Origin: an uncultured Bacteroidia bacterium
GTDB lineage: Bacteria > Bacteroidota > Bacteroidia > J057 > CALAJH01
Assembly: GCA_937922655.1 (NCBI GenBank)
Contig: CALAJH010000062.1
Span: 1-58,460, forward strand
Length of the DNA: 58,460 bases
Direction: 5' to 3'
Shown here: piece after piece, positions 1 through 58,460 of the stretch
Layout of the letters: each line of letters opens with the position of its first letter
How positions within the stretch are numbered: position 1 is the first letter of the stretch
Position numbers and translations under genes: made by a program
The notes under the pieces: generated by a model
The model's input: the letters and a program-made list of their open reading frames with translations, nothing else
Database searches by the model: none
What the model was told of the DNA's origin: nothing

Positions 1-64
1 GAATCCATTATGTATGTGTTGAATTTATAAAAATAAATAAAATTTACAAAAATCAGTAAAAAAG

Positions 65-2974
65 ATGAGAAAATTGCTATTGTTAGCGCTGGCCGTGTTG
101 GTAACGACGTCGTCGGAAGTTTTAGCCCAAAGACGGGTAAACATCGTACACGTCGGCCTCGGCGCTCCCGCCGTAAATGTTGTCGCCAACGGCACGACCG
201 TCGCCGCGGGGCTTAATTATTTGCAAGCCACGGGCATCTTGGCGGTGGACAATCTTTTGGGCGGCGGCAACGATTTGAACGTTCAAATCCTTGCCGAAGG
301 CGGCTCCAACCCCGTTTTGAGCCGAACCCTTACCTTCACCCAAGCGCAAGAAGACCTCTACGTGGTTGTAGCGGGTAATGCGCTCGGTTTGTTTGAATTG
401 CCCCCACTTGGGATTTACATCCAAAACACAGATTTTGATTTGCCCACAGGCGAGTCGAATTTCGACGTTTTTCATGCCGCGTCCATCGGTATTCCCGTAC
501 AAATCAGCCTCAACGGCCAGGTTGCCGTATCGGAATTGTCGTTTGGCGAATTTATTCCCGAACCCGCGTCTTTGACCGCCGGCAATTACAACATCGATAT
601 TGCCGCCTCCGAAAACCCTACCCGTGCGTTATTCAAATATAACGTGGCCGTTGAAGAGGGGCTTAGCGGTCTGCTTTTTGCCGCCAATCCGTCGTTAACG
701 CGCCCTTTGCCCTTAGGCTTGTACGTCGTTATTAACGAAGCGGTTATACCTCTCAGCGGCGTTAACGAACAAAAAATACAGGTGGTACACAATTCGTTCA
801 ACGCTCCCCGAGTGGATGTTTTCGTGAACGGAAACCCCACTCCCGCCATCTCGGGGCTTGGTTTTCGCGAGGCTACCGCCTTTATTCCCGTGGGGGCGCT
901 CGCCGGCCCGAACTCTCAAATCACCGTGGACTTGGCGCCTGCGGGCGCGGGTATTGCCGCGTCGGTCTTAAACAAGACCATAGAATTTTACTTTCATACC
1001 GAAGAGACTTACGTAGTGGCCGCCGGCCCGCTCGCCGGCTTGGATTTATACAATGCACCGACCGGTTATTATTTTTCGCCCAACGACAACGTTGCACAAA
1101 TCGACCTTTTCCACGGCGTATCCGATGCGCCTATTGTAGACGTTCGTGCTTGCGGCGATGTGGCATACGATGGTTTGGGGCCGTACGAGTTCTCCGATGA
1201 GCCTCTGGAAGTACCCGCCGGAACTTACGACCTAGACGTTACCGCCGCCGGCGAATCGAATCCCGTTTACAGCGCCACCGTCACGCTCAATTCTTCTTCA
1301 AAAGGCTTGGTCATCGCCTCCGGACTTCTCCAACCCGCTCCCGGGGAACCGGCATTCGGCCTTTTCCTCGTTCCTCCCTCGGGCGCCGATTTTATGCCTT
1401 TGGATACGCTGGTACGCTCCAAACAAAAAATACAAATCGTACATGCCTCCCCGGATGCGCCCGCCGTGGATATTTTCATCAACGGCAATCCCGTAGCCGC
1501 CGTCAGCAACTTAAAATTTAAAGAGGCAACGGGCGTGGTGAATATTGGCGATTTGAACGTCGTCCGTTGTGGAAAAGTGAATGTGAGCATCGCTCCCGCG
1601 GGCGCGGGCATCAGCCAAGCGGTCTACAATCAAACGTTGGAATTTACGTCTTCGGATGCGACGGCGTACGTAGTGGCTTCGGGTTTGCTGGCCGGCGGCG
1701 CCAATCCCTTTGATTTGTTCGTAACCGAGGGGGCGAATTTCGGTCCCGTTTCCGGCGGTGCGAAGGTTATTGCATTCCATGGTTCTCCGGACGCGCCTGC
1801 GGTGGACGTGCGCAGCGGTGGCTCCGCCGTTGTTTCCAACCTCGCTTTCGGCGACTTCAAGCCTTCCGGATACCTGACCCTTCCCGCCGGAGAATACGAA
1901 TTGGAAATTGCTCCCACGGCTACCTCCAACGCCGTGGCTTGCTTTAAGGCCGCGGTTACGAACGAAACGGTAGGCTTGATTCTGGCCAACGGTTTGCTAA
2001 ACGGATCGCCCCAATTTGGATTGAGTTTGGTTACCCCCACGGGAACGGTCGTGGACTTGTCCGCATGTCCGCCCTCGATTACCATTCAGGTTTTTCACAA
2101 CGTTCCGGACGCTCCGGCGGTGGATATTTTTGTAAACGACAACCCCGAACCGGCGATTCGCAATTTGGCGTTCCGCCAATCGTCCGCCCGATTGGATTAT
2201 CGCGGCCCGGCCAATGTTAATGTAAAAATCTTCCGTGCTGGGGACACCGGCCAACCGGTGTTTGAAAAGTCTTGGGATTTGTCGTCGGCCACGGGAGTTT
2301 ATTTGGTGGCGGCGGGCGAATTGAGCGGATCCAAACCCTTCGACGTATATGCCTACCCGAACGCACGTTTTGTCCCTGCGGGTTCCAAGGCCATTGTACA
2401 GGTCTTCCACGGTTCTCCCGACGCTCCCACGGTGGACGTTTACGTCAACGGAGACGTTGTCGTTCCGGGCTTGGCGTTTGGCGCCTTTGCGCCCAACTAT
2501 CTTGAAATTTCACCCGCTACTTACACCGTTGGTATCGCTCCTGCGGGCGAAGCCGTCATTGCCAACTTTGTTGCCCCGATTTCCCAGCCTGCCGCCGCCT
2601 TGGTGTTGGCTTCGGGCTATCTGAATCCGCCTACGGAAAACGACCCTGAATTTGGTTTGTTTGCCACTTTCTCTCCCGGCAACTGGATACCTTTGCCCGT
2701 CCAAACGAGTCGCGCGGCTTCCGCGCTGGCAAGCGCCGTTTCGGTCTTTCCCAATCCCGCCACCGACGTCGTTTACCTTGCCGCCGTGGATGTAAAAGCG
2801 TCCAACGCCGTACTTTCGCTCACCGACCTTTCCGGTAAAACCGTCTTGACCCAAAACGTATCTCTTACCGAAGGCGCCGTTGCCGTTGACGTTTCGAGTC
2901 TTGTACCCGGCTTGTACACCTATCGCCTTGCCGCCGGCGAACGTGCCAACTTCGGACGCATCGTCGTTAAATAA
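65..2974 (+). CDS. T9SS-secreted protein with about eight DUF4397 repeats
   Basis: 969 residues. A signal peptide covers about residues 1-21, ending at VLAQ. It is followed by about eight ~105-residue repeats, each opening with a strand of the type IQVVHxSPDAPAVDIFVNG, near residues 22, 130, 236, 344, 454, 566, 672 and 776. This is the DUF4397 pattern, a beta-sandwich family of cell-surface proteins. The last ~80 residues (VFPNPATDVVYL ... GLYTYRLAAG) are a type A T9SS sorting domain, so the protein should cross the outer membrane through T9SS and be anchored or released at the surface. The role is probably adhesion or matrix; no catalytic motif is visible. The ATG at 65 has an AT-rich leader and no clear Shine-Dalgarno. 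Two hairpins follow the stop codon. Confidence 0.9.
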   Translation: MRKLLLLALAVLVTTSSEVLAQRRVNIVHVGLGAPAVNVVANGTTVAAGLNYLQATGILAVDNLLGGGNDLNVQILAEGGSNPVLSRTLTFTQAQEDLYVVVAGNALGLFELPPLGIYIQNTDFDLPTGESNFDVFHAASIGIPVQISLNGQVAVSELSFGEFIPEPASLTAGNYNIDIAASENPTRALFKYNVAVEEGLSGLLFAANPSLTRPLPLGLYVVINEAVIPLSGVNEQKIQVVHNSFNAPRVDVFVNGNPTPAISGLGFREATAFIPVGALAGPNSQITVDLAPAGAGIAASVLNKTIEFYFHTEETYVVAAGPLAGLDLYNAPTGYYFSPNDNVAQIDLFHGVSDAPIVDVRACGDVAYDGLGPYEFSDEPLEVPAGTYDLDVTAAGESNPVYSATVTLNSSSKGLVIASGLLQPAPGEPAFGLFLVPPSGADFMPLDTLVRSKQKIQIVHASPDAPAVDIFINGNPVAAVSNLKFKEATGVVNIGDLNVVRCGKVNVSIAPAGAGISQAVYNQTLEFTSSDATAYVVASGLLAGGANPFDLFVTEGANFGPVSGGAKVIAFHGSPDAPAVDVRSGGSAVVSNLAFGDFKPSGYLTLPAGEYELEIAPTATSNAVACFKAAVTNETVGLILANGLLNGSPQFGLSLVTPTGTVVDLSACPPSITIQVFHNVPDAPAVDIFVNDNPEPAIRNLAFRQSSARLDYRGPANVNVKIFRAGDTGQPVFEKSWDLSSATGVYLVAAGELSGSKPFDVYAYPNARFVPAGSKAIVQVFHGSPDAPTVDVYVNGDVVVPGLAFGAFAPNYLEISPATYTVGIAPAGEAVIANFVAPISQPAAALVLASGYLNPPTENDPEFGLFATFSPGNWIPLPVQTSRAASALASAVSVFPNPATDVVYLAAVDVKASNAVLSLTDLSGKTVLTQNVSLTEGAVAVDVSSLVPGLYTYRLAAGERANFGRIVVK

Positions 2975-2986
2975 CGCTCTTTCGCG

Positions 2987-3013
2987 CACGTCCCCCACAA
3001 TGTGGGGGACGTG
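2987..3013. repeat. Perfect inverted repeat after the DUF4397 gene
   Basis: Arms CACGTCCCCCACA and TGTGGGGGACGTG form a long GC-rich hairpin with almost no loop, 12 bases after the stop codon. There is no T-tract, so by itself it is more likely a 3' stabilising stem or a bidirectional element than a terminator. A proper terminator follows at 3031. Confidence 0.7.
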
Positions 3014-3030
3014 TTATATGTGAAATCCGG

Positions 3031-3057
3031 GCGCCCCCGAAAGGGGGCGTTTTTTTA
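3031..3057 (+). terminator. Intrinsic terminator of the DUF4397 gene
   Basis: Stem GCGCCCCC / GGGGGCG with a GAAA-type loop, followed directly by a T-run. This is a textbook rho-independent terminator for the gene ending at 2974. Confidence 0.88.
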
Positions 3058-3315
3058 TTTTCAAATGTTTATGCCGAAAACCACGTTTTCTAGGACAAAA
3101 ATCAACAACAGTACCAATGTTTATTGTAAACATTGGACTTTTTGGTATCCCTGTTTCTTAAACTAATTTCAGGGTCATACAAGAATATCGTTTTATCGTT
3201 TAATTTTTTGCTTTGACCGAAAAGTTGTGCGTTTCACGACGTTATCAACTAATTTTGCGTCATCAACATTTCGCCTATTTGAAAAATTTTATATCATAAT
3301 CATTATTTATTATCA

Positions 3316-6300
3316 ATGATGAATAGAAATTTATTATCCCCGGCGACCTCGCGTGCATTATGCGCGTTGATGAGTCTGCTATGGTGGTGGGCGGGGCCGG
3401 ATCCGGCTTTTGCCCGGGAAGGTTCAGCCCGATGGCGCGTTGATTGCGCGCTTGACGTTGAAATTATCAATTCCTCGCCGCTTATATGCTTCGGGGGATC
3501 GGTAATGTTGGAGACGGCGGTAACGGGAAATTCCGGGGCCGTCACGTATTCATGGTCGCCCGCCGCAGGCTTGGACGACCCCACGTCGCCCAATCCTACG
3601 GCCAATCCCGCCGTTACCACTACCTACACCGTGACCGCCACCGACGAAGCCATGTGTACCGACGTGGCCACGGTTACCGTTTACGCCGCTCCGGCTGCAC
3701 TTTCCGCTTTTCCCGTAGCCAACGGGAACGTGAACGCCTCCGTCGTCATTGGCAATATCGCTTATGTCGGCGGTTCTTTTACCCAGTTTGGCGGAATGCC
3801 GCGCAACCGCTTGGCCGCCGTGGATTTGAACTCGGGGATGGTTACCTCGTGGGACCCCGGCGCCAACAACACCGTTTTCGCCCTTGAAACCGACGGAACG
3901 AACATTTACGTTGGCGGCCAATTTACCATTTTAGGGGGAGGCGTTCGTCGTCGTGCGGGAGCCTTAACGCCCGGGGGGGTTTTGACCTCCTTTGACCCCG
4001 ACGCAAATTCGATTGTACGCGCCATCGCGTTGTCCGGCGCTACGGCGTACTTGGGCGGTGAATTTACCGACGTTGGTTCGGGTTCCGGTAAGCAACGTCT
4101 CGCGGCCGTGAACAAAACCACCGGCGCCGTCGATATGACCTTTACCGCCAACGCCAACAACACCGTACGCGCCCTTTTGGTGGAGGGCGGAACGCTCTAT
4201 GTTGGCGGAGACTTTAATCTTATTCAAAGCACAACCCGTAATCGTGTCGCCGCCATTGACCTTGCAACGGGTAATCTTACGGGCTTCAACCCCAATGTCA
4301 ACAATTCCGTTCGCGCCCTTGCTTCGCACGGTGGATTCATCTACTTGGGCGGCGACTTCACACAAGTCTCGAGTCTTTCGCGTCCCCGCTTGGCGCGTGT
4401 CAATCCCGTAACGGGAGCTCCCGACGCATTTATCCCTTCGCCCAACAATACCGTTACCGAAATCAATATCTCGGGCAACGTTCTTTATTTTGGCGGTTCG
4501 TTTTCCTCGGTATTTTCGTCTTCGCGTGCCAACGTTGCGGCCATCGACCTGACCACCGATGCTCTCAAACCATGGAATCCGTCGGCGAACAACACCGTCC
4601 AAACCATTTTTGGTTACGGTTGCCGTATATTTTTCGGCGGCGCGTTTACCGTCGCCGACGGCCGCAACGCCGAAAATTTTGTGGCCGTAAACGATGGCGA
4701 AGTTCCCACAGTTTCCGTTTCCGGCCCTTCGAACCATTGTCCCGGCACTCCCAGCACCTTGACCGCAAGCGGTGCAACGCAGTATTTGTGGTGCAATACC
4801 GCCGAAACCACCGCCTCCATTGACGTTGACCCCGCCATGACCACCAACTATACCGTCGCGGCGATTGTTGGCGGCTGCGTGGTTACCGCCGAATTTACTT
4901 TGAATGTTTCGGGAGCGGCTTCGGTTACCATCACCGGCGACACCGAAGGATGCGTTGGCGAAACGCTTGTTCTCGACGCCGGTCCCGGTTTTGTGTCCTA
5001 TCAGTGGTTCAAAGACGGCAACCCGCTTACCGGCGAAACGTCGCAAACTCTTTCCGTTACCACCTCCGGCCTTTATTCCGTTGACGTTCTCAATGATTTC
5101 GGATGCTCCGATTCCGACGAAGTAACGGTAGTGTTTCATCCTTTGCCGACGGTGGACGCGGGTTCCGACGTTACAATATGCGTGGGTCAATCGACGACTT
5201 TGACCGCTTCGGGCGCGGACAGCTATGTTTGGGAACCGGGTTCGTTGCCGGGTGCGTCGGTGAGCGTTTCCCCCGTTGTTACGACGACGTACACGGTCAC
5301 GGGAACGGATGCGAACAGCTGTCAAAACACGGATGTCGTGACGGTAACGGTCCATGCGCTTCCCGTGGTGAACGCGGGTTCGGACGTTACGATATGCGCG
5401 GGTCAATCGACGACCTTGACGGCTTCGGGTGCGGACAGCTATGTTTGGAATCCGGGCGCTTTGCCGGGCGCTTCGGTGAGCGTATCTCCTGTTGTTACGA
5501 CGACTTATACGGTGACGGGGACGGATGCCAACGGCTGTACGAATACGGACGAGGTCGTGGTGACGGTTAATGCGTTGCCGACGGTTTCGGTGTCTCCCGC
5601 ATCGGTTTCGATTAATTTAGGCGATTTCACGACCTTGACGGCTTCGGGCGCTTCATCTTACGTATGGATGCCGGGAAGTTTGTCGGGCGCGTCGGTGAGC
5701 GTATCTCCCGCTTCGACGACGACGTACACGGTCACGGGAACGGATGCCAACGGATGCGTGAATACGGCGACGGTGGAAGTAACGGTCAATCCCGTATGTT
5801 CGGCGCCGACGGGAATTTCTCAAACGCCGGCGGGTGTGGGTAAACGCCTCATTTCTTGGAATGCGACGCCGGGCGCGGTATCGTATGCGTTGGCTTACGG
5901 CCCGATAACCCAACTTCCCTCGACGTGGACGACGGTCATCGTCAATGCGCCGACAACCAACCGTCTTCTGGAAAGTCTCAGCCCAACGGTAACCTATCGC
6001 GCACGCGTTTTGGCCAACTGCACCTCGCCCGTCACCAACACGGCGCCGACGGCGGGTTCTTCGGTATGGTCGTCGACGACGTCGTCGTTCAAACCCTCGT
6101 CCCGGATTGCGGAAAATATTTTGGATAAAGCGTCGTTGTCGCTTTATCCTAATCCCAACAAAGGCGCGTTTGAAATCAAGGTTGCGGCTTTGACGGGAAT
6201 GGCGACGCTCGAAGTCTATGACGCGATGGGGCGTGTGGTTTATTCGTCCAAATTTGAATTGTCGGGTTCGGACCAAATCCCCGTGGTTTTGTCGAATGCG

Positions 6301-6372
6301 GCCGGCGGGGTTTACGCCGTTAAATTGACGGTTGGCGAACGCGGCTTTACCGCCAAAACGGTGGTCGAATAA
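3316..6372 (+). CDS. T9SS-secreted propeller and Ig-like repeat protein
   Basis: 1018 residues. An N-terminal signal peptide ends near residue 34. A PKD/Ig-like domain comes first (~45-125), then about six delta-60-like propeller repeats (~128-465) with the pattern GGxFT..G...R..LAAVD..TG. Several Ig-like domains follow (~470-830). Three of them are nearly identical (TYTVTGTDANGC motif). A fibronectin-like segment and a T9SS type A sorting domain (LYPNPNKGAFEI ... GGVYAVKLTVG) end the protein. It is likely an exported surface adhesin or matrix protein. The tandem Ig-like units, ~216 bp apart, suggest recent duplication. Third-position base use changes near 5150 from C-rich to G-rich. Confidence 0.88.
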   Translation: MMNRNLLSPATSRALCALMSLLWWWAGPDPAFAREGSARWRVDCALDVEIINSSPLICFGGSVMLETAVTGNSGAVTYSWSPAAGLDDPTSPNPTANPAVTTTYTVTATDEAMCTDVATVTVYAAPAALSAFPVANGNVNASVVIGNIAYVGGSFTQFGGMPRNRLAAVDLNSGMVTSWDPGANNTVFALETDGTNIYVGGQFTILGGGVRRRAGALTPGGVLTSFDPDANSIVRAIALSGATAYLGGEFTDVGSGSGKQRLAAVNKTTGAVDMTFTANANNTVRALLVEGGTLYVGGDFNLIQSTTRNRVAAIDLATGNLTGFNPNVNNSVRALASHGGFIYLGGDFTQVSSLSRPRLARVNPVTGAPDAFIPSPNNTVTEINISGNVLYFGGSFSSVFSSSRANVAAIDLTTDALKPWNPSANNTVQTIFGYGCRIFFGGAFTVADGRNAENFVAVNDGEVPTVSVSGPSNHCPGTPSTLTASGATQYLWCNTAETTASIDVDPAMTTNYTVAAIVGGCVVTAEFTLNVSGAASVTITGDTEGCVGETLVLDAGPGFVSYQWFKDGNPLTGETSQTLSVTTSGLYSVDVLNDFGCSDSDEVTVVFHPLPTVDAGSDVTICVGQSTTLTASGADSYVWEPGSLPGASVSVSPVVTTTYTVTGTDANSCQNTDVVTVTVHALPVVNAGSDVTICAGQSTTLTASGADSYVWNPGALPGASVSVSPVVTTTYTVTGTDANGCTNTDEVVVTVNALPTVSVSPASVSINLGDFTTLTASGASSYVWMPGSLSGASVSVSPASTTTYTVTGTDANGCVNTATVEVTVNPVCSAPTGISQTPAGVGKRLISWNATPGAVSYALAYGPITQLPSTWTTVIVNAPTTNRLLESLSPTVTYRARVLANCTSPVTNTAPTAGSSVWSSTTSSFKPSSRIAENILDKASLSLYPNPNKGAFEIKVAALTGMATLEVYDAMGRVVYSSKFELSGSDQIPVVLSNAAGGVYAVKLTVGERGFTAKTVVE
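5161..5800 (+). repeat. Tandem Ig-like coding repeats (~216-bp period)
   Basis: Copies starting at about 5161 and 5377 align almost base for base: GGTTCCGACGTTACAATATG against GGTTCGGACGTTACGATATG. A more divergent third copy runs from about 5590. Each unit encodes a ~72-residue Ig-like domain. High nucleotide identity points to recent expansion or gene conversion. Confidence 0.8.
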
Positions 6373-6395
6373 GTCGTATCCGCTTAAAAAAACGA

Positions 6396-6428
6396 AAGGG
6401 CCGAACGAGGTTGTTCGGCCCTTTTTTT
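6396..6428 (+). terminator. Intrinsic terminator, convergent intergenic region
   Basis: Stem AAAGGGCCGAAC / GTTCGGCCCTTT with a short loop and a T-run, 24 bases after the stop codon at 6372. The opposite strand also carries an A/T flank, so it may act for the convergent gene as well. Confidence 0.88.
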
Positions 6429-6579
6429 GTCGAAAAACGCCCTGGAATAGACGAAAAGAAATCATTTTTGGCGTTGGTGTTAAGCAGCAATACGCTAAAC
6501 CGAATTTTTTCTTGTTTGGGTGTAATTTGGCGGGATTTGAAATTTTAGAAACGGTTCTTGTTCGCGTTCTCGGCTTTCG

Positions 6580-9147
6580 TTAGTCTTTTTCAAACTCGTC
6601 GTGGCCGCCCAAAAAGCGGTGGGTCAGTTTTTCGACGGGGTTGAGCATCACGGCCAGCGAGACGTTCAACGCCAATTTGACCAACGGAATACCGTAAGAG
6701 TAGTTGTCCAAATAGTTTTCGATGACCAAACTAATGACCTCGAAAATTAAAATGAGGGTGGCGAAGGTGAAAACCGTGGCCAAACGGGAGCGTTTGCGTG
6801 TTCGACGAAGGTAGTGCGCCGTAAACAACAACGTGATTAAAAACAACATTTCAACGACGTAAAACCAAAGCGTATCCCAAAACGGCGGGTAGATTTTGAT
6901 GTACATGCGCCGGACTTTGTCGGAAAAGACGCCGTCTTCGTTGGCGGCGATGACTTCGAAGACGTAGTCTCCGGGTTCGAGGTTCGGATAGCGCACGATG
7001 TATCCTTCGAGGTTGCGGATTTGCACCCAGTCGCGGTCTACGCCCACCATACGGTAACGGATTTTATTGTTTGCGGGGTTGAAGTAATTGACGGCGGCGA
7101 GGGAAAAGCCGATGCTCGATTGGTCGTATTCCAAAAAAAGTCGATTTTTGTAGAATATCGAGGAGTCGGCGTGGGTTTCTTTGTCGTCGATGTAAAACTT
7201 GACGATGGCGGGCAGTGTGGGTAATGAGCTTTGAACGATTTCTTGAGGGAAAAAGAAATTGAGGCCGTTGGGGCCGCCGAAATAGAGTCGGCCTTGCTTG
7301 TCGCGAAGGGCGACGCCGTCGTGAAAGACGTTGGACTGAAGGCCGTGTTCATGGTTGTAATGGACGCCGGAGCGCAGGCGGGGGTTCCATCGGGTCAGGC
7401 CTTTTTCGTGGGCCACCCAAAGTTCTTCGCCGTCGCCGGGTAAAATCGAGGCGATGTTCGCGCCCGCCAAACCGGAATTTCGTCCGAAAACAAAAAAGCG
7501 TTCGTCTTTGAAAAGGTGAAGCCCGTTTCGGGTGCCGATCCACAAGCCTTCGGGCGTGGCCAACAAATGGGTAACGATTTCGTCGGCCATGCCGTCGGTG
7601 ACGGTGTAGCGACGGTAAGTTCCGTCGGCCGTTCGCCGCACCACGCCTTTGTCCGTCGCCATCCATAGCGAACCGTCGGGCATGACGGCCATCGAACGCA
7701 CTTCGGGCCAACGCTCCAAACCGAACTTTTCGAATGCGAACTTTTCCCAACGGCCCGCCTTGAAACGAAAAAGCAACGAGTCATCGCCAAAGAACCACAT
7801 GCATTTGCCCATTGTATCCTCGGCAACGGCGCCGAGAGCCGTACGGTCGAGATGCTCTTTGGCGCCGTCGTTCGTCCATTCGACCACGCCCAAACTCAAT
7901 CCGACCCAAACCGTACCGTGTCGGTCGCCATGCAAAAAAGTGGTGCCGAACAAATCTTCGACAAACGGATAACGCTCTTTGTCCAAGCGTTTGACGACGT
8001 TCTTTTTGGGGTCGTAAACGCTGATGCCGTTGAGCGCCGCAATAACGACTTGGCCTTTGCCGTTTTCGCACACGGCTTTGATGTAATTGTCGGTGAGGCT
8101 GGCAACGTTGTTGGGCTTGTTTTGGAGGGTGTGAAATTTTTTAAGCCTCGGAACGACTTTTGAAATCCCCAAAGCCGTTGCAATCCATGCCACCCCGTTG
8201 CCATCGACCGTGATTTTTTTGATTTGATTGTTGCAAAGCGAGCGGGTGTTTTCGGGGTCGTGTTTGAGGATGCGAACCTCGTCGCGTTCGGGATGGTAAA
8301 CGACGACGCCGTTGTCGGTGGTGCCTATCCAGAGTGCGCCGTCGGGTCCGATGGCTCCGGTGGTGATGAAAAAGCCGCTTTTTCGCCCCGCGTCGTCTTG
8401 GATGACGTTTTCGTAAACCTTCCATTTTCCCAATTGATAGCTCACCACCTCCGAACCCAAGAGCCATATTCTGCCGCTTTTGTCTTCGACGATGGCGGAA
8501 ATTCTGTCCAAATCGTCGAAAGTTACGCCGTTTTTGCCGACGGTGTCGGTATAAACGGCCGTGGGCGTACCGTTCGAAAGCTTATACGGTCCTTTGCCCT
8601 CGGTGCCGAACCAAATTTCCCCGTTTTTGAGGACGGTGATGCAATTGACGGGCGCCGGCGTGGGAATGAACGTAAAAGTCGTTTCGTCTTTTTTTTTGTA
8701 GGCCAGTCCTTCGAGGGTGCCGCCCCATATTCCTCCCGACGAATCCGCGGCCACGCAGTCTATCGTCAATTTTTTTTTGGCGGTATATTCGGGGGTAAAG
8801 GTTCGGAAGCCGCCCGTGAAGGGGCTGTAAGCGGCAAAGCCGTACAGCCGCGCCATCCAGAACAGACCGTTGGGCGCGATGGTTACTTCTCCGATTGAGG
8901 TGCGCGTCAAGGAAAAGTGGTCGCTGGCGTTGCGGGTGTAAATTCGATAATTGAGGCCGTCGTAACGGCGAAGGCCCGCATCGCCGGTGAACCAGACGTA
9001 GCCGTCGGCGTCGATGCAAATCCCGTTGACGCTGTTCGACGGCAGGCCCGTATCTTCGTCCAACGTGGCGAAAAGATAGTCTTGTGCTTGGGCTCCGGCC
9101 CCCCACGCCCATAGCCATGCCGTTATTGCATATCGGACGATTTTCAT
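6580..9147 (-). CDS. Membrane sensor with two-component-type propeller and Y_Y_Y domain, no kinase
   Basis: 855 residues from the ATG at 9147, chosen because it begins a signal peptide (MKIVRYAITAW...GAQAQ) and lies 7 bases after a -7 box. The body is a series of propeller blades of the two-component regulator type (GLPSNSVNGICIDADGYVWF, DGALWIGTTDNGV, DGSLWMATDKGV). A Y_Y_Y-type Ig domain follows (YRMVGVDRDWVQI ... NLEPGDYVFEVIAAN). Family members normally continue into a transmembrane helix and a histidine kinase or DNA-binding output. Here the C-terminus is instead about three hydrophobic helices and a short charged tail, with no HisKA/HATPase motifs. Signal output must therefore go through a partner, or the protein has lost signalling function. 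Confidence 0.82.
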   Translation of the reverse strand: MKIVRYAITAWLWAWGAGAQAQDYLFATLDEDTGLPSNSVNGICIDADGYVWFTGDAGLRRYDGLNYRIYTRNASDHFSLTRTSIGEVTIAPNGLFWMARLYGFAAYSPFTGGFRTFTPEYTAKKKLTIDCVAADSSGGIWGGTLEGLAYKKKDETTFTFIPTPAPVNCITVLKNGEIWFGTEGKGPYKLSNGTPTAVYTDTVGKNGVTFDDLDRISAIVEDKSGRIWLLGSEVVSYQLGKWKVYENVIQDDAGRKSGFFITTGAIGPDGALWIGTTDNGVVVYHPERDEVRILKHDPENTRSLCNNQIKKITVDGNGVAWIATALGISKVVPRLKKFHTLQNKPNNVASLTDNYIKAVCENGKGQVVIAALNGISVYDPKKNVVKRLDKERYPFVEDLFGTTFLHGDRHGTVWVGLSLGVVEWTNDGAKEHLDRTALGAVAEDTMGKCMWFFGDDSLLFRFKAGRWEKFAFEKFGLERWPEVRSMAVMPDGSLWMATDKGVVRRTADGTYRRYTVTDGMADEIVTHLLATPEGLWIGTRNGLHLFKDERFFVFGRNSGLAGANIASILPGDGEELWVAHEKGLTRWNPRLRSGVHYNHEHGLQSNVFHDGVALRDKQGRLYFGGPNGLNFFFPQEIVQSSLPTLPAIVKFYIDDKETHADSSIFYKNRLFLEYDQSSIGFSLAAVNYFNPANNKIRYRMVGVDRDWVQIRNLEGYIVRYPNLEPGDYVFEVIAANEDGVFSDKVRRMYIKIYPPFWDTLWFYVVEMLFLITLLFTAHYLRRTRKRSRLATVFTFATLILIFEVISLVIENYLDNYSYGIPLVKLALNVSLAVMLNPVEKLTHRFLGGHDEFEKD

Positions 9148-9154
9148 CTTGAGG

Positions 9155-9162
9155 CAAAGATA
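9155..9162 (-). promoter_or_regulatory. -7 box TATCTTTG for the propeller sensor
   Basis: On the minus strand TATCTTTG matches the Bacteroidota sigma-A -7 consensus TAnnTTTG exactly and ends 7 bases before the ATG at 9147, giving a transcript with almost no leader. Confidence 0.65.
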
Positions 9163-9336
9163 AAAAATAAACGAACCCGAACGAATAAAGCGCCGCATTA
9201 TTTTTGGCCTCGCGGGCAAGCGCCGGCAAACGACCGCGTAAAGCGGGCAAAGATGAAAATTCGTCGCTCCTCCCCACGGCTCTTGTTTCCGGTTCCGTCG
9301 TTTGCACGCATATTTGCATGTTTGCGGCCCGATTGT

Positions 9337-9344
9337 TAATTTTG
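9337..9344 (+). promoter_or_regulatory. -7 box TAATTTTG for the THX gene
   Basis: Exact TAnnTTTG match 23 bases before the ATG at 9368. Confidence 0.6.
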
Positions 9345-9367
9345 CGAATCGTTTTTGAAATCAAAGC

Positions 9368-9502
9368 ATGGGAAAAGGCGACAAACGCACGAAAAGAGGA
9401 AAAATTTGGCGGGGTTCGTTCGGCAAAAGCCGTTTAAGCAAACGCAACCGCCGCAAAGCCGAAAAACGCGCCGCCGCGCAACGCGCCGCCTCCGCCGCTT
9501 GA
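9368..9502 (+). CDS. 30S ribosomal protein THX (bTHX)
   Basis: 44 residues. The start MGKGDKRTKRGKIWRGSFGK is the signature of the small basic ribosomal protein THX, which sits at the top of the 30S head and contacts 16S rRNA. The tail is rich in Lys, Arg and Ala. A -7 box lies just upstream. Its stop codon overlaps a possible TTG start of the following phosphodiesterase gene (TTGA at 9499-9502), suggesting translational coupling. It lies in a different frame from the longer open frame over the same bases, which is unlikely to be translated here. Confidence 0.9.
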   Translation: MGKGDKRTKRGKIWRGSFGKSRLSKRNRRKAEKRAAAQRAASAA

Positions 9503-10188
9503 TTTTCGGTTTGACGTTGGGCGCGGTCTTGGGTCCGTCGTGGCTTTGCGGGCAGGTACGGCTGCATTCGCACAACGATTACAACCGTCGTCCCGCGCTT
9601 TTGCGCGCCCTGCGCTACGGCGCCGAAAGCATCGAAGTGGACCTTTTCGTACGCAAAGACAGGGTTTGCGTGGCCCACCTGCCGTGGGGTGTGCGAAAGA
9701 AAAGAACGTTGGAAAACCGATACCTTGAACCGATGCGCCGCATTTTGGCCCGCAACGGCGGCTCGGTTTACGGCGACTCAAAGCCCGTCGTCGTCTACTT
9801 TGATTTTAAAGAGCGGGCCGAAAAAATTTTCCCCGCCCTCGACCGAACGCTCGAACGCTATCGCCCGATGTTCGCCGTATTTTCGGATACGGGAACGGTG
9901 CGCGACGGCCCGTTGCGTATCGTCGTCGAACATCGCACGGGCAAAACCGACGTCTACGGCCACGCCGCAAGGAGCGCGGGCAACGGCGCCCGAACCCTCA
10001 TGGTCTTCGACAAATACGCCAACGTCAAAGATTATCGCCTTCCCGCCGGCGCCCCGTACCGGATATACGCCGCACCCGATGGCCCCAAACATTGGCGAAA
10101 ACAAATGGAGGCGGGCGTGGGTTATTTGCACACCAACCGCCTCAAAGCCGCCCGAAAGTTCTTGGACGCATGGTACGCAAAGCGTTGA
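9499..10188 (+). CDS. Secreted phosphodiesterase-like protein (PI-PLC/GDPD fold)
   Basis: About 229 residues if started at the TTG at 9499. There is no ATG between the THX stop and the first conserved motif, and a start further upstream would run antiparallel in frame over all of thx. The N-terminus is hydrophobic ([18 protein letters not shown]), like a signal peptide. HSHNDY then follows at ~23-28, with ESIEVDLF and VAHLPW further on. These are the conserved N-terminal elements of the PI-specific phospholipase C/glycerophosphodiester phosphodiesterase superfamily (AIM6-like). It probably cleaves a phosphodiester in the periplasm; the substrate is unknown. Its last 19 bases overlap yidD. Confidence 0.7.
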
Positions 10189-10382
10189 TATTTTTGATAC
10201 GGGTGTATCAAGCGGGCGTTTCGCCGTATTTTCCGCCGGCGTGCCGTTACTCGCCGACGTGTTCGCAGTACACGGCCGAAGCCATCGCCAAGCACGGCCC
10301 CATAAAAGGAATATGGCTGGGAATCAAACGCATCGGACGCTGCCATCCGTGGGGCGGAAGCGGCTACGACCCCGTGCCGTAA
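10170..10382 (+). CDS. yidD: Membrane protein insertion efficiency factor YidD
   Basis: 70 residues from the ATG at 10170. The sequence [20 protein letters not shown], then [15 protein letters not shown] and [15 protein letters not shown], is the full YidD family pattern with its conserved cysteines. YidD sits on the inner membrane and assists YidC-dependent insertion. Usually it is next to rnpA/yidC; here it overlaps the 3' end of a phosphodiesterase gene, so expression is probably coupled to that gene. Confidence 0.93.
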
Positions 10383-10383
10383 G

Positions 10384-10818
10384 TTATTCGGGTTTGTAGG
10401 CCGTTACCGATATTTCCACCCGTGCGCCCTTGGGCAAACCCGCCACCGCCACCGTCTCCCGCGCCGGATAGCCGCCCTCGGAAAAATAACTTGCATAGAC
10501 CTCGTTGACGGCGGCGAAATCGGCCATGTCCAACAAAAAAATCGTCGTTTTGACGATGTGCGAATACTCCAAGCCGGCGACGCTCAACACTTTTCCAACG
10601 TTGTTCATCGCTTGACGGGCTTGTTCGACAACGCCGGGGCCGGCGAATTCGCCCGTGGCGGGGTCGGTCCCGATTTGTCCGGAAACAAAAAGGACGTTGC
10701 CCGCCCAAGCCGCCGGGCTGTACGGGCCAATGGTTTTCAACGATTCGTGGGTAACCTTCATGGGGCTTTGCGCCGACAAAAGCGTCGGCAAGGCCCACAA
10801 AATTATCGTTTTTTTCAT
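10384..10818 (-). CDS. RidA/YjgF-family protein with signal peptide
   Basis: 144 residues. The ATG at 10818 overlaps the TGA of the upstream gene (ATGA), which fixes the start. The RidA pattern is clear: IGPYSPAAWAGNVLFVSGQIG, then NVGKVLSVAGLEYSHIVKTTIFL and YPARETVAVAGLPKGARVEISVTAY. The conserved Arg (R in PARETV) and acidic C-terminal region are kept. Family members hydrolyse reactive enamines or imines such as 2-aminoacrylate in the cytosol. This one carries a hydrophobic N-terminus ending LLSAQ, so it may be exported to the periplasm. It is co-transcribed with the CPBP protease. Confidence 0.88.
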   Translation of the reverse strand: MKKTIILWALPTLLSAQSPMKVTHESLKTIGPYSPAAWAGNVLFVSGQIGTDPATGEFAGPGVVEQARQAMNNVGKVLSVAGLEYSHIVKTTIFLLDMADFAAVNEVYASYFSEGGYPARETVAVAGLPKGARVEISVTAYKPE

Positions 10819-11546
10819 AACGCTCGTACGGTAAAAACCACCACGTCGTACAGGGCGTGAGTCCACGCCGTTACGCCAAAGCCCCGCGCCACCAACAACG
10901 CGCTCATCGCCACGCCGAAAAACGTCCGAAAAAAGAATTTGTACATTGAAAAATCGTCGCCGTATTCGCCGATGACAAACTTAAAGTGAGCCAACGAAAA
11001 AAGTACGGCGGTCGTCAGCACGATGACCACGACGTTTCCGGGCTTGTTGGGGTCGCGCCCGATGAACAGGAACGCCCCCTGCAACAAACTCACCAGCGCC
11101 AGCCGAAAAAACAACTCTTCGTAAAAACCGGCGCCCAAAGACATGACCACGTCCCCCAGCCAGCCGCGCGAACCCACCCCCGCGTTCATCGTCAAACTCG
11201 ACGGCGAAACGACGAGCGGCGCCAAGTATCCCAAGCCGACGTACAAGACCAAGGCCCAAAAAAACGATTCGATGCCGCCGAGTACGAGGTAGTCGAAACG
11301 GAGGCGAAGCCCGGCTTTGTAGTCGCGTACCAAAAAGACGATGCCCACGAGCAGGGCGAGGCCCGCGACGTACAACGGCCCGTTCGGAAAGGCGTAAACA
11401 AGGGTCTTGAGCCATACCGCCGCACCGTTGTCCACCCCCGAACCCGACAACAACCCCCAACGCAGACCCTCGTATAGGCCCAAAAGCATCCCGCCCATCA
11501 CGATGCCATAGCTGACTTTTCTACTCTCGGCCCAATATTTTTTCAT
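10815..11546 (-). CDS. CPBP-family intramembrane glutamic endopeptidase
   Basis: 243 residues with about seven hydrophobic segments. The catalytic signature EELFFR is at 143-148, followed by FSLAHF with H187 and WTHALYD with H230, the set of residues that defines CPBP/Rce1-type (ABI) membrane proteases. The substrate is unknown. The stop overlaps the ridA-like start by four bases, so the two form an operon. Two small palindromes lie upstream of the ATG (11548-11557 and 11564-11580). Confidence 0.88.
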   Translation of the reverse strand: MKKYWAESRKVSYGIVMGGMLLGLYEGLRWGLLSGSGVDNGAAVWLKTLVYAFPNGPLYVAGLALLVGIVFLVRDYKAGLRLRFDYLVLGGIESFFWALVLYVGLGYLAPLVVSPSSLTMNAGVGSRGWLGDVVMSLGAGFYEELFFRLALVSLLQGAFLFIGRDPNKPGNVVVIVLTTAVLFSLAHFKFVIGEYGDDFSMYKFFFRTFFGVAMSALLVARGFGVTAWTHALYDVVVFTVRAL

Positions 11547-11547
11547 A

Positions 11548-11580
11548 AACCATGGTTATATTTTGGCGCGATATACGCCA
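11548..11580. promoter_or_regulatory. Two small palindromes before the CPBP protease gene
   Basis: AACCATGGTT at 11548-11557 is a perfect 10-bp palindrome one base from the start codon. TGGCG-N7-CGCCA at 11564-11580 is a 5-bp inverted repeat. Either could be a repressor site, or chance. Confidence 0.3.
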
Positions 11581-11716
11581 TTTAGCCTCCGATTTTTTTA
11601 TTCGATACGTCTTTGGGATGAAAACGTTGCAAAAAACGGCATGCTCAATTTATAAATTTTGTCTTTTTTTGCGTGTGTTTTCCAAGCCCTTGGCGCCAAA
11701 ATTTTGAAACGCCGAA

Positions 11717-14611
11717 TTAAATTCCGAGTTCGCGGCGCAAGAACCGCCCCGTGTGGGAGGTTTCGACTAGGGCCACTTCTTCGGGCGTGCCTTCGGCGAC
11801 GATGCGTCCGCCGTCCGCGCCCCCTTCCGGTCCCACGTCGATGACGTAATCGGCCGATTTTATCACGTCCATGTGATGTTCGACGACCAAGACGGTGTTG
11901 CCTTTTTGCACCAAACGATTGAGTACGTCAATCAACAGGGCCACGTCTTGAAAGTGCAGGCCCGTGGTCGGTTCGTCGAGGATGTAAACGGTTTTTCCCG
12001 TGTCGCGCTTGACGAGTTCGGAGGCGATTTTCATGCGTTGGCACTCGCCGCCGGAAAGCGTCGTTGCCGATTGTCCGAGCGTGATGTAGCCCAAACCCAC
12101 CTCCTTCAATACGCCGATTTTACGGTGAATGGCCGGAATTTTATCGAAAAAATCCGTCGCTTCCGCCACCGTCATTTTGAGTACGTCGCTAATCGAACGG
12201 CCTTTGTAACGGATTTCGAGCGTTTCGCGATTGTAACGCCGGCCGCGACACACGGGGCACTCGACGCTGACGTCGGGTAAAAAGTTCATTTCGATGACCT
12301 GAACGCCGTTTCCCGAACAGTTTTCGCACCGTCCGCCTTTGACGTTGAACGAAAAACGTCCGGGTTTGTAGCCGCGCATCGAGGCTTCGGGCAATTTGGC
12401 GAAAAGGTCGCGTATGGCGGTGAAGACCCCCGTATAGGTTGCGGGGTTGGAACGGGGCGTACGGCCGATGGGTTTTTGGTCGATTTCGATGATTTTGTCG
12501 ACGTGTTCGAGGCCCTCGACCCTTTGGTAGGGCAAACACGGTTTGTCCCGGCGGTAAACGTGTTTGTGCAGAATGGGATAAAGCGTATGATTGACCAACG
12601 ACGACTTTCCCGAGCCCGAAACGCCCGTTACACAAACGAAGAGTCCCAGCGGCAGGCGAAAGTCCACGTTTTTGAGGTTGTTTCCCGACGCGCCGTAAAC
12701 GCTTAAAAACCGGCCTTGGGGACGGCGGCGGATGGCGGGAACGGCAATGGTTTTTCGGCCCGAAAGGTAGTCCGCCGTTTGCCCCGCGTTTTGGACGAAA
12801 ACCTTGGGCGGTCCTTCGGCGATGACCTGCCCGCCCAACGAGCCGGCCCCGGGGCCGACGTCTATCACGTAGTCGGCTTCGAGCATCATGTCCCGGTCGT
12901 GTTCGACGACGACGACGGTGTTGCCCAAGTCCCGCAGTTTTTTCAGCGATTGAATGAGCCTGTGGTTGTCGCGTTGGTGCAAACCGATGCTTGGCTCGTC
13001 GAGGATATAGAGCACGCCTTGAAGTTGCGAGCCGATTTGGGTGGCCAAACGAATGCGTTGGGCTTCGCCGCCCGAAAGCGTGTGCGCCGAACGGTGAAGA
13101 TGGAGGTATTCCAAACCGACGTCGCGCAAAAAGCCCAAGCGCGTACGCACCTCTTTCAAGATTTCGCTGGCGATGAGTCGTTGGCGTTCGTTGAGCGCCC
13201 CGTCCACCGACTCGAACCATGCCGCCAATGCGTTTATCGGCATCATGCAGAGTTCGACGATGTTTTTGCCGCCGACCATGAAGCGAAGGCTTTCGCGCGA
13301 CAAACGTCCGCCCTTGCAATCGGGGCAAACGCAAACGCTCGTAAATTCTTCGACCCCCGTTTTACGGCCCGTACGCTGTTCGTACATGGCCAGCCAGTGG
13401 ATGTAGTGGGCCAAACCGATGTATTTGCCCTCCACGGTGATGCGCGGATGAAAAAAGAAAAACGACTCTTCGTACTCGTTTACGGCCGAAGGCGTGAATC
13501 TTTCCTCCATGCCGTAAAGCAAGATGTTTTTTTGTTTTTCCGAAAGCGATTTCCACGTTGCCGCGGGAGGTATTTTGAGTTGTTTGAAAACGTCGGTCAG
13601 CGCACGGGGTAGGGGGTCTGCGATTTCGCTTTGCAAGAGGGCTTGCATACCGCCGTTGAGCAGGGGTTTTTCGGGCGCGCCGACGATGGCCTCGACGTTG
13701 GGGGTGGAAATTTCGCCCAATCCCCGGCACGTCGGGCATTGTCCGTACGGCGAATTAAAGGAAAAGGTGTTCGGCTCGGGCGGCGGAAAACTTTCCCCCG
13801 TTTCGGGGTCGGACATTTCGGTGCTGTAATATTCGGGTTTTGAGGACGCGCGCATGACCATCGCCGCCGTTTTGCTTAGTTTCAAGGCCTCGGTCAGCGA
13901 ACGTTTCAATCGTGGACGGTTGATGTCGTCGACCTTGAAATAATCCACCACCGCCTCGACGTCGTGCTTTTGGTTTCGATTGAGTTCGAAGTCTTTTTTT
14001 AAGGCAAGCAACCGGCCGTCGACGCGCACTTTTTCGTGGCCGAGTTTGTAAAGTTTGTTTAGTTCGTCTTTGAAACCGCCTTTGCGTCCCCGGACGATGG
14101 GCGCCAACAAATAAATTTCCGTTCCGTGATGTTTGTCGAATATTCGCGATTCGATTTCTTCGGGGCTCAGGCTTTCGAGCGGCCGGCCCGTCACGCCGTA
14201 CGCCGTCGAAGCCCGGGCGTACAAAAGGCGCAAATAGTCGAAAATTTCCGTTACCGAGCCGACGGTCGAGCGCGGATTGCGGCTCGTCGTTTTTTGGTCG
14301 ATGGCGATGACGGGGCTCAGGCCGTTGATTTGTTCGACGTCGGGCCGTCTGAGTTCGCCGATGAACTGACGCACGTAAAGCGAAAACGTTTCAAGGTAGC
14401 GGCGTTGGCCTTCGGCGTAGAGCGTGTCGAAAATCAGCGAGCTTTTCCCCGAACCCGAAACGCCGGTAACGACCGTAAGCATGCCGCGCGGGATTTTGAC
14501 GTCGACGTTCTGGAGGTTGTGTTCTTTGGCCCCCCGGATTTCGACGTATTCGGGTTCGACGACGGGGGCGCCCATTTCGGCCAACGCCGCCTCGTCCAAT
14601 GCAAATATCAT
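11717..14611 (-). CDS. uvrA: Excinuclease ABC subunit A
   Basis: 964 residues, close to the usual ~940. Two ABC ATPase halves are present. The first Walker [11 protein letters not shown] is at 50-59, with signature [12 protein letters not shown]. The second half has [25 protein letters not shown] and Walker [13 protein letters not shown]. The zinc module [16 protein letters not shown]...CPVCRG and the pairs CPTC and CPDC are intact. It recognises DNA damage together with UvrB in nucleotide excision repair. An extreme N-terminal Cys pair seen in many UvrA proteins is missing; I recall the same in other Bacteroidota. It is divergent from dnaG with a 237-base gap that shows no strong feature. 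Confidence 0.97.
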
Positions 14612-14828
14612 CGCCTAGGTTTAAGACCGCCAATTTACGTTTTTCCCGTGAATCTAGGACGTTTGTTTTTTCGCGTGGGGGGAATCCGACGCTTTTTCGG
14701 CGCCAACCGCAACGCCGCGGCGTTGGCCTTCGGCATCGTCTCCCGCGTATCTTTCCCATCGATTGATTTTTTCCACGCCCCCTCGTCGAAAAACGCCCAA
14801 GATTTTTTCGAGCGCCGAAAATCGTTTG

Positions 14829-14836
14829 TATATTTA
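14829..14836 (+). promoter_or_regulatory. -7 box TATATTTA for dnaG
   Basis: Seven of eight positions match TAnnTTTG; it ends 12 bases before the ATG at 14849. Confidence 0.5.
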
Positions 14837-14848
14837 CGTTATAAAATC

Positions 14849-16900
14849 ATGGCAAAAATTCCCAAGGAGACGGTAGACGAGATTTTTCGTCGGGTGGACA
14901 TCTTGGACGTTGTTTCGGATTACGTTTCGCTCAAAAAGCGGGGGGCGAACTATTGGGGGTTGTCGCCGTTCAAACAGGAGCGTACGCCGTCGTTTTCGGT
15001 TTCGCCCGCCAAAGGCATCTATAAATGCTTCAGCACGGGCAAAGGGGGCAACGCCGTCGGTTTTTTGATGGAGATGGAAGGCCTGAGCTACCCCGACGCT
15101 TTGCGTCTTTTGGCCAAACGTTACGGCATTCCCATCGCCGAAACCGAAAGCGACGAAAGCCGCGCCGTGCGCGACAAACGCGAAAGCATGTTCGTTTTGA
15201 ACAACTTCGCCGCCAAATGGTTTGCCGCCCAAGTGGACGAAACGGCCCGAAAATATTTTGCCTCCCGAGGGTTCGACGACGAAACGATACGCGAATTCGG
15301 TTTGGGTTACAGCCCCGAGGCGTGGACGGCGTTTACCGACGCGGCCGTCAAGGCCAAATTCGCGCCCGTGTTGATGCTCGAAACCGGTCTGAGCGTCAAA
15401 TCCGAAAAAACGGGCAAGCTCTACGACAGATTTCGCGGGCGGGTCGTCTTTCCGATACACGACGTCATGGGCCGGGTGGCGGGGTTTGCCGCAAGGGTCT
15501 TGTCCTCGCAACCGCAAGTCGCCAAGTACGTCAATTCCCCCGAAAGCCCGGTTTACCACAAAGGCAAACTCCTTTACGGTCTGCATTTGGCCAAAAGCCA
15601 CGTTCGTACCCAAGGCGAATGTTATTTGGTCGAAGGCTACACGGACGTTATCAGCTTGTACAAGGCGGGGGTCAAAAACGTTTGCGCCGGGGCGGGAACC
15701 GCCCTCACCCCCGACCAAGCCGCTCTGCTCAAACGTTTTGCCGACGTCGTTACCGTCCTTTACGACGGCGACGCGGCCGGCGTCGGCGCCGCGCTCCGAG
15801 GCGTCGACGTGCTTTTGGCCCAAGGTTTGATTGTCTACGTCCTTCAACTGCCCGCCGAACACGACCCCGATTCCTTCGTCCGCCAAAACGGCGCCCAAGC
15901 CTTTTTCGACTACGCCGCCCAATTTCGCACCGATTTTATCACCTTTAAAATTCGCGCGTTAAGCAAAGGCAAGCTCCAAGACCCGGCGGAAAAAACGCGT
16001 GTGGTCAGGGAGGTGGCCGCCTCCGTCGCACGCATCCCCGACGACCTGCGCCGGACAATGTATATAAAGCCGTGTGCCGACGCGCTTAGGGTCGAGGAGG
16101 GACTCTTCGCGACGGCCGTGCGCGAAGAAGGACTCAGAATCCAACGCGAGGAAAAGTTGGCCAAAGAACGCGAGCGTCGATTGGGTTCGACGTTGCCCGG
16201 CATGCCCCCGCCGTCCGCCAAGCGCGTTCCGTTGTATTCGGACGTTCCGCCGCCGGATTTTCTGCCCGAGGCGCCGGACTTCGACCTTCCGCCGCCGGAA
16301 TCGTCGATTGCGCCGGCCCGAACGGTGAACGTTGTCGGCGGAAGTTCGTCCAAGTTTTTTCAGGAACGCGAACTCTTGCGCATTTTTCTCAATCACTACG
16401 ACAAAACCTTCAACATCGAAGGGGGGACGGTAACGGTGGCAAATTATATGACGGAAAAAATCGGCGACTATGTTTTTGAAACCGTTGTTTACGAGCGGTT
16501 GAAAAATTGGTTGTGCGCAATGACGGCCCAAGGCGGAAAAATATCGTTGGACGAACTGCTCTCGGGTCTTGTCGACGACCCCGAAGCCGAAGCGATGCGC
16601 AACGCCGCCGCCGAACTCCTCACGCCTCCCGAAAGCCTTAGCGACAATTGGCGAAAACACGACGTTTACCTCAAAGAGTTTGACGCCGACCTCGCCTTGA
16701 CCATCGTCCAATCCCTCCACCATTACGACCTACATTTTTTCAACGGCCTTTTAAAGCAGAACCTCGAAGAATTCAAGGCCGCCGCCCAAGAACGGGAACT
16801 CACCGACGAACAGTACGACCGCATGCTCAAACGCCACAACAAAATCTTGGAAACCCGAAAAATGATTGCCGATATGTTGGGCGTGGTCGTCATCGGATGA
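14849..16900 (+). CDS. dnaG: DNA primase DnaG with degenerate zinc finger
   Basis: 683 residues from the ATG at 14849 (MAKIPKETVDEIF), chosen because it is the family N-terminus and has a -7 box before it. The usual N-terminal zinc ligands C-H-C-C are replaced or partly lost: the segment GLSPFKQERTPSFS has S39 and K42 where Cys and His are expected, and KCFSTGKGG keeps C60 but has T63. The RNA polymerase core and Toprim motifs are intact (YLVEGYTDVISLY, VLYDGDAAGVGAAL). The C-terminal ~200 residues are the variable DnaB-binding part. It makes RNA primers at the replication fork. Loss of zinc ligands is, as I recall, also seen in Flavobacteriia primases. Confidence 0.95.
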   Translation: MAKIPKETVDEIFRRVDILDVVSDYVSLKKRGANYWGLSPFKQERTPSFSVSPAKGIYKCFSTGKGGNAVGFLMEMEGLSYPDALRLLAKRYGIPIAETESDESRAVRDKRESMFVLNNFAAKWFAAQVDETARKYFASRGFDDETIREFGLGYSPEAWTAFTDAAVKAKFAPVLMLETGLSVKSEKTGKLYDRFRGRVVFPIHDVMGRVAGFAARVLSSQPQVAKYVNSPESPVYHKGKLLYGLHLAKSHVRTQGECYLVEGYTDVISLYKAGVKNVCAGAGTALTPDQAALLKRFADVVTVLYDGDAAGVGAALRGVDVLLAQGLIVYVLQLPAEHDPDSFVRQNGAQAFFDYAAQFRTDFITFKIRALSKGKLQDPAEKTRVVREVAASVARIPDDLRRTMYIKPCADALRVEEGLFATAVREEGLRIQREEKLAKERERRLGSTLPGMPPPSAKRVPLYSDVPPPDFLPEAPDFDLPPPESSIAPARTVNVVGGSSSKFFQERELLRIFLNHYDKTFNIEGGTVTVANYMTEKIGDYVFETVVYERLKNWLCAMTAQGGKISLDELLSGLVDDPEAEAMRNAAAELLTPPESLSDNWRKHDVYLKEFDADLALTIVQSLHHYDLHFFNGLLKQNLEEFKAAAQERELTDEQYDRMLKRHNKILETRKMIADMLGVVVIG

Positions 16901-16958
16901 CGGCATATGTAAATTTTACGAAATATTGCCTTAAAATTTGCGGGCCGGGGCAAATTCA

Positions 16959-16975
16959 CTATTTTAGCGTCCGAT
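16959..16975 (+). promoter_or_regulatory. 17-bp element shared with the PorP leader
   Basis: CTATTTTAGCGTCCGAT occurs here, 39 bases before the TonB receptor start, and again at 28124-28140 before the PorP/SprF gene. It contains TATTTTAG, one mismatch from TAnnTTTG, so it may be a promoter with a conserved initial transcribed region. Confidence 0.5.
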
Positions 16976-17014
16976 ATTAACGGTATTCTAAACAACCCGG
17001 TAGGCACCACGTCG

Positions 17015-19546
17015 ATGATGTTAAAGATATACAAGTTTGCATTATTATTGGGTTTAATGCTCCCGTTTTGCGCGTGGGCGCAAAAAGTTACGGTCAAGGG
17101 GATAGTTACCAACGAGGACGGCGAAGCCTTACCGTATATTCGCGTCATTGGCAACCGCGGACAAACGGGCATCGAAACCAACGACCGCGGCGAATATCAA
17201 CTTCAACTCAACCGCCAAGACACGCTTTATTTGGAGTTTCAGGCGATGGATTACGAACAAAAAGAAATCGCCATTCCTCGCCCGACACAGGACGTCGTCG
17301 TTCAAAACGTCAAACTTGAAACCATCGGCGTGACTTTGGGGGTGGTAACGGTAACCGAACAGTTTCGTCAGCGCGTCGAAGAGACGACGGCCTCGCTTCA
17401 AACCGTTTCTTCCAAGCGTTTGGACCAATTTGCGAACACCAACATCATAGACGCGATTTCGATGGTGCCGGGCGTAACGATATACGACGAACAACCGAGT
17501 ATTCGGGGCAGCAGCGGCTACACGTACGGCGCGGGAAGTCGGGTATTGACCCTGCTCAACGGTTTGCCGATGCTTACCGCCGACCGAGGCTCGGTTTCGT
17601 TCGACATGCTTCCTACCGACAACGTGGCGCAAGTCGAGGTCTTCAAAGGGGCAACGTCGGTCTTGTACGGCGCGGGCGCCATGGGCGGGGTCATCAACGT
17701 CATCACCGCCGACCCCGCGGACACGCCGCGCACCGTCGTGCGTTTGCGTGCGGGCATGTTCGACGCGCCCCGCAACCGTTTGGCCGACTGGGACGGCCGT
17801 TCCGCCTCGGTTTTGCCCTCCGTTCACGTCTTCCATTCCCGGCGCATCGGCGAACATCTGGACTTTACCGCCCAAGCCGACGTCATGAAGGAAGGCGGCT
17901 ACCGGCGCGACGAATTTTCCGACCGCTTGCGCATCCTGCTCATGCCCAAATACCGTTTCGCCAAAAACTTTTACGTCGGTTTCAACACCCAGCTGAGCAT
18001 CGACTCGTCGGCGACGGTCATCTTCTACCGGGACTATCCCCGAGGCGCGTTGTTGCCCGGCCCCGGATTTCTTTCGATGCAGGTGTTGTATCGTATGTCT
18101 TTCGACCCTTATTTGACGTATATCGGACAAAAATCCCAGCATTTGTACCAAGGCAGAATTTATCATCAAGTCAACGAAATCAGCACGGGGCAGTCGGGAA
18201 CGTCCACACTCATTTATAACGAATACCAATTCAAACGCAGTTTTTGGAAGGACAAGATTCAGACGGTTTTCGGCGTCAATTACACGCGCAACCAAGTGGC
18301 GGCGGCACAAACCTTTGGAAGTCCGTACAGCGACGGCTTGGCCGGTTTTTTGCAGGCCAAGTTCAAATTCGGACAGCGCTTGAACGTTGTGTTGGGGGCA
18401 AGATACCAATACGAGGCGATTACGGGACAGAACACGGTAACGGACACCTTGCGCGACGCCGAAGGCAGGTACGTCAAACGCGCCGGCGCCCTCGAGGACG
18501 ACGGTTTCGTGACCAACATTCGCCGCCTCGACCCCGAACGTAAAATTCCCATCAACGACCCGCTTTTCCGCATCGGTTTGAACTACCGCGCCGGCGAAGG
18601 CACCTATATTCGCGCCTCGTGGGGACAGGCGATACGCAGTCCGTCGGTCGCCGAGCGTTACACCTCGACCTTTGCCGGCCCCTTGCAGGTCAAACCCAAC
18701 CCAACCATCAACGTCGAGCGCGGTTGGACGGCCGAAGTGGGCATACGCCAGTTGGCCAAGTTCGGCTCGGTCAAAGGTTTTGTGGATGCGGCGGCTTTTA
18801 CCATGCAGTTTAAGGATTTGGCCGAGTTTTATGCCGACACCGCCTCGCTTTTGCGCGGCGAAGTCGCTTTCACCGCCCAAAACGTTTCCGCCGCCAACGT
18901 TACGGGCGGGGAATTGATTATGGGTTTGGATTGGAAACCCGTCAAGGACTTCGGCGTGCTCATGGACGCCGGCTTTACCTTCACCAATCCCGTGGACTTC
19001 AACGGCAAAAAATCATGGGACGGCGACGACAGCACCGACGTCGTGGCCGGCGCCGCCATCCGCGCCCTCGGCCGAAACACGTCTTTGGCCGCGCTCATCG
19101 CCCCGCCCGTTCCCATTCCCGCCGACCGTCCCTACACCCTTAAATATCGCAACAAGTGGTTGGTGCGGGCCAACCTCACCCTCTCCTACAAACACTTCAG
19201 CTTCACGACCAACTATTCCTATTCCAGTCCTCTTATCAACGTGGACAAAGTCTTTTTGATTGACCTCGTCGAACACAACGTTCCCTTGCGCGGCGGCGGG
19301 GAGTTGCCCATCACCGAAGAGCTTTTGAACGGCTTGGGCCTGAATCGGCTTTTTCCCGACGTGCGCCGCTTCCGGGCCGTGCACAACAAAGGATGGCACC
19401 TCGTGGATTTCATTTTGGCCGCCAACTACGGTAGAAACACCGTTTCCTTCCACGTTTTCAACGCCTTCAACGAAGAATACATGACCATCCCCGGAACGCT
19501 GGGCAAACAACGCAACTTCGCCGTGCAGTGGAAAATCACGCTTTAG
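17015..19546 (+). CDS. TonB-dependent outer-membrane receptor
   Basis: 843 residues. A signal peptide ends at CAWAQ (~23). A carboxypeptidase-like regulatory domain follows (~24-110: VKGIVTNEDGEALPYIRVIG). The plug domain has DAISMVPGVTIYDEQPSIRGSSGYTYG and VEVFKGATSVLYGAGAMGGVINVIT. The remainder is the 22-stranded barrel, ending FAVQWKITL. Such receptors import large ligands (iron chelates, vitamins, glycans) with energy from TonB-ExbBD. No SusD-like partner is adjacent, so a sugar-specific SusCD pair is unlikely; the ligand cannot be read from sequence. ATGATG gives two possible starts. Confidence 0.95.
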   Translation: MMLKIYKFALLLGLMLPFCAWAQKVTVKGIVTNEDGEALPYIRVIGNRGQTGIETNDRGEYQLQLNRQDTLYLEFQAMDYEQKEIAIPRPTQDVVVQNVKLETIGVTLGVVTVTEQFRQRVEETTASLQTVSSKRLDQFANTNIIDAISMVPGVTIYDEQPSIRGSSGYTYGAGSRVLTLLNGLPMLTADRGSVSFDMLPTDNVAQVEVFKGATSVLYGAGAMGGVINVITADPADTPRTVVRLRAGMFDAPRNRLADWDGRSASVLPSVHVFHSRRIGEHLDFTAQADVMKEGGYRRDEFSDRLRILLMPKYRFAKNFYVGFNTQLSIDSSATVIFYRDYPRGALLPGPGFLSMQVLYRMSFDPYLTYIGQKSQHLYQGRIYHQVNEISTGQSGTSTLIYNEYQFKRSFWKDKIQTVFGVNYTRNQVAAAQTFGSPYSDGLAGFLQAKFKFGQRLNVVLGARYQYEAITGQNTVTDTLRDAEGRYVKRAGALEDDGFVTNIRRLDPERKIPINDPLFRIGLNYRAGEGTYIRASWGQAIRSPSVAERYTSTFAGPLQVKPNPTINVERGWTAEVGIRQLAKFGSVKGFVDAAAFTMQFKDLAEFYADTASLLRGEVAFTAQNVSAANVTGGELIMGLDWKPVKDFGVLMDAGFTFTNPVDFNGKKSWDGDDSTDVVAGAAIRALGRNTSLAALIAPPVPIPADRPYTLKYRNKWLVRANLTLSYKHFSFTTNYSYSSPLINVDKVFLIDLVEHNVPLRGGGELPITEELLNGLGLNRLFPDVRRFRAVHNKGWHLVDFILAANYGRNTVSFHVFNAFNEEYMTIPGTLGKQRNFAVQWKITL

Positions 19547-19609
19547 CCCCGTGCGCTTCAAACGCCGCTTGCCCGCCCGCGAATAGCACGATGGTTTTTT
19601 CGGACAACG

Positions 19610-20350
19610 ATGTTTTCGGTTTCGGGAAAAAACGGACATATTCATTCGGTCGAATACAAGGGTAAGGAACTGCTTTTTCAATCCGCAAAATCTCCCGACG
19701 ACGGCGATTATCCCGGCACGGGTTGGGACGAAATGCTTGCCACCGTCGAAGAATGCGAAATGGATTTGCCGGGTTACGGGCGGGTGCGCCTGCCCGACCA
19801 CGGCGAAGCTTGGCACAAGGATTGGGACGGCAAACGCTTCGAGGGCCGGGTTTTGCCCTACGTTTTCCGTGTCGATTACCGAACGCAAGGCAAAGAATTG
19901 GTTTTGGATTATTCGTTCGAGAACGTCGGCCCGCATCCCATACCCTGCTTTTGGGCCATGCATCCGGTCATGGTCGGTGAAGCCGAACGTCCCGGCGAGG
20001 CCGTGCGTTTGACCCAAGACCATCCGCGTTTCGGCAAGGCGGGCACGCTTGCGACCATCGGCCCGCTTTTGCCCGGCGAAACCCTCAAATACTATTACGA
20101 CCGCCCGATGAACGAGGCGCGTTTCACCGCACAAGGAATAAAGTTTAAGCTCTTAGTTGAAGAATCGGACGTGCCGATGTATCTGGGGGTGTGGGAAAAC
20201 GCCGGCGGTTGGAAAGGCGAGGTCAATTTTGCGCCCGAGCTTTCGACCGCCGGCGACGACTCCGCCCGCCGTGCCTTTGAAATGCACCGCCTTGCGTTCG
20301 TCGAACCCGGAAAAATCCTGCGTTGGCGCATCCGTTGGCACGCAATTTAA
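19610..20350 (+). CDS. Aldose 1-epimerase-like protein
   Basis: 246 residues, shorter than classical GalM (~340) but typical of the short Bacteroidota aldose epimerase-like group. Visible elements are GTGWDEMLATVEECEM, PDHGEAWHKDWDG, PCFWAMHPVM and YLGVWENAGGWKGEVNFAPE. The fold is a galactose mutarotase-like beta-supersandwich with a His pair (H in LPDHG and MHPVM) as probable catalytic residues. It would interconvert alpha and beta anomers of a sugar; the sugar is not known. It could form a unit with the upstream receptor (63-base gap). Confidence 0.82.
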   Translation: MFSVSGKNGHIHSVEYKGKELLFQSAKSPDDGDYPGTGWDEMLATVEECEMDLPGYGRVRLPDHGEAWHKDWDGKRFEGRVLPYVFRVDYRTQGKELVLDYSFENVGPHPIPCFWAMHPVMVGEAERPGEAVRLTQDHPRFGKAGTLATIGPLLPGETLKYYYDRPMNEARFTAQGIKFKLLVEESDVPMYLGVWENAGGWKGEVNFAPELSTAGDDSARRAFEMHRLAFVEPGKILRWRIRWHAI

Positions 20351-20392
20351 GACCGTTCGAACGTTTTCGATTTTGCGGCGCCGTTTTTTTAT

Positions 20393-20400
20393 TATCTTTA
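20393..20400 (+). promoter_or_regulatory. -7 box TATCTTTA for the T9SS protein
   Basis: Seven of eight match to TAnnTTTG, 18 bases before the ATG at 20419. Confidence 0.55.
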
Positions 20401-20418
20401 CCCCCAAATTATCAAAAT

Positions 20419-22860
20419 ATGAAATATCGTTTGCCTATTTTGGCTTTTGCCACGTTTTTTTCCACGGCAAAAGCCCAGACCGTGATTCGCTCGTGGAACT
20501 TCAACGACGGCACCGAACAAGGCTGGAGTTTGAACGTCCAAGAAAACGGCGCGACCAACCCCGCCGGCGCCGCCCATCGTTTTCTTGTTTCCAACCAATA
20601 CGCGAGCTGTCAGGCGTTTTTTCCGGGGCAGGGCAACGTAACGGAGGCGGCCTCGCCCAACCAGCCGACCAACGCCTGTACGGGCTTCGTCGGCGACCAG
20701 CCCAACCATCACAACCTGCGCGTAACGACCACCCGCGGCATCGAATCCACGCCCCCATGTCTTTTGCCCGCGATTTGCGCCGTGGACGTTTCCGCTTGCA
20801 ACGGACTCAACAACTGTTGCAACGGCACGTTGGACAACGAAATCCTTTTCGCCAAAAGCCCCGTTTTTTCGACGGCCGGGCATATGGGCGTGCGTCTGGA
20901 ATTTAGTTGGCACATGAACGGCGGTTATTGGCCCGCGGCCAACGATATTTTCGTCGGCGCCATACCCGAGGCGCTGTTGGCCGGCGAGGTCTATTACAGC
21001 TACGACGGCACGACATGGACGCAAATACAGAACGCGTCGCTGGGCGGCGGCGGCGGGGCGCAAGGACAACTCCGCGACCAAAACACATGGTTTCGCGCAC
21101 GGGTGTCGGGCGCCTTCCTCGACGACCGCCCCACGCTCTACCTCGGTTTTCGCCACGTGATTCGAGGCCTGCACGCCCCGTGGTCACTCCTCGGCCTGTC
21201 CTCCGGGCAAATGAACTATTCCGTTACCCAAGCCATCGTCAACGGCGAATCCGTGGCCGAACCCGGCCTTGCCATCGACGATATTGTCGTCTACGTGCCG
21301 GCGGGCGCCGACGTCGCTTTGCAATGCCCCGACAATTTTGTCGTCTCCGTCGGACAAAACTTCAATTTGCCCATCGGCGTTACGGGGACGGTCGGCGCGG
21401 CCTCCTTGGAATGGAACATCGACGGCACAACGGGCTCCAACCCCAACGTCTCCTCCTTTCCTTATCTCATCGAGCATGCGTTCGCCAACGCGGGAACTTA
21501 CCCTTACACCGTAACGATATGCGCCGACGGACAGACGCGCACGTGTTCGGGAACGATTACGGCACAAAGCTGTACGGGCGACATCGTCATCACCCCCGTC
21601 AATCTTAAGCATCCGACGGGTTGCGACCCCGACGGCGGCGCCTATTTTGAAATTACGCCCATGCTTTCCGACGGCCAACCGTATGCCCTGACGCTTTCGC
21701 CCGACGGCGGAACGTTGGTTCCCGGTTCGGGATTTTCGGATTTGGGGGCGGGAACGTATTTTATCACGGCCATCGACCCCGGGGGATGTTCGGCCACGTA
21801 CGAATTTACCCTGCACGTCGCCGAACCCGTCGATTCGATAGGCGCGTCGCCGGCGGGATGTGCGGCGGGCGGTTCGGTTTTCGTCGCTCTCAAAGATTGC
21901 GTCGAGCCGCCGTTCGTCTACCGTTTGTTGGCCGGCGAATCGGTCGTCGCCCAAATCGAAACCGACGAACGCAACGCCACCTTTTCCAACGTTCCCCTCG
22001 GCGACTATGCCGTTCGCGTCGAATACGCTTCAACGAGCTATACGACGGGGATAATCAGCGTTTCGGGCAGCGGGAATTTGAACGTCGTCGTTGAGGACGT
22101 GGTGCATCCGTCGTACTGTACGGCGACGGACGGTCGTTTTACCGTTCGGGCCGTGGGGGGAACGCCGCCTTACACCTTGCACGTCAATGGTTCGGAAACG
22201 TCGGTTTTCGACGGACCGACGACGTTCGTCGGCCAACGCCCGTCGGGTTTGTACAGTCTTTATTTGACCGATGCGGCGGGTTGCCAAAGCACGCCGACGA
22301 ACGCGACGCTCGTCGCGCCGATAACCTTTGAGGTCGGGCTGACGACGACGGCGGAATCGGTTGCGGGCGCGGGCGACGGCACGATAGTCGTCGCGTTGGC
22401 GGGCGGCACGATGCCCACCACCGATTTGACCATCAACGTTTCGGGGCCGTATACGGCGGAAATCATCGTTCCCGTTTCGACGGGGCCGTTGCCGTACACG
22501 ATAGGCGAATTGTCGCCGGGCGTTTACATTGTACGGGTTTTCGACGGCAACGGATGCGCGGCGGGCGGTTCTCCGGACACGGTGGAGGTTCTTCCGGGCC
22601 CGACGGTACGGCATATTCTTTCGGAAAACCGGACGTTCGTCGTTTTTCCGAACCCTGCCCGGGACGTTGTCAAAATCGAGTTCAACGGGTCGGTTCACGC
22701 AAAATACGAGCTTTTGGACGCAACGGGCAAGCCGGCGCTTTGGGGGGAAATTCGTTCGGACAAAGGAGAAATTTCCGTGGCGGCTTTGCCCAAAGGGGCG
22801 TATTATTTGCAGCTTCACGACGGAAAACATCACGCGGGCGTGCCTTTGGTGTTGGAATAA
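20419..22860 (+). CDS. T9SS-secreted multidomain protein
   Basis: 813 residues from the ATG at 20419, which starts a signal peptide (MKYRLPILAFATFFSTAKAQ). The N-terminal ~300 residues look like a jelly-roll or MAM/adhesin-like domain (IRSWNFNDGTEQGWSLN, HMNGGYWPAANDIFVG, WTQIQNASLGGGGG) and contain many cysteines in the middle. Several SprB-like or Ig-like repeats follow (SYCTATDGRFTVRAVGGTPPYTLHVNG, GCQSTPTNA). A T9SS type A sorting domain ends it (VFPNPARDVVKIEF ... GAYYLQLHDG). Probable surface adhesin; function not known. A strong terminator follows. Confidence 0.88.
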   Translation: MKYRLPILAFATFFSTAKAQTVIRSWNFNDGTEQGWSLNVQENGATNPAGAAHRFLVSNQYASCQAFFPGQGNVTEAASPNQPTNACTGFVGDQPNHHNLRVTTTRGIESTPPCLLPAICAVDVSACNGLNNCCNGTLDNEILFAKSPVFSTAGHMGVRLEFSWHMNGGYWPAANDIFVGAIPEALLAGEVYYSYDGTTWTQIQNASLGGGGGAQGQLRDQNTWFRARVSGAFLDDRPTLYLGFRHVIRGLHAPWSLLGLSSGQMNYSVTQAIVNGESVAEPGLAIDDIVVYVPAGADVALQCPDNFVVSVGQNFNLPIGVTGTVGAASLEWNIDGTTGSNPNVSSFPYLIEHAFANAGTYPYTVTICADGQTRTCSGTITAQSCTGDIVITPVNLKHPTGCDPDGGAYFEITPMLSDGQPYALTLSPDGGTLVPGSGFSDLGAGTYFITAIDPGGCSATYEFTLHVAEPVDSIGASPAGCAAGGSVFVALKDCVEPPFVYRLLAGESVVAQIETDERNATFSNVPLGDYAVRVEYASTSYTTGIISVSGSGNLNVVVEDVVHPSYCTATDGRFTVRAVGGTPPYTLHVNGSETSVFDGPTTFVGQRPSGLYSLYLTDAAGCQSTPTNATLVAPITFEVGLTTTAESVAGAGDGTIVVALAGGTMPTTDLTINVSGPYTAEIIVPVSTGPLPYTIGELSPGVYIVRVFDGNGCAAGGSPDTVEVLPGPTVRHILSENRTFVVFPNPARDVVKIEFNGSVHAKYELLDATGKPALWGEIRSDKGEISVAALPKGAYYLQLHDGKHHAGVPLVLE

Positions 22861-22875
22861 TTCGGTTTGGGTTTA

Positions 22876-22912
22876 GCGGGCCTTTCCGACGCGGGAAGGC
22901 CCGCGGTTTTTT
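22876..22912 (+). terminator. Intrinsic terminator between convergent genes
   Basis: Stem GCGGGCCTTTCC / GGGAAGGCCCGC (one wobble pair), loop of five, then T6. It lies between the T9SS protein and the convergent lolD-like gene. Confidence 0.9.
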
Positions 22913-22920
22913 GACGGGCG

Positions 22921-23574
22921 TTATTCGTCGGCTTTGCCGTCGCGAAGCTTGAGGATACGGTCGGCGGCGAGGGCCATGGCTTCGTTGTGGGTAACGACCA
23001 AAAATCCTACGCCTTCGTCGCGGGCGAGTTGTCGAAAAAGCGCAAAAAGGGTTTGGGTGTTTTGGGGGTCGAGGTTGCCGGTGGGTTCGTCGGCGAGAAT
23101 GATTTGGGGGCGATTGACGAGGGCGCGGGCGACGGCGACGCGTTGTTGTTCGCCGCCGGAGAGTTGTGCGGGTTTGTGTTTGGCACGTGCTTGGAGGTCG
23201 AAACGTTCGAGGAGTTCGTAGGCCCGGCGTTTGGCCGCATCCATGCTTGCGCCGCCGATGAGCATGGGCAGGGCGACGTTTTCCCACGCGGTAAATTCGG
23301 CGAGCAGGTGGTGGAACTGAAAAACAAAGCCGAGGGTACGGTTGCGAAAACGGGCGGCGGCGTCGGGGGACATTTTGTGAAGCGCCGTGCCGTTGAATAA
23401 GAGTTCGCCGGCGTCGGGGAGGTCGAGCGTACCCATGATTTGGAGCAGGGTGGTTTTTCCCGAACCCGAGGGGCCGACGAGGGCCACGACTTCGCCGCCC
23501 GCCACCGTCAGGCTTACGCCGCGTAGGACGCTCACGTCGTTGTAGGCTTTGTGGATGTTTTTGGCGACGAGCAT
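22921..23574 (-). CDS. lolD: ABC transporter ATP-binding protein, LolD type
   Basis: 217 residues from the ATG at 23574, with an exact -7 box 7 bases upstream. Walker A is GPSGSGKTTLL, the Q-loop is FVFQFHHLLAEFTAWENVALP, the signature is LSGGEQQRVAVARAL and Walker B is IILADEPTGNLD. The FQFHHLLxEFTAxENV segment is typical of LolD, the ATPase of the LolCDE complex that releases lipoproteins from the inner membrane towards the outer membrane. No LolC/LolE permease gene is adjacent. MacB-type efflux ATPases are the main alternative. Confidence 0.82.
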   Translation of the reverse strand: MLVAKNIHKAYNDVSVLRGVSLTVAGGEVVALVGPSGSGKTTLLQIMGTLDLPDAGELLFNGTALHKMSPDAAARFRNRTLGFVFQFHHLLAEFTAWENVALPMLIGGASMDAAKRRAYELLERFDLQARAKHKPAQLSGGEQQRVAVARALVNRPQIILADEPTGNLDPQNTQTLFALFRQLARDEGVGFLVVTHNEAMALAADRILKLRDGKADE

Positions 23575-23581
23575 GGCGGCG

Positions 23582-23589
23582 CAAAGATA
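23582..23589 (-). promoter_or_regulatory. -7 box TATCTTTG for lolD
   Basis: Exact TAnnTTTG match on the minus strand ending 7 bases before the ATG at 23574. Confidence 0.65.
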
Positions 23590-23692
23590 CGCAACGCCGG
23601 GCAACGGGGCAAAGGGAATAGGTATAAACCCTTATTTTTAAATAAAAAATCGTTTTTCTTATATTTTATTTGCTTAAATAAAGTTCCTGTCG

Positions 23693-23700
23693 TAGATTTG
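23693..23700 (+). promoter_or_regulatory. -7 box TAGATTTG
   Basis: Exact TAnnTTTG match, 10 bases before the ATG at 23711. Confidence 0.6.
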
Positions 23701-23710
23701 CATTGCAATC

Positions 23711-24340
23711 ATGGAATCAATGACGACGCAAAACGCCGCCGCCGGACGTAGGGGCCGGGTATCGTTGCAGGAAGTATTGGCCGCGGAATGGGGCCGACCG
23801 GGAGGTTCTGCGCAAACGTTCGGGGCTTCGACGCTCGGTTCCGAACGGGGTTTTCGGCACGACGACCCGCTTGACGTGCCCTTCCTTTCCAAACACGCGC
23901 CGACGAACGCCCAAAGCCGGACGTTGGCCGCCGCCTTAGGACTTGCCTCGGAGAAGATCGTGCTTTACGGCGTACCGTTGCACTTCACCGAGCGCGGCCC
24001 GGCGCTCAAAGAATTGGTCGAAACGTACGGTCGCCGCGTCCACATCCCCGACGTCGGCCCGAAAATCATGTTGGCGGGCGTTTTCCCGATACCCGTATTG
24101 CTCAAACTCTTGAACTTGGAGGTAACGCTGGCCTACTTCGAAAACGAACCCGAGGCGCGGCATCACGGCAGGTTCGTTTGCGGGGGCGTGCGTCTGATAC
24201 GCCTCAACGACGAGGGCCGGATTGTGCTTACGCGCACGCCGTCGGTGGAGGCGCCGCCCGCGGCTGCGTCCGTTGCGCCGGCCGTTCTTGCCTTGCCCGC
24301 CAAGCGTCCGCGCATCCGTCGTACGCCGTTTATCGCCTAA
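23711..24340 (+). CDS. Hypothetical protein, accessory patch
   Basis: 209 residues; not recognised. There is no signal peptide and no transmembrane segment. The N-terminal ~65 residues look disordered (Gly, Ala, Arg, Ser-rich). A central part (~75-170) looks folded: LAAALGLASEKIVLYGVPLHFTERG, then GPKIMLAGVFPIPVLLKLLNLEVTLAYF. The C-terminal ~45 residues are Ala/Pro-rich and end in a basic patch (KRPRIRRTPFIA). It has its own promoter. It stands at the head of a patch holding another orphan protein and a restriction enzyme relic, which suggests accessory DNA, but composition is not clearly foreign. Confidence 0.7.
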   Translation: MESMTTQNAAAGRRGRVSLQEVLAAEWGRPGGSAQTFGASTLGSERGFRHDDPLDVPFLSKHAPTNAQSRTLAAALGLASEKIVLYGVPLHFTERGPALKELVETYGRRVHIPDVGPKIMLAGVFPIPVLLKLLNLEVTLAYFENEPEARHHGRFVCGGVRLIRLNDEGRIVLTRTPSVEAPPAAASVAPAVLALPAKRPRIRRTPFIA

Positions 24341-24352
24341 ATTAGAATACAT

Positions 24353-24360
24353 TATATTTT
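24353..24360 (+). promoter_or_regulatory. -7-like box TATATTTT before a short transcript
   Basis: Seven of eight match to TAnnTTTG, 13 bases after the preceding stop codon. A transcript from here would run through a 24-codon frame and stop at the terminator at 24629-24670. Confidence 0.4.
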
Positions 24361-24422
24361 TCTTCAAGGAACGTTGGCCGGTGAAAAACGCCTATATCCA
24401 TAAGCTTTTTCTAAATAAAGTT

Positions 24423-24497
24423 ATGGAAAAAAAACTTGAAAACGTTTTGCAAAAACCGGCCCCCGAACCCAAAAGCGTTCGCGTAACGCGGTTTTGA
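24423..24497 (+). CDS. Possible 24-residue peptide
   Basis: ATG at 24423, product MEKKLENVLQ... ending SVRVTRF. It is charged, with a Pro-rich middle (KPAPEPK). It has an AT-rich leader, a -7-like box upstream and a strong terminator 130 bases downstream. A GTG at 24378 in the same frame would add 15 residues. I do not recognise it. It may be a real small protein, the leader peptide of an attenuator, or chance. Confidence 0.3.
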   Translation: MEKKLENVLQKPAPEPKSVRVTRF

Positions 24498-24628
24498 GCT
24501 CAATTCGGCGGCCGTAAGCCCGACGTTTCCCGCGCCGACCCCGGCGCATTCGTTCCGTCCCAACCCGCCGAAACGCTCCGGACGGTCAAGGAACCGCAAT
24601 AAAACCAACGCTTTGTCGCCCAAATTAA

Positions 24629-24670
24629 GGGGGCGCAACGGCCAAACGCCGTTCGCCCCCGTTTTTTTTT
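24629..24670 (+). terminator. Strong terminator or attenuator directly before a start codon
   Basis: Stem GGGGGCG-AACGGC / GCCGTT-CGCCCCC with a short loop and T9. The T-run ends only four bases before the ATG at 24675. It could end the short transcript upstream, or act as an attenuator controlling the next gene. Confidence 0.85.
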
Positions 24671-24674
24671 CATT

Positions 24675-25406
24675 ATGGAATACGCCGTCGGAGACTGGGT
24701 GCGTACGCACGAATACCTTGGGGTCGTCGTCGAAAAAACAACGGAATTTTTACACACCGACCCCGAAACGGGCCGATGCTATCGGCTTCCGCTGTCCAAC
24801 CCGCTTTATACCGTGGAAATGGAAATAACGATAACGACCGAATGGGCGCATACCGAGCGCCAAGTGCCGCTGTACGACATTTTGTCCAAACGCGGCCGAT
24901 TAAAATTGTTTGAAGAGGAGTTGTCGGCGTACCGTTCGTCGGCCGACGACTTGTGCCTCGAAATCGAGGATTACGTACGGCGTCGCAAACCGGGGATTGC
25001 CGTGGGCCGTCAGGCGCTGTCGGGTTTGACGCTCATGAGTCCGGCGTTCATCAAAAAAGCGCACGACGTGGGCGCCATCAACGACTGGCCGGCGCTGAGC
25101 GTCGCGACGGCGCGCGGGGGATGGTTCGGCCTGCTTTTGCAACCGGCCTCGGAGCCGTTGTGGGCGCCGATGCGCGGCACGCCCGCCGGCCCCGTCCCCG
25201 CGGCCGGACCCGCCGCACCCGAATTTTTACCGCCCCCGGGCTACCGTTACGCCGACCCGCGTCATTTTCGCCAAGCCCGCCTCTTCCGCAAACTCGTCAA
25301 AAACGGTTTTTTTCCCGCCTTCGTTCGGAGTTTCGACGAGGCCAAGTCGCTCGTCGACCGTTACCTCTCCTTGCCGGCGGTGAAAATCGAACGCCGCCCG
25401 CTCTAA
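24675..25406 (+). CDS. Hypothetical protein, accessory patch
   Basis: 243 residues; not recognised. The N-terminus looks like a small beta-barrel or SH3-like unit (VGDWVRTHEYLGVVVEKTTEFLH). A helical part follows (~75-135: LKLFEEELSAYRSSADDLCLEIEDYVRRRK). A Pro/Ala/Gly linker at ~165-190 separates a basic C-terminal helical segment (FRQARLFRKLVKNGFFPAFVRSF). There is no signal peptide or membrane segment. The ATG is four bases after a terminator T-run, so expression depends on read-through, on antitermination, or on a start inside the frame. Confidence 0.65.
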   Translation: MEYAVGDWVRTHEYLGVVVEKTTEFLHTDPETGRCYRLPLSNPLYTVEMEITITTEWAHTERQVPLYDILSKRGRLKLFEEELSAYRSSADDLCLEIEDYVRRRKPGIAVGRQALSGLTLMSPAFIKKAHDVGAINDWPALSVATARGGWFGLLLQPASEPLWAPMRGTPAGPVPAAGPAAPEFLPPPGYRYADPRHFRQARLFRKLVKNGFFPAFVRSFDEAKSLVDRYLSLPAVKIERRPL

Positions 25407-25482
25407 GCTTGAATCCCGGGATTCGGCGCCGCCCCGTCGAATCCCGGCGGGCGCCGCCGCCCGGCAAATTATTCATAAACGC

Positions 25483-25875
25483 TTGGTTCTTTGTGTGCAA
25501 ATTGTACGCGCACCCGAAGTCCAACCGGGCGTCGAAGCCATGCGCGCCGCCATTCAACGCTGCTACCAAGAACGCGAACGGCTCTTCCGTTACGGCGGCT
25601 CGCGCAACGAAAACGCCCTCAAACCCGCCTTTATTGCCTTTGTCAACGAGTTCGCAGGCCCCCAAAAACGCGAACTCGTTGACCCCCTCAAATCCGGCGA
25701 CGGCATCCTCAAAAACATCCTTCGCCTCGACCACGGTTATCGGCAAGCCCAAGACCAAGACGACGACGAAAATTGGCAGCGTACCACGGATAATGACGAA
25801 AAATCCGCAACGACAAAAGACGTTAATCATTTATCTCTGATATCAAGGAATAATTTTGAATACGCCAAAAAATAA
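25483..25875 (+). pseudogene. Relic of a type ISP/IIG-like restriction-methyltransferase N-terminus
   Basis: This open frame (TTG at 25483, no good start) encodes ERLFRYGGSRNENALKPAF, then VNEFAGPQKRELVD, then ILKNILRLDHGYRQAQD. This resembles the N-terminal region of large N6-adenine restriction-modification enzymes (pattern ERxxxYGGSRxExSxRxAFxxLxN...L.VxE ... LKDxLRLDxGYWEAKDxxDDL). Between RELVD and LKNIL the usual spacer is shortened. The methylase and helicase parts are absent; after ~residue 95 the frame is unrelated sequence to the stop at 25875. I read it as a truncated remnant. The family resemblance is from memory. Confidence 0.5.
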
Positions 25876-25957
25876 TCTCCGTTGTCGTCATTGTCAATTT
25901 AACGCTACCGTTTAGCGGGGGGGGTATGGATTTTTTTGATTTTTGGTTAAAAGGCGT

Positions 25958-25965
25958 TAGATTTA
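25958..25965 (+). promoter_or_regulatory. -7 box TAGATTTA for the PorV-like gene
   Basis: Seven of eight match to TAnnTTTG, only four bases before the GTG at 25970, predicting a leaderless GTG-initiated mRNA unless the ATG at 25988 is used. Confidence 0.5.
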
Positions 25966-25969
25966 CGTT

Positions 25970-27061
25970 GTGAAACGGTTATTGTCGATGGCGTTGGCGT
26001 GGGCGACGGTTTGCGGGCTTTACGGTCAGCAGGCGCGCAAGTATTCGAACGCCTTTTTGGAATTGGGTGTCGGGGCGGCGGCCGGGGGTATGGCGAACTG
26101 TCGGACGGCGACGGTTTCGGACGTAACGTCGGGCTATTGGAACGCGGCGGGCTTGCCGTATTCGACGGAAAAGCACGAGCTTGGGTTGATGCACGCGGAA
26201 TATTTCGCGGGGGTGGCGAAGTTTGATTACGCGGGTTTTTCGACGCGCATCGACACGTCGCGTCGTTTGGGCTTGACGGTTTTGCGTTTTGGGGTGGACG
26301 ACATACCGAACACGTTGGACATTCGCGACGGTACGGGTTACGATTTTGCGCGCATCACGGGTTTTTCGGTGGCCGATTGGGCGTTTATGGTTTCGTACGG
26401 GCAGAAGGTGGGGCTTGTTCCGGGTTTGTCGGTGGGGGGGACTTTGAAGGTTGTCAATCGGACGGTGGGGCCGTTCGCGACGGCTTGGGGATTCGGTTTG
26501 GATTTGGGGGCGCAATACCGTTGGAAAAATTTGTTGGTGGGTTTGAACTATCGGGACGTGACGGGGACGTTCAACGCGTGGACGTTCAACACCGAAACGT
26601 TCGAGGAGGCGTTTAAGCAGTCGGGTCAGGAAATTCCACAAAACAACGTGGAGGTTACCTTGCCGTCCTTGCGCATGGGGGCGGGCTACGGTTTGAAATT
26701 TTTTTACAATAAATTGTGGATAACGCCGGCGTTGGAGTTGGACGTTTTTTTTGACGGCAAACGCAACGTTGTTGTGAACGCGGGCCGGATGAGTTTGGAT
26801 CCGAAGGCGGGTTTGGAGGTGGGGTATCGGGAGCTGGTTTTTTTGCGCGGGGGGGTGATGAACATCCAAGAGGTTCGCGACGACCGGGGTCGTCGGGTTT
26901 GGACGGCGGCGCCGACGGTGGGTGCGGGCTTTTCGTTTGCGCCCTTTACGAAACTGAAGCTGTCGATAGACTATACGCTTTCGAACCTTACGGGTTTTTC
27001 GGCGAATCTATACGCGCATTTGGTGTCGTTGCGCTTTGGCTTCAACAAGGTACAACTTTAG
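25970..27061 (+). CDS. PorV/PorQ-family outer-membrane protein (PorV2-like)
   Basis: 363 residues from the GTG at 25970. A signal peptide ends at CGLYGQ. The mature start ARKYSNAFLELGVGAAAGGM, then DVTSGYWNAAGLPY, is the PorV/PorQ family hallmark (a 14-stranded FadL-like barrel). PorV is the T9SS outer-membrane shuttle that delivers substrates to the sortase PorU. This copy has the features I associate with the PorV2 subgroup. The stop TAG directly abuts the ATG of the next gene. Third codon positions are strikingly G-rich. Confidence 0.82.
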   Translation: MKRLLSMALAWATVCGLYGQQARKYSNAFLELGVGAAAGGMANCRTATVSDVTSGYWNAAGLPYSTEKHELGLMHAEYFAGVAKFDYAGFSTRIDTSRRLGLTVLRFGVDDIPNTLDIRDGTGYDFARITGFSVADWAFMVSYGQKVGLVPGLSVGGTLKVVNRTVGPFATAWGFGLDLGAQYRWKNLLVGLNYRDVTGTFNAWTFNTETFEEAFKQSGQEIPQNNVEVTLPSLRMGAGYGLKFFYNKLWITPALELDVFFDGKRNVVVNAGRMSLDPKAGLEVGYRELVFLRGGVMNIQEVRDDRGRRVWTAAPTVGAGFSFAPFTKLKLSIDYTLSNLTGFSANLYAHLVSLRFGFNKVQL

Positions 27062-27931
27062 ATGACGGAGCGCTTGGATTTGGCGCCGAATTTTTCGGAT
27101 TACCGTCTTTTGGACAGCGGTTTTGGGGAGAAGGTGGAATATTTCGGGGGTTGGGTTTTTGTTCGTCCGGAGCCTCAGGCGTTGTGGCGGCGTTTGGCGC
27201 CGGAGCTTGCGGTGGATTTTCGTTACGAGGCGACGACGAGCCGTTCGGGGCGTTGGGTGGCGGCGAGCGAGCGTGCGCGCGCTTTTGCGCGCGAGGATTG
27301 GCAGACGCGCTATTGCGGGCCGGGTTATGGTTTTGTGTTGCGTTTGGCACGCACGGGCTTCAAGCATTTGGGGGTTTTTCCGGAGCAGGCGCCGAACTGG
27401 GATTATATTTATCGTCATGCCCGGGGCCGGGTGTTGAATCTTTTTGCGTATACGGGGGCGGCGACGCTGGCGGCTCGGGCGGCGGGCGCCCAAGTAACCC
27501 ACGTCGACGCGGTCAAGAACGTCGTCGCATGGGCCAAGCACAACCTTTTGTGCAACGGCTATAACGACGTTCGTTTTTTGACCGACGACGCGCTTGGTTT
27601 TTTACAACGCGAAATTCGACGGGGCCAAACGTACAACGGCCTGATACTCGACCCGCCGGCCTTCGGTACGGGCCCCAAAGGCGAGCGCTGGGTACTCGAA
27701 GACAAGCTTTACGAACTGCTTTCGGCGGCACGGGGCGTATTTCGTCCGCCGGGTTTTTTGGTCTTGAACTGTTATTCGTTGGGATTGTCGGCGATGGTGT
27801 TGGAGAACGTTGTAGGGGACACGTTTTCGGATTTAAACTTCGAGGCCCAAGCGGGGGAGTTGTATTTGCGGGAGGAGTCCGGGGGGCGGCGTTTGCCCGC
27901 CGGGGTTTTTTTTCGTTTTTTTACGCGCTAA
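27062..27931 (+). CDS. Class I SAM-dependent methyltransferase, RlmI-like
   Basis: 289 residues, start fixed by adjacency to the upstream stop. Motif I is LNLFAYTGAATLAARAAGAQVTHVD. Motif IV is LILDPPAFGTGPKGE, and the segment HVDAVKNVVAWAKHNLLCNG is also present. This is the layout of 23S rRNA cytosine-C5 or guanine-N2 methyltransferases of the RlmI/RlmK group. There is no recognisable PUA domain; the N-terminal ~110 residues are only loosely alike. It probably methylates rRNA. Base composition switches within the gene: 27062-27480 and 27740-27931 are G-rich at third positions, while 27490-27730 is C-rich. Confidence 0.83.
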   Translation: MTERLDLAPNFSDYRLLDSGFGEKVEYFGGWVFVRPEPQALWRRLAPELAVDFRYEATTSRSGRWVAASERARAFAREDWQTRYCGPGYGFVLRLARTGFKHLGVFPEQAPNWDYIYRHARGRVLNLFAYTGAATLAARAAGAQVTHVDAVKNVVAWAKHNLLCNGYNDVRFLTDDALGFLQREIRRGQTYNGLILDPPAFGTGPKGERWVLEDKLYELLSAARGVFRPPGFLVLNCYSLGLSAMVLENVVGDTFSDLNFEAQAGELYLREESGGRRLPAGVFFRFFTR

Positions 27932-28030
27932 AATAGACGAAAATGCGGTTTTCGGGCGTTAAGAGGGCGAGGGCAAGCAAGAAAATAAAATTTTTGCGTA
28001 CAAATTTGGAACCAATTGCCGCCAATGTGT

Positions 28031-28038
28031 TATATTTG
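28031..28038 (+). promoter_or_regulatory. -7 box TATATTTG, distal porP promoter
   Basis: Exact consensus, with TTTG at 28005-28008 as a possible -33 element (22 bases upstream). Confidence 0.6.
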
Positions 28039-28042
28039 CGCC

Positions 28043-28073
28043 GTCCAACGAGCCTTGCCAAGGCTTCGTGGAC
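28043..28073 (+). promoter_or_regulatory. 5'-end hairpin in the porP leader
   Basis: Arms GTCCAACGAGCCTT and AAGGCTTCGTGGAC pair with two single-base bulges and a 3-base loop. It begins four to five bases after the -7 box, so it would cap the 5' end of the distal transcript. Confidence 0.5.
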
Positions 28074-28123
28074 AACGGGTGAAAAAAACGTCGCAAATTT
28101 TTAGGCGTTTTCATGGATTTGCC

Positions 28124-28140
28124 CTATTTTAGCGTCCGAT
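28124..28140 (+). promoter_or_regulatory. 17-bp element shared with the TonB receptor leader
   Basis: Second copy of CTATTTTAGCGTCCGAT (first at 16959-16975). It lies 138 bases before the porP start. Confidence 0.5.
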
Positions 28141-28205
28141 TTGGTATTTGCGTTTTGGCAGAGGATTTTTTACCGAATAAGATACGCAAAACGACCAATA
28201 GGCAT

Positions 28206-28213
28206 TATATTTG
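28206..28213 (+). promoter_or_regulatory. -7 box TATATTTG, proximal porP promoter
   Basis: Exact TAnnTTTG match, 65 bases before the ATG at 28279. Confidence 0.6.
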
Positions 28214-28278
28214 CATGCATCAATTCAAGCAACGTGAATAGGCTCAAACTACGGACAATCCGTAATTGGACAGAAAAT

Positions 28279-29301
28279 ATGAAAAAACTTTTACCGTCTT
28301 TGGCGGCGTTCGCTTGGGCGATGACCACGGCCTGTGAAAACGCCTTTGCCCAAGACCCACAGTTTTCCCAATACTATGCCAATCAGGTATGGTTGAGTCC
28401 CGCGTTTACGGGAGCGCACGAGCACATGCGCGTGGCCATGAATTTTAGGGCGCAATGGCCCGGCGTGGGGGCGGACTTTTACAAGACCTTTGCCACCTCC
28501 TTCGATACGCCCCTAAACATCGGCCCGACGCATCACGGCATCGGCGCGACGATAGCCGTAGACCAAGCCGGACGCGGAAACCTGACCAAAGTCGATTTTT
28601 TGGCCAATTACGCGTACAGTTTCTTTTTACCCGGCGACCGTAGCGCGATTCGTCTGGGTTTGGCGTTCGGTTTGCAACAAGCCAGCATCGACTACTCGAA
28701 ACTCAAATTCCCCGACCAATTCCAAGCCGACGGCTCGACGATATTGTCGCGCACGGGTGAAAACCTCAATCAATCGGAGGCCCGGGTGAACGAAGAAATC
28801 GGCGTCGGGGCCTTGTATTACAGCAATTGGATGTGGGCGGGCGTGGACCTGCGTCACTTGACCATGCCGCGCCAAATTTTTCTGCGTCCCGAGTTCGGGG
28901 GCAACGCGGCCGTTTTGCCGCTTCGTCTTTCGGCCTACACGGGTTTCCGTTTTCCTCTCGTACGCAACGACTATTCAAAGACGATTTCGCCGTCGTTGAT
29001 GTTTCGTTGGCAGCGTCCGTTCGTCCAAGTGGACTTCATGACCTACATGACTTGGGAACCAATCGTGTTCGGTTTGGGTTATAGGGTGTTGTCCGGGGGC
29101 GCGGGTCCCGGTGACGCCGTCATCGGACTTATCGGTTTTCATCGCGGAATGTTCCGCTTCGGATATTCTTACGACTTTACCATCTCCAATTTGACGGTCG
29201 GCGCATCGGGCGGGAGCCACGAGGTGTCGCTTATCGTGGAAATCGAACGGCAGGGCCGCAAGCGCTCTCCGAAAGTAAAAATGAGTTGCCCCAAATTCTA
29301 A
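28279..29301 (+). CDS. T9SS membrane protein, PorP/SprF family
   Basis: 340 residues from the ATG at 28279 (signal peptide MKKLLPSLAAFAWAMTTACENAFAQ). The mature start DPQFSQYYANQVWLSPAFTGA is the family signature, and the rest is a beta-barrel with repeated aromatic strands. PorP/SprF proteins bind the PorK/PorN ring side of T9SS or carry surface filaments such as SprB in gliding bacteria. It lies 30 bases before gldJ. Many genomes have several paralogues; this one cannot be assigned to a particular substrate. A Cys-containing signal region (TTACEN) is not a clear lipobox. Confidence 0.92.
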   Translation: MKKLLPSLAAFAWAMTTACENAFAQDPQFSQYYANQVWLSPAFTGAHEHMRVAMNFRAQWPGVGADFYKTFATSFDTPLNIGPTHHGIGATIAVDQAGRGNLTKVDFLANYAYSFFLPGDRSAIRLGLAFGLQQASIDYSKLKFPDQFQADGSTILSRTGENLNQSEARVNEEIGVGALYYSNWMWAGVDLRHLTMPRQIFLRPEFGGNAAVLPLRLSAYTGFRFPLVRNDYSKTISPSLMFRWQRPFVQVDFMTYMTWEPIVFGLGYRVLSGGAGPGDAVIGLIGFHRGMFRFGYSYDFTISNLTVGASGGSHEVSLIVEIERQGRKRSPKVKMSCPKF

Positions 29302-29313
29302 TTGTCTTTGACG

Positions 29314-29322
29314 TATCTTTTG
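29314..29322 (+). promoter_or_regulatory. -7-like box before gldJ
   Basis: TATCTTTTG, one base longer than TAnnTTTG, 9 bases before the ATG at 29332; it could give gldJ its own promoter. Confidence 0.35.
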
Positions 29323-29331
29323 CGTAGAAAG

Positions 29332-30600
29332 ATGTATAAAAAAATAATCATTTTAACGGCGGCCGTCGGATTTATCGCCGCAGGATGCTCCAACCAAGGT
29401 CAGCTTGGGAAAGTGAGCGAAAAAACGGGTCTTCCTTACGGCGGCGACGGCTATACCCCGCTGACCAAATACGTTCAACCCACGCCCTTCGGCATGAAGT
29501 TCGTGGAAGGAGGAACGTTCCATATGGGGGGAAGCGAAAAAGACATCGCCTATGCGATGGACAACCGCGAACGTCAGGTAACGGTGCACAGTTTCTACAT
29601 GGACGAAACGGAGGTGACCAACAACGATTGGCACGAGTTCATGTTTTACATGAAGCGCTACAACGCCGAAATTCCCGAAGAAGATTTGATGCCCGATACC
29701 TTGGTTTGGTTCCGAGACTTGGGTTACAACGAGCCGTTTGTCGAGTTGTATTTTCAAAACCCGGCGTTTTCGTTGTACCCCGTCGTCGGCGTGACGTGGT
29801 ATCAAGCCAACGAGTACTGCAATTGGCGCACGCAGGTGGTGAATGCGGGCGGACCGAATCCTACGGCCACCGCGACCATCGACCCCAAAAATCCCGCCGC
29901 GGGCGTGCCTTTGCCCAATTTCCGTTTGCCGACCGAGGCCGAATGGGAATACGCGGCGCGGGCCTTGTATGAACAGGAAATTTATCCGTGGGAAGGCAAG
30001 CCGATGCGCAACGGCGCCGGCCGTTTCATGGCCAACTTCAAACGCGGACGCGGCGACTACGCCGGTCGTTCCGACCAAGGCGCCTCCACCCTCGTCGAAG
30101 GCCTCAACGACGGTTACATGATTCCCGCCCCCGTACGCTCTTATTGGGTAAACGAGTTCGGTCTTTACAACATGGCGGGCAACGTCGCCGAATGGACGAT
30201 GGACACCTACCGCGTCCTCGCTTACGAAGACAACGACGACTTCCAGCCCTTCCGCCGCCGCGGAGAACTCTTCTGGGAAAAAGACGCCGACCGCGACGAC
30301 TACAAATACGCCAAAGACGGCGACCCGGTCAACAACCCCGGCAACGCCCGTCTGTCCTTGCTTTACAACCCCGTCGCCAACCAAAAACGCGGTTTGAGCC
30401 TCAAATTCAACCCCGGTCCCGTACCTTACGAAGAAAGCGACTTCGACCGCATCAAGGTGTATCGCGGCGGTTCGTGGAAAGACCCGGCTTATTATCTTTC
30501 GACCGGAACGCGCCGTTTCTACAACGCCGATTCTTGCGCCGCACACATCGGCTTCCGTTGCGCGATGACGCGCGTGGGAAGCCCCTCGTTGAGCTATTAG
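29332..30600 (+). CDS. gldJ: Gliding motility/T9SS lipoprotein GldJ
   Basis: 422 residues from the ATG at 29332. A lipoprotein signal ends at FIAAGC (C19). The FGE-sulfatase (SUMF1-like) fold follows: FVEGGTFHMGG, SFYMDETEVTNNDW, PDTLVWFRDLGYNEPFVELY, PVVGVTWYQANEYCNWRT and FRLPTEAEWEYAAR. The ending IKVYRGGSWKDPAYYLSTG ... IGFRCAMTRVGS matches GldJ rather than GldK, whose C-terminus differs. GldJ is a structural partner of the T9SS/gliding machinery in the outer-membrane periplasmic face and is not an active formylglycine enzyme. gldL, gldM and gldN are not nearby. A terminator follows. Confidence 0.85.
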   Translation: MYKKIIILTAAVGFIAAGCSNQGQLGKVSEKTGLPYGGDGYTPLTKYVQPTPFGMKFVEGGTFHMGGSEKDIAYAMDNRERQVTVHSFYMDETEVTNNDWHEFMFYMKRYNAEIPEEDLMPDTLVWFRDLGYNEPFVELYFQNPAFSLYPVVGVTWYQANEYCNWRTQVVNAGGPNPTATATIDPKNPAAGVPLPNFRLPTEAEWEYAARALYEQEIYPWEGKPMRNGAGRFMANFKRGRGDYAGRSDQGASTLVEGLNDGYMIPAPVRSYWVNEFGLYNMAGNVAEWTMDTYRVLAYEDNDDFQPFRRRGELFWEKDADRDDYKYAKDGDPVNNPGNARLSLLYNPVANQKRGLSLKFNPGPVPYEESDFDRIKVYRGGSWKDPAYYLSTGTRRFYNADSCAAHIGFRCAMTRVGSPSLSY

Positions 30601-30633
30601 TCCGGTAAAAAAAAGATACCCAAAGAATTTTCA

Positions 30634-30667
30634 ACGGAAACCCCGAACAAGGGTTTCCGTTTTTTTT
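30634..30667 (+). terminator. Intrinsic terminator after gldJ
   Basis: Stem ACGGAAACCC / GGGTTTCCGT with a 7-base loop, then a T-run of seven. Confidence 0.9.
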
Positions 30668-30709
30668 GAAATTCCGTGGCGTTTTGGCAAGAGTTGGCCG
30701 GGGTTTTTC

Positions 30710-30717
30710 TAACTTTG
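30710..30717 (+). promoter_or_regulatory. -7 box TAACTTTG
   Basis: Exact TAnnTTTG match, 15 bases before the ATG at 30733. Confidence 0.6.
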
Positions 30718-30732
30718 TCGAAATTTGCAGTT

Positions 30733-31308
30733 ATGCCGACAATAGAAAACATTGTTCGCAACCATACGCTCTACGCGATGGGGGCGGGACTGATACCGAT
30801 ACCCTTTTTGGACATTGCGGCGGTTACGGCCATACAGGTGGACATGATACATCAGATAGCCGAAGCCTACGGCCAAAACTTCAGCACGACCCGCGCCAAA
30901 GCGTGGGTTGGCGCATTGAGCGGAAGTTTTTTGGCGCGTTTGGGGGCGGACGCGATAAAGCTCATACCGGGGGTTGGCCCGATAGTCGGCGGTGTTTCGA
31001 TGGCCGTGCTTTCGGGGGCGAGTACTTACGCCATTGGGCAGGTTGTTGGTCGTCATTACGCCTCGGGCGGCACCACCGATTCCTTCAACGCCCAAAGCTT
31101 CAAACAGGCTTACAAGGAAGAGTTTGAAAAAGGCAAAGCCAAAGCGACGGAATGGCAAAAATCGGGCGCCAAGCCGACGGCCGAACCGCCCGACGCCCGT
31201 TCGGCCGCCTTTGCCAAAATCAAGGAATTGGCCGAACTCAGAGACTCCGGTGCGATTTCCGAGGAGGAGTTTGCCGAACTCAAAAAGAAAATCATTGCCG
31301 AATTTTAA
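30733..31308 (+). CDS. DUF697-type membrane protein with C-terminal SHOCT domain
   Basis: 191 residues from the ATG at 30733. The N-terminal ~115 residues match the DUF697/YcjF-type pattern: IVRNHTLYAMGAGLIPIPFLDIAAVTAIQ, VDMIHQIAEAYG, then a second hydrophobic Gly-rich region (LIPGVGPIVGGVSMAVLSGAS). A charged linker follows, and the last ~30 residues (KIKELAELRDSGAISEEEFA) are a SHOCT motif. The role is unknown; DUF697 is often found with GTPases or in stress membrane proteins. The serA start is one base after its stop, so they are co-transcribed. Confidence 0.85.
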   Translation: MPTIENIVRNHTLYAMGAGLIPIPFLDIAAVTAIQVDMIHQIAEAYGQNFSTTRAKAWVGALSGSFLARLGADAIKLIPGVGPIVGGVSMAVLSGASTYAIGQVVGRHYASGGTTDSFNAQSFKQAYKEEFEKGKAKATEWQKSGAKPTAEPPDARSAAFAKIKELAELRDSGAISEEEFAELKKKIIAEF

Positions 31309-31309
31309 C

Positions 31310-32536
31310 ATGACTTATTCCTTTCCCAAGGAAAAAATCAAGTTTTTACTTTTGGAAAACGTTCATCCCCGTGCCGTTGCCGCCTTGAACGAGGCGGGTT
31401 ACACGGACGTGGAAACGGAAAAGCGTGCGCTTTCGGATGCGCAATTGCTTGAGCGTATTGGGCGGGTTCATGTGTTGGGTGTTCGTTCGAAGTCGCGGAT
31501 TACGCCCCGGGTGTTGGAGGCGGGGGAAAAGCTTTTGGCCGTTGGTGCGTTTTGCATCGGTACCGACGGTATTGCCCTTGCCGAGGCCACCCAACGCGGC
31601 ATTGCCGTGTTCAATTCGCCGTATTCCAGCACGCGAAGCGTGGCCGAATTGACGGTTTCGGCCGCGATTATGCTCTTGCGCCGGGTACCGGAAAAGAACG
31701 CCGCCGCCCACGTCGGAGGTTGGTTAAAGAGTCCGGAGGGTTGTCGCGAGGCGCGCGGCAAAACTTTGGGCGTGGTCGGTTACGGGCGCATCGGTTCGCA
31801 GGTGTCGGTATTGGCCGAAGGGCTGGGCATGCGCGTGGTCTTTTACGACGTGGAACCCAAATTGGCGTTGGGCAACGCGCGTTCGGTTTCGACGCTCGGA
31901 GAGTTGTTGGCGCAGTCCGACGTGGTTACGTTTCATGTTCCCGACACGCCCGGCACGCGCGGCATGATGGGCGCCGAACAAATTTTGCAAACCAAGCCCG
32001 GCGCCGTACTCATTAACTATGCACGGGGGAAAGTGGTGGACTATGCCGCGGCGGCCGACGCTCTTCGTACGGGGCGTTTGGGCGGCGTGGCGGCGGACGT
32101 TTTTCCCGTCGAACCCGCTTCGAACAACGAAATTTTTTCCTCGCCGTTGCAAGGTTTGCCCAACGTTTTGCTTACCCCGCACATCGGCGGTTCGACCGAA
32201 GAGGCGCAGGAAAACATCGGTCTCGACGTTGCGGGCAAACTTGTCGGTTTTTTGGACCGTGGGGTAACGTTCGGTTCGGTTTCCATCCCCGAACTCAATT
32301 TACCGCAACAACAAGACGCACACCGGCTTTTACACGTCCATCGCAATACCCCGGGCGTGCTTTCGGAAATCAACCGTCGGCTTTCGGATTTGGGCGTGAA
32401 CATCGTCGGTCAATATTTAAAGACCAACGCCGAAGTGGGTTACGTGGTCTTGGATATCGAAAAAGGGAACACCGCCGCCGCGCTCGACGCCATCAAGGCG
32501 GTGCCGCACACGATTCGGGCGCGGTCGCTGTATTAA
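31310..32536 (+). CDS. serA: D-3-phosphoglycerate dehydrogenase
   Basis: 408 residues, matching the ~410-residue type with a C-terminal ACT domain. NAD-binding motif is LGVVGYGRIGSQ. Catalytic motifs are INYARGKVVD (Arg), the acidic residue in the DVFPVEP region, and LTPHIGGSTEEAQENI (His). The ACT domain is the last ~75 residues (HVHRNTPGVLSEINRRLSDL), which binds serine for feedback inhibition. It catalyses the first step of serine synthesis from 3-phosphoglycerate. Its stop overlaps the convergent TrpF-like gene by four bases. Confidence 0.95.
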   Translation: MTYSFPKEKIKFLLLENVHPRAVAALNEAGYTDVETEKRALSDAQLLERIGRVHVLGVRSKSRITPRVLEAGEKLLAVGAFCIGTDGIALAEATQRGIAVFNSPYSSTRSVAELTVSAAIMLLRRVPEKNAAAHVGGWLKSPEGCREARGKTLGVVGYGRIGSQVSVLAEGLGMRVVFYDVEPKLALGNARSVSTLGELLAQSDVVTFHVPDTPGTRGMMGAEQILQTKPGAVLINYARGKVVDYAAAADALRTGRLGGVAADVFPVEPASNNEIFSSPLQGLPNVLLTPHIGGSTEEAQENIGLDVAGKLVGFLDRGVTFGSVSIPELNLPQQQDAHRLLHVHRNTPGVLSEINRRLSDLGVNIVGQYLKTNAEVGYVVLDIEKGNTAAALDAIKAVPHTIRARSLY

Positions 32537-33078
32537 TCGCCGGGTTTCCAGACGTTGAAAACGGTTTCGAAGGCGTCGTAGTCGAGGTTGAGCGGGTCAA
32601 GGGAAAAAATTTTTCGTCCCGCCACGCCCGTAATCGGAAGTTGGGGATGAGGTAGGAGTTCGGGAAAAGCGTCGAGGTTGAAAAACAGTTCGATAGCGGG
32701 GTGGAGTCGCCGTACGTCGTTGAGAACGCCGACGATTTGGCCGGGATTTTGGGGGCTGTATTCGAGCCAAACGATTTGGCCGTTGCGTTCGCCGACTTTC
32801 CAGTCCGGCGTTGGGCCGGGAAGCCGGTCGTCGTCGGCGGCGGCGCGTTCGACGGTCAAGCCCGTTTCCATCCCCAAAGATAAATAATATTCGCGGTCGT
32901 TGCCGAAGTCGAGGGTCAAAACGGGCACCGAAAGCCATTCGGCGATTTGTTTGAACAAATCTTCGGAAACAAAGAAGTCGCGTGTTCGGTCGAAATTGAA
33001 GGTAAGCACGTCGGCGCCGGCGGCGGCGGCGAAGCGTGCGTCGGCAAGGTTGGTGAGGTGGTTGGCTTTGAATTTCAT
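32533..33078 (-). CDS. TrpF-like (phosphoribosylanthranilate isomerase-related) protein
   Basis: 181 residues from the ATG at 33078. The start KANHLTNLADARFAAAAGADVLTFNFD echoes TrpF (K.CGITxxEDAxxAxxxGADxxGFxF), but the catalytic Cys (CG) is replaced by NH, so isomerase activity is doubtful. The rest looks like a shortened TIM barrel (VPVLTLDFGN, IVGVLNDVRRLHPAIELFFN, GRKIFSLDPLNLDYDAFE). Similar TrpF-like proteins of unknown role are common in Bacteroidota. A -7-like box (GATATTTG) lies six bases upstream. Confidence 0.7.
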   Translation of the reverse strand: MKFKANHLTNLADARFAAAAGADVLTFNFDRTRDFFVSEDLFKQIAEWLSVPVLTLDFGNDREYYLSLGMETGLTVERAAADDDRLPGPTPDWKVGERNGQIVWLEYSPQNPGQIVGVLNDVRRLHPAIELFFNLDAFPELLPHPQLPITGVAGRKIFSLDPLNLDYDAFETVFNVWKPGD

Positions 33079-33099
33079 GGTGTGCAAATATCGGAAAAA

Positions 33100-34311
33100 A
33101 TGAAGTTACTGACGGTGATGTTGCGGGTTCCGTATCCGGCGAACGACGGCGGTTCGGCGGTGATGTTGGCGACGTTGAACGCCTTGCGCGGCGCGGGTCA
33201 CGACGTCGTCGTCGCCGCCCTCAACACCGACAAACACCATTCTCCGCCCGAAGAATTACAACGACTTTCACCGATTTACACCGTCGATATCGACACCTCG
33301 ATACGTTGGACGGCGGCGCTGTCGAATGTTTTGTTTTCGCGCTTGCCGTACAACGTATCGCGTTTTTTGTCCGAAGATTTTTCCAAAACATTGAAAAACT
33401 TGGTTAAAGCAGAGGCGTACGACGCGATACTTTTTGAGGGGACTTACACGGCGTTGTACGCGCCGGCGGTGCGTGCGCAAACACGGGCGCCGTTGTTTTT
33501 GCGTGCGCACAACGTCGAAAACCTGATATGGCGACGCATGGCGACGGCGGAAAAAAACGTGTTCAAAAAATGGTTTTTTCGTCATTTGTCGGGGCGAATC
33601 AAGCGTTTCGAGGCGGAAAATTTGCCGTTTTTCGACGGCGTGATAGCGATTACGGAAAACGACGAGCGAGAGTTTCGTCGGATGGGGTACGGGGGGGAAA
33701 CGACGGTCGTTCCCGCGACGGCGAATTTGGAGCGTTTTTCGTTTCAAAAACCCGATGCGGGTTCGCGCAAGGTGGGATTTTTGGGGAGTTTGGATTGGGC
33801 GCCGAACGTTGAGGGATTGGTTTGGTTTGTGGAAAAAGTGTGGCCGTGGGTGCGCGACCGTGTACGGGGGGTGGAGTTTCACGTTGCGGGCCGCAATCCG
33901 TCGCCGGGTTTGGCGAAACGTTTGTCGGCCCCGGGGGTGGTGTTTCACGGTCAAGTGGACGACCCCGTCGAATATTTGCGTTCGTTCGGGGTGACGGTGG
34001 CGCCGTTGTGGTCGGGGGGGGGGATGCGGGTCAAAATCGTTGAACAGATGGCCTTGGGCAAGGCGGTGGTCGCGACGAGCGTCGGGGCCGAGGGTATAGA
34101 CGCGCAAAACGGACGCGAAATATTTATCGCCGACGCTCCCGTCGAGTTTGCCGAACGGGTTTTGGCGTTGTTGGCCGACGGTGCGCTTGTTGAACGCATG
34201 GGTTTGGCGGCGGCGAACTTTGCGGCGAGCCGCTTCGACGAACGGGGGTTGGCGGGGCGTTTCGAGTCGTTTTTTGCCCGTCGGGTTGGGGAGCTACGAC
34301 GGATTTCGTAA
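33100..34311 (+). CDS. Glycosyltransferase, GT4 type
   Basis: 403 residues from the ATG at 33100. The N-terminal Rossmann fold begins LLTVMLRVPYPANDGGSAVMLATLNAL (GG loop). The C-terminal half has VGFLGSLDWAPNVEGLVWF, VEFHVAGRNPSP, GVVFHGQVDDPVEYLRSFGVTVAPLWSGGGMRVKIVEQMALGKAVVATSVGAEGI, the standard GT-B/GT4 acceptor and nucleotide-sugar motifs (E of VEQMALG). It probably adds a sugar to a surface polysaccharide or lipid. It is divergent from the TrpF-like gene with only 21 bases between start codons. Third positions are G-rich. Confidence 0.9.
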   Translation: MKLLTVMLRVPYPANDGGSAVMLATLNALRGAGHDVVVAALNTDKHHSPPEELQRLSPIYTVDIDTSIRWTAALSNVLFSRLPYNVSRFLSEDFSKTLKNLVKAEAYDAILFEGTYTALYAPAVRAQTRAPLFLRAHNVENLIWRRMATAEKNVFKKWFFRHLSGRIKRFEAENLPFFDGVIAITENDEREFRRMGYGGETTVVPATANLERFSFQKPDAGSRKVGFLGSLDWAPNVEGLVWFVEKVWPWVRDRVRGVEFHVAGRNPSPGLAKRLSAPGVVFHGQVDDPVEYLRSFGVTVAPLWSGGGMRVKIVEQMALGKAVVATSVGAEGIDAQNGREIFIADAPVEFAERVLALLADGALVERMGLAAANFAASRFDERGLAGRFESFFARRVGELRRIS

Positions 34312-34316
34312 TTTTG
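34309..34316 (+). promoter_or_regulatory. -7 box TAATTTTG for the atp operon
   Basis: Exact TAnnTTTG match. It overlaps the TAA stop of the glycosyltransferase and ends five bases before the ATG at 34322. Confidence 0.65.
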
Positions 34317-34321
34317 CGCTT

Positions 34322-34708
34322 ATGGAAATCACTCCGTCGAGGTTCGTGGCGATACAAGGCGCGATGTTTGCATTGGTTGTGGGGGCGTTGGCATTGTTTC
34401 GGGGCCGGTCGCCGGCGGAAACGGCCGCCGCCGCCCTTCAATTTGCGCTCACGACGGCGGCGTTCGTGTACATCTACGCCGGCCGCGCCGAATCGGGGGG
34501 GCGTTTCATCAACCGCGTTTTGGGTGCGACGATGGTCAAACTGTCGGTCGGCGTCGGATTTTTGGTCTTGATTCTGCTGTACGCAAAGGTGGAAGTTAAG
34601 TTTTTTGTCGGCGTATATTTATCCACGTATTTTTTATTCACATTTTTTGAGGTATACGCATTGCTGCGTAACTTGCGTCAAAATTCCCAAGCAAAACCGA
34701 AGGCTTGA
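34322..34708 (+). CDS. AtpI-like small membrane protein
   Basis: 128 residues with four predicted transmembrane helices (~8-26, 38-56, 68-92, 96-118). Its place directly before atpB (four-base gap) and its size match ATP synthase protein I/AtpI-like proteins, which help assemble the c ring or handle magnesium. Sequence conservation in this family is low, so the call rests mainly on position and topology. Confidence 0.7.
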   Translation: MEITPSRFVAIQGAMFALVVGALALFRGRSPAETAAAALQFALTTAAFVYIYAGRAESGGRFINRVLGATMVKLSVGVGFLVLILLYAKVEVKFFVGVYLSTYFLFTFFEVYALLRNLRQNSQAKPKA

Positions 34709-34712
34709 CAAA

Positions 34713-35798
34713 ATGAATTTACCCATATCCGTAATCCTGCGAATCATTGTTGTTTTGGTTTTGGCGTTTCCGACGTTGGCAAGGGCTTCGGAAACGAAAG
34801 CCGAAGGAGAACAAAGCGGCGGGTTCAACGTAACCGAACTTTTGCTTCACCACGTATTGGACTCCCACGATTGGCACATCGTCGACATACCGACGGGAGG
34901 GGGTAAATACTTTACGGTTTCGGTTTCGTTGCCGTGGTTGCTTTACGATTCGGAAAAAGGGTTGAAATTTTTCTTTTTGCACGGCCACACCCCCGAAGAA
35001 TTGAACGCCTCGGCCGCCGAACACGGCTATCAAATCGACGGCCATGGACACATCGCCTCGCTAACCGGGGCGAATGTAGTCGATTTGTCGCCGACGAAAA
35101 CGGTATTGCACATTTTGATGGTGGCCTTGGTGATGCTGTTGTTGTTTACGCGCATAGCGTCGGCCTACAAGGCGCGTCCGAACCAAGCTCCGAAAGGCGC
35201 ACAGTCGTTTTTTGAGCCGTTGATAGTTTTTATCCGCGACGAAATTGCCAAGCCGAATCTTCACGGCAAACACGCGGCTTTCGTCCCGTATTTGCTTACG
35301 CTTTTCTTTTTCATTTGGTTCGCCAACATTTTCGGCATCATGCCGTTGAATTCAAACATCGCGGGCAACATCAGCGTGACGGCGGCGTTGGCGGTTTTAA
35401 CGTTTGTTTTGATACAATTCAACGGCACGAAGGACTACTGGGGGCATATATTTTGGTTTCCGGGGCTTCCCGTCCCGTTGAAATTGTTAATGACGGTCGT
35501 TGAAATCGTGGGTTTGCTGACCAAGCCGGTGGCTTTGGCCATACGTCTTTTCGCCAACATTTCGGCGGGCCACTTTATGGTCTTGGCTTTGATAAGTTTG
35601 ATATTTCTTTTGGGCAAACAAGGTCAAAGCGTCGGGGGGGCGCTGGGTATATTGCCGTTGTCGCTGGCGTTTTCGCTTTTCATTTTGACGCTTGAAGTGT
35701 TGGTGGCGATAGTTCAGGCGTACATTTTCACGTTATTGACGGCGGTGTTTATCGGTCAGGCGATGGAAAGCCACGACCACGCCGAAGCCGGACATTAA
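34713..35798 (+). CDS. atpB: F0F1 ATP synthase subunit a
   Basis: 361 residues, longer than the ~270-residue E. coli protein because of an N-terminal signal-like helix (residues 1-26) and a His-rich periplasmic segment (LLLHHVLDSHDWHIVD), typical of Bacteroidota. Essential helices are at the C-terminal half: FIWFANIFGIMPLN, KPVALAIRLFANISAGHFMV (with the conserved proton-channel Arg in IRLFAN) and LEVLVAIVQAYIFTLLTAVFI. It forms the proton half-channels of F0. The next gene starts 11 bases downstream but is not an ATP synthase gene. Confidence 0.96.
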   Translation: MNLPISVILRIIVVLVLAFPTLARASETKAEGEQSGGFNVTELLLHHVLDSHDWHIVDIPTGGGKYFTVSVSLPWLLYDSEKGLKFFFLHGHTPEELNASAAEHGYQIDGHGHIASLTGANVVDLSPTKTVLHILMVALVMLLLFTRIASAYKARPNQAPKGAQSFFEPLIVFIRDEIAKPNLHGKHAAFVPYLLTLFFFIWFANIFGIMPLNSNIAGNISVTAALAVLTFVLIQFNGTKDYWGHIFWFPGLPVPLKLLMTVVEIVGLLTKPVALAIRLFANISAGHFMVLALISLIFLLGKQGQSVGGALGILPLSLAFSLFILTLEVLVAIVQAYIFTLLTAVFIGQAMESHDHAEAGH

Positions 35799-35809
35799 TT
35801 TTATTTGCG

Positions 35810-36715
35810 GTGAATCTTCCCCACAATCCCTACGACCATTTTTTCAAAACCACGCTTGCGGAATACGCGCAAGAGCTGTTTTCGTACGTTTTGGGTACGC
35901 GCGTCTTGGACGTGATTGTCGAAACATTGGAGGAAGAGCAGGCCATTCTTCGCGCCACGCCGGACATGGTTTTTTTCTTGGTCTTGGAGGACGAACGGCG
36001 AATTCTAGGCCAACTCGAAGAAGAGACGGGCGAACCCGACGGATTGTGCAAAAAGCTTATTCAACATTTCTACCTTTTGGAAGAAAAATACGGACAAAAG
36101 CCTTTGCAGTTTGTCGGTTTTCTCAAAGACATTGCCCATCGATTTCGCAACGGACTCAACGACGGCGTCGAAGGTTTTGGAACGGGGCCGGGGGTGGCGT
36201 TTATTGCCTTTAATTTTTCCGACGTGCCCGCAGACCGTGTCGCCGCTCGAAGGACGTTGCCCGCTTTGGCCGTATCCCTGTTCTGCGACCGTTCGCGTCT
36301 TTCCGACGAGGCCGTCGCCTCACTCATGGACGACATAAAAAACTCCGCGAATGAAAAAGATTATCAAATTTTGTACTCGGGGCTGCAACTTGCATTGACC
36401 AAACAGCGTATATCGGAAGATTTATATGTAACGCTTATGGGGAAAATGATTGAAAAGGAGGGCGAGGATATTTTTTGGAGATTCGCCACCGAAGACCGTT
36501 TTGGAACCAAGTTTCTTTGGCCCAAAATTCAGGAATACGCCGACAAACAAAGCCGTGAGCTTGCCGAAAACGCTTACAAATCCGGGCGCGACGAGGGCAT
36601 ACGCGAAAATCAAATTCGCACCGCTCGCGCGATGCACAACAAAGGCGCCGACGCCGCTTTTATTTTCGAGATTACAGGCCTCCGCCCCGAAGAGTACTTG
36701 GGTAATGAACGCTAG
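35810..36715 (+). CDS. Rpn/PD-(D/E)XK-like nuclease family protein inside the atp operon
   Basis: 301 residues from the GTG at 35810. The pattern NPYDHFFKTTLAEYAQELFSYVLGTRV, then TPDMVFFLVLEDERRILGQLEEET, resembles Rpn-like (PDDEXK transposase-associated) proteins. These spread in Bacteroidota and cyanobacteria and usually end in charged helical repeats. Its C-terminus fits (RELAENAYKSGRDEGIRENQ, then a small motif ITGLRPEEYLG). The catalytic D and E-x-Q set is only partly visible (D52; LEEET for the usual EFQ), so activity is uncertain. It separates atpB from atpE, an unusual position, and is followed by a vestigial duplicate of part of itself. Confidence 0.7.
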   Translation: MNLPHNPYDHFFKTTLAEYAQELFSYVLGTRVLDVIVETLEEEQAILRATPDMVFFLVLEDERRILGQLEEETGEPDGLCKKLIQHFYLLEEKYGQKPLQFVGFLKDIAHRFRNGLNDGVEGFGTGPGVAFIAFNFSDVPADRVAARRTLPALAVSLFCDRSRLSDEAVASLMDDIKNSANEKDYQILYSGLQLALTKQRISEDLYVTLMGKMIEKEGEDIFWRFATEDRFGTKFLWPKIQEYADKQSRELAENAYKSGRDEGIRENQIRTARAMHNKGADAAFIFEITGLRPEEYLGNER

Positions 36716-36770
36716 CGCAAAGGCAACAAATTTCGTTTTGGAGGGCGAGGATATTTTTTCGAAATTCGCC
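36457..36770 (+). repeat. 31-base duplicate: gene copy and downstream relic
   Basis: GGAGGGCGAGGATATTTTTT at 36457-36476 inside the Rpn-like gene recurs at 36740-36759, after its stop codon. With the flanking bases, 29 of 31 positions match (36457-36487 and 36740-36770). The second copy encodes EGEDIFSKFA in the corresponding frame, then stops making sense, so 36716-36878 looks like debris of a second copy of the gene. Confidence 0.7.
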
Positions 36771-36829
36771 CCATGTAATTCGTGCCATCATTCAATCGAA
36801 TTTACTTGCATCATACACACAAGAAATTA

Positions 36830-36837
36830 TATATTTT
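36830..36837 (+). promoter_or_regulatory. -7-like box TATATTTT for atpE
   Basis: Seven of eight match to TAnnTTTG in an AT-rich leader, 41 bases before the ATG at 36879. It may drive the distal part of the atp operon independently of the inserted gene. Confidence 0.4.
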
Positions 36838-36878
36838 TAAATAAATAGGATTTATTAACCCAAAAATCAATAACAATT

Positions 36879-37109
36879 ATGCTGTTGGAATCCGGAATGG
36901 ATAAAATGGGCGCGGGCATCGGTGCGGGCGTAGCGGTCATCGGTGCGGGCTTGGGTATTGGCAAGTTGGCGGCTTCGGCCGTCGAATCCATGGCTCGTCA
37001 GCCCGAAGCGACCAACGACGTGCGCGGCGCCATGATTCTCACCGCGGCTTTCGTGGAAGGCGTGGCCTTGTTTGCCGAAGTGGTTTGTTTGCTTATCGCG
37101 CTCGGCTGA
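36879..37109 (+). CDS. atpE: F0F1 ATP synthase subunit c
   Basis: 76 residues, two helices. The loop ARQPEATNDVRG (39-50) is the conserved polar loop. The proton-carrying carboxylate is E60 (AAFVEGVALF). A second acidic residue, E67, follows in the same helix (ALFAEVVCLL), where relatives have a hydrophobic residue. The residue after E60 is Gly, not Ser/Thr, and residues associated with Na+ binding in helix 1 are not evident, so it is probably proton-coupled. Confidence 0.95.
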   Translation: MLLESGMDKMGAGIGAGVAVIGAGLGIGKLAASAVESMARQPEATNDVRGAMILTAAFVEGVALFAEVVCLLIALG

Positions 37110-37127
37110 CAAAAATTTTGCCGTTGT

Positions 37128-37148
37128 CCGCCCGCGGTTGGCGGGCGG
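37128..37148 (+). other. Stem-loop between atpE and atpF
   Basis: CCGCCCGC / GCGGGCGG with a 5-base loop and no T-run. It is likely an mRNA stem that stabilises the upstream c-subunit message, which needs more copies, rather than a terminator. Confidence 0.6.
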
Positions 37149-37187
37149 TACGCGGCTCCTTCTTTCATCTAAATCGGCATACCCACA

Positions 37188-37682
37188 ATGGAAATTATAC
37201 TCCCAAAGTTCGGTCTGTTTTTTTGGACGCTTGTCGTCTTTCTGACCGTCTTTTTTCTTTTGAAAAAATTTGCATGGGGGCCCATCCTCAAAGCCCTCAA
37301 CGACCGGGAAACCGACATCGAAAACAAGCTTAGGTCCGCCGCCGAAGCCGAGGCGCGCATGAAAACGCTCACCGCCGAGAACGAAAAAATCCTTCAAGAG
37401 GCTCAAAGCGAGCGCGCCAAAATCCTCAAAGAAGCCGGCGAACTTAAAGCGCAAATCATTGCCGAAGCCAAAAAAGAGGCCCAAGCCGAAGCCGCCAAAG
37501 AATTGGCCAACGCCCGGCGCGTCATCGAGTCCGAAAAAGCCGCCGCCGTCGCCCATATCAAGCAAACGGCCGTGCGTCTTTCCATCGAAGTGGCCGAAAA
37601 AGTCTTGCGCTACGAACTCGCCGACAAAACCAAGCACGAACAATTCGCCACGCAACTCGTCAACGACATTCGCCTCAATTAA
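37188..37682 (+). CDS. atpF: F0F1 ATP synthase subunit b
   Basis: 164 residues: one N-terminal membrane helix (FGLFFWTLVVFLTVFFLLKKF, ~6-26), then a long charged coiled coil rich in Ala, Lys and Glu (~35-140) and the delta-binding C-terminus. It is the peripheral stalk that holds F1 against F0. Its TAA overlaps the ATG of atpH by one base. Confidence 0.95.
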   Translation: MEIILPKFGLFFWTLVVFLTVFFLLKKFAWGPILKALNDRETDIENKLRSAAEAEARMKTLTAENEKILQEAQSERAKILKEAGELKAQIIAEAKKEAQAEAAKELANARRVIESEKAAAVAHIKQTAVRLSIEVAEKVLRYELADKTKHEQFATQLVNDIRLN

Positions 37683-38221
37683 TGTTACCCGAACGGATTG
37701 CCCGGCGCTACGCCAAATCGCTTTTTGAGTTGGCACAGGAAAAAAACGCGACCGACGCCGTCAAAAACGACGTCGACTTTTTAGAGCGGGTTTACGACCT
37801 CACGCCCGAATTTCGCTTTTTTTTGCGCGGCCCCGAGGTACAACCCCGCGTCAAGGCCCGAATCCTTAAAATTCTCTTTGACGGCAAACTGCACGTCGTT
37901 ACGGGGACGTTTTTGGAACTTCTGGCTATGCGCAGCCGCGTCGAACTTTTGCCCCAAATCGCGTACGCCTTTTTGGATTTGTATCATCAATCGCGCAACG
38001 AGGTCGTCGTCAAGCTTATCAGCGCCCAAGCCCTTTCCGACGAACAAAAAAATATTATTGCCCAAAGGGTAAAAACGGGACTCAACAAAACGCCGATTTT
38101 GCGCGAAGAGGTGCGTCCCGAACTCATCGGCGGATTTAAACTTCTTATCGGAACCCAACTTTACGACCAAACGGTCGTACGCGCATTGCGTAAAATCGAA
38201 AAAGAATTTTCCAAAATTTAA
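37682..38221 (+). CDS. atpH: F0F1 ATP synthase subunit delta
   Basis: 179 residues. The N-terminus [20 protein letters not shown] and the C-terminal [27 protein letters not shown] are the family signatures. It links the b stalk to the top of F1. Translationally coupled to atpF (TAATG) and followed by atpA after 26 bases. Confidence 0.95.
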
Positions 38222-38247
38222 TCAATACCCCAGCGGTTCAAACATAT

Positions 38248-39828
38248 ATGATAGAAGTCAGGCCGGACGAAGTTTCGGCAATTCTTAGAGAACAGCTGTC
38301 GGGCTTTAAGTCGGCGGCGGAACTGGAAGAAGTAGGTACGGTATTGCAGGTGGGCGACGGTATCGCCCGAGTTTACGGTTTGACGAGCGTCGAAGCGGGC
38401 GAACTCGTCGAATTTGAAAATCAAATGAAGGGTATGGTGCTCAACCTCGAAGAGGACAACGTGGGCGTCGTACTCTTTGGCCAATCCACGGGTATACGCG
38501 AAGGAAGCATCGTCCGCCGTACCAAACAAATCGCGTCGGTGAAAGTCGGCGACGGTATGTTGGGGCGGGTCGTCAATCCTTTGGGCGAACCGATAGACGG
38601 CAAAGGACCGATTACCGGTTCGCTTTACGATTGTCCTTACGAACGCGTGGCCCCGGGCGTGATTTATCGTCAGCCCGTCAGCGAGCCTTTGCAAACGGGC
38701 ATCAAGGCCATCGATTCCATGATTCCCATCGGACGCGGCCAACGCGAATTGATTATCGGCGACCGCGCCACGGGAAAAACCGCCATCGCCCTCGACACCA
38801 TCCTCAATCAAAAACAAGGCTTCGAAACGGGCAAAGACCCCGTTTACTGCATTTACGTCGCTTGCGGACAAAAAGCCTCGACGGTGGCGCAGGTCGTCAA
38901 AATACTTGAAGACCGGGGCGCGATGCCCTATACCATCGTCGTCGCCGCGCCCGCCTCCGCCCCCGCGCCCTTACAGTTTTTTGCGCCGTTTGCGGGTGCG
39001 GCCATCGGAGAATTTTTCCGCGACACCGGCCGCCACGCCCTCGTCATCTACGACGACCTTTCCAAACAAGCCGTCGCTTATCGCGAGGTGTCGTTGCTTT
39101 TGCGTCGTCCCCCCGGACGCGAAGCCTACCCCGGCGATATTTTCTATCTCCACTCCCGACTCCTTGAAAGGGCCGCAAAAATTATCGCCAACGACGACAT
39201 CGCCCGGCAAATGAACGACCTCCCCGAATCAATCAAGCCCATCATCAAAGGCGGGGGGTCGCTTACCGCCTTGCCCGTCATCGAAACCCAAATGGGCGAC
39301 GTCTCCGCCTACATCCCCACCAACGTCATCTCGATTACCGACGGCCAGATTTTCGTCGAGTCCAACCTTTTCAATTCCGGCGTTCGTCCCGCCATCAACG
39401 TCGGTATTTCGGTTTCGCGCGTCGGCGGCAGCGCCCAAATCAAGTCGATGAAAAAAGTCGCCGGTTCGCTCAAACTCGAACTCGCCCAATACCGCGAACT
39501 CGAAGCGTTTGCCAAATTCGGTTCCGACCTTGACGCCTCAACCAAGCTTCAGCTCGAACGCGGTAAACGCTCGGTCGAAATTCTCAAACAAGGTCAGTTC
39601 GTGCCGTATCCCGTCGAAGAGCAGGTCGCCGTGATTCACATCAACAGCAAAGGTTTGCTCTTGGACGTACCCGTGGAAAAAATTGCGGAATTTGAAAAAG
39701 AATTTCTTAATTTGGCGCGGATAAAGCTGCGTTCGACGCTCGACGCGGTCAAAGCCGGCAAGTTCGACGACGATATCGCCTCCCAACTCGAAAACGCGGC
39801 CAAAGAAATCGTCCCACGGTTCAAATAA
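38248..39828 (+). CDS. atpA: F0F1 ATP synthase subunit alpha
   Basis: 526 residues. P-loop [15 protein letters not shown], the [14 protein letters not shown] segment, and the SxxR-type ending [38 protein letters not shown] with the conserved arginine finger region ([11 protein letters not shown]). It forms the non-catalytic nucleotide sites of the alpha3beta3 head. Confidence 0.98.
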
Positions 39829-39831
39829 GCC

Positions 39832-40710
39832 ATGCCGAGTTTAAAAGACATACGCCTGCGCATCAAAAGCGTGCAAACCACGCAACAGACCACGCGGGCG
39901 ATGAAAATGGTGGCGGCCTCCAAGCTCCGCCGCGCCCAAGACACGATTTTGCAGTTTCGTCCGTACGCCAACAAGCTCGGCGAACTGCAGCGCAACTTGG
40001 TCGCCGCCGCCGGTTCCGATGTAACGTCCGAATACGCCGAAGTCCGCGAGACGAACAACGTCCTGTTTGTCGTCGTCACTTCCAACCGGGGGCTGTGCGG
40101 CGCTTTCAACGCCGCAATTATCAAACTCGCCCAGACCGCCGCCGAAAACGAATACGCCGAACTCCATCGTCAAGGAAAGGTCAAGTTCCTCTGCCTCGGC
40201 AAAAAAGGGTACGACTATTTCAAAAAACGCGGCTTTCCCATCGTTTCCGACGACTTCGACGTTTTTTCCAAACTCAGTTTCGACGTCGTGAACGTTGTCG
40301 GGGAGCGGATTTTAAAAGGTTTTCGCGACGGCGAATGGGACAAGGTCGTCTTGTTTTACAACGCCTTCAAGAACGTGGCCACCCAAATCCGTACCGAGGA
40401 GACGCTTTTGCCCGCAACGGCCCAAGCCGATGCGGGCGCCGTCCTTTCCACCGACTACATCTACGAACCCGACCAAGCCCAAATTCTCCGACGTCTTGTG
40501 CCGCAAATCCTTAAGACCCGTTTTTACAGGGCGGTCTTGGAATCGAACGCCTCCGAACACGGCGCACGCATGTTCGCCATGGACCAAGCCACCGAAAACG
40601 CCGAAGCCCTCGTCAAAGAACTGCGCCTCACCTTCAACAAAGCCCGTCAAGCCGCCATCACCAAAGAAATTTTGGAAATCGTCGGTGGCGCCGAAGCTTT
40701 GGCCTCCTAA
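39832..40710 (+). CDS. atpG: F0F1 ATP synthase subunit gamma
   Basis: 292 residues. N-terminal SLKDIRLRIKSVQTTQQTTRAMKMVAASKL and the central VVTSNRGLCGAFNAAII are diagnostic, and the C-terminal helix (EHGARMFAMDQATENAEALVKELRLTFNKARQAAITKEILEIVGGAEAL) completes the rotor shaft. Last gene of the cluster; atpD and atpC are elsewhere, as in many Bacteroidota. Confidence 0.97.
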   Translation: MPSLKDIRLRIKSVQTTQQTTRAMKMVAASKLRRAQDTILQFRPYANKLGELQRNLVAAAGSDVTSEYAEVRETNNVLFVVVTSNRGLCGAFNAAIIKLAQTAAENEYAELHRQGKVKFLCLGKKGYDYFKKRGFPIVSDDFDVFSKLSFDVVNVVGERILKGFRDGEWDKVVLFYNAFKNVATQIRTEETLLPATAQADAGAVLSTDYIYEPDQAQILRRLVPQILKTRFYRAVLESNASEHGARMFAMDQATENAEALVKELRLTFNKARQAAITKEILEIVGGAEALAS

Positions 40711-40742
40711 CCTCTTTTCATACACACATTCATTTTTTTGCG

Positions 40743-40771
40743 CCGCCCGTCTAAAAACGGGCGGTTTTTTT
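40743..40771 (+). terminator. Intrinsic terminator of the atp operon
   Basis: CCGCCCGT / ACGGGCGG with a 6-base A-rich loop and T7, 33 bases after the atpG stop. Confidence 0.92.
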
Positions 40772-40853
40772 AGGGGAAAACTTTTGCAAACCAACTTATT
40801 CTTGCGATGGTCGAGAGGGCGCCGGGTACGTGCCATTGCCAAGGCGTGCTTGC

Positions 40854-42881
40854 TTATTTTTCGACGAAAAAAGTAAAATCTTTTTTTACGGCGTTGCCGG
40901 CGTAGTCGACCAAAGCAACGGAAAAGACGTGTTTTCCCGGCGGGGGCGGGCTTTCAAATCGGTGGATGAGCAGGCCCGTATAATCGTAATATTCGCCGAC
41001 GACCCATGCTCCGTCCAAATAACAATGTACGGCGTAGGGATTGACTTCGGCCACGTCGTCTTTGGCGACAAACGTGAGTTTTTGGGCGCCGGGCGCCAGC
41101 GTTGCGCCGTCGGTGAAGTTCTGCGGGGAGAGGGTCGGCGGGGTGCGGTCGCCAATCAAGCAAAAGCGGCCCATACGTTTGGCGACCGTCGCTCCCGTTG
41201 TGTTGGTTGAAAACCGGTTGAGCGTGCCGTCGTAACGCAGTTCCATGAGTTGGATTTGTCCCGCTTGAAAGCGTTCGACGTTGCGGTCGGGAAAAAGACG
41301 CACCGAAACGGGCCGAAACAGAGCGATGGTTGCATCGCCGAGCGAATATATCGGCGAACAAGCGTCGGGGTGGACGGGGGTTTGCGACCGGAATTCGACG
41401 AACGTTGTATCGAAAAACGACGTACCCGAAAAATGGGCGCGGAAATGTTTTTCGTAACCTTTGGGTTGGAAGCTCGTTTCGCGCCCCGGTACGACCGCCG
41501 CCGCAATGTAAAATTCCATCGCTTCGGCCCAACCCGCGCTTTGCGCCCGTACCGGCAGTTTGTGTGTTTCCGGCGCGACGAGCGTATAGGCGTATGGTCC
41601 TTCGGTGTACGCGGGCCGAAACGATTTTTTCGAGCCGTCGGAATATTCGACGACGACGGGTGCGTCGGGCGGGGGCAAGGCGTGGCGAATGACGGCGACG
41701 TTTCGGCGCAGGGTGTAGCTTGGCGCGACGCCTTCGCCCGTGCCGTAAATTATCGTTTCGGCCGTTGTGCTTTGTTTGATGCGTCCGTTCCACACGGTTT
41801 GGTTGCCGTGAACGTCTTCGACGACCAAACGCAAGCGGTGCACGGCCGTGTCTTTGAGTTCGATTTTGCCGTTGTTGACGAGTCGGGTGTAAATCGGCAT
41901 GCGGTTGCCCGGTTCGACGAACGCTTTTTGTAAAAACACGTCCTCTTTGACGAGCGTCGGATAGTCCAAGTGGTGCATGACGTAGCGGCTGTCGTCGAAG
42001 GTGAATCGCTCGATTTGATAGGCGTAAACGATTTGCTCGTCGAGCCAAAGCGTGGCCTTGTAAACGCCGAGCAGGTTGGGGGTTCCGTAGACGCGGTCGA
42101 AGGCGGCGAACAAAACCCCGACGCGTCCCTTGACCTCCAAGATTTCATAGCAGTGGTATTGACCGCCGTCGAAAACGGGAACGGCGTGCCACGTTTCGAA
42201 CTTTCCAAAAACGCGCGATTGGGCGTCCAAAGGCGTTAACCCGATGCGCGTAAAAAACGGCGGCACGAAATCGACGACGTCGGTTTTGTGGTAATGCAGG
42301 GCGTTGAGCGGCCGCTCGGACGGGTCGCGGATTTCGTAATGGAGGTGCGGCCCCGAACTGCCGCCCGTGCTTCCCGCCCAACCGATGATTTGCCCTTGTT
42401 TGACGGGAAACTCTCCCGGGGCGAAAAAGAGGTCTTGACAAAATTGTCGGTCGGCCTTTTGTTTGGCGACCATTCGTTTTTCGACGGCGGGCATATAGGC
42501 TTCGAGATGGCCGTAGACGGTGGAGAATCCGTCGGGGTGGCGGATAAAGAGCGCGCGTCCGTAGCCGTCGTGCCATGTTCGCACGCGGTGAACGTAGCCG
42601 TCGGCCGCCGCCAGCACGGGTACGCCCCACACGCCCGTGGGAATATCCAAGCCGAAGTGGAAGTGGTTGTGGCGGGGTTCGCCGTGGGTGCCGGAAAGGC
42701 CTTTGTGATTGGGCAGAGGAAAAAGGTATTTTCCGCTTTGGGGGGGCGGGCCGTGGTCGGGGCGGTAAAGGATGGGATTGGGGTCGTAATATTCGGCGGG
42801 GGAATGGCTTTCGGTATGCGGTTCCGCGACCGTCAACGCCATGGCTGTCAGCACGACCCTCGTCCACGCCGATGTTTTCAT
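40854..42881 (-). CDS. M23-family (LytM) peptidase with long C-terminal region
   Basis: 675 residues from the ATG at 42881, whose ATGA overlaps the TPR gene stop. A signal-like N-terminus is followed by the peptidase domain (~45-220). Zinc ligands lie in HNHFHFGLDIPTGV (H and D) and GPHLHYEI (HxH). VLAAADGYVHRVR and GSSGPHLHYE are typical of active lysostaphin/LytM enzymes. The remaining ~450 residues look like several beta-sandwich domains, the last of them PKD/Ig-like (DDVAEVNPYAVHCYLDGAW). It probably cleaves peptidoglycan cross-links in the periplasm. Confidence 0.88.
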   Translation of the reverse strand: MKTSAWTRVVLTAMALTVAEPHTESHSPAEYYDPNPILYRPDHGPPPQSGKYLFPLPNHKGLSGTHGEPRHNHFHFGLDIPTGVWGVPVLAAADGYVHRVRTWHDGYGRALFIRHPDGFSTVYGHLEAYMPAVEKRMVAKQKADRQFCQDLFFAPGEFPVKQGQIIGWAGSTGGSSGPHLHYEIRDPSERPLNALHYHKTDVVDFVPPFFTRIGLTPLDAQSRVFGKFETWHAVPVFDGGQYHCYEILEVKGRVGVLFAAFDRVYGTPNLLGVYKATLWLDEQIVYAYQIERFTFDDSRYVMHHLDYPTLVKEDVFLQKAFVEPGNRMPIYTRLVNNGKIELKDTAVHRLRLVVEDVHGNQTVWNGRIKQSTTAETIIYGTGEGVAPSYTLRRNVAVIRHALPPPDAPVVVEYSDGSKKSFRPAYTEGPYAYTLVAPETHKLPVRAQSAGWAEAMEFYIAAAVVPGRETSFQPKGYEKHFRAHFSGTSFFDTTFVEFRSQTPVHPDACSPIYSLGDATIALFRPVSVRLFPDRNVERFQAGQIQLMELRYDGTLNRFSTNTTGATVAKRMGRFCLIGDRTPPTLSPQNFTDGATLAPGAQKLTFVAKDDVAEVNPYAVHCYLDGAWVVGEYYDYTGLLIHRFESPPPPGKHVFSVALVDYAGNAVKKDFTFFVEK

Positions 42882-43189
42882 GCTTCGTCGTCGATTTCGA
42901 GGAGGGCGGCGGCGAGTTCGGCGCGGGCGTGCCGGTCGTCGCCCGATTTTTCGATGCCCGCGCGATAAAGCCGGCATGCGCCCGCAAGGTCGTTTTGCCG
43001 TTCGTGCCATTTGCCGTAATGATAGTAAGTCGGCAAATAGTCGGGATGTTCGTGCAACAGCCGTTCAAAATACGCTTGGGCCGAAGCGTCGTCGCCGCTT
43101 TGCACGTGCTCGTGCGCCACGGCGTAGAGTAAAAACGGGTCGTCGGGCGAAGACGACAAATATCCCAACAAGGTTTCCAAGCGGCTCAT
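42878..43189 (-). CDS. Small TPR protein
   Basis: 103 residues from the ATG at 43189. It consists of TPR-like helical pairs: DDPFLLYAVAHEHVQSGDDASAQAYFERLLHEHPDYLPTYYHYGKWHERQNDLAGACRLYRAGIE. Overlap with the peptidase start indicates an operon and translational coupling. It probably forms a scaffold for the peptidase or another partner; no catalytic site. Confidence 0.82.
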   Translation of the reverse strand: MSRLETLLGYLSSSPDDPFLLYAVAHEHVQSGDDASAQAYFERLLHEHPDYLPTYYHYGKWHERQNDLAGACRLYRAGIEKSGDDRHARAELAAALLEIDDEA

Positions 43190-43524
43190 CGCGTGCAAAT
43201 TTAACGAAAACCGGCCTAAGTAGGAGGTAAAAAAGAAGCCTCCCCTTCAAATTGATTTCAAGAGTTTTGTTGCCGTTGTTTTACTCTTGCGAATAAATTT
43301 TTGTTCAATGCTTGCGGCGACGACGGCCGTTGCCGCCTGTTCGACGCCGCAAGGTCCGATTGCCCGACGAATTGGCTGTGGAAAAAAAAATGAGTTTGGG
43401 TACGAAAAAGCGATTTTTATATTAAAATATTTCGTAAACTTGCGAAAATTCAGGTTTGAAATGACAATTCAAAATGCATTTCCATCAAACCTTTTTTAAA
43501 CTAATATAAATAATACTTAATCTT
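43190..43524. other. AT-rich divergent intergenic region
   Basis: 335 bases. It carries the minus-strand box at 43196 and, for the large protein, a one-mismatch box TAAACTTG at 43435-43442. The last ~130 bases are much richer in A and T than the flanks. A short frame at 43309-43499 looks like a mini-lipoprotein but is probably chance. Confidence 0.45.
43196..43203 (-). promoter_or_regulatory. -7 box TAAATTTG for the TPR-peptidase operon
   Basis: Exact TAnnTTTG match ending six bases before the ATG at 43189. Confidence 0.6.
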
Positions 43525-46500
43525 ATGATACACGCCCATTATTTCACTTTTGGTCAAATTATAGAACATCGCTATGTTTTGCCCAAATTCGCCCGCGGTT
43601 ATTCGTGGCGGGTGCAACCGCATTGCCAAATTTTGTTGAACGATTTAATTAAGGCGCAAAAACAAAACCGTAGTTGGTTTTGGGGTTCGATTGTCTTGCA
43701 AAAAAAAGCGGGCGTCGGCTTTGAGGACGCCTATTTCGAGTTATTGGACGGTGCAAGTCGTTTAACGGCGTTGAGCCTGCTTTGGGGGGTAATGCGCGCT
43801 CTTGCGAACAAACCACAAACGACAAGCCCGAAGCCGAATGTAGAGTCCGTTGTTTCCATGGGCGATACTTGCATCGCAATAGAAGAAAACGACCGGGTTC
43901 TGGAAACCGTAAAATACTTTGAAGACAATCTTCGGGCCTATTCGCAAGAGGAGATGGAACGTTTGGCTCAACATCTTCTGCATCAAACGGGCGCGGTTAT
44001 CACCTTCATAGACCCCGAAAAAAATACCCTCGAAATTTATGAAAACGTTCAAAGAAACGCCGTTCCATTCGGATTGTTGGACGAGTTTCGCCAATATTGT
44101 TTTCGAGTGGTTTCCGTTTCCGAACACGAATCGTTCGTCCGTTTACGTTTTCGTCCGTTTGAATCCAAACTTCATTCGATTGCTCCGGCGTTGAAAAACG
44201 GGGACGACGGTATAACGGCTTTTTTCAAAATATTTCTGGCCTCAAAAGGCAAACATGCCATCGGTTCGGCAGGCGTTTGGAGCTTCGATTCCGTATTGAA
44301 CACAATCGAATCGTCCAATGGATTAATCGAGTTCTTTGACGACGCTTTATGGGGTTTGGAGGTGTTGGAGGCGTTGGGTAATGCTCAGGCCAACCTCAAT
44401 ATTTTGCCGATTCCCTCGGAATTTATATCGGCAATCGGACTTGCACGCGTAAAAGCCTCCGTTTATTATCCGTTGATTTTGGCGCTGGCGTTCGCGTATC
44501 GGCAAGGTCGTATGCCGCTTGCCGATGCGGCGCCCGTCTTTGACGCGTTGGAAAACGTTGCGATTCGCTGTACGCTCTGCAACGCCAATCCCAACGACGG
44601 AGTTTCCAAAGCCGTCGAATACACAAACCAAACGAAAAATTTCGACGCGAAAACGTTTGTCGCCCTCTTGACGGGCGACGGTTATCCCGACGACACGGAC
44701 GTGTTTAAAAATTGTGTCACAAGAAAATTTTACAACGGCAACTCCGCCGTAAAGTCCTTGCTTCGTCTGCTGTTGATTAAAATCAATCGGTATATTTCCA
44801 CCGTCGAAGGCAAAGACGCAAGCCGAATCGTTGATTTCAACGGCGCGAAAATCGAACACATATTGCCTCGAAACCGCGAGGCTTGGAAACCGTACTTGCA
44901 ATCCAACGGACAATGGGACGACTTGAGCGAAGAACCCGATATCATTCATTGCATGGGCAACCTGACGCTTCTTTTCGACGGCGAAATCATCGGTTGCAAA
45001 ACCATCGACGAAAAGAAAAAATTGTACGAAGCCAGTCCGATTCTTTTGACGCGAAGGCTGTGTGAATACAAGGTTTTCGGTCCGAAGCAAATTCAAGAAC
45101 GAGGGCAAGCGCTTGCCGAAATCATCGTCAAACATGTTTATCCGAATTTAAAAAGCGCCGCGACGTCAAAGGCCTTGCCGGAGGCGAAAAAAGCGCCCGC
45201 GGCCGTTTCCAATTCCGCTTCGGCGCCTGCCGAAACGCCGTCGCTTGCGCCGGCTTCGTTGCCCGTTTCCGTCGCTCAAAAGCCCGCCGACCCACAGCCC
45301 ACGCCCCCTTCGAGAGCGGTCGTCGATTTTTTCCCCTTGTTGTTTTTTCATTTTATCATTTATTCCTATACGCGTGGAAAAATGGAGGCGACTTTTTCCA
45401 TCGACGATTTCAGGGACTACTTAAATTGTAAAAATTACTACTACGCCTCCGATATTGTAGAAATTCTAAGGAATTCGAGCCTATTTACGGTTGTGAACGA
45501 CGGCAAAAGTTTTAAATTTTACGCCGACGTTCCCAAAACATCGTTCGAGCAGAAGTATTTTGATTATGTGGCGAAAAATAACGTCGTCGACGGGTGGGTG
45601 TTTTTAAACGACTTAAAGAACGACGTTTCTTTGTCAAGCGGCAAAAACGAAATCGACGCTACGGCGTTGTTTCGCAATCGCGAATATTTCGTTGTCGATA
45701 AGGATGCCAAAGAAGCAATTCGATTTCGGTGGAATGTCGCCGCCGCCAAAGCGCCCGTTCAATCCGCCACTCCCGCGACGACTTCCGGCACAACGAAAAA
45801 TACCGAACCGTCCGCCGTTGTAGCGATGTTTAATAGGTTTGTTGCCGCCAACCCTCCTAAAAACGGGCATTATTTGTTAGGCGAATTCGGGACGTTTTTA
45901 AAGAACGAAAATTTTGCTTTTTCGGGTAAGTTGTCCACTTACTTGAAAGGTACGGAATGTTTTGATATTTATGCCGTTGATAAAAAGGATTGCGTCAAAT
46001 TGGCGGACAAATGCCTTGCCCAAAAATTCAACGAACAAAACGTAATCGCCGCCGCCTATCGCGAATTTGTTTTTCTCAACAACGTTCAAGACGGATGGAT
46101 ATCGATGCAAAGGTTTGCCACTTTCTTGACAGAAAAAGGGCAAAAACCGCAAGGGAAGTTTATTAACGTTTTAACCAATTTGGGGTTGTTTGATTTTCAG
46201 GATTCCTTGCATAACGACAAAAAAATACGTTTAAAAGCTTATTCACCGGGGCCGTCGACGCCGACGAAATTGGAGTCCAAGCCAACGGCGGACGAGCGGA
46301 CTTCCGAGCCTCAAAAGGCGCCGGCAGGCCCTACAACCTCCGCTCCCGCGACAACGTCCGATGCATTAAAATATATCGAACCGCGTCCTATCGTGGTAAT
46401 GTTTGCCAAGTTTGTTGCCTTCAACCCTTCCGAAAACGGACATTATTTGTTAAGTGACTTCGGGACGTTTTTAAAGAACGAAAATTTTGTTTTTTCGGTT

Positions 46501-48756
46501 ACCTTGTCCATTTACTTGAAAGGTACAGGATGTTTTAAGATTTATGTTTTCGAAGAAAAGAATTGCATAGACCTAACGGACGAATGGAAAATTCAATATC
46601 TTACCGAACAACTCAAAATCGTTGATGCTTATCGCGAATTTGTTTTTCTCAACAACGTTCAAGACGGATGGATATCGATGCAAAGGTTTGCCGTATTTTT
46701 GGCGGACGTGGAAAAAAAATCACCGGAGGATTTTATTAACATTCTCGACGATCCTAAATGGTTTGATTTTGAGGATTCCCTCCATAACGACAAAAAAATA
46801 CGTTTAAAAATTTGTTCATCCGCGCCAACGACATTGCCGACAACAGAGGACATAACGGTGGCAAACAACTCGTCTTTTGCCGAAAAAAACGACGTATCGC
46901 CGGACGATTTTTGGGGCAATAAAACAACAAAACAACTCGACGAACCCGTAAAACTTATGCACGAACCCCGAAACGAGGTTGTGAAAGCGGATGCGTTCGG
47001 CGCCGTTTCCGATACCGATTCGGGTAAAAACGGGGTTGATTTCAATGAACCGTCGTCGGAGAAGGAAAACGAACCTACCCACGAAAATAAAAATCCTAAA
47101 TCGGCCAACGTTGTCCTTGCAGGAACGATTCCTCCTATTCTTTTCCATTTTTTTAATTTTGCTTCTCCAATGGAGAACTTTTCGCTCCACGAACAAATTG
47201 TTTTTTCCATTGACGATTTTCAAAATTATCTGAACAGAAAGAATATTTCCTATCCGAACAGTTTACTCAAACACTTACAGGAAACACGGTATTTTACGCT
47301 GACGAAACACGGTTGTCGATTTGCCGTTCCGCAGACTCGGTTGAAGCGGCAATTAAGATGGAAATATTTTGTTTGTTTGTCTTCCAACGAAATCGGCTAC
47401 GAATGGGTTCCGCTTCGTTTACTGTCTTCAAAACTGCTTCCGCCCAAGATTGAAGACGACCATTTGTTTTTACAGATAATCCGCAAGTTGGGTATTTTTG
47501 AAATCGATTCTAGTCTCATATATTACACAAAAGTTCGTTTAAAGTGGGGTGACGCCCAAGGTTCAAGTCAAGGCCGCCTTCCGACGATTGTCCATTATTT
47601 CTTTAAGTTTACGGCTCTTTTGCCGAAACCCGAATTCAAAGAGCGTTACAATTTGCAAGACTTTAAAGCATATCTGGATTCTTTGGGAGTGGTATATTCG
47701 GAACCTTTTGAGGATTATTTGTCTTCAAGCAAACAATTTCGTGTTTTTAGTGATGGAACGTTCACTTTGCTCGAACTCTACCGAAGACGATACGCCGTAT
47801 TCAAATTTTTGCGAAGGTTAAAATGGCTTTACTATAAATACGTTTCCGTTTATCAAGCGGAACATGGCTGGATTCTTGTACAAAGATTTGCCAATTTCGC
47901 TAATTTGAAGCGGTTTAAGTATCGCGGCAAATTTTCGGACGTATTGAAAAAGTCGCGCTTGTTTGAAATAAACGCTTGCGAAAACGCTCCCATGGTCCGT
48001 TTGATAAAAAAAACGAAATATTTGTCGCCCGATTGTTTTTTGTTGGCCGAACCCCGTTGTTTGGAAACGGAAAATAATGTTGTCTGTTTGCAGTCCGCGA
48101 ATCTTGAATCCGCCGCCGTGCCGGTGGTCTGTTCGTCGTCGGAAGACGAACGATCTTCGGACGATCGTCCCGATTGTTTTCATTCCGAGGCGTCGATTGA
48201 CCCGGAACGCGAATTTTGGAACGATTTTCCGCCGTCCCGTTGGAAAGGCGCAGTCAAAGTTTGGGACTTTTTACGGAATTTGCGTTCGCAATTTTTGATC
48301 TTCTGTTCCAACGCTTGTCCCGTTTCGGACGACGGTCGTTATTCTTTCGACGAATTTTATGATTTTGGGATTGAATGCGGTTTGAATGGCGCCGAGGATT
48401 GGGAAATCAAGCTTTTGCAAAGCGGTCTTTTTGATTTTTGGGGGCTGGAAAATCACGCTTGTCTTCGTTTGCGAACCCTAAACGACATTACGCTTTTCGA
48501 CGCAAAGTTTTCGTTCGTCGAATTGTCCGTTGAAGATTGGTTTTACCTTTTTTCCCGATTCAACCCGGGCTTGCACGACGACGACGGTTATTTTTCTTTC
48601 TTGGATTTTTGCCGTTTTCTTGGCGGAAAACTTGTCTTGGAACGCAACCAAACCTTTGTCAATTACGTCTTGCAAAGAAAAACTTTTGAACTCGACCTTT
48701 CTCGTTCAATGGGGGCGCGCATTCGCTTTTGGGACGGCAATAATATGGAGGCGTAG
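43525..48756 (+). CDS. DUF262-DUF1524 nuclease-like protein with twelve C-terminal repeat modules
   Basis: 1743 residues, far longer than the ~600-700 of ordinary DUF262/DUF1524 proteins. DUF262 part: [11 protein letters not shown] (18-28), [11 protein letters not shown], and [15 protein letters not shown], where the usual DGQQR reads DGASR (75-79). DUF1524 His-Me-finger part: KIEHILPRN (442-450) and GNLTLL (478-483); further on, where I expect a conserved Asn, the sequence reads GCK (490-492). After an Ala/Pro linker (~546-597) come about twelve ~65-residue modules in six pairs: 598-669/672-737, 763-829/839-904, 953-1022/1033-1095, 1203-1271/1273-1341, 1352-1417/1423-1498, 1578-1652/1655-1740. 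The clearest modules read like [13 protein letters not shown] then GLFDF then IRLK, similar by eye to OST-HTH/LOTUS winged helices. Probably anti-phage or nucleic-acid sensing. The region is more AT-rich than its neighbours. Confidence 0.75.
46057..46692 (+). repeat. Recent tandem duplication of a module pair
   Basis: 63 identical bases at 46057-46119 and 46630-46692, offset 573 bp (191 codons). The surrounding modules are also alike (for instance GTFLKNENF in both copies). This is a recent duplication of one two-module unit in the large DUF262 protein. Confidence 0.85.
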
Positions 48757-48848
48757 GGCGTTGGGTTTGTCGTCGGGGCGGACGCGCCGCATCGTTGCTT
48801 GGGTATTTGTTTTCTTGGAACGAATCCTTTCATAGACGGGTTGTTTGC

Positions 48849-50849
48849 ATGATGAACGCCCTTGCCCAAAGTTCCAGTCCCTATCTCAAACAGCACGCCC
48901 ACAATCCCGTCGATTGGCTCGAATGGTCGCCCGAGGTTTTTGAACGCGCCAAGCGCGAAAACAAACTCGTTTTGGTGAGCATCGGCTATTCGGCCTGTCA
49001 TTGGTGCCACGTCATGGAGCGCGAATCGTTTGAAAACGTGCAAATCGCCGCGTTGATGAACGACCGATTTTTGTGCATAAAGGTCGACCGCGAGGAACGC
49101 CCCGACGTCGACGCCCTTTACATGGACGCGGTGCAGGTCATGAACGGCCGCGGCGGCTGGCCGCTCAATTGTTTTACGCTTCCCGACGGACGGCCGGTTT
49201 TTGGCGGCACGTATTTTCCGCCGGCGCAATGGACGGCCGTTTTGCAACAACTTTCCGAACGTTGGCAGACCGCGCCCGAAAAATTTGAAGAGTACGCCGC
49301 ACGACTGACCGAATATCTGCAACGCGTCGAAAAACCCGAACCCAAAACGGGTTCGGGGCAATTCGGCGCCGAAGATATCGCCGCGGGTTTTATCGCGTTG
49401 ATTCCCTTGCTCGACGCAAGCCTCGGCGGCCTTGCGGGTGCGCCCAAGTTCCCCATGCCGTCGGTCTTCGAGTTTTTGCTTGCCTATACCCGGCTTGGCG
49501 GCGACGAACGCGCCGCCCGACCCTTGGACGTTACGCTTACGCAAATGGCCCGCGGCGGCATTTTCGACCACGTCGGCGGCGGCTTTGCCCGTTATTCCAC
49601 CGACGCGCGTTGGCACGTGCCGCATTTTGAAAAAATGCTTTACGACAACGCCCTCTTGCTTTCGCTTTATTCCCGCGCCGCCGAGCGCAACAACGAATAT
49701 CTCGAATGCGCCGAAAAAACCTTTGATTTCATCGTAAACGAACTCTCGGCCCCCGACGGCGGATTTTATTGCGCTTACGACGCCGACAGCGAAGGGCAAG
49801 AAGGCAAATTTTACGTCTGGAGCCACGACGAATGGATTTCGGCTTGCGAACCCGAATGGGCCGAACGCATGGCCGCCGCTTTTCACATTAGCCCGCAAGG
49901 CAATTGGGAACACGGCCAAAACATCCCCTTTCGCACCGATTCCGACGAACAGGCCGCACGCGTCTTCGGCGTGGATTTCGACGATTGGCGGGCGGCGAAA
50001 AACCGTTCCTTGAAAAAACTTTACCAACAACGCGCCACGCGCGTCAAACCCGGTTTGGACGACAAAATACTCGCGGCGTGGAACGGTATGGTCGTCGCCG
50101 CCGCCTGCGACTTCGCCGTCGCCCACCCCGGCCGTAGAAAACACGCCCTCGACGTCGCCGAAAAATCGGTTCGTTACCTCAAAAACGTACACGTCAAAAA
50201 CCACAGGGTTTGGCGAACGCCCAAAATCAACGGTTTTGCCGACGACTACGCTTTCGTCGTTCGTGCGTTTGTTCGTTTCGCGCAGGTTTGCGGGCAAACC
50301 GAATGGTGGCATAGCGCCCACGACCTCGTTCAAAGCTGTATGGAATACTTTTTCGACGCTTCGACGGGCTTCTTTTTCTTTACCCCAAGCGACGGCCAAG
50401 CGCTTGTCGCCCGCAATTACGAGCTTTACGACAACGTCGTTCCGTCGTCGAACGCCGTGATGATGCACAACCTTTTGACGTTGGGCAAGGTTTTCGACCG
50501 CAGGGATTGGGTGCAAATCGCACGAAACGCCGCCGTTTCGATGCGCGACGACTTTCATCGCCACCCCGCCACGTATTCGCATTGGGGGTCGTTGATGGCG
50601 CGATTGGGATTTGAAAGCCGGGAGGCGGTGGTGGCGGGCGCCGACGCGTTCGACGTTTTCGCGGCCGTCGAATCCAAGCACCGCGACCGGGTGTTGGCGC
50701 TTCATTTGTCACAGCCCGACGACCAAATCCCCGTTTTCGCTTACCGCTTCCAAAACAAAAACACGCTCTACGTTTGCGACCAAAAAGGATGCCTTCCCCC
50801 CGAAACGAACGACCTGCTTGCCGCCGCCGACCGACTCATCGCTTCGTAG
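48849..50849 (+). CDS. DUF255 thioredoxin-like protein (YyaL/spermatogenesis-associated protein 20 family)
   Basis: 666 residues from the first of two ATGs at 48849. The N-terminal thioredoxin-like domain has [19 protein letters not shown] and the motif [16 protein letters not shown] (C50 and C53), then [13 protein letters not shown]. The remainder is an alpha/alpha six-barrel like glycoside hydrolase-type folds ([40 protein letters not shown]). The family is broadly conserved; its substrate is not known. It overlaps the 3' end of the convergent galT by 14 bases. Confidence 0.88.
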
Positions 50850-51810
50850 CGGCGCGGTACTCGGCGATGGCGGCACGCAACTCTTCGGCCGTCTCCTCGA
50901 CAAGCCGGGTGTTGGCCGCCGCCCACGCCCCCATTTCCGACGACGCATAGTATTTTATCACCCCCGGCGCCCGCAACGGCGGATAAAATTCGATGTGAAA
51001 ACGGAAATATTCGTTGTGCGTGCCGATGGGCGGCGCCTGATGGACGCACATCATGTAGGGAAACGGCGTTCGGTACAAAAAGTCGAAGCCGCCGACCAGC
51101 GTTTGCAGGATTTGCGCCAAATCGCGCACGTGTTTGTCCGTAAATTCGACAAAGGTTTGTAAATCTTTTTTGGCGACGACGAACGCCCCGTAGGGATAAT
51201 CGGTGAAGTCGGGCAAGTAAGCAACAAAGGCGTCGTTTTCGGCGAGGATTCTACGTCCGTCGCGGATTTCGGCGCGGTTGAGCGCGTCGAAAAGGTTTTG
51301 TCCCGTTTGCGAAAAGTAGTGTCGGGCGTTGTCGAGTTCGGTTTGAATTTTGAGGGGAAGAAAGGGATAGGCGTAAATTTGCCCGTGGGGATGATGAATG
51401 GTAACGCCGACGGCCTCTCCCCGGTTCTCAAAAACGTGGACGTATTGCACTTCGGGTTTGGCAAAAAGCGCGCGGGTGCGGGCGCGCCACAACGCAACGA
51501 TTTTTTCGACGTGTTCGGGCGAAAAGTCTTTGAGATGTTTGTCGTGTTCGGAGGAATAAAGCACGACTTCGCATTTGCCTCGAGCGGCTTGTCTTAGAAA
51601 GGGTAGGGGTACGTTTTCGGGTTCGGGGGCGTCGGGGGAAAAAGCGGGAAAATCGTTGTCGTAGGCAAGTACGTCGAATTCCGGGGGCAGTTTGGGGTTG
51701 TCTTTGGGGCAGAAGGGACACCGGTCTTTGGGGAGGTTGGGGCGCGCTTGTCTGCCGGCGGCGACGATGGTCCACGTTCCCAAGAGCGGGTTGTATCTAA
51801 GGACGCTCAT
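50836..51810 (-). CDS. galT: Galactose-1-phosphate uridylyltransferase
   Basis: 324 residues from the ATG at 51810. The zinc-site pair CPFC (31-34) is present, as are [27 protein letters not shown] and the active site [12 protein letters not shown] with H140-P-H142, the nucleophilic His. It converts UDP-glucose and galactose-1-phosphate to UDP-galactose and glucose-1-phosphate in the Leloir pathway. Its start overlaps the stop of the upstream TPR/binding protein gene by four bases (ATGA). Confidence 0.93.
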
Positions 51811-53543
51811 TCTTTCCACGGATGAAGTTTTTCGGGGCCTTCGGGCTTGACGGCGATAAATTGTACGGCTTGGTTGTCTTTGGCGCCGGCGTAGTAGTAG
51901 TTTTGCACCAATCCTTTCCACGGCTGGAGTTCGCGCAGACGCTCGGCGGCGGGTTTGAAGGCCGCGCCTTTTTCGTAAACGTAATATATGTATCGGAGCA
52001 AATCGTAACCGACGCAGGCGTAGGGGGAGGGGGTGTTGTGGTTGTATTTTTCGTAAGTTTTTTTAAACTTTGAAAAAGTAGCGGTGTCGTTGCCCGGAAA
52101 AAGGTTGTCGGGATAAATGGTGCGATGTTGGGCGAGTAGGGCGTTGTCGATGGTTTGTATTTGCGACCAGTCGGGGGTGCCGAAAATTTGGACCTTGTGG
52201 CCCGAGAGCGCTATTTCCTTGACGGCGGGTGCGAGCACGTCTTCGTCGGCAAAGGCGAAATAGACGGCCTCGGCTTGGAATTCGGTGATTTTGTTGATGA
52301 AAAGGCTGAGGTGGGCGGAGGTCGGAACGCCGTTGAATATAAAGGAATCGACCTCGGCTTTGAGGGTTTTGAGGGTGGCGGACAGCCTTGTCGCCAAAAT
52401 TTGGGCGTTCTTGGAGCCGTCGGAAACGACGAGCCATTTTTTGTTCATGGCTTTTTCCACGCCGTATTGGGCAAGGGCGTCGGCTTGGGTCGGCAGCGAG
52501 GGCGTGGCCAAATAGACAAAGTCGCCGTATTTCAAGAGTTCGGGCGCGGGGGAGGTCGGGACGATTTGCAGGGGGGGATGTTTCCATGCACTCAAGGCTT
52601 CCGCCGCCGCTTTCGTACCTCCGTTGAAAAGGTCGCCGACGACAAAGTGCGGCTCGAAGGCCTTGATTTCCTTTTTGACTTTGGCGGCGGCAACGGGCGC
52701 CTCGCGTTTGGAGTCGAAAAATGCAACCGTCATTTTAACGGATTTTTCGGGTTTGGCCGTAGCTTCAAGATGTTCGGCGGCGATGGTCATGCCTTGCATG
52801 AGTTCGAGGGCGACGAACGTGGCGCGGTCGGACGTTTTTTTGTCGGCGTGGAAGGGTAAAAGTACGGCCACGCGCAAGGCTTCGGCCGTGGCTTCGTCGG
52901 GGGCGCCGAAGGCGGCGGCTTCGAGCTTTTTCATCCGCGGCGTCGGCGGCCCAACCTCCAATTTGTATTTCGCCAGCCACTCCGACAGCTCCTGCTTACG
53001 GCCGGCTTTCAACAGTCGGTAGGCTTTGGCTTCCGCGACCTCCGCCCGGAACGACGCCCGTACCATTTGATAATACTCGTCGAGTTGGGTTTCGCCGGCT
53101 TTTTCGTAAAAAAATTTGCGTACCGCGTTGAGTACGTCTTCTTTCATGCGCGGGTCGGGGGTCTCTTCGTAGAGGTTCAGCAGCACGTACAATCCCCCTT
53201 TGTAGCTCTCTTCTTTTTTGAGCATGACCAAGCCTTTGTGATAACGCGCGTCGTCGGCGTAAATCGAGGCCGGATAAGTGTTGAGCAGGCTTTGAAATTT
53301 GTTGAGCGCTTTTTCGTTTTCTTGTTCGTAGAAGTAGGACAGGCCCGTCATGTATAGGGCGGCGCTGGAAAGACGGTGGAACTTGCGGGCGGCAGCCTCC
53401 GAAAATTCCCCCGCCGCCCGTTTGTACAGCCCTTTTTCAAAATGTTCTATGCCCGATTTGAAAAGCGCCGTCGCTTTTTTATCGTCTTTGGGTTGGGCGA
53501 ACGCCGTCGTCCATGCCGTCAGCGCTATAAAAACATATCTCAT
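51807..53543 (-). CDS. TPR plus periplasmic-binding-protein-type receptor
   Basis: 578 residues from the ATG at 53543. A signal peptide ends at TTAFAQ (~17). TPR-like helices (~25-200: ALFKSGIEHFEKGLYKRAAGEF, AALYMTGLSYFYEQENEKALNKFQSLL) precede a type-1 periplasmic-binding domain of the LivJ/LppC kind (~225-560: LRVAVLLPFHADKK, FVVGDLFNGG, LVVSDGSKNAQILATRL). LppC/LpoA-like proteins activate peptidoglycan synthases; Bacteroidota also use this combination for unknown roles. A terminator-like hairpin stands directly before its start. Not recognised beyond the folds. Confidence 0.78.
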   Translation of the reverse strand: MRYVFIALTAWTTAFAQPKDDKKATALFKSGIEHFEKGLYKRAAGEFSEAAARKFHRLSSAALYMTGLSYFYEQENEKALNKFQSLLNTYPASIYADDARYHKGLVMLKKEESYKGGLYVLLNLYEETPDPRMKEDVLNAVRKFFYEKAGETQLDEYYQMVRASFRAEVAEAKAYRLLKAGRKQELSEWLAKYKLEVGPPTPRMKKLEAAAFGAPDEATAEALRVAVLLPFHADKKTSDRATFVALELMQGMTIAAEHLEATAKPEKSVKMTVAFFDSKREAPVAAAKVKKEIKAFEPHFVVGDLFNGGTKAAAEALSAWKHPPLQIVPTSPAPELLKYGDFVYLATPSLPTQADALAQYGVEKAMNKKWLVVSDGSKNAQILATRLSATLKTLKAEVDSFIFNGVPTSAHLSLFINKITEFQAEAVYFAFADEDVLAPAVKEIALSGHKVQIFGTPDWSQIQTIDNALLAQHRTIYPDNLFPGNDTATFSKFKKTYEKYNHNTPSPYACVGYDLLRYIYYVYEKGAAFKPAAERLRELQPWKGLVQNYYYAGAKDNQAVQFIAVKPEGPEKLHPWKE

Positions 53544-53548
53544 TGAGT

Positions 53549-53573
53549 AAAAAACGGCGCCCCACGGCGCCCG
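53549..53573 (-). promoter_or_regulatory. Terminator-like hairpin before the TPR/binding protein gene
   Basis: On the minus strand GGCGCC-GTGG-GGCGCC is followed by G and T6, then ACTCA and the ATG at 53543. It looks like an intrinsic terminator five bases before a start codon: either an attenuator or an unrelated terminator. Confidence 0.55.
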
Positions 53574-53852
53574 ATGGGACAAATCAAACGCAATTTTACG
53601 ATTTTTTCCAAAACGCACAACTTTCTACGCTCCCCTGCGCGACAACGGCGGCGCCTATCCATCGAACGACGAAGTCCCCACAACGCGGTATGTCGCGTTT
53701 AACAAACACATGATAATGCGAAAACGATAAAAAATCTAAAAAAACAAATTATTAATACCAAACAATGGTTTCCCTCGTTCGTCTTCACCCGTTTTGCGCC
53801 GCCGAAAAATTAGACAAACACCGTTTGTGTTGGCGTATACGAAACAAACGAT

Positions 53853-53860
53853 TAATTTTA
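53853..53860 (+). promoter_or_regulatory. -7 box TAATTTTA
   Basis: Seven of eight match to TAnnTTTG, four bases before the ATG at 53865; predicted leaderless. Confidence 0.5.
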
Positions 53861-53864
53861 GCGC

Positions 53865-54875
53865 ATGAACGGCGGATTGGAGGCTTTTGTTTGCGACACG
53901 GGCATCAAACGGATAATGAACCGTAATCCCGAATTTTTTTGGGGCTTGTTGTTTCCGGGTTTGCGGGCGACGCTCGTCGTTCCGGGGGGCGACAAGGAGT
54001 TGGTCGAATCGGAACGGACTTTGCGCGGCGACGGTTCGTGGTCGGCCAAGGTGGAGGGCGTTGGCGAGGCGGCGTTTTTTTGGTGCGAGGCGTTTACGCG
54101 CTACGACAAAAACATCGCCGTGCGGGTCGTCGAATACAAGACGGGCAAGCATCGCGAGCATCTTTCGGCGCACAAGGAGTCGGCGGCGGTGTACGCGGGA
54201 GCGGTGGTTTTGACGCATCCGCCTTCGGGGGCGAGTTTTTCGCTTTCCGGGATGCCGGAGATTGTCGTTCCGCACGTGGTCATGCCGTGTTTGCCGGTTG
54301 AACGGTGTTTGGGCGTCGAGGGGATTGCGGGGGGCGCGTTGGCGGTTTTGTCGGACGAACGCAACCTTGCGGTCGATAAAATCGTAGAAAGGTTGAACGC
54401 GGTCGAGGACGAAGTTCAATGGCGGAGTTGGGCGTCGATAGTTTTCGGATTTTCGGCCGCGGTCAAGGACGGGAAATTTTTCAGGAAATTTATGGAGTTA
54501 TTGCAAACGACCGCGGAGGCGGAGAAGATTCGTAAACTTAAAGAGGAGTTGGCGCCGGTTTTGGAGGTGCTTTACGAGATGCGCTACGAGGAGGGCTTGG
54601 ACGAGGGTTTTTCTCAGGGTTTTTCTCAGGGCTTTTCGGAGGGTGAGAAAAAAGGCTTTTCGGAGGGTGAGAAAAAAGGCTTTTCGGAGGGTGAGAAAAA
54701 AGGTTTCTCTGAGGGCGAAAAAACGGGTTTCTCCAAGGGCGAATTGGGTAAAAGCTTGAAATTGGCGGCCAAACTTTTGGAGCGCGGCATGAGCGTCGAA
54801 GAGGTGGCCGACCTTACGGAACTCGACGTTGCGAAGGTGGCCGCCATCACTTCGGACAAAAACCCGATCGATTAA
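53865..54875 (+). CDS. Rpn/PD-(D/E)XK-like protein with GFSEGEKK repeats
   Basis: 336 residues from the ATG at 53865. Its core MNRNPEFFWGLLFPGLRATLVV, then FFWCEAFTRYDKNIAVRVVEYKTGKHREH, resembles Rpn-like nuclease family members (pattern with E, then xRYDKxxxxRxxxY). The C-terminal ~90 residues carry Gly-Phe-Ser repeats (GFSQ, GFSEGEKK), then LLERGMSVEEVADLTELDVAKVAAIT, a common ending of these proteins. It may be a mobile or toxin-like gene; it resembles the Rpn-like gene in the atp operon only in general layout. Confidence 0.7.
   Translation: MNGGLEAFVCDTGIKRIMNRNPEFFWGLLFPGLRATLVVPGGDKELVESERTLRGDGSWSAKVEGVGEAAFFWCEAFTRYDKNIAVRVVEYKTGKHREHLSAHKESAAVYAGAVVLTHPPSGASFSLSGMPEIVVPHVVMPCLPVERCLGVEGIAGGALAVLSDERNLAVDKIVERLNAVEDEVQWRSWASIVFGFSAAVKDGKFFRKFMELLQTTAEAEKIRKLKEELAPVLEVLYEMRYEEGLDEGFSQGFSQGFSEGEKKGFSEGEKKGFSEGEKKGFSEGEKTGFSKGELGKSLKLAAKLLERGMSVEEVADLTELDVAKVAAITSDKNPID
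54606..54749 (+). repeat. 24-bp tandem repeats in the Rpn-like gene
   Basis: Two 12-bp units GGTTTTTCTCAG (54606-54629) are followed by three near-identical 24-bp units (54630-54653, 54654-54677, 54678-54701) and two degenerate ones (54702-54749). The unit encodes GFSEGEKK. In-frame copy number could vary by slippage. Confidence 0.9.
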
Positions 54876-55093
54876 GCAACGGGCAACGTCCGCAAAAGGG
54901 CCCCATACCCGAAAAATCTCCGCGCCAAACAAGCAACGGTGAAAAACGGATTCGATGTCGTTTTTATAAAAAAACATTTTTCCCGTTTCCATTGTTGTCG
55001 GGGCTGCGGCTTGTGACGGCAGAAGGTAATTTTAAGGCGTCGATGATAAATCGCCGCCCTTATCGGAACACCGGCGAAGGGAACGAACCCTTG

Positions 55094-55101
55094 TAACTTT
55101 G
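55094..55101 (+). promoter_or_regulatory. -7 box TAACTTTG, distal thiD promoter
   Basis: Exact TAnnTTTG match, 63 bases before the ATG of thiD. Confidence 0.5.
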
Positions 55102-55152
55102 TGTCCGACGGTGCAAAGCTCGATTTGCCTTGGAACAGAATAAACTTATTTG

Positions 55153-55160
55153 TAATTTCG
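55153..55160 (+). promoter_or_regulatory. -7-like box TAATTTCG before thiD
   Basis: Seven of eight match to TAnnTTTG, four bases before the ATG at 55165. Confidence 0.4.
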
Positions 55161-55164
55161 CTTG

Positions 55165-55941
55165 ATGTACGAAAAATTGGCGCTTACGGTGGCGGGCTCT
55201 GATTCGGGCGGCGGTGCGGGCGTGCAGGCCGACCTCAAAACCTTCGAGGCCCACGGCGTTTACGGTGCAAGCGTTGTCACCGCCCTCACCGCCCAAAACA
55301 CGCTGGGCGTCAAGTCCTCGATGCCCGTCCCGCCCGATTTTGTCCGTCTACAACTTGAGGCCGTATTCGAGGACTTTCCGTTCGCCGCCATAAAAACGGG
55401 CATGTTGGCCGACAAATCCATCGTTGCCGTTGTGGCCGACGCCCTGCAAGCTCTTTCGGGTTGCGTGCCGCTCGTCGTCGACCCCGTCATGGTATCGACC
55501 TCGGGCCACCGACTGCTTGAAGATTCGGCCGTTGAAGCATTAAAAGAACAACTTTTCCCGTTGGCCGCCGTCGTCACTCCCAATTTGCCCGAGCTTTTCG
55601 TTTTAACGGGTTTTTCCGACCCCACGGCGGCAGGAAAACATTTGAGTCAAAACTTTCCGAACGTTTACGTTTTAGTCAAAGGCGGCCACGACCACGGTCC
55701 CGAATGCACCGACGTCTTATGGTTGGACGGTCAAAGCCGTTCGTTTTCTTTTCCGCGCGTCGAAACGACCCATACCCACGGTACGGGTTGTACGTTGTCG
55801 GCGGCGATATGCGCCCGTTTGGCCCTCGGAGACGACGTGCCGACGGCCGTCGAAAAAGCCAAAGTCTTTGCTTACCATGCGCTCGTGCACGCGCCCGTTC
55901 ACATCGGAAAAGGACGCGGCCCCGTTGCGTGGAGGCATTAA
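55165..55941 (+). CDS. thiD: Hydroxymethylpyrimidine/phosphomethylpyrimidine kinase
   Basis: 258 residues from the ATG at 55165 (a TTG just before is less likely). Signature [46 protein letters not shown], then [23 protein letters not shown] and the anion-hole ending [16 protein letters not shown]. It phosphorylates HMP and HMP-phosphate in thiamine synthesis. The partners thiC, thiE and thiG are not nearby. Confidence 0.96.
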
Positions 55942-56004
55942 TGGACGGCGAACGGATTTCAACGCCGGTTCGAAAACCGCCGAACTCCCCGCGCCCGTAC
56001 AACG

Positions 56005-57504
56005 TCAAGTCTTGACGTACGGTTTTAAGGCCTCGGCTAATTTTCGGTCGTTGGTCAGGCGCGGAAATTTGTTTTGACCGCCGAGTTTGCCAACGCTTTT
56101 CATGTAGTTGCGACAGGCGTCGGTCTGCAATACGACCAACGCCGCCGGCCGGAGAATATTGCCTTCGCGCAAGTCGCGATAATAAGGGTTGCGCCGGGCC
56201 AAAGCGGAATCCAATGCGGCGGCGAAGCGGGCAAGGTCGTCGGGCGGGCGAACAAATTCCACCCACCATTCGTGGCGTGATTCGCTCTCGGAAACCAAGG
56301 GGGCAACGGTAAATTCCGCCACCTCGCCGCCGCACGCTTCAAGGGCGGCAAGCATCGCGGCGTTGACCTCTTCGGCGATGACGTGTTCGCCAAAAGCGCT
56401 GATGAAATGTTTGACCCGCCCCGTAACTTTAAGACGCAAGGGTTGGAGGGACGTGAAACGTACGGTGTCGCCCAAATCGTAAGCCCAAAGCCCGGCGTCG
56501 GTCGTCAAAACGACGGCGTATTGCACGCCCGTTTCGACCTCGTCGGCGCCCAAACGACGCGCCCCCGCTTGCCCGTACTCTTCGACGGGGATAAATTCAA
56601 AATAAATGCCGTAATCCAAACCCAAAAGCAGGCCGTCGTCGGGGCCCGCGTCCTGTACGGCGATAAACCCTTCGGAAGCGGGATAAACCTCGACGACCTC
56701 GACCTTTTTGCCCAGCGAACGCTCGAACGTTTCTTTATACGGGCCGTAGTCCACGCCGCCGTGGACGAACACCGACAGATGGGGCCATTGCGCGGCGGGG
56801 GTACGGCCCGTGGTTTGTTGGAGCTTTTCAAAAAACATTTGCACCCACGGCGGAATGCCCGAAATCAGGCGCAGGTCTTCGTTCGCCGTTTCGCGAACGA
56901 CGGCCGCAATTTTTTCCTCCCAATCCTCGATGCAATTGGTGGCAAAACGAGGCAAACGGTTGGATTGAAGGTATCGGGGAACAAAATGCTGGGCGATGCC
57001 CGAAAGCCTGCCGACACGGATGCCCGCCTTGTTGATTTCCAACGCCGGACTTCCCGATAAGAACATCATTTTTCCATCGAGGAAGGCGCTGTTTTGGCTT
57101 CGATGGATGTAAAAAAGGAGGGCGTCGCGGGCGCCGCGAACGTGGTGCGGCACGGATTCGCGGGTGAGGGGAAGGTATTTGGTTCCGCCGGTGGTGCCGG
57201 AGGTTTTGGCCAAATACAGGGGTTTTCCGGGCCAGAGTTCGTCTTTTGCGCCGTCGGCGGCGCGTTCAAAGCGCGGGCGCAAAGCCTCGTAGTCGCGCAC
57301 GGGAACGGCTTTTCGGAAGGCCGCAACGGGGTCGCGGTCGCGCAACAGCGCCGCAAATCCGTGTTCTTTGCCAAAGCGGGTGTTTGCGGCGCGACGCAAA
57401 TGCGCCGCCAGCAGCGTTTTTTGCGTCGCCGGCGACCATTGGCGTACTTTTGCCGTTCGTCGCGTCGCCAGCCATTCCGCCACCCGCCGCTTCAACGACT
57501 TCAC
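56005..57504 (-). CDS. GH3-family acyl-adenylase-like protein
   Basis: 499 residues from the GTG at 57504 (TAGTG overlap with the dps stop). Motifs are YLAKTSGTTGGTKYLPLT (AMP-binding loop), VFVHGGVDYGPYKETFER, VYPASEGFIAVQD, GLWAYDLGDTVRFTSLQPLRLKVTGRVKHFISAFGEHV and the C-terminal Lys region (GQNKFPRL). This is the bacterial branch of the plant GH3 acyl-acid amidosynthetase family; the substrate in bacteria is unknown. Co-transcribed with dps. Confidence 0.9.
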   Translation of the reverse strand: MKSLKRRVAEWLATRRTAKVRQWSPATQKTLLAAHLRRAANTRFGKEHGFAALLRDRDPVAAFRKAVPVRDYEALRPRFERAADGAKDELWPGKPLYLAKTSGTTGGTKYLPLTRESVPHHVRGARDALLFYIHRSQNSAFLDGKMMFLSGSPALEINKAGIRVGRLSGIAQHFVPRYLQSNRLPRFATNCIEDWEEKIAAVVRETANEDLRLISGIPPWVQMFFEKLQQTTGRTPAAQWPHLSVFVHGGVDYGPYKETFERSLGKKVEVVEVYPASEGFIAVQDAGPDDGLLLGLDYGIYFEFIPVEEYGQAGARRLGADEVETGVQYAVVLTTDAGLWAYDLGDTVRFTSLQPLRLKVTGRVKHFISAFGEHVIAEEVNAAMLAALEACGGEVAEFTVAPLVSESESRHEWWVEFVRPPDDLARFAAALDSALARRNPYYRDLREGNILRPAALVVLQTDACRNYMKSVGKLGGQNKFPRLTNDRKLAEALKPYVKT

Positions 57505-57977
57505 TATTCTTCCAGATGTGCCCGAAGAAACCACGCCGCCTTTTCGTGCGCCGCCATCAAGCCGATGAGAAAATCGGCCGTCGTTTCGTCCCCCGTTTCT
57601 TGCACCGCCGTCAAATCCCCGCGAATAAAACGTATCACCGCCTCTCGGTCGTCAAGCAGTTCTTTGATTATGGCCTTGTCGTCGGGCGAGGTTTGCGTCG
57701 CCTCTTTGAGCCGGGTGGCCGTAAGGTATCCCGACAACGTAATGCTCGGAAATCCGCCCAAAATACGCACCCGTTCCGCGATTTCGTCGGCCTGTTCCGA
57801 AAGTTCGTCGTATTGTTTGCCAAAAAGTTCGTGCAACGGCCCAAAATGCCGCCCCCGTACGTTCCAGTGGTATCCCCGCGTTTTGGTCGCCAAAACGACC
57901 GTGTCCGCCAGCAACGACTCCAAGACGATACACGTTTTTTCCTTGCTCGCTTCGTCCAAACCAATGTTTGCCTCCAT
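57504..57977 (-). CDS. dps: DNA-binding protein from starved cells, Dps
   Basis: 157 residues from the ATG at 57977. Ferroxidase ligands lie in TRGYHWNVRGRHFGPLHELFGKQYDELSEQADEIAERVRILGG (His, Asp, Glu). Family ending FLRAHLEE. It stores iron and protects DNA from peroxide damage as a 12-mer. A -7 box lies 22 bases upstream. Confidence 0.95.
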   Translation of the reverse strand: MEANIGLDEASKEKTCIVLESLLADTVVLATKTRGYHWNVRGRHFGPLHELFGKQYDELSEQADEIAERVRILGGFPSITLSGYLTATRLKEATQTSPDDKAIIKELLDDREAVIRFIRGDLTAVQETGDETTADFLIGLMAAHEKAAWFLRAHLEE

Positions 57978-57999
57978 TGTTTGTTGGATTAAATGTATG

Positions 58000-58007
58000 C
58001 AAAGTTA
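58000..58007 (-). promoter_or_regulatory. -7 box TAACTTTG for dps
   Basis: Exact TAnnTTTG match on the minus strand, 22 bases before the ATG at 57977. Confidence 0.6.
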
Positions 58008-58301
58008 GGTAATTTTTTTCGGTAAAGCCAATCGCGTCCGAACGCCAATCTCATCGCTTGTTGCCACGAGGCGAAACGCCCGGCCCCAAGCCTTTGATTT
58101 GTCAAAACAACGCATAATATATAAGGGGAAAAACTAATTTTTTTCAAAAATACCCAAAGAATTGGCGGGGCGTTTTTTTCGGTTCGTCACCCCCCCAAGA
58201 AATAAATCGCGTAAGCAATAAGGCGCACGACGTGGCGTTCGCCGGCCGGTTTTTCGTCGCGCCGAAAACGGGCGGGGGGACAACGCCGGAAAAAACGGCG
58301 C

Positions 58302-58309
58302 TATCTTGG
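58302..58309 (+). promoter_or_regulatory. -7-like box TATCTTGG
   Basis: Seven of eight match, five bases before the ATG at 58315. Confidence 0.4.
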
Positions 58310-58314
58310 CTTCG

Positions 58315-58460
58315 ATGCAGAATCCCGCCGCCGCCGTCGAACGCATGCGCCAGTGGAACGCCGCCATCGAAGCCATTCGGCCGATGACCGACGCCGTTCT
58401 CAAGGCCCTCGCCGACCGCGCGGCCCAAGGCCACGTCCAAGCCGCAAAACTCTACTTCCA
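58315..58460 (+). CDS. Partial protein, start only
   Basis: 48 codons before the window ends: MQNPAAAVERMRQWNAAIEA, then MTDAVLKALADRAAQGHVQAAKLYF. It is all helical. The phrase ALADRAAQGHVQAAKLYF resembles the N-terminal DNA-binding part of small terminase or phBC6A51-type HTH proteins, but 48 residues are too few to be sure. Confidence 0.5.
   Translation, partial: MQNPAAAVERMRQWNAAIEAIRPMTDAVLKALADRAAQGHVQAAKLYF

Follow-up and report, generated by a model that had tools for sequence, protein, structure and literature searches.

A divergent Rpn-family gene lies between atpB and atpE in the ATP-synthase operon of an uncultured Bacteroidia bacterium

An Rpn-like gene in the atp operon

The window, a stretch of 58,460 nucleotides on contig CALAJH010000062.1 of an uncultured Bacteroidia bacterium (GCA_937922655.1), carries a set of atp genes on the + strand. 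The products AtpB (subunit a, 34713–35798), AtpE (subunit c, 36879–37109) and AtpF (subunit b, 37188–37682) were assigned by Pfam (PF00119, E = 5.9e-55; PF00137, 3.1e-16; PF00430, 2.6e-23, respectively), and atpH, atpA and atpG (37682–40710) were named by reading their translations, with no family search behind these names. Searching the whole assembly returned a single AtpB match and a single AtpE match. Between atpB and atpE, on the same strand, lies an open frame of 301 amino acids (35810–36715) that starts with GTG, hereafter the rpn-like gene (RpnL-like). The atpB stop ends at 35798 and leaves an 11-nt gap (TTTTATTTGCG, 35799–35809, + strand), exactly as an earlier sequence-only reading of this DNA had described; a further 163 nt separate the end of the rpn-like gene from the atpE start at 36879. 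The position of the rpn-like gene inside the atp operon is real.

A protein search of the same genome identified six full-length homologues (25–32% identity) and one C-terminal fragment (43%). An alignment of the window protein with six siblings (A1) contains 11 invariant columns, D9, K13 and D52 among them. Because of these same-genome homologues and invariant columns, we conclude that the frame is a real gene and not a chance frame.

The window protein matched no Pfam family at the gathering score, PF12784 (PDDEXK_2) and PF04754 (Transposase_31) included, and PADLOC gave no match. The NCBIfam model TIGR01784 aligned with residues 238–294 only (E = 0.0018, 18.2 bits; cut-off 52.1). An assembly-wide search with this model returned nothing above the cut-off, and the window gene was absent from its matches; the sibling on C3 scored 53.2 bits as a protein and 38.1 in the genome search. 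At E ≤ 0.1, TIGR01784 matched six of the seven A1 proteins; at 0.001, two of the six siblings (the window protein aside) had no match. PF04754 touched one of seven siblings (E = 0.033). When profiles were compared with hhalign, A1 aligned over its whole length with A2, which consists of five Rpn-like proteins of a same-order genome (G004; E = 1.4e-22), and D52, E70 and E72 fell opposite invariant D, E and Q. A third alignment, A3, holds eight Rpn-type proteins of relatives, three of which were scanned and are PF12784 members. It matched A1 columns 11–91, the core (probability 97.7%, E = 2e-12), with E70-x-E72 opposite E-x-Q; D52 did not lie opposite the D of the A3 'FDI' motif. By both comparisons, the N-terminal domain (core at approximately residues 6–86) is homologous to other Rpn PD-(D/E)XK cores. 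A hinge and C-terminal tail could be placed by sequence at approximately residues 238–295, where the TIGR01784 and PHROG matches fall. A PDB search with A1 returned 8vd6 ('CAP REPEAT', E = 3.3e-5) and the RpnA tail 7th0 (E = 0.13), and a structure prediction from the window protein alone was poor (mean pLDDT 46). Judged by sequence, the window gene encodes a divergent Rpn (YhgA-like) protein, of predicted PD-(D/E)XK DNA endonuclease type with a variable C-terminal tail. The proposed Rpn and PD-(D/E)XK kinship is thus borne out by the TIGR01784 score of the sibling and by hhalign against A2 and A3.

Used alone as the query, the window protein found no match in 21 other genomes of its order. With A1 as the query, 44 of 395 genomes of the class matched at E 0.001 and 21 of 395 genomes of the phylum at 1e-8, its own genome being counted each time; the 44 include ten other same-order genomes, and many of these class-level matches cover the C-terminus only.

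In E. coli RpnA, all phenotypes were lost upon D11A, D63A, E82A or Q84K substitution, and toxicity was kept upon Q84A substitution (PMC5350276). By order and spacing, the residues D11, D63, E82 and Q84 would correspond to D9, D52, E70 and E72 of the window protein, and on this fit the family Q is an E (E72) in the window copy. By analogy with the family, the window protein may be a nuclease, an expectation against which the E in place of the Q counts. Zhong et al. (PMC10327210) describe that in E. coli the same rpn gene yields RpnL and a short C-terminal product, RpnS, that this C-terminal part is made separately and blocks the toxic RpnL, and that one pair limits phages; the phage-limiting Rpn it mentions is plasmid-borne. 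The window gene has in-frame ATGs at 36437 and 36446, predicted starts of a candidate RpnS-like product of 92 or 89 amino acids (36437–36712, +). By the same analogy, the gene may produce RpnS and serve in defence, and its mechanism would be that of a nuclease with its own antitoxin, read here from the atp transcript.

Rpn-like genes and 3'-end copies elsewhere in the genome

TIGR01784 marks 26 places in the assembly and misses four siblings, which makes 30 rpn-like places on 24 contigs in one 3.6-Mb assembly. An open frame of at least 299 codons is present at 18 of them; the remainder are fragments or extra 3' copies. Several rpn places on different contigs have stretches in common at 87–98% identity, and half of them (15 of 30) have a contig end at most 1 kb away, where 1.4 such places would be expected. 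Repeats at which this assembly breaks include the rpn genes, and the excess near contig ends would fit an assembly error, with a repeat-family gene misjoined into the atp operon. We consider such an error extremely improbable. Both flanks belong to one operon, and an error would require two wrong joins that lead back to the same place. Moreover, no close copy was found in the genome (the nearest full-length protein is 32% identical), and comparing seven sibling loci as DNA gave a sole match of 38 nt.

The rpn-like places of this assembly include several subfamilies; similar copies recur from contig to contig, and the number of coil repeats varies. A second rpn-like gene of the window (53865–54875, +) encodes 336 amino acids with GFSEGEKK coil repeats; TIGR01784 matches its residues 278–326 (E = 1.7e-5), and stronger FliH-type matches are due to the coil. 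Its ATG is preceded by ATTAATTTTA, as at the atpB end.

According to mechanical ORF calls, five of the 18 long frames sit 11–55 nt behind a same-strand gene (C62, C3 twice, C50 and C41). The idea that rpn genes lie mainly in core operons was dropped, as most occupy ordinary intergenic places in our reading of those calls. One rpn copy was seen 69 nt before a gene read as nuoD, with no other nuo genes alongside in the stretch read. A start codon could be set for 13 of the 18 genes, leaving out C71 and the two-strand or unclear starts on C5, C21, C39 and C33. A TAnnTTTG box lies at most 30 nt from the start in six of these 13 rpn genes versus six of 112 other ORFs (p = 0.00025). The window copy is not one of the six: seven of eight letters in its 11-nt gap agree with TAnnTTTG, a likeness noted by eye and suggestive only.

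We noted that 31 nt within the 3' part of the window gene (36457–36487, +) recur behind it at 36740–36770 (+) with 94% identity. This second copy keeps its reading frame within a small ORF of 47 amino acids (36705–36848, +), whose ATG overlaps the end of the rpn-like gene. A stand-alone function of this ORF was considered less likely; no NCBIfam model matches it, and it resembles longer rpnS copies, a likeness that makes a remnant the more probable identity. The 31-nt repeat and the 47-aa ORF are probably a truncated downstream rpnS copy, a stump. The C41 sibling is arranged in the same way (93 nt at 98%), and longer tandem 3' copies occur at the rpn loci on C36 (303 nt, 91%), C73 (316 nt, 86%), C17 (295 nt, 87%) and C26 (304 nt, 91%), with a further one of 208 nt at 87% on C1. 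Scored as at least 28 nt at 85% identity or more within 450 nt of the stop, downstream partial copies were found for three of 36 Rpn genes drawn from several genomes (two of the three in this genome) versus one of 362 control ORFs (p = 0.0026), the controls coming from the window and loci L050–L129, mostly Flavobacterium, not from the genomes that supplied the Rpn genes. Extra rpnS copies are described behind rpnE and, in some strains, rpnC (PMC10327210); behind the window gene the extra copy is present only as the 31-nt stump.

Two side observations concern Rpn loci in other genomes. At L160 (G012), the rpn 3' part is present as a 513-nt tandem copy (2012–2524 and 2635–3147, 99.8% identity), a fresh example of 3'-end duplication. 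At L173 (1768–2067, +, G012) and L174 (1586–1993, −, G002), both of the same order, we observed short Rpn derivatives in which, by eye, approximately the first 20 Rpn residues are followed directly by the C-terminal part and the nuclease core is missing.

The rpn-like gene had been described as foreign-looking and as possibly an insertion event caught in an essential operon; the data support neither a foreign look nor a recent event. Its GC content is 50.3% (atpB, 50.4%) and its GC3 57.3%, compared with 57.8–70.3% in the other atp genes (atpH, 57.8%), values that are host-like. The seven siblings from this genome group together (95/90) in a tree built from 18 Rpn-like proteins. The branch of the window copy is 1.41 changes per site long; those of C37, C23 and C3 measure 1.34–1.51, and those of C58, C71 and C41 0.22–0.62. 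Host-like composition and deep divergence from the siblings argue against recent acquisition from a close relative, and the long branch and the truncated downstream copy do not suit a recent event.

The same features bear on whether the gene is a decaying passenger, that is, an inactive relic kept only because the insertion was neutral, which we regard as rather unlikely. Decay would be in keeping with the Q-to-E and R-to-K changes at positions fitting RpnA Q84 and R94, with the truncation of the downstream copy, and with a branch far longer than those of C58, C71 and C41. However, all 301 codons are open, D9, K13 and D52 are kept, and the branches of C37, C23 and C3 are equally long. The E-x-E motif, moreover, is common to the window copy and the sibling on C23, and this points to a trait of a subfamily more than to decay.

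The atpB–atpE junction in relatives and expression across it

We searched 59 other genomes for AtpB and AtpE, and 57 have both. The two genes are on one contig in 56 of the 57, with 45–195 nt between match ends; the sole exception (G046) has them on different contigs. All 21 same-order genomes, which represent other families, have atpB next to atpE. The closest AtpB proteins (57–64% identical) also come from other families of the order. We then compared 109 junction loci, in which at least three contigs occur twice. In 106, the gap from the atpB stop to the first in-frame ATG spans −17 to 183 nt and is too short for the rpn-like gene of the window; the other three were unmeasurable, two at contig ends and one (L038, from G046) where atpE does not follow. 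At L038 the atp cluster is split after atpB, and neither atpE nor an rpn match comes next in the stretch examined. These comparisons support insertion of the rpn-like gene into an otherwise conserved atp order.

They also make it unlikely that the arrangement is old and fixed family-wide, with rpn as a regular member of the atp operon whose role would be tied to ATP synthase or the energy state. The host-like GC, the open frame with conserved residues and the long terminal branch would agree with such an arrangement, but the gene is missing at this place from every one of the 21 same-order genomes of other families. Rpn-like genes also occupy many unrelated places in the genome, and nothing therefore marks the atp copy as an ATP-synthase partner.

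The right edge of the insertion was sought in the atpE leaders of relatives. Positions 36839–36878 (+), the probable old atpE leader, are the best segment of the whole atpB–atpE gap for the leaders of L011 and L013, whose scores were reached by 37 and 34 of 500 shuffles, respectively. The corresponding counts were 15 for L014, 67 for L010, 409 for L012, 371 for L016 and 337 for L026; the match is thus moderately above shuffles for some relatives, and L012, L016 and L026 have none. The old leader (~40 nt) seems to be kept before atpE, which suggests that ~1.03 kb were inserted between the atpB stop and this leader.

We found no inverted repeats of at least 12 nt joining the edges near 35799 and 36840, and the one sequence noticed by eye on both sides is an AT-rich TTTATT. 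PMC10327210 describes rpn genes as gained and lost as single genes with variable ends and with no inverted repeats or target duplications that could be identified, and does not show them to be autonomous mobile elements; the sequence-only reading had called them suspected mobile or recombination-promoting elements. Single-gene gain would nevertheless be compatible with a jump into the operon by an autonomous element, transposase-like or homing, as would the many copies, several of them 87–98% identical in part between contigs. The edges and the published analysis argue against such an element, and the window protein had no relative in the phages, plasmids or viral contigs searched; we therefore think an autonomous element very unlikely. 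Illegitimate recombination is the more likely mode of insertion than transposition.

For expression, we considered the motif TTG-N17-23-TAnnTTTG, which we take to be the Bacteroidota promoter pattern. The + strand of the window has 11 occurrences (1.1 in shuffles) and the − strand only two, and some of the hits fall within ORFs. A strict motif, TTG-N20-TAATTTTG (34286–34316, +), stands ahead of the atp genes. Before atpE, a TTG at 36806 is followed after N21 by TATATTTT at 36830–36837 (+), one letter off TAnnTTTG, so that the -7-like box previously proposed at 36830 is present; its spacing is within the range of 20–22 where the strict motif clusters in the window. The relaxed motif arose in 83 of 2000 shuffles of 36716–36878 and in none of seven relatives' gaps; being absent from these gaps, the promoter-like box belongs to the inserted DNA. 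A generic sigma-70 scan gave one site versus 1.6 expected and was set aside in favour of the Bacteroidota motif. As a separate observation, strict motifs end 6–23 nt before long ORFs at 34286 and 23670 (+) and at 23612 and 58031 (−) of the window, which suggests very short or absent leaders there.

A simple scan found no terminator-like site on the + strand of 35874–37200. One such site lies at 35855–35873, inside the start of the rpn-like gene, and over the region both strands together have seven versus 3.6 expected. No Rfam family reached its gathering threshold in the window, and the RNA fold of 36700–36885 is no better than shuffles (z = −0.45). With a gap of 11 nt behind atpB, the rpn-like gene is probably expressed from the atp transcript; read-through from rpn into atpE appears possible, and a second promoter before atpE plausible. 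It had been argued that an insertion here would upset stoichiometry unless a new promoter serves atpE. The promoter-like box is indeed in place, but the concern itself is weakened by the terminator-free stretch, by the apparently kept leader and by the E. coli case, where c-subunit output is raised at the level of translation initiation on atpE. Co-transcription across the junction and use of the box would be consistent with these sequence features.

Interpretation and known parallels

Taken together, we favour, with a probability of about 0.7, a joint reading in which a divergent Rpn gene arrived as a single-gene insertion, is expressed from the atp transcript, and is followed by an rpnS remnant. 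After this lineage had separated from the order's other families, one rpn gene with the DNA behind it would have inserted between the atpB stop codon and the atpE leader, by illegitimate recombination more likely than by transposition. The gene would have stayed open with host-like composition and would be read from the atp transcript; the downstream atp genes would be served by read-through and perhaps also by the promoter-like box at 36806–36837, and the 31-nt repeat would be the leftover of a downstream rpnS copy. Observed are the family relationship, the position, the absence from the relatives examined, and the repeat with its parallels.

A more speculative extension, which we hold to be distinctly unlikely, is that selection keeps rpn in the atp operon. 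Steady transcription would supply RpnS, phage shut-off or energy collapse would free RpnL, and a promoter in the insert would uncouple atpE-F-H-A-G. If this were true, subunit c and F1 would be made apart from subunit a through an insert-borne promoter.

The locus indicates that membership of a toxic-nuclease family does not keep a gene from settling in the sole ATP-synthase operon found, between subunits whose ratio matters, and from persisting there as an open frame. A genome with 30 rpn-like places in the states of full gene, gene with extra 3' copy and truncated copy would also be useful for testing the origin and decay of rpnS copies. The family, single-gene gain and loss, and operon insertion (panC-panD) are already described; what is new here is a family member in an unusual, essential operon. 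Searches of the open-licence PMC literature found nothing on a gene inserted between atpB and atpE in Bacteroidetes or on an Rpn-family nuclease or putative transposase in Bacteroidetes, and no on-point title for a transposase insertion at atpE or in the atp operon.

The window gene resembles those of E. coli RpnA-E (TIGR01784, PF04754) in what, by order and spacing, would be a D...D...E-x-Q-like core and in its variable hinge and C-terminal tail, and also in the many copies per genome, the 3'-end copies downstream and the single-gene gain. It differs from them in an N-terminal part too divergent for Pfam, in Q-to-E and R-to-K changes at two active-site positions, and in a hinge of its own that lacks an array of four-residue repeats. 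With the PF12784 (PDDEXK_2) Rpn-type proteins of Bacteroidota it has in common a related nuclease core, the same length class and the same layout, but it has no PF12784 match, and its D52 is not opposite the A3 aspartate. The nearest parallel in position is rpnC (yadD), which also occupies a gap between genes of a conserved operon and is also missing from part of the relatives. According to PMC5350276, some Enterobacteriaceae have rpnC between panC and panD (18 of 32 sequences surveyed), with two entries inferred. There, the host operon is biosynthetic; here, it is the ATP-synthase operon, in one genome.

Follow-up and report, generated by a model that had tools for sequence, protein, structure and literature searches.

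The gene at positions 43525..48756 of the window (the whole stretch of 58,460 nucleotides analysed here) was found to encode a degenerate GmrSD-like protein with a tail of twelve modules of predicted winged-helix fold, as indicated by its open frame, Pfam matches and G+C content. The gene and all features described below lie on the plus strand. Its frame opens with ATG and runs for 1743 codons with no internal stop, which agrees with the coordinates and strand given in an earlier note on this DNA. Ordinary members of the DUF262-DUF1524 family found in this work measure about 550–855 aa, making a length of 1743 aa exceptional and bearing out the giant size that had been claimed. The reading which we favour, tentatively and with somewhat more doubt than trust, is that this is a pseudo-GmrSD scaffold of horizontal origin whose multivalent LOTUS-like array would bind nucleic acid, probably RNA.

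The GmrSD-like half (approximately aa 1–545; 43525..45159) has the domain order typical of GmrSD, DUF262 preceding DUF1524 in the same polypeptide. GmrSD_N/DUF262 (PF03235) was matched at aa 15–146 (3e-10) and GmrSD_C/DUF1524 (PF07510) at aa 388–532 (7e-15), both over the Pfam cut-off, and the earlier assignment of this half to DUF262-DUF1524 therefore stands. It was also matched by the PADLOC model Orf5/HEC-06 (up to 2e-38). The same two domains in the same order are found in the type IV, modification-dependent restriction proteins GmrSD, BrxU, SspE and GrwA, with the nearest relatives found sharing ~23% identity over ~530 residues. The known restriction enzymes of the GmrSD family couple the sensing of DNA modification to a nuclease, and these relatives act on DNA. 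Eighty relatives were kept from a scan of genome contigs, and motif counts were made over 76 homologues. The scan used two peptide patterns, covering the QR region (Q or A allowed) and the EKKK region, so that conservation in these two regions is biased upwards; the DGQQR and FxxxN motifs and the last Asn of the His-Me finger lie outside both patterns.

All three motifs of the DUF262 set are altered in this protein. The QR motif reads AR (aa 23–24; 43591..43596; Q in 74 of 76 homologues with a gap in two), DGQQR reads DGASR (aa 75–79; 43747..43761; QQ in 75 of 76 with a gap in one) and FxxxN reads YENVQ (aa 172–176; 44038..44052; N in 76 and F in 74 of 76). The H-N-N triad of the His-Me finger is also incomplete. 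The homologue alignment places E444-H445 (44854..44859) among the retained residues and N479 is kept, while the last Asn, present in 75 of 76 homologues, is G486 (N479 to G486, 44959..44982), with no substitute Asn within residues 480–500. Thus residues A23, A77, S78, Q176 and G486 replace Q, Q, Q, N and N, respectively (74–76 of 76 homologues). The catalytic His and first Asn are common to the GmrSD/BrxU/SspE/GrwA family and this protein, whereas the latter has lost the three DUF262 motifs and the last His-Me Asn. Overall, the protein departs from 48 of 95 conserved columns, the most among 77 aligned sequences, and retains 47. Three homologues are nearly as divergent (38–40 of 95 columns) yet keep FQRxYSW and DGQQR.

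In the His-Me finger of GrwAB, the substitutions H431A, N521A and N530A each abolish defence (PMC12137116), N530 being the counterpart of the Asn replaced by G486, and defence by EcSspE is abolished by N724A (PMC13251355). As the residue lost here is one whose replacement kills GrwAB, the usual NTP-gated nuclease of the GmrSD-like half is probably dead. With the hallmark motifs all changed, the earlier proposal of a working restriction enzyme is unsupported. DGQQR keeps its Asp, its Gly and the Arg proven essential in SspE and GrwAB, and the nuclease keeps its His and first Asn; hence residual or altered catalysis is possible.

The gene has a foreign composition, with a G+C content of 47% in its first half and 44% in its tail compared with 55–59% in the other window genes tested. 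It stands alone, with no partner or defence gene adjoining. Its neighbours are ATP synthase (atp) genes, an M23 peptidase, DUF255, galT, a kinase, GH3 and other housekeeping genes, and no defence or mobility genes were found among them. GmrSD-type enzymes are frequently located among defence or mobility genes, although this is not a requirement. Given these housekeeping neighbours, membership of a defence island, which the earlier note had considered, is unsupported. Three intact DUF262-DUF1524 paralogues are present elsewhere in the same genome, which PorP/SprF assigns tentatively to Bacteroidota.

These observations bear on the reading, which we consider unlikely, that the protein is a working, divergent type IV-like defence nuclease whose array senses phage RNA or DNA and licenses the His-Me half in a non-canonical manner, or which partners an intact DUF262 protein. 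Its fold family is linked to defence (as in the PADLOC match), the essential DGQQR Arg, the nuclease E-H and the first Asn are retained, and the three paralogues are potential partners. GrwAB provides a precedent, consisting of two DUF262 proteins, one with extra unknown domains, both of which are needed (PMC12137116). However, the missing last Asn corresponds to that whose replacement in N530A inactivates GrwAB, QQ, FxxxN and QR are gone as well, and the neighbourhood offers neither a partner nor a defence gene.

The tail adds ~1150 residues to the GmrSD-like half and is built of twelve modules of ~67 residues each, A-type and B-type alternating to form six pairs. Each module was scored with a profile of the other modules against 1000 of its own shuffles (leave-one-out test). 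The first pair comprises M1 (A-type, aa 598–668, 45316..45528, 27.3 bits) and M2 (B-type, aa 672–737, 45538..45735, 20.4 bits), and is followed by M3 (A-type, aa 762–828, 45808..46008) and M4 (B-type, aa 838–905, 46036..46239), which were modelled (see below), and by M5 (A-type, aa 953–1019, 46381..46581, 55.0 bits) and M6 (B-type, aa 1029–1096, 46609..46812, 61.0 bits). Next are M7 (A-type, aa 1201–1268, 47125..47328, 26.2 bits) and M8 (B-type, aa 1276–1345, 47350..47559), the weakest at 7.2 bits, a score reached by one of 1000 shuffles. M9 (A-type, aa 1352–1417, 47578..47775, 30.3 bits) is paired with M10 (B-type, aa 1430–1495, 47812..48009, 46.1 bits), which is strongly basic (net +11). The last pair, M11 (A-type, aa 1576–1650, 48250..48474, 17.7 bits) and M12 (B-type, aa 1664–1735, 48514..48729, 12.1 bits), is diverged. 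Eleven modules beat 1000 of 1000 shuffles and M8 beat 999, and the odd/even (A/B) split ranks second of 462 bipartitions for within-type similarity, in keeping with the about twelve modules in six pairs of the earlier note. A DGW/Y segment, which had been ascribed to every module, was recognised in the B-type (DGW in M2, M4 and M6, HGW in M10, DGY in M12) but is not plain in the others.

Modules M5-M6 are a duplicate of M3-M4, the pairs sharing 76% DNA identity with a dN of 0.25 and a dS of 0.50. The resulting dN/dS of about 0.5, together with the intact 1743-codon frame, indicates constraint, although only mild. The linkers at residues 546–597, 738–761 and 906–952 consist of 60–67% A/P/S/T, and those at 1097–1200 and 1496–1575 are acidic (pI about 4.5). 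The tail has a net charge of −6 and several modules are acidic (M6 −3, M11 −5), so that charge offers no argument for general nucleic-acid binding.

AlphaFold predicted a winged helix (helix-strand-helix-helix-strand-strand) with a pLDDT of 96.1 for M3 alone and 85.8 for the M3-M4 pair. The best eight rows for M3 in VIA-align were all LOTUS/OST-HTH domains, the first being 2kzv (Z 6.8, 2.6 Å over 67 of 67 residues, 19% identity), followed by Tejas, Marf1, TDRD5, TDRD7 and three Oskar entries, and then by ORC (Z 5.8). A Z below 8 can reflect a common winged-helix arrangement, and the structural match of M3 (best Z 6.8) is modest. For M4 the first row was the Marf1 LOTUS domain (Z 8.1, 2.4 Å over 70). 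By profile, 2kzv, which is bacterial, and 2kpm are both OST-HTH (1e-16 and 2e-21, respectively). Alignment of the modules with bacterial OST-HTH by hhalign gave a P of 0.0006 and a probability of 29%, with DGW and the last helix in register, and the profile score of 22.4 was not reached in any of 200 column shuffles (best 16.3).

Against canonical OST-HTH domains, the modules fall under the Pfam cut-off: for PF12872 no module was listed at E 10, a search of the whole genome at E 1 likewise listed none, and no Pfam family passed its cut-off anywhere in the tail. The modules also lack the DxRNYG[FY] signature that precedes the last helix in bacterial OST-HTH, the loop being shorter with at most GK there, and Foldseek against the PDB returned no match below E 0.001 for the pair or the single-module model. 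Single modules matched PF14553/YqbF, S_100 and FRQ at scores under the cut-off, which we attribute to chance. The LOTUS-like winged helix suggested in the earlier note holds as a likeness (by AlphaFold, VIA and the OST-HTH profile) but not as Pfam membership, and LOTUS/OST-HTH, a domain type that binds RNA in germ-cell proteins, appears to be the nearest kind for the predicted fold of the modelled modules.

Winged helices are able to bind DNA, and it is doubtful, but conceivable, that the array is a DNA- or protein-binding scaffold which engages dsDNA (as in ORC or MarR-like proteins) or proteins instead of RNA and organises chromosomal or mobile DNA. The scores of ORC and MukE winged helices differ from those of LOTUS by about 1 Z or less and those of MarR type by about 1–2 Z or less, the GmrSD relatives act on DNA, and extended LOTUS domains bind proteins (PMC8331183). 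On the other hand, LOTUS fills the top eight M3 rows and the first M4 row, the OST-HTH profile match exceeds its shuffles, and a second protein of the genome joins a module to DUF3825 and not to a known DNA enzyme. This DUF3825 protein (G000:C75, 556 aa) bears a single A-type module, scoring 38.4 bits in the leave-one-out test, on the N-terminal side of DUF3825 (PF12873, 1e-23), and has no GmrSD domain. DUF3825 proteins elsewhere contain no recognisable module, and DUF3825 is therefore not independent support for LOTUS identity.

The architecture is known from one genome. The module profile was run on 395 phylum, 22 order and 295 class genomes, sets which partly overlap and thus comprise at most about 700 distinct genomes. 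The module alignment itself varies too much to serve as a search pattern. With the profile, strong matches were obtained in its own genome only; weak matches elsewhere (E 0.001–0.01) were to a partial module or an unrelated protein and were rejected as chance. No other array or GmrSD-array fusion was found in these genomes, the 80 DUF262 relatives, plasmids or phages. The 80 relatives match the N-terminal half only, with a convincing module in none, and tblastn against 72,556 plasmids and 50,697 phage records detected nothing related to the tail. Viral contigs scanned with M3-M6, M7-M12, the GmrSD-like half and the DUF3825 protein likewise yielded no relative of the tail, by a method that reaches close relatives only. 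Homologues joining a DUF262 N-terminus to the modules, a search for which had been suggested earlier, were not found in the genomes, plasmids and phages covered, nor was a homologue with a different module number, which would bear on the earlier suggestion that module expansion might tune recognition, found in the genomes searched. The PF12872 profile detected OST-HTH in 132 of 296 phylum genomes, none of the open frames concerned exceeding 545 aa, and no comparable canonical OST-HTH array was seen in these 296.

The protein thus differs from its GmrSD relatives, which end at about 550–855 aa, in its long tail as well as in its lack of defence neighbours. With bacterial OST-HTH proteins the modules share a predicted winged helix and an in-register profile similarity (2kzv being the best structural match of M3), but those proteins usually combine one or two copies with an LK/NYN nuclease, whereas this one has twelve copies and no NYN nuclease. 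In a 2010 survey, almost all bacterial OST-HTH domains are described as occurring singly or in twos, attached to an LK-nuclease (PMC2848206). A long tandem LOTUS array on one chain is found in animal MARF1, with six LOTUS domains plus an RRM in Drosophila (PMC6168497). MARF1 differs in being eukaryotic, in its canonical LOTUS domains, in recruiting CCR4-NOT and in lacking a GmrSD half.

Under the preferred reading of a pseudo-GmrSD scaffold, a stand-alone family member would have been acquired horizontally, its NTPase/nuclease half, with the hallmark residues lost, now acting as a scaffold that probably keeps an oligomerising fold. The array would have grown at least in part through A-B pair duplication, and its twelve winged helices may bind nucleic acid multivalently, by avidity. 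According to Ding et al. (2020, as cited in PMC8331183), G-quadruplex RNA is bound by minimal LOTUS domains across kingdoms, and from the predicted fold the ligand would most likely be structured or G-rich RNA. The protein could then sequester, cluster or mark its target, with no cutting by the usual NTP-gated mechanism. A more far-reaching version is speculative and probably goes too far. In it, a disarmed restriction enzyme would have been rebuilt as a multivalent RNA-recognition scaffold, making the protein a prokaryotic analogue of tandem-LOTUS proteins such as MARF1; it might sense or sequester RNA from phages or mobile elements, and pair duplication would be the way in which array length changes. 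The least likely reading is gene decay, in which a fused restriction remnant is on its way to becoming a pseudogene and the array is a by-product of recombination: several invariant residues are lost, the departure from conserved columns is the greatest of the 77 sequences, constraint between the duplicate pairs is mild and the gene is known from a single genome, but the 1743-codon frame is intact and was preserved through module duplication, all twelve modules are recognisable, those modelled fold confidently and 47 conserved columns are kept.

A GmrSD member with catalytic motifs lost and twelve LOTUS-like domains gained would show that this family can be reused as a binding scaffold. It would also mean that bacteria possess a tandem-LOTUS protein resembling those that regulate RNA in animals, and it raises the testable question of whether the array binds RNA, and which RNA structure.

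The gene at 43525-48756 (+) was found to form an uninterrupted frame with a product of 1743 aa. Its Pfam domains GmrSD_N (DUF262) and GmrSD_C (DUF1524) both lie within residues 1-545, and the tail past residue 545 has no Pfam match above cut-off. Twelve modules (M1-M12) of ~67 residues each occupy residues 598-1735; a leave-one-out profile recognised 11 of these above all 1000 shuffles and M8 above 999 of 1000. The odd (A-type) and even (B-type) modules alternate, this split ranking second among 462 bipartitions. The architecture described in the earlier note, a DUF262-DUF1524 half followed by twelve paired modules, is thus confirmed. M3-M4 and M5-M6 are recognisable duplicates (76% DNA identity, dN 0.25, dS 0.50), so duplication of an A-B pair accounts for at least some of the array's growth.

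Using the module alignment as input, AlphaFold predicted a winged helix for M3 alone (pLDDT 96.1) and for the M3-M4 pair (pLDDT 85.8). A VIA-align comparison of the M3 model against solved structures placed OST-HTH (LOTUS) domains in all eight top rows, namely 2kzv of Chromobacterium violaceum (Z 6.8, 2.6 A over all 67 residues, 19% identity), Tejas, Marf1, TDRD5, TDRD7 and three of Oskar, the best non-LOTUS row being ORC (5.8); for M4, the Marf1 LOTUS domain ranked first (Z 8.1) with ORC close behind. On structure alone a LOTUS assignment is tentative, since these Z-scores are modest and other winged helices lie within ~1 of them; Foldseek gave no match with E below 0.001 for either model. 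A second line, profile-profile comparison, agrees with the structural likeness: the modules matched the bacterial OST-HTH alignment, with which the OST-HTH identity of 2kzv and 2kpm was verified, at P 0.0006, with the two DGW segments aligned to each other and the final helices likewise in register (score 22.4, against 16.3 for the best of 200 column shuffles and 9.5 for the reversed profile). Because structure and profile speak for LOTUS, whereas none of the twelve modules reaches the PF12872 threshold and the DxRNYG loop typical of bacterial OST-HTH is absent, the modules are termed LOTUS-like, LOTUS being the nearest kind to their predicted fold. The earlier LOTUS suggestion therefore holds as a likeness but not as Pfam-level membership. 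With module charges mixed (M10 +11, M4 +3, M11 -5; whole tail net -6), nucleic-acid binding by the array, if any, may be confined to some modules.

Among 84,980 species scanned, the nearest relatives found (mostly 550-855 aa) were only ~23% identical, the match being confined to the first half. Compared with 76 homologues, including own-genome paralogues, QR has become AR, DGQQR DGASR and FxxxN YxxxQ, and Gly replaces the final Asn in the His-Me finger; the lost residues are among those defining the activity of the GmrSD family. The DGQQR Arg, E444, H445 and N479 are still present. The protein departs from 48 of 95 conserved columns, and three homologues that come close to this, departing from 38-40, retain FQRxYSW and DGQQR; the motif loss is thus beyond simple divergence. 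In GrwAB, mutating the Arg of DGQQR, the His or either Asn abolishes phage protection (PMC12137116), as do R133A and N724A in EcSspE (PMC13251355). The Asn missing from the His-Me finger corresponds to GrwA N530, so canonical NTP-gated nuclease activity has probably been lost; the retained Arg, H445 and N479 would leave room for residual activity.

The same genome encodes at least three further DUF262-DUF1524 proteins with motifs, including DGQQR, intact and the array absent, on contigs C57 (162-2393, -), C33 (230-2374, +) and C50 (near 48500-50400, -). Two of the three are contig-terminal, as though assembly tended to fail at members of this family, and a C-terminal domain of ~110 aa is common to two. 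One more module, A-type, was found N-terminal to DUF3825 in a 556-aa protein (contig C75, locus L041, 548-2218), whose first 75 residues may form a further winged helix; no module was recognised in DUF3825 proteins of other genomes. Next to the C75 gene, the start of the contig carries an apparent 5S rRNA gene. No canonical OST-HTH (PF12872) was detected in the genome at E 1; among 296 genomes sampled from the phylum, 132 have the domain, mostly in proteins of ~250 aa. The module profile gave no convincing match in the genomes sampled at phylum, order and class level or in those of eleven DUF262 relatives, nor did the tail in plasmids and phages, where the viral scans detect close relatives only. 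Homologues joining both parts, which the earlier note had proposed to seek, were thus not convincingly found, and among the genomes sampled the fusion occurs in one, itself the sole member of its family in the genome collection.

The gene seems monocistronic. It lies between an M23 peptidase/TPR pair, encoded on the opposite strand, and a gene for a DUF255 thioredoxin-like protein; the wider surroundings hold galT and genes for ATP synthase, a GH3 protein and a phosphomethylpyrimidine kinase. Among the neighbouring genes examined there is no defence island, and this housekeeping context, together with the motif losses, weakens the restriction reading. The window also encodes a PorP/SprF type IX secretion protein (28141-29301, +), which suggests a genome of Bacteroidota type, and a 336-aa protein with C-terminal tandem GFSEGEKK-type repeats (53865-54875, +; PADLOC 'putative invertase' C3a178, 5e-5), perhaps a transposase/Rpn-like protein. 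The composition of the gene is foreign, G+C being 47% in the N-terminal half and 44% in the tail against 55-59% in its neighbours, with GC3 likewise lower, which points to acquisition from elsewhere. The locus offers no direct support for a defence role; the protein may nevertheless have one by virtue of its fold family and with the paralogues as partners, in the way that two DUF262 proteins work jointly in GrwAB (PMC12137116). Known from one genome and with a putative function, the protein is of interest, within these limits, as an unusual fusion.
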